Assembly: GCA_000310025.1 (NCBI GenBank) | Contig: FN649731.1 | Location: 76,181-103,980 of the forward strand | Direction: 5' to 3' | Source of the DNA: Ectocarpus siliculosus | Lineage: Eukaryota > Sar > Phaeophyceae > Ectocarpales > Ectocarpaceae | DNA: 27,800 bases | Part shown: positions 1 to 27,800 of the stretch, one piece after another | How positions within the stretch are numbered: position 1 is the stretch's first letter | Layout: each line of letters opens with the position of its first letter | Translations under genes and position numbers: made by a program | The notes under the pieces: model-generated | Told to the model about the DNA's origin: nothing | What the model saw: the letters and a program-made list of their open reading frames with translations, nothing else | Databases searched by the model: none

Positions 1-300
1 TCCTTCCCCGGCTTTTGGCCCCCAGACCCAGCTCGCTTGGGGGGGGGGGTGGGGCCCAGCCCCGAGAGTTTTTGCCCCCCTCCTTTGTCTTTTTCGTGAT
101 TTTTTTGCGGGATTTTGGTTCGCCCACCCCCCCCGTGGGGTTGTTGTTTTCTCTTGGGGGTTCCGGGAGGGGGGCCCCCCGCCCTTTGGGTGATGCTGGA
201 AGTTTTCGGGCGGGGGGGGGGGGGGGGTCGGGGTCAAGGTTTTGGCCGCTGGCAAGAAATTTGTTGGATGGATTCCCTATCCCGTTTTCTGGAGCTGGCA
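1..300. repeat. G/C homopolymer-rich low-complexity region
   Basis: The first 300 bases are dominated by G and C runs, including 11 G at 39-49 and 16 G at 212-227, with C runs between. Open frames through this stretch are compositional artefacts rich in Gly, Pro and Arg. The G runs could form quadruplexes on the plus strand, but nothing here shows a function. I see no gene in 1-445. Confidence 0.7.
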
Positions 301-445
301 AGTGATTACTTTTAATTGGGTGGACTCCGGATCTCGGCGTTGTCGAGCTCGCCTTGAAATTACAGTCGGGGTGGAATCCGTTCCCGGCCTTTGTCGAGCT
401 GGCATGTGCTCCGTTGGATTTTTTCCCGATCCCCTGCTTTTGTCG

Positions 446-880
446 CTAGCGAAAACATTTTGTTGTATTCCCCGCACGCGGTGGCGGGTGTAGGTCTTCG
501 AGCGGTCTGAGGAGGTTGTGACGTTGGTGAGTGGGTACAACAGTGGTAGGTTTTCGGCGTACGCTTGAGAGGATGGTTACCGGGGTGAATTGGTGGTCGT
601 TGGGTGCCATGCGCGCCTGCGAGGCGACGGCTGGGATTTCACAACCTGACGTTCTTGGTATATGCATGGCTTCAACTTCGGCTTGGAATTTCGCCCGATC
701 TTCTTCGCACACAGCTATGACCTCGGCTTGGCGGGCAGACTCTTGTTGGTGGACGGGGTGTTTGTTTGTGCCACCGCTGTGAGAATCGTTAATCTTGCCG
801 AGCGAAGAGACCGCCGGTATTGACGGCGGCGGCGGATTGGTCCTCCACGAGCGCTGGCGTGATTGGCTCCATGTTACGGA
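446..880 (-). CDS. Weak candidate exon or decayed coding fragment, unknown
   Basis: A minus-strand frame stays open for about 144 codons between an upstream TGA (881-883) and a stop at 446. It has no ATG near its start, so it would have to be an internal exon or a fragment. The inferred peptide has a proline run, then a charged stretch reading VCEEDRAKFQAEVEAM that looks like a short amphipathic helix, then a basic and proline-rich tail. I recognise no domain. Overlapping plus-strand frames are no better. It could be a real exon, a transposon remnant or chance. Confidence 0.2.
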   Translation of the reverse strand, partial: SVTWSQSRQRSWRTNPPPPSIPAVSSLGKINDSHSGGTNKHPVHQQESARQAEVIAVCEEDRAKFQAEVEAMHIPRTSGCEIPAVASQARMAPNDHQFTPVTILSSVRRKPTTVVPTHQRHNLLRPLEDLHPPPRAGNTTKCFR

Positions 881-1182
881 TCAGCTTGCACGGCCCGGCA
901 GCAGCTGTGAACGTTTGTTGGCGTAGGAGTACCTATGATACTAAGCGTTCTTCCTCTGACTTATTCTCGGCTGGATTGGGACCGGCTCGGAACGGAAAGT
1001 GGACAGAAGACTTTTTTTCTGCGTGTGAGTTGGACGAATGGAGGTGCGCAGAGAGAGGGCAGCGGTAGCAGCAGCGATCTCAAACTGAAAACGTTAGCGA
1101 AGATTTTATGGGTCTTGGATGCACTTTGCTAGTTCTTGGTGTGCGTGCAGAGGTTGCGGGGGTAGAGGTGGGGTGGCAGGGA

Positions 1183-1206
1183 GGGGGGGGGGGGGGGCAA
1201 GGGGGG
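1183..1206 (+). repeat. Poly-G tract
   Basis: A run of 15 G at 1183-1197 is followed by a second run of six G after CAA. It lies in a stretch (881-2868) where I see no gene. The only other notable feature there is a run of 16 T at 1975-1990. Confidence 0.8.
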
Positions 1207-2411
1207 CAATCTGTAGTCTAGGGTGGTTGATCAGTAGAGAGGGAAGGAGCGATTTGTAAAAAGATTGGCGACTTGCTTGCGTCTGTTTCACCGGAGGATG
1301 GCGAGACGAAGCAGTAGTCTGCCTTTGACCACACGAATCGGTGTAGCATGTTGTTTTTCGACGAACACCACACGACAGCGCTCAGTCCCCGCGCATGTAA
1401 ATGTTCCGCTAGATGGATGGACGCATGAACAGAGAAATGTGAGCTAATAAGAATGAAGTAAACTTGCTGACTTGACCCCACCCCCCTCCCCCTCCCGAAA
1501 AATACAAATGGATGCTCTCGATTTTTTCCTTTGTTTATTAGTAGTTTATTTCGGTGTGGCTCGGTATTCGACATCGTGGGACTCAGGGCTCCCAACCGAG
1601 CCGACGCTTCTTGAAGCGTGCGGACAAATTTTTGGGCTTTATTATTTGTGCGGGCGTGGAGGAGTGGAGGGTAGGGAGGGCTATCCTTCGAGCGTCTTAG
1701 CTGGATTTCTCTCTTTGTCAGAATCTCTACCGGCAAAAAAATAGGAACAGGAGGAGTACATACTATCGTTATCTCACAAGTATTTTACTTTGTCTTGGGT
1801 AGAAGAAATGAAAAAATGCCGGTGGGAATGGATTGCTTTGTGTTGTTGTCTTATCTTCCAGAGGGTGGTTTTGTCGATGAAGTTTCTGTTCTTGAAAAAA
1901 AAAATCCCATCTTTTTGCGAGAAAACCGTGACGTCGATCACGACCGCTTTTGACTACAGTCTACTGCGATGAGGTTTTTTTTTTTTTTTTCATACATATT
2001 GTGTTGATTTTATCCTGTCCTTTTTGGGGGGCGTTCGCTACTTGCTAAACAGGAGGCACGCGCATCGTGTGTTTTTTTTTTCCACCAGCAGCAACACGGC
2101 CGGGGCGGGTGCGCCTACTACAGCAGTAAGGTAGTAAAAACTTTGTGAATGAAATCTACGCCGCGTTCGACCTTGGCTGGTCTGGTCGATGCCGAGCAAG
2201 CGAAGACACAACAAGGGCGGGTGTTGGCAAGAACATGGGAGAACAAATTGGCTTTCTTTGTGGCTGTTGTTTCGCGTGCTTGTCGCCCAAGGATTTTGGC
2301 CAGCTCTCAGAAGGGGGAGCTTTGTCGCCCGACTCAGGCGGCCTTGACTGGACATAGCACGGCAGCCCAGGGCTTGAGACGGAGAAAAAAAGAAAGAAAC
2401 GAGGAAGTCTT

Positions 2412-2444
2412 GGTCTCACCACAAAAAATGGGGGGACTGTCGCC
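2412..2444 (-). repeat. Dispersed short repeat, copy A (GGCGACAG type)
   Basis: Read on the minus strand this stretch starts GGCGACAGTCCCCCCATTTT and ends in GTGGTGAGAC. Closely similar sequence occurs on the plus strand at 8251-8280 and 12627-12663. Three copies in one window, in both orientations, point to a dispersed repeat, perhaps the end of a small non-autonomous element. The boundaries of a full element are not clear. Confidence 0.55.
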
Positions 2445-2868
2445 GCAACATACAAACAACAGCATACGACCACCAGCGCCCTTGCCTGCGCACAATGCGT
2501 AGTGGTTCTGTGCGCACGAATTGTGCGACAGGGCCACATCGATCGATAACAAAATGTGCCGTGTACCTTAGCTGAGAAATCTGGTCTGTGCTTGCATCTC
2601 ATCATGCAGGTCAACACCACACCACCACACGAAGACAGCTGGCGACAACGCCACTGCTTGGGCCAGTTTCATATGGTCCTGTTTCTTTCACATCGAACGT
2701 CTCTGGCAATTAATTGTAGCTTATCCAGTACATGTTATCCATATCCACAATCCACAAGAAATTATCCAAACACAAACGTTCGCGACCTAGGTTTGATTCG
2801 CGCACCACCGCCAGTTCGGGAACGGTCTCTCAACCGTCGGAGGTTAAAAAAGAAAACGAAACTCCGAT

Positions 2869-2989
2869 GCAACGGGAAACCCGGCCGCCGGGACAAAACC
2901 TCGTGGAAGAACGGAAACCTTAATACAAAAAAAGCCAACTTGGACGCAAGGGGAAACCCGACCCCCGGGACAAAACCCCTTGCGAAAAC
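2869..2989 (+). repeat. Imperfect direct duplication, about 77-bp period
   Basis: Two units of about 44 bp (2869-2912 and 2946-2989) share GCAA-GGGAAACCCG, CCGGGACAAAACC and a similar end, with several substitutions between them. The spacing between unit starts is 77 bp. The overlapping open frame (2556-3101) has no domain I recognise and looks like a by-product of the repeat. Confidence 0.55.
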
Positions 2990-3180
2990 GTTTACGTTAT
3001 TTTTACTGGAGGATGAAGAGAAGGCAAAAGTAAACCTCGAGGGTAATACACTGAAGTCTAGCTTCGCACTCCACCACGCAAGTCAACTAGAGACGAGATA
3101 ATAGTACGCGAAAACGATGTCCCTCCGTATTTGCGACCAACACCCATAACAACGGTCACATGCAAGGGCGCAAGCAAACA

Positions 3181-3355
3181 CTCAGACTACAAACAAGGAC
3201 AGTGAACACAAGGGTAAACTACTCAGACTACAAACAAGGACAGTGAACACAAGGATAAACCACTTCTAGTCTATGGAAGTCGTGCCCTTAAGCTTGTTCT
3301 ATATGCATCTAGTCTATGAAATTTGAACCATTAAGCTTGTTCTATGCATAGTTCC
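3181..3355 (+). repeat. Two adjacent short tandem duplications
   Basis: CTCAGACTACAAACAAGGAC begins at 3181 and again at 3222, giving a 41-bp period with nearly identical units. Directly after it, a different unit containing CTAGTCTATG and TTAAGCTTGTTCTAT occurs twice, at about 3265-3308 and 3309-3355. These are small minisatellite-like duplications without coding signal. Confidence 0.75.
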
Positions 3356-3942
3356 ATGTAAACTGCCCGACGGAAAGGCAAATACATACAAGAGACGCTG
3401 CTCCTCTCCCCCATCGACAAACCACGTGCACCTCGAACGAGCGAAGGTGACGTCCATGAAAAGCAACGCCTCGCGCGCGGCAAGCAAAACACCAAATAAA
3501 AAGAGAAGCAAGAGGTGCTCGTTCCCGTCTGTGAGCACAGAACCGACAACTTTTGCGTTCCACCAACGCACGAAGAGTCCCGCTTTTATTGCAGGGCTCG
3601 CACTAACCATTTCAACTCAGAGGTACACGCTCACTAGTGCCACACGCTACCACACCTCTTGTAGCGACATGGTATGTCAAACACACTGCACCAAAACCAC
3701 AGCGTGCAACAAACGCTGGCCCACGATAACCCGAAGCAGGGATTGAACTCCAGCCTAACAACGATGTCACCAGTCCTCCTGTGATGAAGGACTCGGTACA
3801 CACTTCGTGAATAAATAAATGCAGCAGATGAAACACGGCAACATCAGAATGGCTGTGAACAGTTCAACTGTGGGGAAAGCTGCATTTTGTCATCGTAGAA
3901 CCCGGGCGGAACACACAGCTCTTCTTGACGTTTGCCGTCCTA

Positions 3943-5787
3943 TCAGTTTTCGACAGGGGCGATCAAAGCACGTGGCACAGTCAGCCCTCTGCAAGACTCA
4001 GTCCACTGCGCCGCTTCGTTGCCGTCGCTGGTTTCGGCCCAAACAGGGAACGTGCCAACGGGTTTGCCATCCTCGACCCCCCACCTCCAGCACTCATCGT
4101 CGGCCCAATTTCGACGTTCCACCCACCTCACCGGAACGATCACGGCCAAGTAGACAAGCAACACAACATACAGGGCAGCCTTCTCGACCTTGGTGAACAC
4201 GAAGAAGGCGAGCAAGATCCAGATAACCCTGACCACGGCCGTGTTCTTCGCGATAAAGCGCTTGATCAACAGAGGGGTTGCCCGATACGCCCACAGATAC
4301 TCGACACGCTGAGACAAAAAGGCGTTGAACACGCAAAACACGAGGGCAGATTCGTTCGCCGGGGGTTCCCCGCCCACCCCGTCCCATTCCATCCAACCTA
4401 GACAGCTCCAAGATCCCCACAGCGCCGCAAACAGGAGTAGCCAGGCCTCTTCTAAGGTGACCGGTGGCGGGCCGGACGACCTGCAATAGCCAGTCCCTGC
4501 CTGTTGCTGCTTTCTACACCTCGCATGGCGAAAAGGCTGGACACAGAGAAGTGAAAGCTTCGGCACGCCGTGCTCGTCGAGACAATCTTCTTCCTGCTCG
4601 TAGAACACAGGGAGGGTGCCCTCATTTCCGTAAACAGGGTTTGTCGAGTTGGTCCCGGCCGTGGTGTCTAGCCCAACCTGAACAAGCTTCCGCTTCAAGG
4701 CGGCATGATTGAAAGCGAAGTCCATCGACTCTCCGCCGTACACCGGTTCGATAACATCGTTCTCTCTCGTCAATCCAATGGGAGGCTTGACACCAACCCA
4801 GTTTCTGTGGAACATGCCATATCCGTTTTCCATTCTCACGTCCCCGAGAACTTCCAACTTAGCCTTGTCCCCTCGCACCAAGGACGCCACCAGGGGGGAA
4901 AATTCTTTCTGCTTTGCGGGAGACAAATACCGCCAACCAGCAAGCAACCCCTCGTCACTGATGCCCAGCACTGTCTGGCCGATGCCCCGCCGCCGCACAG
5001 CCTTGAGCAACTGCTCCCACTCGTCGTCCCTCTCGTTCACTCCACCAGCATAGTGGTCGCGAGGGAAACTGAGGGCGATATTGCCGTACAGAAGACTCAC
5101 CCAATACACGTGGAATATAACAACCGTGACGGCGAACAGTCCCGCCTCCGCGCCGATCAGGGTTGCCACCGCGCACGCACCCACCACGTAAAAGAGCGAC
5201 GTCCCGAGACAATAGCAAGCCGTCCGAACGTCCGCAGCGGTAGTGAACGCCACAAGGCTGTGCGGCACGAACAGATTCGCCATGATGACTCCGACTAAAA
5301 AAGCTATCGTTGCCACCGCCAGAGGAACACCGCCGCAACTCGTAACCAAGTCCTTGCAGATGACAGGGGTTCTTGGTGAATCGACGATATCGGCAGCTAC
5401 GCTTGGCAAGGCGGTATACCAAGCGACCCAGTAAACCCATATGGCAGCGGTGACGCCCCACAACAGTGACAGCACCTTGATCCCCCACCGTCTGGCGCAC
5501 GAATCCACCACAAGGGCGCCGACTCTGGCGACGTCGCTCTCGCTCCAGATGAGCATTTGCCGAGCAAGGTAGCTCGTTGCTCCGAGGCGCATCACGGCCT
5601 CACCATCACACACCTTCTGTTGACCCTCTCCGGGGCCGAAACGAAACGCCGTGCCCTGCTTCGGCGCCGAGAGAAGCCCGCACGTCTTGGCGGACACCAC
5701 CAAGACTACGAATGCACTCAAGTATGGCAGCAGTGGCGATGATGCTCGAGCGGAAACCTCCTCATACACATGTTCCACGGACGACAT
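3943..5787 (-). CDS. Intronless multi-pass membrane protein, unknown family (614 aa)
   Basis: This single uninterrupted frame encodes 614 residues. Hydrophobic segments long enough to cross a membrane lie near residues 19-40, 104-127, 153-181, 188-211 and 215-238. A second hydrophobic block follows at about 447-468, 480-495 and 519-556. Between the two blocks is a soluble region of roughly 200 residues (240-445) with charged patches, an NGYGMFHRNW stretch, an acidic EQEED stretch and a basic, glutamine-containing HARCRKQQQA segment. The C-terminus (557-614) is polar and tryptophan-rich. There is no obvious signal peptide beyond the first hydrophobic segment. The length, the composition and the absence of stops support a real gene. 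The lack of introns contrasts with the ankyrin gene in the same window, so it could be a retrocopy, a transferred gene, or simply an intron-poor gene. I recognise no transporter or channel motif and assign no function. Confidence 0.7.
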   Translation of the reverse strand: MSSVEHVYEEVSARASSPLLPYLSAFVVLVVSAKTCGLLSAPKQGTAFRFGPGEGQQKVCDGEAVMRLGATSYLARQMLIWSESDVARVGALVVDSCARRWGIKVLSLLWGVTAAIWVYWVAWYTALPSVAADIVDSPRTPVICKDLVTSCGGVPLAVATIAFLVGVIMANLFVPHSLVAFTTAADVRTACYCLGTSLFYVVGACAVATLIGAEAGLFAVTVVIFHVYWVSLLYGNIALSFPRDHYAGGVNERDDEWEQLLKAVRRRGIGQTVLGISDEGLLAGWRYLSPAKQKEFSPLVASLVRGDKAKLEVLGDVRMENGYGMFHRNWVGVKPPIGLTRENDVIEPVYGGESMDFAFNHAALKRKLVQVGLDTTAGTNSTNPVYGNEGTLPVFYEQEEDCLDEHGVPKLSLLCVQPFRHARCRKQQQAGTGYCRSSGPPPVTLEEAWLLLFAALWGSWSCLGWMEWDGVGGEPPANESALVFCVFNAFLSQRVEYLWAYRATPLLIKRFIAKNTAVVRVIWILLAFFVFTKVEKAALYVVLLVYLAVIVPVRWVERRNWADDECWRWGVEDGKPVGTFPVWAETSDGNEAAQWTESCRGLTVPRALIAPVEN

Positions 5788-6969
5788 GAACCACTCCGGG
5801 TTTTGCTGAAGGAATCCGACCTGACATGCGGGTACGACGACGGCGAAAATATTTTCAGCATATTGTGAGCAACCCCCACTTGAAGGTCAGACGCAGCTTC
5901 GGATGACTGCGTGTGTGTGTGGGGCTGGTGGGGGGAAAAGCACAACGGATGCATCCATCCGGGCGTTCTATGCTAAAACAGAGAATGCCAGATTATCTTC
6001 GACGATCGTTTGCGCGCACATTGACGGGAGGATCACAACCAAACGTTTTGTGAGCGATGACACCGTGCAACGGAATCAATTAAGATGTCCGCGATTGGCA
6101 GGAAACTACTATTTAGTGGCGGTCAAACACTTCCACAACAAACGCATCGGGGTGGGCATTCCAATGAAACATTATTTTTTCGAGCTGTCAAAGCGGGTCT
6201 GGCGAGGGAGAGCAAGCTGCATACCGCTGGTAGGATGAGACGCCCCATCTCGTGGACCATTCTCCGGAACAACGGCATTCGAACGGCAGCGGCATGGGGC
6301 GAGGGTGGGAGGGTTCTTTGGCTAGGCTTGGCTGTGTCCGATTTTTTCATGTGCCGCCCATCGGAAATCTTCGCGTGTGTAGCGACGGTAAGATTCACAA
6401 GAAGTTCGGCACTACGCGAGACGTGGCGTTTTGGAAAGGGGAGCTGAAGATGCTCACCCTACCGGCACTGTGTGTGGCGCTATGGCGGATAGAGTAGAGG
6501 TGCTCCTCGGGGCGTCTAAAGGAAACCATGACGGAACAGTTGTGTCGCGAGTGAAGACGTGCCCTGGGTTTTGCCACGTTCGACTGAGACGGGACCGGTG
6601 ATGTAGCGGCGGATATGGTGGGCATCGGCGGGTTCGAAGTGTGCTTGAACTGATGTGCTGCTCTCCGCAGCTCGATGAGATGGCACCTGTTGCCGCATAT
6701 CCTCCCGGTCAGTACTGGAAGGTGTGGACGTGTGTGTTAAGAACGCGGTGACCACTAATATAGTCGCTGACCGGTTCGAATCTCCCCTTGAGCATTAATT
6801 TCTTCGCGCCCGATGTATGAGAAAGAGTCCATGAGACTTCGCAATAACAGCCGATGAACTTCTTGTACCGATGCAATTTCCGAGCAAGACAGCGTTGATC
6901 ACAGGGACGGCAACCCTGGGGGGGCGTGTTCGTGGCTACAAAGCCAGACCGGACACGGGCATTAACTTT
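5788..6969. other. Intergenic stretch without recognisable gene
   Basis: Short frames on both strands show no domain, no splice-consistent extension and no compositional support. Apart from the tRNA-like sequence near 6700-6783 I see nothing here. The 5' end of the membrane-protein gene faces this region, so its promoter should lie just above 5787, but I cannot point to a specific motif. Confidence 0.5.
6700..6783 (-). repeat. tRNA-like repeat fragment
   Basis: On the minus strand this reads TATATTAGTGGTCACCGCGT followed by TCTTAACACA, which looks like a tRNA D-arm (A-box region) and anticodon arm. A similar minus-strand sequence at 20182-20252 has TAGTGGTCTAATGGTCAAAG followed by CGTTCTTACACA. 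The 3' half needed for a complete tRNA is degenerate, so I read it as a tRNA-derived repeat fragment. A GGTTCGAATCT (B-box-like) string also occurs on the plus strand at 6773-6783. Confidence 0.35.
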
Positions 6970-7048
6970 TGTTAAGAAGCACGATGACCGCTAGACTACT
7001 AGTAGTCAGCGCTGACTAGTAGTCTCGTGGTCATCGTGCTTCTTAACA
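6970..7048. repeat. Long-armed palindrome (79 nt)
   Basis: The left arm starts TGTTAAGAAGCACGATGACC and the right arm ends in its reverse complement. The inner part contains GACTACT paired with AGTAGTC and a perfect central palindrome, AGTCAGCGCTGACT. Two mismatches and one three-base bulge interrupt an otherwise continuous stem of roughly 38 bp with almost no loop. No transposase or coding frame is attached. It may be a tiny foldback or MITE-like element, or a hairpin RNA precursor. Confidence 0.85.
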
Positions 7049-7294
7049 GTGTGATCAATCGTCGACGGCATTGCGGGCTCTCGTGGCTGGTCAAAGATTG
7101 AAACCGGAGGAGTACGCGCAGCATTCGGGGAGGATAGGGGATACGACTAAGTAGGGCCGATGGGTTGTCGTCGTGGGCGATCCACAGCAAGGGAAATCAA
7201 ACGCATTTCAATCGTACAAGGGGGCTCATTCGGACGATGCTGAGAAGGCGTCGTTTGCGCTGGCACCGGACGCTATCTGGAAGGGGCCACAGCC

Positions 7295-7365
7295 TGGGCT
7301 AACGCAGCGCTAACCTAGCCCTAATGCAGGCACAACAACCTAGAACTGAGCCACCCAATGTCAAA
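7295..7365 (-). repeat. Inverted relative of the 51-bp repeat unit
   Basis: The minus strand reads GGGTGGCTCAGTTCTAGGTT, then GTTGTGCCTGCATT, AGGGCTAGGTTAGCGCTG. This closely matches the first units of the degenerate array that starts at 8697 on the plus strand. The two therefore form an imperfect inverted pair about 1.4 kb apart. Confidence 0.6.
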
Positions 7366-7385
7366 TTAGCACCTATTGGGTCGGT

Positions 7386-7418
7386 TTGGGGTTAGGGTTA
7401 GAGTTAGCGTTAGGGATT
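7386..7418 (+). repeat. Interstitial telomere-like motif
   Basis: The stretch contains GGGGTTAGGGTTAGAGTTAG followed by CGTTAGGGATTTAG, that is TTAGGG units with substitutions. TTAGGG-type telomeres are known in brown algae among other groups. With only about four degenerate units it may be a relic or chance, and it lies beside GCTAGGTT-rich repeats of similar composition. Confidence 0.45.
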
Positions 7419-7556
7419 TAGCCGGGTTCATGTAGTTGCTGCTCGGAAGGACAGAAAACTGCGCCTGCCTGTGCCTGTAGTAGAGCGACAGGTTGAAGAA
7501 ACAAGAAAACGCATAGTCTACATGTTCGTGACGCTCGTTCCTCAGACAAGATTTAC

Positions 7557-7633
7557 GTCGGTAAAAAAGGTGTGGGTGCATGGCAAATATGCGTCCCTGT
7601 GGAGGCATATAATTTTTCGGGTCATATTGATGA
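7557..7633 (+). repeat. Dispersed repeat, first copy (GGTGTGGGTGCA type)
   Basis: GTCGG, an A run and GGTGTGGGTGCA are followed by a short inverted repeat around ATATGCGTCC, then ATATAATTTTTCGGGTCATA. The same order of elements occurs at 8953-9032. The copies are diverged but collinear. The overlapping short frames carry no recognisable domain. Confidence 0.5.
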
Positions 7634-7901
7634 AATAAAAAATGTAAAATGGCGCTTCGCGGACGCTATCGGCGGTCGCCGCTGCGCTCGTAGGTCGCAT
7701 GGCGATGGCAAGTGTGTACTGGTTGAGTTTCGAAAGGAGAGGAACGAAGACGTGCTGGTGTTGTTGTGAAAAGGTGTTGTGAAACCGAGGTCGAGACATA
7801 CATGTACTGACATGGCGAGGTACTTGCATTGCGAAGAACGTGTGGAGGACGCTTTTTACGCGTGCAATGTTTGTTGTGCTCATCAACATTGACAACACAA
7901 A

Positions 7902-8043
7902 ACCGCAGGTAGGTCTCGTAGGGCAATGACACCGGGCTGTGTACCAAAAAACCGAAGTATGTACTACTACATCAAAAATCGAAGACGATGTACTGACAAT
8001 CCTATGGCATCGGCACCACAAAAAAACCGCAGGTAGGTCTCGG
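7902..8043 (+). repeat. Direct repeat pair
   Basis: AACCGCAGGTAGGTCTCG preceded by a CACAAA-rich stretch occurs near 7902-7919 and again near 8026-8043. Between the copies lies unrelated sequence containing GTATGTACTACTACATC. This is a simple duplication with no coding evidence. Confidence 0.5.
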
Positions 8044-8158
8044 GGCGATGAACACGAAAGGCATATATACGCGCATTCGTCACCTGTCGGATTCCCCGCA
8101 ACTCCTCAATCAACCCGGGGCGTACGTTCACCTTTTCTTACCTGACACATACCGTAAG

Positions 8159-8194
8159 AGTCGGAGAGATGGCACGGGTCGGAGAGATGGCACC
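8159..8194 (+). repeat. 18-bp tandem duplication
   Basis: GTCGGAGAGATGGCAC occurs twice in a row with an 18-bp period. It is a local duplication only. Confidence 0.7.
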
Positions 8195-8250
8195 GGGGTG
8201 CGAAAGAAAAACAAGAAGTGTGTGTGTGTTTTCGTCCTAGTCTATTATTA

Positions 8251-8280
8251 TGGCGACAGTCCCATTTTTCGTGGTGAGAC
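8251..8280 (+). repeat. Dispersed short repeat, copy B (GGCGACAG type)
   Basis: TGGCGACAGTCCCATTTTTC followed by GTGGTGAGACGTGCAC matches copy A (2412-2444, minus) and copy C (12627-12663, plus). The similarity to copy C extends past the core through GAGACGTG and CACTTTTC. Confidence 0.55.
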
Positions 8281-8356
8281 GTGCACTTTTCGTGTATGTA
8301 GAATACTGCTCACGAATCTGGAGTTAGTGTTATTTTTAAGAGTCGTGGACCTCCAC

Positions 8357-8469
8357 GACTTCGTCACGCCACCCGGGCTTACCGTACCCCAAATATCCCC
8401 CGGGTTCCTCGTACACCACACAAACGTAGACCTCGCTAGGCAGGCCGTCACACCTAAACTTGCTACAAC
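8357..8469 (+). repeat. Dispersed repeat D, plus-strand copy
   Basis: This block runs from GACTTCGTCACGCCACCCGG through CCCCCGGGTTCCTC, ACACAAACGTAGACC and GCAGGCCGTC to CTTGCTACAA. The reverse complement of 11442-11575 has the same segments in the same order with substitutions and small indels. Two copies in opposite orientation 3 kb apart mark a dispersed element. No frame is conserved between them well enough to call it coding. Confidence 0.65.
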
Positions 8470-8696
8470 ACCGCCTTCACAGCCTACCCTTCCCATCCCC
8501 CATCCGTCTGCGTCATATGGTACTCACATTTTCTTCCCTTCACCGTACACCCCCACTCGACTCCCACCAACCTTGTCTCACAATTGCAAGTATGAGCGCA
8601 TCGCTTCAATTCCATGGAAACGCACCAAGACGAGCCCCCCGACAAGTATTAAAGTAGATCTCCGAACGCCACCTCGGACCCGTGCGTGCACCCTTC

Positions 8697-8945
8697 CTCA
8701 GTTCTAGGTTGGTGTGCCGGCATTGGGGCTAGGTTGGCGCTGGGTGGCTCAGTTCTAGGATGGTGTGCCGGCATTTGGCGCTAGGTTGGTATTGATGGGA
8801 CAATCTCTAGGTTGGTACTGCATGGATAAGTGCTAGGTTGGTGTTTATGCGATCGACCTAGGTTGGTATGGCTTGCATAGGTGCTAGGTTGGTGTTGACG
8901 TGGGTAGGTGCTAGGCTGTGTGGGCCTAGGTCTCTCTAGGTTGGG
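8697..8945 (+). repeat. Degenerate tandem array of CTAGGTTGGT units
   Basis: CTAGGTTGGT or a close variant recurs about nine times. The first two units are the clearest, with CTCAGTTCTAGG at 8697 and 8748 (51-bp period). Later units are shorter, near 30 bp, and more diverged. It looks like an old minisatellite. A reverse-oriented relative lies at 7295-7365. Confidence 0.75.
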
Positions 8946-8952
8946 TGGGTCT

Positions 8953-9032
8953 GTCGGAAAAAAAAGGTGTGGGTGCACATGGCTCATGTGCGTCCCCATG
9001 GGTGTATCGAATATTTTTCCAATAATATGACC
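8953..9032 (+). repeat. Dispersed repeat, second copy (GGTGTGGGTGCA type)
   Basis: GTCGG, an A run and GGTGTGGGTGCACATG precede GCTCATGTGCGTCCCCATGG, matching 7557-7633 in order. GCACATG-GCT-CATGTGC forms a 7-bp stem; the other copy forms a shorter GCAT/ATGC stem at the same place. It abuts the tandem array. I see nothing recognisable between here and about 9830. Confidence 0.5.
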
Positions 9033-9841
9033 CAACGAAACCATCTGAGAGCTCTATCGAAGAAAAAGAGTCTAAAGGTAGATTTAGCAATGAATCCATT
9101 GAGACAGCAAAAATCTGTTTTTCCACGATTTCCCGAACAGCACACAGCAAGCAGTGATGTCGCCCCTGTGGGTAACAGGGTCAGCAAGAAGAAGATTGTT
9201 TCGTGGCCGTCTTGTGTATCCATCTGTCTGTATGTTATGTTGGGAAGGTGTGTAGAAGGAAGGTGTTGGGTAGTTGTTTCGTGGGGTGTATAGATATCGG
9301 CACCCTTATGGGATGGTGTGCATTTATTTGAAGCTAGACATGTCAAGTATTTGTGTTTGTGTGTAATATCGTCATTGGGTGGGGCGGGAGAACACTTTTA
9401 CTTCCCGCTGTGTTGTTCTGACTGACATGGTTGTTCTGATGTGTGTGGTTGTACTGCAGCGTAGCTGAGTCATCATATCCATCCATGGATGGCTTTGTAT
9501 GGGTTTTGACGCAGATCAGAGAGTATGTATACAACCACAGAGGTATCACGTGTTTGGTGTGTGATGGTGAGTCAAAGTTTGTACCTGTCTGTGTCATCAG
9601 CAGGTGGGGCATAAAAAAACTCCCAGCGATCAAAGATCCGTTCGAAGGTACTTCGCAAGCAATGAATTGCGCGTTCGGGTTGTTTTGTATTTTATCAAAG
9701 GTTGTTGCTGCATTGCTGTGTGTGGAAGCCTGGAAACAGCGTGTGTCGCACGTTTCACAGCAGCAGCGCAGATGGACTACTGTAAGGTATTGAGTCGTCG
9801 CCCGCGGCTCATTGCCCCCTCCTACTGTAAATAATAATAGT

Positions 9842-10234
9842 AGATAAGGTGATGATGGTCGATTGGGTGACCGGAACTAATTGCGGAACGGATGGGTATG
9901 CACTCCTCCTCTCTTATTGTGGTGGGACTGACTCCGGTTTCCACTCCCCTCTAAACACCGGTCGCCCCGGTGGTCTAGTTGGTATCCTCGAAACCTTCTA
10001 GATAGAGGTCAGGTCAGGGGTTCGAATCCCGGCGTAAGCGAGAGCTTTTCTTGCAAAGTGAGTTTGTCTCTCGCTCCCGCTCCTGGCCTAGTGGATAGCG
10101 CTAGTTCGTGTGTACACAGAGGGAATAGAGTGCTAAACTCTTCTCGCTTTAAAATCGAAGGCAACGTACCGCAGGAGAGGAGAGAGTAGAGAAGGGCCCT
10201 TCTGTGTGACCACGGGTTTTGGAGTAAACGGCAC
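9842..10234 (+). mobile_element. Candidate tRNA-derived SINE, possibly dimeric
   Basis: TGGTCTAGTTGG at 9971-9982 resembles an RNA polymerase III A-box, and GGTTCGAATCC at 10019-10029 is a perfect B-box at normal spacing. A second A-box-like string, TGGCCTAGTGG, follows at 10084-10094, suggesting two joined tRNA-like units. The acceptor and anticodon stems do not pair well, so this is not a working tRNA gene. AATAATAATAGT occurs on both sides (9830-9841 and 10235-10246) and could be the target-site duplication. A-rich sequence lies just beyond, at 10259-10292. The low complexity of the flanking repeat weakens the boundary call. Confidence 0.5.
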
Positions 10235-10258
10235 AATAATAATAGTGCTGTGAGCGCT

Positions 10259-10292
10259 GATTTTGAAATGAAGAAAAAAAAGAAAAAAAAAA
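10259..10292 (+). repeat. A-rich tract
   Basis: An interrupted run of A with occasional G follows the SINE candidate by a few bases. It could be a displaced tail of that element or an unrelated simple repeat. Confidence 0.6.
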
Positions 10293-10888
10293 GCCTATAT
10301 GCATACATACGATGTACGATGTGCGATGGTTGGCACATGCACAAAAACACAGCAGCAGTACGTTACGGGCAGGAAAACGCAGGATCGCTTACCGTTTCGA
10401 CGCTCCGACACTCGGCCTCCCGTCAAACTCCCTCTTCTCGGCCCGTTTAGAGACTGCCGGTGGGAGGCAGAAGGGGGGAAATGAAAACATGGTGAGATAT
10501 TATTGCGGCAAGCAACTTGTAGAAATACGAAAATACAACACAATAAACTCACAGCAGTCAGTCGGATGTACTCACGTGTACCTGCAAACAAAAACAGTCA
10601 TCTGTGGCTACGGAGCAAAAGCACCAACAACATGCAACATGCAGCGTACGTGCGCACTTGCCTAATGCGACAGACAGCAATAGGCAATGGGTGCATGAAT
10701 TCAGGCCCCGAAGAGAACGGATCGGATGTATCTACCCTCGATATGTATGTATGTATAGTATGTCAACCGTGGGATGAACGCCCTCTCCAAGGAATAACAA
10801 CAAACTTACTTGCCGCCTCTATTCTGTAGTAGGTGGACTCGTGCGCTGTGCGCCTCCCCGACCTACCTACTACTGTGCTGATAGATGC

Positions 10889-10904
10889 ACACACACACAC
10901 ACAC
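10889..10904 (+). repeat. (CA)n microsatellite
   Basis: About eight CA units occur inside a stretch (10300-11440) with no gene I can support. Confidence 0.8.
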
Positions 10905-11441
10905 AGATCAGATACAAACAACCACGACGCTGTCACTACAACCCCCCCTTGCCATACCTATTCGTTCGGTGGATGGAGCGTTTTTTGACTCCGCAGCGTG
11001 GAGTAGTAGGTCCGCAATTGCGCACGCGGGGGGATAATCCTCTCTGCTTCAAGTATTATAGGCCTGTGCTCGGTACATTGGCATAAATACGTGGTTATTT
11101 TTTTTTCGGGTATGATGAGATGTGAGATACATAGATGTGATTGCCAAAAGAACAAGTGGAGACAGAATTGTTGACCGGAACGTGGCAAGCAAAGTAAGAA
11201 TGAAATTGCGGGGAAGTTTCATCGGGGGGGAAACGGACGCACAACAAAAGAATATGACTCTTCACATATCTATCTGGTCTTGTACTACTACAGCGGCTCC
11301 TCCTGCGAGGCAAAAGGGCGATCTGCTGCCGTAGAGTCCACCGTGCGCCCGGCACAAAGTCAGGGGTAGGTGATCGAGCGGAAAACCCTCCTGCCCTCCC
11401 GCCCGGGTCTTTGTCTTCGTGCCGGTGGGGTGTGGCAGTAC

Positions 11442-11575
11442 TTGTAGCAAGTTGATTGAGGTGCGACAGCCTGCCTGGGTCTACATTTGTGTGGGAGTAG
11501 TTGGTGTGTTGAGGAACCCGGGGGATATATATATATGTTGGAGTGTAGGGCAAGCCCGGGTGGCGTGATGAAGTT
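11442..11575 (-). repeat. Dispersed repeat D, minus-strand copy
   Basis: On the minus strand this contains AACTTCATCACGCCACCCGG, CCCCCGGGTTCCTC, ACACAAATGTAGACC, GCAGGCTGTC and CTTGCTACAA, in the order seen at 8357-8469. It carries a short TA repeat (ATATATATATAT) that the other copy has only as a trace. Confidence 0.65.
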
Positions 11576-12626
11576 CAATGCCATCACATATAGTCTATGT
11601 ATGATATGACGCAGCAACTTCTGTGCACAACCACACTTACTTCCTCGGATGCATGTTGCCCCCCTCTGCATTGCCTCTGCTAGTCAAAAAATGGAGCCCG
11701 CATGCATTTGTTCAAGAACCTGGGTTTTTTCTTTTTGTTTTCAAAAGCTTGCATTCAACGTCCAACTGAACTCGTGTATGCATGCACCCTATTGAGAATA
11801 GTTGACCGGGAAAGATGAAGCAAGTGAACTACCCTGCTTACTGCTGTACGTAGGTCGTGAGTAAACGTCAACTTCACGGTCGACGAGGGAAAAGGATGGG
11901 TGGCTGAACCCTTCTCGCGACAAAAATAAAAAGGCAAACACCGCAAAAACACCGCAGGGGGGAGAGGTGGGGGCAAAGCAGACCCACCCCACTAAATGCC
12001 AATGTTGTTTTGTTGTTCCTACAGCAGTACGGGCCCGCAAAGGCTCAACTTTTACGAAAAATAAGAAAAAACGACTACACAGCGCAATCTCGGCCACAAG
12101 AAGATAAGAAACGTCCCAATAAGAACATGATCATGCTGCATGCGATACCCCCAGTACATAAAAGAAACAAGGGGGTCGCTGGGGGAGCGTTTCCAATAAG
12201 AAACGTGCTGCTCCTTCCGTGCTCCCACCCCCTGGTGCCTAGCGGGACAACGTTTTTTTTCGTAGGGGGGAAGAGTGATTGTTGGCTGCCCCCCCCGCCT
12301 CCGCGCTATTTAGCTACTCGGCGCCTCGCGGGCTGCTTTACCCAACAGCCTCGTCGTCTCTCCTCCGCTCCCGTCTCACGGCTGCCATCACCACGACACA
12401 ACACCCTTACTGCATGAATGCTTGGTGTTGTTGTATGCATATTCTTAGCCAGAAATGAATGAAAACGAGAATAGCAGAAGAATCAGGACGATGCGGCAGT
12501 CCAAAGGAATAAGAAATACCTTTTAAGAAAATGGACGCCTTCGGCTGGTCTTTCGACGCAAAATAAGGGATTGAGCCTCGACCCGATTTTGGCGTTTCCT
12601 ATCTCCGGGCCCGTACTGTATGCTGA

Positions 12627-12663
12627 TGGCGACAGTGCCCCCATTTTCTTTCGTAGTGAGACG
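12627..12663 (+). repeat. Dispersed short repeat, copy C (GGCGACAG type)
   Basis: TGGCGACAGTGCCCCCATTT followed by TCTTTCGTAGTGAGACGTG matches copies A and B. I see no gene in the rest of 11576-14376. Frames there are short, lack domains and cannot be joined into a splice model that I trust. Confidence 0.55.
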
Positions 12664-14376
12664 TGTACTACACTTTTCAGTGCATGGAGAGATGGAGAGT
12701 ACTACACTCCTCCCGTGTATTTTTTCGTACAACTACTGCTGTAGTCTGTCTATGTACAACCACAGTAGTATCCTTAAAATTCTTCATAAACGAAGGAAGA
12801 CGGTACTGTATCTTGAAACCATCACGTGTTCATCCCCTGTATCGAATCGACTGACAAAGATTATTGATATGCAAACGTCCATGAATAACGTGCTGAGATG
12901 AGCGGTAGAGGTAACAACCGGGGGTGTACTCGTGTGAGCGCATGCCGTACATCCCTCGCATCCCTACAATGCCGGAACGGAGAACGATAGACTATGCCAA
13001 GTTGTCGCCGGTCCAGGCTGCACGGTACGGGGTGCGGGGAGACAAAGGAGCGAACAAAGACGCACAACAATTCTACACGAAACTCTGATTTTTCAGTTAA
13101 GCATTCTCGAACCATGTCGAGAAAAAAACGTCATTGATCCCTCAAAAAACCTGCTCGTGGTCAAGCAAAACAACATCGAAACATAGGCGGCGGTTCAATC
13201 TAGTAAACAGCACACACAAACACAGACACAAGATCATCTGATCTACCTCTCCCCCGTGGCCTCCTGCACCTTCCATGTTACTCTTCGCCGTTCCCACATG
13301 TGCCCATTTGCTGAATCCACCTCAACCAAACAATACCTAGCCGAACACACTCGCAAAGCCAAGACCAACAAAAAAGGAACTATTTTAGCATGCAGTAGAG
13401 TGAAGAAGGCTGTCACCGTCCACAGGGCTCCTGCACCCAGCTAAAAAGAAACATACGCGCTGCCTGCCTGCTGCGCCCAACGCACGTTATATGCACGCAG
13501 AGCAGTCTACCCGTAACGTGCACTTGAATGTTGTAGGCCAGCCACATACAGCAGTGCAGCGATAATTTCCATTGTGAAGAGAGTATTCATTTGTGAAGAA
13601 AAGTCTTCAATCAAGCTGTCTAGACTTTGCGCGTATATCTGCCACGGGTGGAAGCGATGAGGAGACAGGCGACGGCGGGAGGTGGTACAAACACCATACC
13701 GGGGAGGAGGGTGGAGACATGGGACGGGAAGAGGGAGGGGTCAAGAGAGCATTCACAGGGAACGGGGGTGAGGAGCAGAGGGAAAATATGACACAGGCAG
13801 GGGAGAGGGGAGAGCGATCGAGCGGAATAAGAGAGCCATGGACGAACCAAAAGTCGTGGGCACAAAAGAACGAAAATTATAGCGAGAGGCCATAAAAAGA
13901 AGAAGAGAACCAACACAATACACTTGCAATTGGCACTCAAACACACAATAGCAGCTTGACTTACCGCAACAGGTCGCCGCATGACGAACTATGCCAAGCC
14001 CCCCATGCACCGAGCACTACAGAACACGCTACGGAAGCAGAGCTAAAGTATCGACGCGCCGCTTTCCACGACCTTCTGCTGCGGCACCTCTTCAAAATGG
14101 GGGTCGACAGAACTACAGTACACTTCGATGAACAAGGGGAACCGTGCAGCCGGAAGCAACAAAGACAAGGAGGAGGGACGAGCTCACTCGCGCCACAGCC
14201 GCAGCCGTCCCAACTCGCTCCTTCCCTCTCTACTGATAGATCAACCACCCTAGGTTAACCCCCTTGCCAACACACCCACCATGTATTTTGCCGCCCCCCA
14301 CCCCGAGCCTGGTCCGGTGGGAACCCGGCGTGCTCCGTCCCGGCTTTGTAGGGATGCGAGGTCAATGGTCTAAGGA

Positions 14377-15024
14377 CTACGGCATGCATGACTTTGAGTA
14401 CACCCCCCACCCCCTCCCCGCCCCCCCACCCAAGCACATCAAGCTGCTCACACGGTCCACACCGGTCACATACACACACCTTTCAAAGCGCGACACGAGC
14501 GCCGCACGCTGCTCCACCGCAGGGTACCCGCCCTCGCTGCCACAGGGCGGCGGGGGTGGCCGGCTTCGACGGAAGACCGCCACGTTAAGCCTCCACGACC
14601 CGGCCACCGCCGACGCGAACGCCTCGTCGAAACTCTCGTCACTATCCACCCACTCCTTCTCCGTCTCGGGGTAGGGAACCAATTGCGCCGCATCTTTCGC
14701 AGACCCCGGTTCCGCCGCATCTAGCCCCGGAAGAGCGAGAGCAGCACCGCCCGTCGCGGCGGCAGAATCAGGAGTCGTCTCAAACGCGGAGGAAGCGGGC
14801 CACCTCCAAGACAGGGCCCGGTACGCCGGCCCCTGCAGCAGCATGCGCCTCACGCGGCGGCGGCCGACCCCGTGCCGCACCTGGGGGGACCGCTTGGTGT
14901 CGACCACGTCCAGAGGGGTGCCGCCGTTCCTATCCACCGCGCCCTCGTCGGCGCCGGCGTGGAGCAGCAGGGCCGTGGCTCGGGCGTGGCAGTAGCCGGC
15001 CGAGAAGTGGAGCGCGGTCATGAG
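14377..15024 (-). CDS. Ankyrin gene exon 6 (stop codon)
   Basis: It starts after ACCTCGCAG in phase 0 with LMTALHFSAGY, a further ankyrin unit, then GGTPLDVV. It then runs into a basic RRRVRRML segment, an alanine-rich stretch, an acidic segment and a run of five prolines. The stop is TAG at 14379-14377. An acceptor at CTCCTAG a few bases upstream would give a stop and can be excluded. Confidence 0.7.
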   Translation of the reverse strand, partial: LMTALHFSAGYCHARATALLLHAGADEGAVDRNGGTPLDVVDTKRSPQVRHGVGRRRVRRMLLQGPAYRALSWRWPASSAFETTPDSAAATGGAALALPGLDAAEPGSAKDAAQLVPYPETEKEWVDSDESFDEAFASAVAGSWRLNVAVFRRSRPPPPPCGSEGGYPAVEQRAALVSRFERCVYVTGVDRVSSLMCLGGGAGRGWGVYSKSCMP

Positions 15025-17042
15025 CTGCGAGGTCTTTGCGCCTAGGAGATGGACCTATTTTAGTTCACACGTGGTGTGAGGCACACGCGACGCGTTCATT
15101 CCGTGGGGCATTTTTTGGGACCCCTCTGTTAGATAACGGAAGGGCCGTCAGGACACAAATGTGGATGTTGTTACATACCAAATGGAGTGGTATGAATAGT
15201 GGGCGCCTTTTTCTCGGTGGCCTTCTCTTGCTCCAGGCTCTATTTAGGGAGAACAACAAATCAGACACGCGTTAGGTTGTCCAACAAAGGAGTCGTCCGT
15301 CGAGAAGAAAAGCAAGAAGAGGCCCTCTCGCGTCAACACCACTAGACAAGACAGCAGCCAACAACCAACTCACGATCACGCCACCCGTTTCTCCCGCCCA
15401 CGCGAGATCCCGATCATGCAAGATAACTCACCCCTCCCTCCACGTACACAAGCTCTCGGAGCATCTCCATGTTTCCCGTCATCGCAACACCCGTGATCGC
15501 GTCGCGGTAGGCGTTTTTCCCGAGTAAGGCCACGCCCCGCTTGAGCAGCATCCGCACGATGGAAACGTGCCCGCCCTGGGCAGAAATCGCCAGCGGCGTG
15601 TAACCTACGCTGTCCGCGGTCCCTGCGTCCACGTTGCAAGTCTCTAGCAGGTACTTGGCGACCCTGAAAACCCGGTTCGCCCGGCAAAAAACGACAAAAA
15701 ACAAATGTGGTACAGCAGTAGCGGTTCCTGTGCTTGTTGCCGGTATGTATGTTCCCAGAAAATTGCTCGGCACTATTTCAAAGCACAGAAATACTTTCTC
15801 ATTTCGTCTGTGCCCGCCGAATACCGGGCGGCCGCACTATCCAACCGGCACTAAACAGGACCCCAACTTTGCGTCAGAAAAAACAGGGAGTTAGAGAGAG
15901 ACACACGTACCATAACCCAGCAGTCGTTCAAAACGCGGGACTGGAGGGAATAACGCGTTGTCCGTGGCAACAGGGTAGGCATGGTGTCATCAAACGTAAT
16001 AAACTTCTTGCACGACGCATATTGTGATGTTAGCACCCTACTTGGAAGTAACAGATTTTCCGTCGATGTGATATGTAGTGCATCAAAATCTGTCGAACGA
16101 TATGTAGCTAATGGACGCAGGAAGCAGAAAGTCGGGGAGTGAGCGATCGGGCATGCACGTTCTCCCTCATATGCGGTACAGTATCTTCGCTTGGGTATGG
16201 TTCTTCACGAACCTACGTCGCTCGGGAGGCTGTCAAGAGAGAGGCAGGCACACGCTACTGCTGCCTGTTGATCGTGGAAGAAACCTCGGTTTTGAGAGTT
16301 GGTGATCAAGTCGGCATCGTGCCACGCGCACAGCAACAGTAGTCACACCAACAAGCACGAAAACCCCACGCGAAAGCGCCCAAATAGCCAACACCAAGCT
16401 CTACAATACCAGGTGTTTTGTGCACGTGTTGTGATTAAATTTGTAATTTGTTACAACGGTTTCATGATTCTTGTCAAGTTTTTGGTTTTGGGGAGGAGGG
16501 CGTCTAAAACTGCAACCGGAGGACTGAGGTTATATCTCGCACGGGGCAGCCTTGCTTTGATTGCATCAAGTATAACTTGAACGCCATGTTCTGTATGGTA
16601 CCCGCAGAAGTGTACCGCGGGTATTTTTCCGGGTATCTACCCTACAGAATGTTACAGACGAGATCTGTAACACTTCCAGTACCCTACAGAATAATTCAGA
16701 GAGTCATACGACACTTCCAGTAAGTACCCTGTAGAAAAACTTCTGCAAGTTCTGTGCAACGAAAACGATGTACTCCAACTTACTTCGTGCGGCCGCTCAT
16801 GCAGGCGTTTGCGAGCGGGGGCTGCAGGGCTCCACTACGCCACTCCGGGTCAGAGCCGGCCCTGACGAGCTCCTTGAGCGCGGGGAGATTCCCCTCGTCC
16901 GCGGCGAGGTGTATCGGCATGTACTCCTCGGCGTCGAGGGCGTCGAGCCTCGCTCCTCCTTCGATGACCTTCTTTATGATCTGGACAGGGAGGGAGGGGG
17001 GGAGAGAGAGAGAGACAGAGAGAGAGAGACAGACAGAGAGAC

Positions 17043-17133
<91 letters not shown>

Positions 17134-19697
17134 GTAAGAGAGAAGGAAGAAAACGCAAGAGAGAGAGAGAGACACACACACAGACAAGACGGGGGGGACC
17201 GCGGCCGGGAAGTCGGGTAACCAGGCCAGCCAACCGATAGAAGAATGAACAAGGACGCAATCGCTGATTGAGGATGATGGTCGAGCGGGGGGCACGGACG
17301 TGGTCGACTACAGGAGGTTCATTGGCGCCAATAGCTGTTGGACATTCCGGATATTTTACATTGTCTTGATGCGTACCTTATGTTGGGTTAGCATTGTCGC
17401 CACGGAAGTCTGCCTCCTCGTCCAATGGCTACGGAACAGGAGATGCTAAATAGAGATAACGTAACATCATTCGCCACAATGTACAGCGCTACCACCTTGA
17501 CCTATTATTGCCTACACACAAATACACACGTTTGGCATTAGAAGTGTTTCGTGTTTTCAACCGCACTGAGACTGACGTTTCATTGGTCAGCCGGTTAGCG
17601 CGGGCGATGCAAATAATAAAGAAACACACACGTTCACGTTTAGAATCATGAAGGCATGCAAGTAGTGCGTACCTGCACATCGCCTTGGCAGGCGGCTTTA
17701 TGCAGAGCGGTGCGTCCCGACCCTCCCGTCTTTAAGTTCACATCGGCGCCGGCGGCCAAGAGCTGTGCGACGATGCCACGTTCACCTGGCGATACATGAA
17801 CATACAACACGCCGCGGAATGGGGGCCGGCCAAGCGCTATTTGTATCTACATGTCAGACGATGCACAAGGGTTCGGAATAGGGTCCGTTATGACACACCT
17901 CTCTCCGTGACGTGAATCAACATATGCACGCAAGAGAGAGCGAAAGAGAGAAGGAGAGAGGGAGAGAGAGTGAGACAGACAAGACACACACACAGAGAGG
18001 GCGGGGAGGCAGGGAGGGACAAGTAAATGTTGAGACGTGGACCGACTCCATCAGCTCTCTTCGTGTGGAATTCTGCAATTTCTAGGCTCTGCAAGGGCGC
18101 GTGCGAAACGCGTGCACACGCCAGCATGGTGACGGCCCTGCTACCGCCGCCACCGCCGCCGTCACGGCCGCCGTCACCAATAAACGAGCCAGGGTTGACC
18201 TTGCTCAAACACGAGACGTAGCTCCGTCGAATCACGAGCAACACATCCACTCAACATGTGTGTGTACGTCGTGGGTCTTTCTTTTCGTAAGCATCGATGA
18301 CCGGCTGACCAATGAAAATACGTCAGTCTTAGAGCGGCTGAAAACAGAGAATAGCCTGGAAAGCTGGACGTGTATCTACGTTTCCAAAAGAAAAATGAAA
18401 CGTAGCCACCCTAAGGACCGACCTTCGCCGATGGCGGTCTGGAGCGGAGTCTCCCCTCCCCGCATGCGCTTGTCCACGCTGGCGCCGTGCTGTAGCAGGA
18501 GGCGGACCATTTCCGGACGGCCGAGGAAGCAGGACAGCCCCAGCAGGTAAACGGGGGCCTTGCCTCCTCGCCCCTTTGGTCAGGAAAAGGTGCAGCACCA
18601 GCACCAGCACCAACAGGAGGCAGATTGGTGTAGCAGCAGCACCAGCATCAGCAAGAGGTGGATGTTGTAATGGCACGGAAAATGTGCGAACAGGGTCAAA
18701 AGCAGCAGCAGCAGCAGCAGTAGCTGCACGTTACGAGAAAACTGATACTCCTACGGCAAAGGGCCAACAGTGGCGGCAAACAGGGCAGCGGACAATCAGG
18801 CGCCGTATCTTGTGCACGAGAGGCTGCACGCTTCGGGTGCATACGCATACATGCATGGACTACACCCGACGTTCGAAGCCGGGACTTTCTCGACAACAAT
18901 CACGGCAAGAAAGTATCGCGGGGTAATTCCCAACATTTTTCTCAAGGTAGTGTCTACAGCAGTAGTGCTGGAGAAAATCGTAGAGAACGCACAGCTCAGG
19001 ACGCACGTCTGGCCTCTGTACCGGCGTGTAACTGGATCCCGGGATCTCGGGATTTGAAATTTGAATTTGAAAAGCAACTCTATCCTGTGTCTGTCAACCA
19101 TCGACCTCGGAACACGGCCCAGTTTCCCAGAACCCCCCAAACGTCCCCAGACCCCAGACCGTTTGAGCCAGATAGCCTCGTACTACACTGCCTTTTTGAT
19201 GTTTGCCTGTTCATCCGCTGTCTGTCTGCTCCCTCTCTTCTGTGCAGGAGCTCAAGGAACGAATGTGTACAATAGACTACGGCGGTACCGGCGGTATTTA
19301 GTGCAGTCTACTGCTGCTGTTGTAGCAGCGGCGGCGCAATTGTTCCACTTTTTACATAGACTAGATAGAACCTACGGGCTACAGCAGCAGTGGTACAATG
19401 CTGCACGGACTTGCTTCAGCCAGCCATCGAAATAAAAATGGATCACAACAGCGTCTACGAAGTAAGCTCTCTAGGTTCCTTCTTCTCCCGTTAATTTCCC
19501 AGAAAATGGCGCCTATCTGTAGCACTAGGAGGGATTATGACTTGATGACATGCGTACAATTTCCAGCACACACTTACGTCGGACGGGATGTTCGGATCTA
19601 CTCCGGCCTCGAGCATGCGAGCTGCTAGCCCGGTGTGTGCGCAAGAGATGGCCTCCACCATCGTGCACGCGGCGTCGAATTCGCGTAGGGTAGGCAT
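14377..19697 (-). CDS. Ankyrin-repeat protein, six-exon gene (486 aa)
   Basis: Six minus-strand exons join with GT-AG introns and consistent phases (0, 1, 0, 2, 0): 19697-19578, 18573-18423, 17785-17673, 16980-16784, 15663-15432 and 15024-14377, totalling 1461 nt. The joined protein carries about nine or ten ankyrin units over residues 1 to about 315. Consensus pieces include MVRLLLQHGASVD, GETPLQTA, IVAQLLAAGADVN, GRTALHKAACQGDVQ, MPIHLAADEGNLPALKELV, GYTPLAISAQGGHVSIVRML and TALHFSAGY. Several units are split by introns and become complete only after joining, which is strong support for the model. The last 170 or so residues are low-complexity with an acidic EKEWVDSDESFDEAF stretch. Ankyrin repeats bind protein partners; the partner here is unknown. 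There is no kinase, membrane or zinc-finger domain. The first ATG follows an in-frame TGA 11 codons upstream. The 3' end is the least certain part, since a donor-like GGTGTGTGTATG near 14480 could lead to another exon. Confidence 0.8.
15432..15663 (-). CDS. Ankyrin gene exon 5
   Basis: It completes codon 194 and encodes residues 195-271, including GYTPLAISAQGGHVSIVRML. The acceptor GGGTTTTCAG is preceded by a T-rich tract, and the donor GTGAGT follows VEGG. Confidence 0.85.
16590..16760. repeat. Intronic cluster of CCCTACAGAA repeats with hairpin
   Basis: Three variants of a unit of about 43 bp containing ACACTTCCAGTA and TACCCTACAGAA occur here. A 9-bp hairpin, TGTTACAGA-loop-TCTGTAACA, lies at 16650-16672. 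GCAGAAGT near the left end and ACTTCTGC near the right end are inverted, as in a small MITE. The cluster lies in ankyrin intron 4, just below the exon 4 donor. Confidence 0.5.
16784..16980 (-). CDS. Ankyrin gene exon 4
   Basis: It encodes residues 129-193 plus two bases of codon 194. It continues the unit begun in exon 3 (GDVQ then IIKKVIEGGARLD), followed by MPIHLAADEGNLPALKELV. The acceptor CCCTGTCCAG lies directly beside the large microsatellite, and the donor is GTAAGT. Confidence 0.85.
16981..17190 (+). repeat. Compound GA / CAGA microsatellite
   Basis: Roughly 200 bp of (GA)n, (CAGA)n and (CA)n repeats, with 11 to 13 consecutive CAGA-type units in the middle. In the sense of the ankyrin gene it is a CT/CTGT pyrimidine tract that ends at the exon 4 acceptor. 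Confidence 0.95.
17505..17650 (-). repeat. Dispersed repeat E in ankyrin intron 3
   Basis: The minus strand contains ACCGGCTGACCAATGAAACG, TCAGTCTCAGTGCGG and TTGAAAACAC, flanked by GTGTGTGTTTC and AACGTGTGTAT. The same order occurs on the plus strand at 18245-18390, so the two copies are inverted and flank exon 3. Confidence 0.7.
17673..17785 (-). CDS. Ankyrin gene exon 3
   Basis: This 113-nt exon supplies the last two bases of codon 91 and residues 92-128, joining GETPLQTAIGEG to ERGIVAQLLAAGADVN, a textbook ankyrin unit. Acceptor ATGTATCGCCAG and donor GTACGC bound it. It was too short to stand out as a reading frame on its own. Confidence 0.8.
17928..18022 (+). repeat. GA-rich microsatellite
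   Basis: Interrupted GAGA and CAGACA repeats lie in ankyrin intron 2, pyrimidine-rich on the sense strand, about 140 nt before exon 3. Confidence 0.85.
18245..18390 (+). repeat. Dispersed repeat E in ankyrin intron 2
   Basis: ACCGGCTGACCAATGAAAAT, ACGTCAGTCTTAGAGCGG and CTGAAAACAG form a core of about 45 bp with few differences from the intron 3 copy. The flanks also match loosely (ATGTGTGTGT before, GGACGTGTAT after). Confidence 0.7.
18423..18573 (-). CDS. Ankyrin gene exon 2
   Basis: It encodes residues 41-90 plus one base of codon 91. The acceptor follows TTTTCCTGACCAAAG and the donor is GTCGGT. A second in-frame acceptor 15 nt inside (after GGCAAG) is possible but has no pyrimidine tract. 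The upstream intron carries a CTG-rich repeat. Confidence 0.75.
18590..18725 (+). repeat. CAG/CAC trinucleotide-rich stretch
   Basis: Interrupted AGCACC and CAGCAG units include seven consecutive CAG-type triplets near 18702-18722. It is intronic (ankyrin intron 1), CTG-rich on the sense strand, just before exon 2. Confidence 0.8.
19578..19697 (-). CDS. Ankyrin gene exon 1 (start codon)
   Basis: It encodes residues 1-40, starting MPTLREFDAAC and ending GVDPNIPSD, which is the second half of an ankyrin unit. The donor is a consensus GTAAGT at 19577-19572, phase 0. The codons preceding the ATG reach a stop without another ATG. Confidence 0.75.
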
Positions 19698-19979
19698 GAT
19701 GAGGATGGTTTGGTGGTAGTGAACCCATCAACTTAATGCAGCCAGCTCCCAGCTCCGCGCCGGTGGCGCCGGTCGTGCATACGCCAAAGCTGGCGAGATA
19801 AAAAGGTTCTCCAGCTGGAAAACGCCTCCCAGAACCACACCCTACAACGCCTCATTTGAATTGAACGGGTCACACCGCCGCAGCAACAACGGCTGGCGGC
19901 CAACGCGATAGTGGCGGCGTTCCCTTCAGCAGCTCACACCAGCCTCATACCAGTCTACGACAGCAGATGGAGGTTGATT

Positions 19980-20030
19980 CTAATCGCGGAAGCTGACTAG
20001 CCGGATGGTCTAGTTCCGCGATTAAAAGAT
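19980..20030 (+). repeat. 37-bp repeat, first copy, with 11-bp hairpin stem
   Basis: TGACTAGCCGGATGGTCTAG continues to AAAAGAT and is repeated exactly at 20256-20292. In this copy TAATCGCGGAA lies just upstream and pairs with TTCCGCGATTA inside it, giving an 11-bp stem. The second copy lacks the left arm. The GGATGGTCTAGT string resembles a tRNA A-box. Confidence 0.7.
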
Positions 20031-20181
20031 ATGCGCTGAGCTCGTTAGCACCCGGCCGGATCACATGGGCTTGAGGCTGTTAGAAGCTTAATCACTGGGA
20101 TTGAGCGTAGAGATCTCCGGGGACGGACCCCTCGCCAGACGCCGCTGTTTGGTAAACAAATGGCGGTTCTTGTGTAAGTGG

Positions 20182-20252
20182 ACCGATTGGGATTCGAACC
20201 CGTGCGTGGAACCTTGTGTAAGAACGCTTTGACCATTAGACCACTAAGTCAA
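20182..20252 (-). repeat. tRNA-like sequence (probably SINE-derived)
   Basis: The minus strand has TAGTGGTCTAATGG (A-box-like, 20246-20233) and GGTTCGAATCC (perfect B-box, 20200-20190) with tRNA-like spacing over about 71 nt. The acceptor ends do not pair and the anticodon loop would be too small, so I do not call a functional tRNA. It is flanked by the two 37-bp repeats, which suggests one composite element spanning roughly 19980-20306. Confidence 0.5.
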
Positions 20253-20255
20253 CGT

Positions 20256-20306
20256 TGACTAGCCGGATGGTCTAGTTCCGCGATTAAAAGATTTTTTTTT
20301 TTTTTT
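20256..20306 (+). repeat. 37-bp repeat, second copy, followed by T15
   Basis: This is an exact second copy of the 37-bp repeat at 19994-20030. It runs straight into 15 T (20292-20306), then GTGGT and the inverted copia fragment. Confidence 0.8.
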
Positions 20307-20311
20307 GTGGT

Positions 20312-20548
20312 GTTCATCAAGCCTACATCCAAGAACATACTCATGTCCATCAAAGGCAAATTATCCTGGGACTCAAGGGGCATGATCTCTATCTCTCGCG
20401 ACACATTCGGGTTCACGACTGAGGGGGACAGGACGTCGGATGAGGCGATGGCTGCGGCTAGGGCAGGCTGAAAATCTCGGATCGACGGAGACACTAAATC
20501 AACATCGATAGGCGGGGAAGCATCACTCGGAGGTACTACACCGGAAGT
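20312..20548 (-). mobile_element. Inverted 237-bp copy of copia internal sequence
   Basis: The minus strand is, as far as I can read by eye, identical and gap-free to 23268-23504 inside the element. It encodes the same peptide from TSGVVPPSDASPPIDVD to DVGLMN. It abuts the surviving 62 bp of the 5' LTR with a GT dinucleotide shared at the joint. On its own strand it ends ACCAC followed by A15. It is a rearranged copy, not a separate gene. Confidence 0.9.
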
Positions 20549-20608
20549 CATGGCCGAGCTGCTCTACGCTCCCATCACACACAACTGAGCCACCCGAATT
20601 ATCGATCA
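20547..20608 (+). repeat. 5' LTR remnant (last 62 bp)
   Basis: Identical to 27516-27577. It begins GTCATGGCCGAGCTGCTCTA and ends TTATCGATCA. Sequence before and after differs between the two copies, as expected at a truncated left end and at the junction with the internal region. Confidence 0.85.
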
Positions 20609-20692
20609 CGCTAGCGTATGACACGTCGTCTACGAGATTCGAGTCGAGCTTAGTTTGGAGTATCGCTTTGCGGCGATCAGCAGCAGCCACCG

Positions 20693-22165
20693 ATGAGCGA
20701 CACCGAGCAAGATCGAGTGAGCGCCCGACTAGCAGAGGAGGAAGCCCGGATCAACTACTTGGTCGAACAGAGGGTAGAAGCAAGACTGGCCGAGATGTCG
20801 AGGCAAGAAGCAGAGGAGCGGAGGACAGATGACGTCCGGACCGGAAGAGAGCACGAGGATCGCCACCAGCAACACGCGGGGCGGCCATCGGCCAACCCGA
20901 CGACCGACGAAATCGCCCGCACACTCGCCGACGCCCTCACCGGTCGACTTCACGTCTCATCAGGGGACATGGGTAGAGTACCCATTAACGCAGGGACGGT
21001 TCGAATGACTGAGACTAAGCGCCTAGCGCCTTGGGATGGTGTTTTCAAGCAAAGGGAGGATGAGCAGGCTAAGTTTTTGATTTTTCGATCGAACATGGTA
21101 GCTATGTTTGCCCAGGAAGGAGTGCGTGACGTAGTACTGACAGAAGAAAAAATTCCAGTTGGGAAAGAAGGCGTGAGCATGGAGGAGATGCGTAGGGTGC
21201 ATTCGAGTGGAAGGGTAGAAAAGGCAATAACGGCGTGGAACCTGCTGATCACGACAGTGACATACATGCCAATCCTAACCCAGATCATCGCCGATGGGAG
21301 CCCTAGTGGAGGTTGGAAGATATTCCTCGATTATTACGAGCCGCGTGCCAGGGCCGAAAAAGAAAGGCTGTCATCTCAATATCACGCTCTTGAGATGAAA
21401 GTAGGGGAGACCCCGCAAGAGTACTTCGGGAGATTTGCTGTTTTGCGCAGTAGGCTCGCCTCGCACGGTGTTGTTTTCTCCGACGATGATGCCAATGCCC
21501 ACATGGTATACCACCTTTCCGACGAGTACTCGGTAGAGAAGAAGATTCTGACCATGTCACCGATTCCCCCCTCGCGCGAAACAATTGAAAAGGCTGTGCG
21601 AGATGCTCATGCGGACTCGGTTCGCCGTCGGGAGGGGGAACCGAAGAATGGCGCGGGGCACGCGTTCGTCGCTTCCGGTGGCATCCGGGGCGATGGACGT
21701 GTCCAAAATGGGTCGTGTGGAAACGGCGGGGGTCAGGACGGAGACGGAGGCGCCCGGAGTCGGAGCAGGAGCAGGGTGAGAGGAAACAAGAAAGGCGGAG
21801 GCGAGAGAGGAGCCGACAACGACCGCTGCTACCTACATCCGCGCTTGTTCCACACCAACGCCCAGTGCTACACCCAGCGCGACCGTCGGAAGGAGCAGGA
21901 GCAGCAGCAGCCCCAACAGCAGCAGTCTCAGCAACAGCAACCCCAACAGCAGCAGTCTCAGCAACAGCAGCCTCAGCAACAGCAGTCTCAGCAACAGCAA
22001 CTTCACGGACCGCCGCCGCAGCAGCCGAGCTACAGTGGGGGGGGCTGGGGCGGTGGGCCTCAGCACGGACCTCACAGCGGCTACGGAGGACAAGCATCAG
22101 CACAGGTATGCAGCGCCCCCTCGTCCTCCACAACCGCCTTGGCGGCCTCCGTACGGGCACGCTAA
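20693..22165 (+). CDS. gag: copia Gag (490 aa)
   Basis: The Gag precursor packages the retrotransposon RNA into virus-like particles in the cytoplasm. The N-terminus (1-60) is a charged coiled-coil-like stretch, rich in Glu and Arg. Residues about 105-300 have the pattern of copia-type Gag (UBN2-like): WNLLITTVTYMP, then WKIFLDYYEPRARAEKERLS, then YHALEMKVGETPQEYFGRF. An Arg/Ser/Gly-rich basic segment follows. Next is a zinc-knuckle-like CYLHPRLFHTNAQC at 379-392, spaced C-x2-H-x4-H-x4-C. A glutamine-rich repeat of roughly 40 residues (21897-22000) follows. The start ATG is the first in frame after the LTR remnant. The frame ends at 22165, while protease continues in the +1 frame, so either a programmed frameshift or a one-base insertion separates Gag from Pol. 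Confidence 0.85.
   Translation: MSDTEQDRVSARLAEEEARINYLVEQRVEARLAEMSRQEAEERRTDDVRTGREHEDRHQQHAGRPSANPTTDEIARTLADALTGRLHVSSGDMGRVPINAGTVRMTETKRLAPWDGVFKQREDEQAKFLIFRSNMVAMFAQEGVRDVVLTEEKIPVGKEGVSMEEMRRVHSSGRVEKAITAWNLLITTVTYMPILTQIIADGSPSGGWKIFLDYYEPRARAEKERLSSQYHALEMKVGETPQEYFGRFAVLRSRLASHGVVFSDDDANAHMVYHLSDEYSVEKKILTMSPIPPSRETIEKAVRDAHADSVRRREGEPKNGAGHAFVASGGIRGDGRVQNGSCGNGGGQDGDGGARSRSRSRVRGNKKGGGERGADNDRCYLHPRLFHTNAQCYTQRDRRKEQEQQQPQQQQSQQQQPQQQQSQQQQPQQQQSQQQQLHGPPPQQPSYSGGGWGGGPQHGPHSGYGGQASAQVCSAPSSSTTALAASVRAR
21897..22005 (+). repeat. Glutamine-encoding minisatellite in gag
   Basis: Units of about 30 bp made of CAGCAACAGCAA, CCCCAACAGCAG and CAGTCT variants encode QQQ-Q/P/S repeats. 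A second, pure CAG run at about 22236-22259 occurs early in the pol frame. Confidence 0.85.
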
Positions 22166-25100
22166 TGTGATGCACGCGTATAGTGCTATGCCCTACGGGG
22201 GGCCCGCGAATGGTACCGAGTATGGCGGGTGGGAGCAGCAGCAGCAGCAGCAGCAGCAGCCTTCGCCAGACTACTACCAGCAGCAGCCGTACTACCCGCC
22301 TCCGACACCGTACTACCAGCAGCAGCAGCCACCATCGCAGCCTCCGCCACCGCCGTCGTTTCAGCCGCAGCAGCAGCAGCACTCCACCCATGCCCCGCCC
22401 CAGTCGCCCTCTCCCGGAGCAGCAACCTATCCGCCTGGGCATCTCCACTCCCTGATGGCACACTTTGTGTCCGCTGACGAGATGAGTTCGCTTTCGGTTT
22501 CGAGTGATGTAAGCAGTGTCGCATGTGGTGATGATCTTGGCTTTGCTTTGTCTGCACAGAGTTGCGAATACAGTCCTGGTAGGGAGGTATTTTGGTCTGA
22601 TAGCGGTGCAAGCAACCATTTTGTGAGTAACAGCTCCAAGATGTACAACATCTCGCCTGTCCCCCCCGGCAAAGAATTCATCAAAGTAGGCAATGGTGCT
22701 TATTTGCGCGTGGAGTGCGTAGGTAGTGTCAATCTGGCATTTCACATGGCAGGAGGTCGATCGGGAGAAGCGGATTTCTGTGTCCAATTGACAGACGTGT
22801 ACGTAGTACCAGGGATTTCGTTCAACTTGTTCTCTCTGCACCACACGCAGAAAAAGCACAGGATAATGTTGGATGAGAGGGGTGTGCACCTTTTCGGTCG
22901 TCGGCTTAGTTTCGCATATTCGGATATCGGATGCTCTCTATCGGCCACCCGCTTGCCTCCCTCGTACCGCGACGGTGATGTAATCCCCTCTACCGTTGTC
23001 CCTCCCCCCGTTGTCCGCCAAGCGTCTCCGCCTGGTGTTGGTACTGGCCTTTTTGCGCAAAACCCCCCTCCCCCTTCTCAGATTTCAGGATCGGGTGCAG
23101 GATGCGGTCCGAGTTCCAGCTTCCCGTCCATCGGTCCCGCCGGTGTTGTACCTTCGGCTTCGAGTTTCCCGTCCATCGGTCCCGCCGGTGTTGTACCTTC
23201 GGCTTCGAGCTTCCCGCCCATCGGCGCTGCCGGTGTCGTACCTTCGAGTTCGAGCATCCCGTCCACCACTTCCGGTGTAGTACCTCCGAGTGATGCTTCC
23301 CCGCCTATCGATGTTGATTTAGTGTCTCCGTCGATCCGAGATTTTCAGCCTGCCCTAGCCGCAGCCATCGCCTCATCCGACGTCCTGTCCCCCTCAGTCG
23401 TGAACCCGAATGTGTCGCGAGAGATAGAGATCATGCCCCTTGAGTCCCAGGATAATTTGCCTTTGATGGACATGAGTATGTTCTTGGATGTAGGCTTGAT
23501 GAACGGACAGGACTCGGTCCCGCCGGGTAACTTTTATCCCGACCCATTAGGCGTATGTGAGTCCGTGAAGCCCCCCGTTGCGTTCGCTGTGATGCAAGAT
23601 GAGTTGGACGTGCTCAGAGACTTTGTTGTCGAGTGCCGTGTGCAGCAAGATGTAGGTCCCCCCTCCCTTTCCCATGCTTTGGCGATTATCGCCCCCGGTG
23701 GTCCAGCGTTCACTGTAGGAAAACCCACGTCCACCATCGACATTAATTTGTTCCACGCTTCCACCGGCCACGTGAATGAATTCTTGATGAGGGAAACCGC
23801 AAAGCAGCAGGGTGTTCAATTGGTGGGGGAACTGCAGCCATGCGTCGGCTGCATCGAGGCGAAGGGCAGGAGGGCCCCGGTGCCGCGGCGTGGAGTCACC
23901 CGCGCGGCGGTACCGTTCGGCAAGGTACACATCGACATCACCGGCCCGTACTCTGAGGCGTTCGATGGTTCTCGTTACCTGATCATGTTCGTGGACAGCG
24001 CGTCGCGGTGGCAACGGGCGTACGGCATGCGGGCCAAGAGCGACACCCTGACGTACACGCGGCGCTTCCTCGCCGACCTGAACGGCAACGGTACTCCGGG
24101 GTGTTTCCGCATGGACAACGGTGGTGAGTTCACCAGTGCTGCCTTCGTCGAGTTCTGCGACGCCGCTGGCATCCGGCGCGAGTACACCGCGCCCGACACC
24201 CCGAAGCAGAATGCGGTCGTCGAGAGCGCAATCTGGCGCGCTATGAAGGGGGGCCACGCCGCCCGTCGCCACGTCCTCTCCATGGGCCACGTCGACCTCG
24301 CCTCTATCCCCGGTATGGACGCCAACGGACACCGGCTGTGGCTTGCATCGGCGATCTGGGCCTCCGGCTGCTTCAACCGTTCCGCGACGTCGGCCAACCC
24401 GGCCTGGATGTCGCCGTTCGAGGCCTTCTTCGGACGTAAACCGCCGCTCAACGTCGTCCCTTTTTTCCAGGAGGGGATGATGCGCGTGAAGCGCGCCAGC
24501 AAGGCGGACGTCCAATCCGTGCGTTGCTTCTACATGCACGGAGCGCGCAACCACTCCGCCGCCACTGCCGTCGTTCTCCGCGCCGACACCGGAAGGATCT
24601 GCCTGTCCAACAACGTCGTGTGGATCAACCGCCGCACCGCCGTGCCGGCGCCGGTACCGGCCAGCGGGGGGGGCTCTTCGGTCACCGCGGCGCCCTCGCC
24701 GGCCGCCGCCGTTCCTGCAGCCGCTGCCGCACCGCCACCGCCATGGGCATCGCGGACGTACACCTACACCCCGCCCACAGCGACCACCGCTTCGCCGCCG
24801 CCCACTTCTCCGTCGATCTTCACAGAGTCCGGAGCCGCGTCGCCGATCTCCACGGCGTCTTCGAGTGCACCGCCGTCCACCGCAGCCACGCCGCCCCGTC
24901 CACCGCCGACACCCCCGCCCGCAAGCGCCGCCGCTCCCGCTCCCCATCACCCGCCGCTTTCACAGCGAGCCGTCAGAGAATTGGGCGAGAAGGAAACCAG
25001 AGTGCATGGCCGTACGCGCGGCGACCGAGTGCGCTTCATGGATGAGCAACAGCAACCGCCGTCGCCGTCAGGTGGCGGCACCGCTCTCCAAACACCGCCT

Positions 25101-25308
25101 TGGGCTGCTGTCGATGATGGGCAAGGATGCGCTCGTCTCGTCGCTCGCCACCCGGGAGGCCGTCGATCAAGGACGTCGAGACCTGCCACCGTCCGCCAGC
25201 ATCGCCCCTCCCGCTCCCCCACCGCCGCAAGATACGAGTTTAGCAGGCCATGGGAGCGGGGGGGCCGCAGGAGCTGGAGGGCCGGGGGGCCTGCACATGT
25301 TCGCAGCA
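22080..25308 (+). pseudogene. pol: copia Pol, protease and integrase part
   Basis: This frame, +1 to gag, first encodes a Tyr/Gln/Pro-rich linker (polyQ at about 22236). The aspartic protease follows with its DSGAS active site at 22599. The integrase zinc-binding motif comes next: H-A-S-T-G-H near 23753 and C-x2-C at 23841-23852. The catalytic core has Asp in HIDITGPY (23934), Asp in RMDNGGEF (24114) and Glu in NAVVESAIW (24222). Thirty-five residues separate the last two, the DD35E spacing. The integrase C-terminus includes RTAVPAPVPA and a long Pro/Ala/Ser/Thr linker. Somewhere between about 25050 and 25310 the coding signal moves to the next frame, consistent with a one-base insertion or two-base loss, so the frame stop at 25364 is not the natural end. 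Nominally the frame could start at ATG 22035. Confidence 0.85.
23105..23280 (+). repeat. 45-bp coding tandem repeat between protease and integrase
   Basis: Three 15-residue units (SFPSIGPAGVVPSAS and variants) and a partial fourth (SIPSTTSGVVPPSD) follow one another. The first two are nearly identical at nucleotide level. The left breakpoint of the inverted copy falls inside the partial unit at 23268. Confidence 0.85.
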
Positions 25309-25815
25309 ATGTTCGCCACCCGCGAGGACGTGGAAGCCACTCTTCGTGCCAAGCGCCCTCCTGACAAGATGCCGGACCTCCCTCACTGCCTCGCCAGCGA
25401 CCTCCGAGTGCCGAAAACGTTCAAGGAGGCCATGCGGTCTCAACATTCAGAGTTGTGGGATGATGCAGTCGGTCGGGAGTTTTTCGGTCTGTTGGATGCA
25501 GGTACTTTTAGTCCGGTGTAGCAACCAGTAGAAAACTTCATCAACGCCAAGTGGGTATTCAACTGTAAGGCAGACGAGTACGGATGGCCGACGAAATTCA
25601 AGGCAAGACTTGTAGCGCGGGGGGACATGCAGAGGGCTTCGATTGATTTTGGAGAATTGTTTGCACCCACCGTATCCGTGTCTAGTGTGCGTTTGTTGGC
25701 AGCTTTGGCATGTGAGCAGAACCTTGACTTGTGTCATTTCGATATTCAGCAGGCGTTTGTGCAGTCTGAGCTTGAAGAGGATGTTTTCATGCGTCTCCCG
25801 CGAAGGTTGTGGTAG
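25250..25815 (+). pseudogene. pol: copia Pol, N-terminal reverse transcriptase part with TAG
   Basis: In this frame TFKEAMRSQHSELWDDAV begins the conserved copia reverse-transcriptase region. A TAG at 25519-25521 interrupts it after GTFSPV. The frame then continues sensibly: NAKWVFNCKADEYG, FKARLVARG, LFAPTVSVSSVRLLAALA and FDIQQAFVQSELEEDVFMRLP. Near 25800 an apparent extra base shifts it to the next frame, where the match resumes with EGCGRLSG. Both lesions look like decay of a formerly continuous frame. Confidence 0.85.
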
Positions 25816-26944
25816 GTTATCTGGACTGATCGTGAAGCTATGCAAGAGTCTGTACGGTTTGAAGCAGGCGTCACGACAATGGCATGCGCACCTGACGAGG
25901 TGTTTGTTACTTTTAGGATTTGTACAATGTTTGGCGGATGCATGTGTTTTTCGATTTATGGAGGATGGATGTGTGATCATGATCATCGTGGTCCACGTGG
26001 ATGACATTTTTGCCGTAGGGCAGAAGGAGAGATGTGACAAGTTTGGCAGAGACCTCAACGAGATGGTCCCCGTGAAGAACCTTGGGGAGTTGAGGTGGTA
26101 CTCCGCGTGCTTTTACCAGAGAGATCTAGAGAGAGGCCTTTTGAGGATCTCGCAGCAAAGGTTTGCAGAAGAGTTGGCTGCAGAGTACGGCGTAGAGTGG
26201 GGGAAGAGTGTGCCCTTGCCTGTGAGCATGAAGCTCACCGACTTTGACGAGGACGAAGCGTGTGCTGATGTCCCTTTCCGCGAGTTGGTAGGATCCCTGA
26301 TGTGGTTGGCCACTCAAACCAGGCCGGACATCGCGAATGCAGTACGAGCAGTAGCGCGGTATTGCGCGTCTCCCAAGATGGTGCACTGGAAGGCAGCACT
26401 TGGTATTTTAGGGTACGTGCGTAGGACGAGTTGGATGGGGATTACATTTGAGAGGGGTGTAGTGACTGGCATGAGCATGCAGGTGTTTGTGGATGCTGAC
26501 TATGCGAGCAAGGCAGCAGACCGTAGGTCGGTTTCAGGAGGACTAGTGATGTGTGGGGGTGGGTGTGTGACTTGGTTTTCGAGGACGCAGAAGTGCGTTA
26601 CGCTTTCCACAACGGAAGCAGAGTATGTGGCAATTGCCGACGTCTTGAAGGAGGTGCTTTTCTTGAGGCAAGTTTGGCGTTTTATGTTGCCAGATGCAGG
26701 TATGCCGTGCATTCAAATCTTCGAGGATAATCAGGGAGCGATTCAGATTGCGCACAACCCGATCACGAACTCAAACTCGAAGCACATTGATGTACGGCAT
26801 CACTTTATCAGGGAACTGGTAGAGAGGAAGGAGATTTCGATTACTCATGTGGCGTCGGAGTTTCAGCATGCAGATTTCTTGACGAAGGCTATCAGCAAGG
26901 AATCTTTTGCGTTGCACAGAGACTTTGTGATGAATTTGCAGTGA
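25800..26944 (+). pseudogene. pol: copia Pol, reverse transcriptase catalytic core and RNase H
   Basis: After the frame change the frame runs unbroken to TGA at 26942-26944. It contains KLCKSLYGLKQASRQW, the catalytic V-D-D of HVDDIFAVG (25997-26005), and the copia landmarks FRELVGSLMWLATQTRPDIA. RNase H follows with FVDADYASKAADRRSVSGG, LSTTEAEYVA, EDNQGAIQIAHNP and SKHIDVRHHFIRE. This is the best preserved stretch of the element and ends HADFLTKAIS-like, as is normal for copia. Confidence 0.9.
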
Positions 26945-27515
26945 CAGAGGTGTTTTGGGATCAAATCGTGCTTTGCCGTTGAGTGGAAGAGAGAGGATAT
27001 GTACGAGTTTGAACAAGAGATAGAGAGGGTCAAGTGGAGATGGTAGTGTTTTGGAAGGTTAATGTTCGGGATTTTTCTTGATGATTTGGAAGAGTTGGTA
27101 TGCGATTGATTGTTTTTGGAGGTATTGTTTTGGTGTTGGAGTTTTCGATTTTGTCTTGGTTTTGATTTGTTTTGGGATGAACTGGTATGATAAGGATGAC
27201 TTTGATATTTTGTTGGAGCATGACGATGCATACGAGCAGGGGGGCTATTCGATATACTCGTAGCATAGCATGGGGGTGGTATATTGCGTATACATATGCG
27301 GGGATTGCAGTGACGAACTACGGAGGGACAAGAAGTTTCTTTGTGTTTTCCTTGGGAGTGTAGTAGATTGGTGGAGATTCATGGAGATTCGTTCTGGGTA
27401 TTAAAGCGTTATGCGTGACTTGATGCCGTGATGGAATGACGAGCTCAAGCACGCCCCCGATGAATACAACACGTTTTTCACCACGTCTACACGTCTTTAC
27501 CTACCCGTGCGGCCC
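26945..27515 (+). other. copia 3' untranslated region and probable start of 3' LTR
   Basis: After the pol stop there is about 570 bp of T- and G-rich sequence with no coding signal. Two purine runs, CAGGGGGGC near 27237 and CATGGGGGTGG near 27268, are candidates for the polypurine tract that primes plus-strand synthesis and directly precedes the 3' LTR. Confidence 0.5.
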
Positions 27516-27577
27516 GTCATGGCCGAGCTGCTCTACGCTCCCATCACACACAACTGAGCCACCCGAATTATCGATCA
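27516..27577 (+). repeat. 3' LTR end (62 bp shared with the 5' remnant)
   Basis: Identical to 20547-20608. The element ends at TCGATCA; the next five bases, GATTC, would be one half of a target-site duplication. The partner cannot be checked because the left flank is rearranged. Confidence 0.85.
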
Positions 27578-27800
27578 GATTCCGCTGCGGCTGAGGCAAG
27601 CTCTTGGCAGCTGGAGGAGGTGCTGGCTTGTAGCGAGGACGAGACGCTCGATGTTGGTGGGGAGGAGGAAGCTGCTGGGCTTCCTTTCGACGCCGCCGAA
27701 GGCGAAGATAGCGATGACGAGCCCTCGCCTGCAGGTGGTGCAGGCCTCTGGGACCCATCTCTAGGTATGGCAGGCTATAAACGTATGGGTATGGCAGGTT
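27578..27800 (+). CDS. Open acidic reading frame running off the window (partial)
   Basis: Directly after the LTR a frame starting GAT TCC GCT stays open for all 74 codons to the window end. It encodes an acidic, disordered-looking stretch with pieces such as SSWQLEEVLACSEDETLDV, EGEDSDDEPSPAGG and LWDPSLGMAGYKRMGMAG. The frame also extends back into the LTR without a stop. The acidic composition and the absence of stops suggest an exon interrupted by the retrotransposon. Acidic N-termini occur in many nuclear proteins and in some transposases, but no family can be named from this piece. Confidence 0.45.

Follow-up and report, generated by a model that had tools for sequence, protein, structure and literature searches.

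How does an LTR retrotransposon come to carry, where its 5′ LTR should stand, an inverted piece of its own coding region? The question is raised by a copia element in a stretch of 27,800 nucleotides from Ectocarpus siliculosus (the window; contig FN649731.1, positions 76,181 to 103,980). Pfam searches of three ORF stretches as they stand returned Retrotran_gag_2, Pol_BBD with rve and, further downstream, RVT_2. The order of integrase before reverse transcriptase, together with the copia-type gag (ORF at 20654-22165), identifies the element as Ty1/copia, and the 5-bp length of its own target duplication, GATTC, agrees with this assignment. A purine tract, AGCAGGGGGGC, directly precedes the 3′ LTR, and CGCTAGCGTATGACA directly follows the LTR end in many copies, at the position of a primer-binding site. 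Priming from the anticodon loop of a tRNA is known in some copia elements (PMC10886601); when the post-LTR bases were compared by eye with a tRNA anticodon arm, no complementarity was made out and no tRNA was identified.

The window copy has one full LTR (332 bp) and a 62-bp remnant of a second; sister copies with two full LTRs are present in the genome. Both ends were readable in 13 ordinary copies (one of them a solo LTR, L020), all with the ends TATTCG...CGATCA and with target duplications of 5 bp (10/13) or 4 bp (3/13). Twelve of these came from a set of 20 copia stretches, the remainder of which comprised three chimeras (L018, L019, L032), three copies whose far end was not found within the stretch (L021, L023, L027), one obscured by N (L022) and one that was interrupted (L016); the thirteenth, C57 (L057/L058), came from outside this set. 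The genome searches scored part of the candidates, for example the best 40 of 168, and copy numbers are lower bounds. One stretch (L027, C61:240500-249500) has the order LTR-internal-LTR-internal with a second post-LTR site and gag start after the second LTR, so that two copia units share one LTR. In six copies (C7, C15, C57, C25:3850, C456:893 and C1; L015, L018, L057, L063) a 3′ block begins near the equivalent of window 24562-24580. The sequence upstream of this block differs among the six, and in C57 the block follows immediately on the bases behind the 5′ LTR; its start marks either a hot spot for switching or deletion or a shared defective lineage. Elsewhere in the window lie inverted repeat pairs (7302-7376 / 8697-8778, 81-90% complementary, ~1.35 kb apart) that are possibly the ends of another transposon, a long simple repeat of the GA/GACA type (16976-17159) and a tandem duplication of 41 bp (3180-3261, 95% identical).

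A script comparison of the reverse complement of 20312-20548 with 23268-23504 gave 237/237 identical positions, and a repeat finder extended the inverted pair without gaps to 253 nt at 98%. The dinucleotide GT at 20547-20548 is common to the inverted fragment and the LTR (27516-27517), and the LTR remnant at 20547-20608 matches 27516-27577 at 62/62 positions. The exact inverted copy, the GT joint and the 62-bp remnant had all been described in the initial annotation. At its other end the fragment is preceded by a run of 15 T (20292-20306) and then GTGGT (20307-20311); this T15 + GTGGT stretch is unlike the usual sequence of either neighbour, and we found no template for T15 or for GTGGT. In a search for the same junctions at other loci, each occurred once in the 189,456,909-base assembly, TTTTTTTGTGGTGTTCATCAAGCC as an exact match and ACTACACCGGAAGTCATGGCCGAGCTGC at ≤3 mismatches (control searches, 0 for both). 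The fragment had been read as a copy of the element's own coding region. It is indeed identical to that region, but among the loci from L013 onward four other copies (L013, L025, L026 and L027) also match it at 237/237 positions, L014 matches at 235/235 aligned positions and eight copies differ at 1/237, so its source may be the RNA or cDNA of another family member.

The extent of the inserted molecule could be read from its target, a young repeat. The right flank (27578-27800) lies in this repeat, with six of nine matches, the window included, 100% identical over all 223 bases, and the right side is 223/223 identical to the same three siblings that match the left part. The left part of the target repeat ends in GATTC (19976-19980), and the right part begins with GATTC at 27578. 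Siblings L033 and L034 contain the empty site, GGAGGTTGATTCCGCTG, and run through GGAGGTTGATTCCGCTGCGG without copia, and the alignment coordinates of L035 give the same 5-base overlap, which implies an empty site there as well. The empty site in these siblings defines the duplication as GATTC and the inserted molecule as 19981-27577, which extends the interval initially annotated by 331 bp on its left. The features of the locus are as follows.

19763-19980, plus strand: left part of the target repeat, young, resuming at 27578 (99.1-99.5% identical to three siblings over 214-218 bp)
19976-19980, no strand: left target-site duplication GATTC (from the sequence and the empty site in siblings)
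19981-20291, minus strand: X, a SINE-like repeat, left end of the inserted molecule (multi-copy repeat, termini, boxes)
20292-20306, no strand: run of 15 T (A15 on the minus strand)
20307-20311, no strand: GTGGT between the T run and the inverted fragment
20312-20548, minus strand: inverted copia coding fragment, reverse complement of 23268-23504 (237/237)
20547-20608, plus strand: final 62 bp of the LTR, sharing GT with the inverted fragment
20609-27245, plus strand: copia internal region (Pfam, ORFs, sequence)
23268-23504, plus strand: internal sequence matching the inverted fragment in every base; the fragment derives from it or from a sister copy
27246-27577, plus strand: 3′ LTR, 332 bp, TATTCG...CGATCA
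27578-27582, no strand: right target-site duplication GATTC

Because GATTC brackets the whole chimera, the chimera entered as one molecule, and because the duplication lies outside it, the rearrangement preceded insertion. The initial annotation had placed a 237-bp inverted piece in the position of the 5′ LTR, bounded by a homopolymer. The piece is real and the homopolymer does have 15 bases, but the replaced end is longer, with 19981-20311 also inside the insertion, and the homopolymer is not the outer edge: the mobile repeat at 19981-20291 lies beyond it, still inside the target duplication. Its view that the structure is not a solo LTR, a nested insertion or a simple truncation is supported. 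The near-identity of the inverted pair had further been taken to date the event after the element's insertion. This dating is not supported, as the duplication puts the rearrangement earlier and near-full copies fetched from the genome are themselves ~99% identical in the internal region.

The repeat at the left end, X, is multi-copy. A query of 19990-20330 gave at least 110 matches in the genome search, the X end motif TAATCGCGGAACTAGACCATCCG gave at least 61 at ≤2 mismatches, and a related end, GGATGGTCTAATTTTACCGATTA, gave at least 125 at ≤3 mismatches among the matches listed (reversed controls of both motifs, 0). In the window, the X terminus TAATCGCGGAA is followed by GCTGACTAGCC. The ends of X are inverted (TAATCG...CGATTA, 25-33 bp) and often form a head-to-head palindrome. 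The minus strand of the window X carries a pol III-like box A, TGGTCTAATGG, and box B, GGTTCGAATCC, both called by their consensus; the two boxes are 32 bp apart in three of the four copies scanned (window X, L045 and L040; neither box in L044), and the X-like piece of copy C2 has box A without box B. Rfam searches with the window, L045, L044, L040, L012 and L019 returned no tRNA family among six matches at E ≤5, and ARAGORN found 0 tRNAs in the window. These results rule out X as a recognisable tRNA, and the term tRNA-like, where used for X, therefore refers to the box motifs only. The best Rfam match, to a microRNA precursor family on the palindrome of L012, reached 34.9 bits against a gathering threshold of 140 (E 0.0034) and was rejected; we take it as what any long hairpin would give.

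Solo copies of X showed that the repeat also inserts with short target duplications. Three of the four copies read are flanked by perfect 5-bp duplications, namely L040 (327 bp, GAAAG), L044 (375 bp, CATGT) and L045 (588 bp, TCTTC), and the fourth, the bare 66-bp X palindrome L047, has none. Within the right end of L040 lies a direct 23-bp copy of its left end, the ends of X being otherwise inverted. Another palindrome, whose head starts GCTGACTTGTAGCATAGTGG, was seen at ~860-945 of L072 (C1:535300-536270), near a copia copy that has inverted copia ahead of it; no duplication could be assigned to it. Two simpler accounts of X in the window were rejected. In a nested LINE-type insertion with an A tail, A15 should not lie inside the insertion, as it does, with no duplication after it; and an insertion of X into an existing 5′ LTR conflicts with the lack of a duplication around X itself and with the coincidence of the X end with the copia boundary.

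The termini of X resemble those of the LTR. The hexamer TAATCG is one base off the left LTR end, TATTCG, and also one base off the right LTR end read inwards, TGATCG, and in the relatives C3, C74, C310 and C236 the LTR ends in CGATTA, the same as X. Counted by eye, X and the X-like piece of C2 end 26-28 nt after the first base of the box-A-like motif. This spacing may place the X ends near the anticodon-loop position of a tRNA, which we note as a lead.

Six further copies lie within a target duplication (5 bp in five, 4 bp in one) and have X or an X-like repeat as one of their ends. They were picked for their odd ends, so the ratio of seven chimeras to 13 ordinary copies says nothing about how common chimeras are. 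In all seven, the window included, one end is X or X-like. The right LTR end is paired with X in the window and in three of the others. C18:3018 (L032; duplication TCTGC) has X on the left and 10 N inside the copy, and C15 (L012/L018; GCTTG) has X on the left followed by alternating sense and antisense copia blocks. C2 (L074/L064; TGAGC) begins with the X-like left end TATTTGATAAAG, followed by antisense copia, a 24-bp palindrome and sense copia; its left end was placed with the help of the right-flank pentamer, which occurs twice in 1411 bases, making it the weakest of the 5-bp cases. An inverted right LTR end is paired with X in C11 (L019; CACAC), where the final 16 bp of the LTR, reversed, form the left end and X stands on the right after a full 3′ LTR, and in C33 (L050/L073; GAGCA), where the left end is the reverse of the ~66 last nt of the LTR and X stands on the right after copia at ~window 22442. 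The left LTR end is paired with X in C18:1727 (L075/L076; GATC, 4 bp), which has an ordinary left LTR end, X on the right after an inverted copia piece, and 2010 N inside the copy.

Other copies depart from this pattern. In the C4 copy (L038), X fills an internal gap between positions equal to window 23422 and 24420, and GAGGC is common to both sides at the X exit junction. C66 and C129 are 5′-truncated, lack a 5′ LTR and have no duplication at the left boundary, and C1 has X-like pieces and inverted copia with no assignable duplication. These three were not counted as chimeras, and they indicate that some other process also damages 5′ ends. The 5′ ends of C4:1755, C21:2305, C30:1685, C30:2344, C126 and C5 (L022) fall in N and are uninformative, and that of C24 lies beyond the sequence read. 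The 45-bp tandem repeats at 23114-23248 contain, or lie within ~260 bp of, the breakpoints of C2, C15, C4 and the window fragment. In C2 (L065) the same coding region is inverted as in the window, with an inner end that by eye is roughly 20 bp from the window's.

The explanation that we favour, with a probability of about 0.8, is that the chimera was made before integration by template switching and that copia integrase then inserted it by one LTR end and one X end. Copia-family reverse transcription would misfire inside the particle, and DNA carrying the last ~62 bp of the LTR would switch to an antisense copia template, yielding the inverted 237 bp. A next switch, through GTGGT and T15, would lead onto nucleic acid of X. 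The product would end in X (TAATCG) on the left and in an ordinary LTR terminus (CGATCA) on the right, and copia integrase would join both ends into the young repeat with a 5-bp duplication, GATTC. The usual-length duplication around each chimera argues that the chimera was the integration substrate. That X ends one base off the LTR ends are paired with LTR ends inside duplications suggests that copia integrase took them as LTR ends, and the alternating strands and the hairpin palindrome favour template switching. A template switch during reverse transcription had already been proposed from the window sequence, and it fits both the entry as one molecule, given by GATTC, and the recurrence of similarly built copies. 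From these structures we infer that switching rather than end-joining was at work, in what order and on which strands it took place, and that X was a substrate of copia integrase. The LTR pieces of the window (62 nt) and of C33 (~66 nt) stop only a few nt apart, as might be expected if both ended where the RNA begins, at its 5′ end, and minus-strand A15 followed by X would fit an oligo-T/oligo-A annealing step. Taken this way, the chimeras suggest that a short repeat such as X can use copia machinery.

Inverted filler, microhomology and patches from several sources are typical of break repair. The window features would fit such repair, and X is a filler within the C4 copy. An ordinary copy might thus have lost most of its 5′ LTR after insertion and had the gap filled with X and copia; the lesion would, however, have to end in every chimera at exactly the element base that adjoins the duplication, and the terminus of X itself would have to land there, which makes such damage improbable. 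Copia self-integration, another initial suggestion, does yield inverted internal sequence attached to an LTR. Integrase, though, joins LTR termini, and because the junction here lies 62 bp inside the LTR, with X beyond the inverted piece, we give this autointegration practically no credence. An assembly artefact might be suspected in repetitive, hairpin-rich sequence, the more so as runs of N occur in copia or next to X in other copies, but is very hard to reconcile with perfect duplications around the chimeras, their recurrence across contigs and window junctions free of N.

The order of events would be the same if host repair had ligated X cDNA to broken copia cDNA before integration, with no template switching. 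Such end-joining needs free cDNA ends alone and results in the same bracketed structure, and the inverted pieces and short microhomologies (GT, GAGGC) suit joining and switching alike. The sense/antisense alternation in C15 and the hairpin palindrome of C2 look more like polymerase switching or snap-back, and we consider end-joining unlikely, though deserving of some weight. More doubtful is the idea that X is a DNA transposon, or another LTR-derived element, whose own integrase-like transposase made the chimeras. X does have 5-bp duplications and ends that are inverted repeats 25-33 bp long, and integrase-like DNA transposons (Ginger) exist (PMC2836005). This enzyme would nevertheless have to accept copia LTR ends on the opposite side as well, and the outer bases common to X and LTR ends and the pol III-like boxes in three of the four X copies scanned speak against it.

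The window chimera and X can be compared with several familiar systems. tRNA-derived SINEs have LINE-type duplications of variable length and a tail. X is like them in its box A and box B, which are 32 bp apart in 3/4 copies scanned, and unlike them in its inverted ends, in the 5-bp duplications of 3/4 solo copies and in having no recognisable tRNA. In LINE twin priming, or 5′ inversion, an inverted piece is attached to a sense piece. The window chimera likewise has a sense piece attached to an inverted one; unlike a LINE 5′ inversion, it has an integrase-type 5-bp duplication, an LTR end and an A-run inside the insertion. Another parallel lies in the retrocopies of LTR elements, in which foreign RNA is fused by template switching in the particle and integrase then inserts the product (PMC5408686). 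As described there, foreign sequence is joined at short similarities and then integrated, and the window chimera is likewise enclosed by one integrase-type duplication. It differs from the retrocopies of that account, where integrase binds LTR ends, in that one end comes from the foreign repeat X and that it contains an inverted piece of the element itself.

TRIMp3 elements (Helenus, Ajax and Cassandra) are short, with pol III-type promoter motifs and direct LTRs with PBS and PPT; 5-bp duplications occur in fungal and plant Helenus and Ajax, and the group is thought to be mobilised by LTR retrotransposons, fungal Helenus by Copia (PMC10886601). X resembles TRIMp3 in being short and in having pol III-like motifs (by consensus) and 5-bp duplications, and appears to differ in its inverted ends, which often form a palindrome, head to head, and in being fused to its presumed helper. 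The accessible part of a 2025 survey of Ectocarpus transposons contains no such element, and searches of an open-licence library, read at the level of titles and abstract openings, gave no report of a SINE-like repeat as a copia integration end. Chimeric cDNAs of LTR elements have been described before; what is new here is that a SINE-like end recurs.

For X itself, we offer tentatively, and would not bet on, the reading that it is a SINE-like parasite of copia integrase. Its hairpin cDNA would be made in copia particles and integrated as an LTR end, its ends would roughly coincide with the anticodon loop of a tRNA-like head, as though a tRNA 5′ half, a type of primer found in some copia elements, had been copied, and the copia chimeras would be accidents of this shared pathway. 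The chimeras are a natural record, with target duplications intact, of what copia reverse transcriptase and integrase tolerate. A foreign end can stand opposite an LTR end, an inverted piece like a strong-stop product can serve as an end, and one molecule can contain several strand switches. Should X truly depend on copia integrase for its movement, it would be an example of a short element with pol III-like boxes that uses the integrase of an LTR element without the normal LTR layout, and would then represent a route between SINEs and TRIMs.
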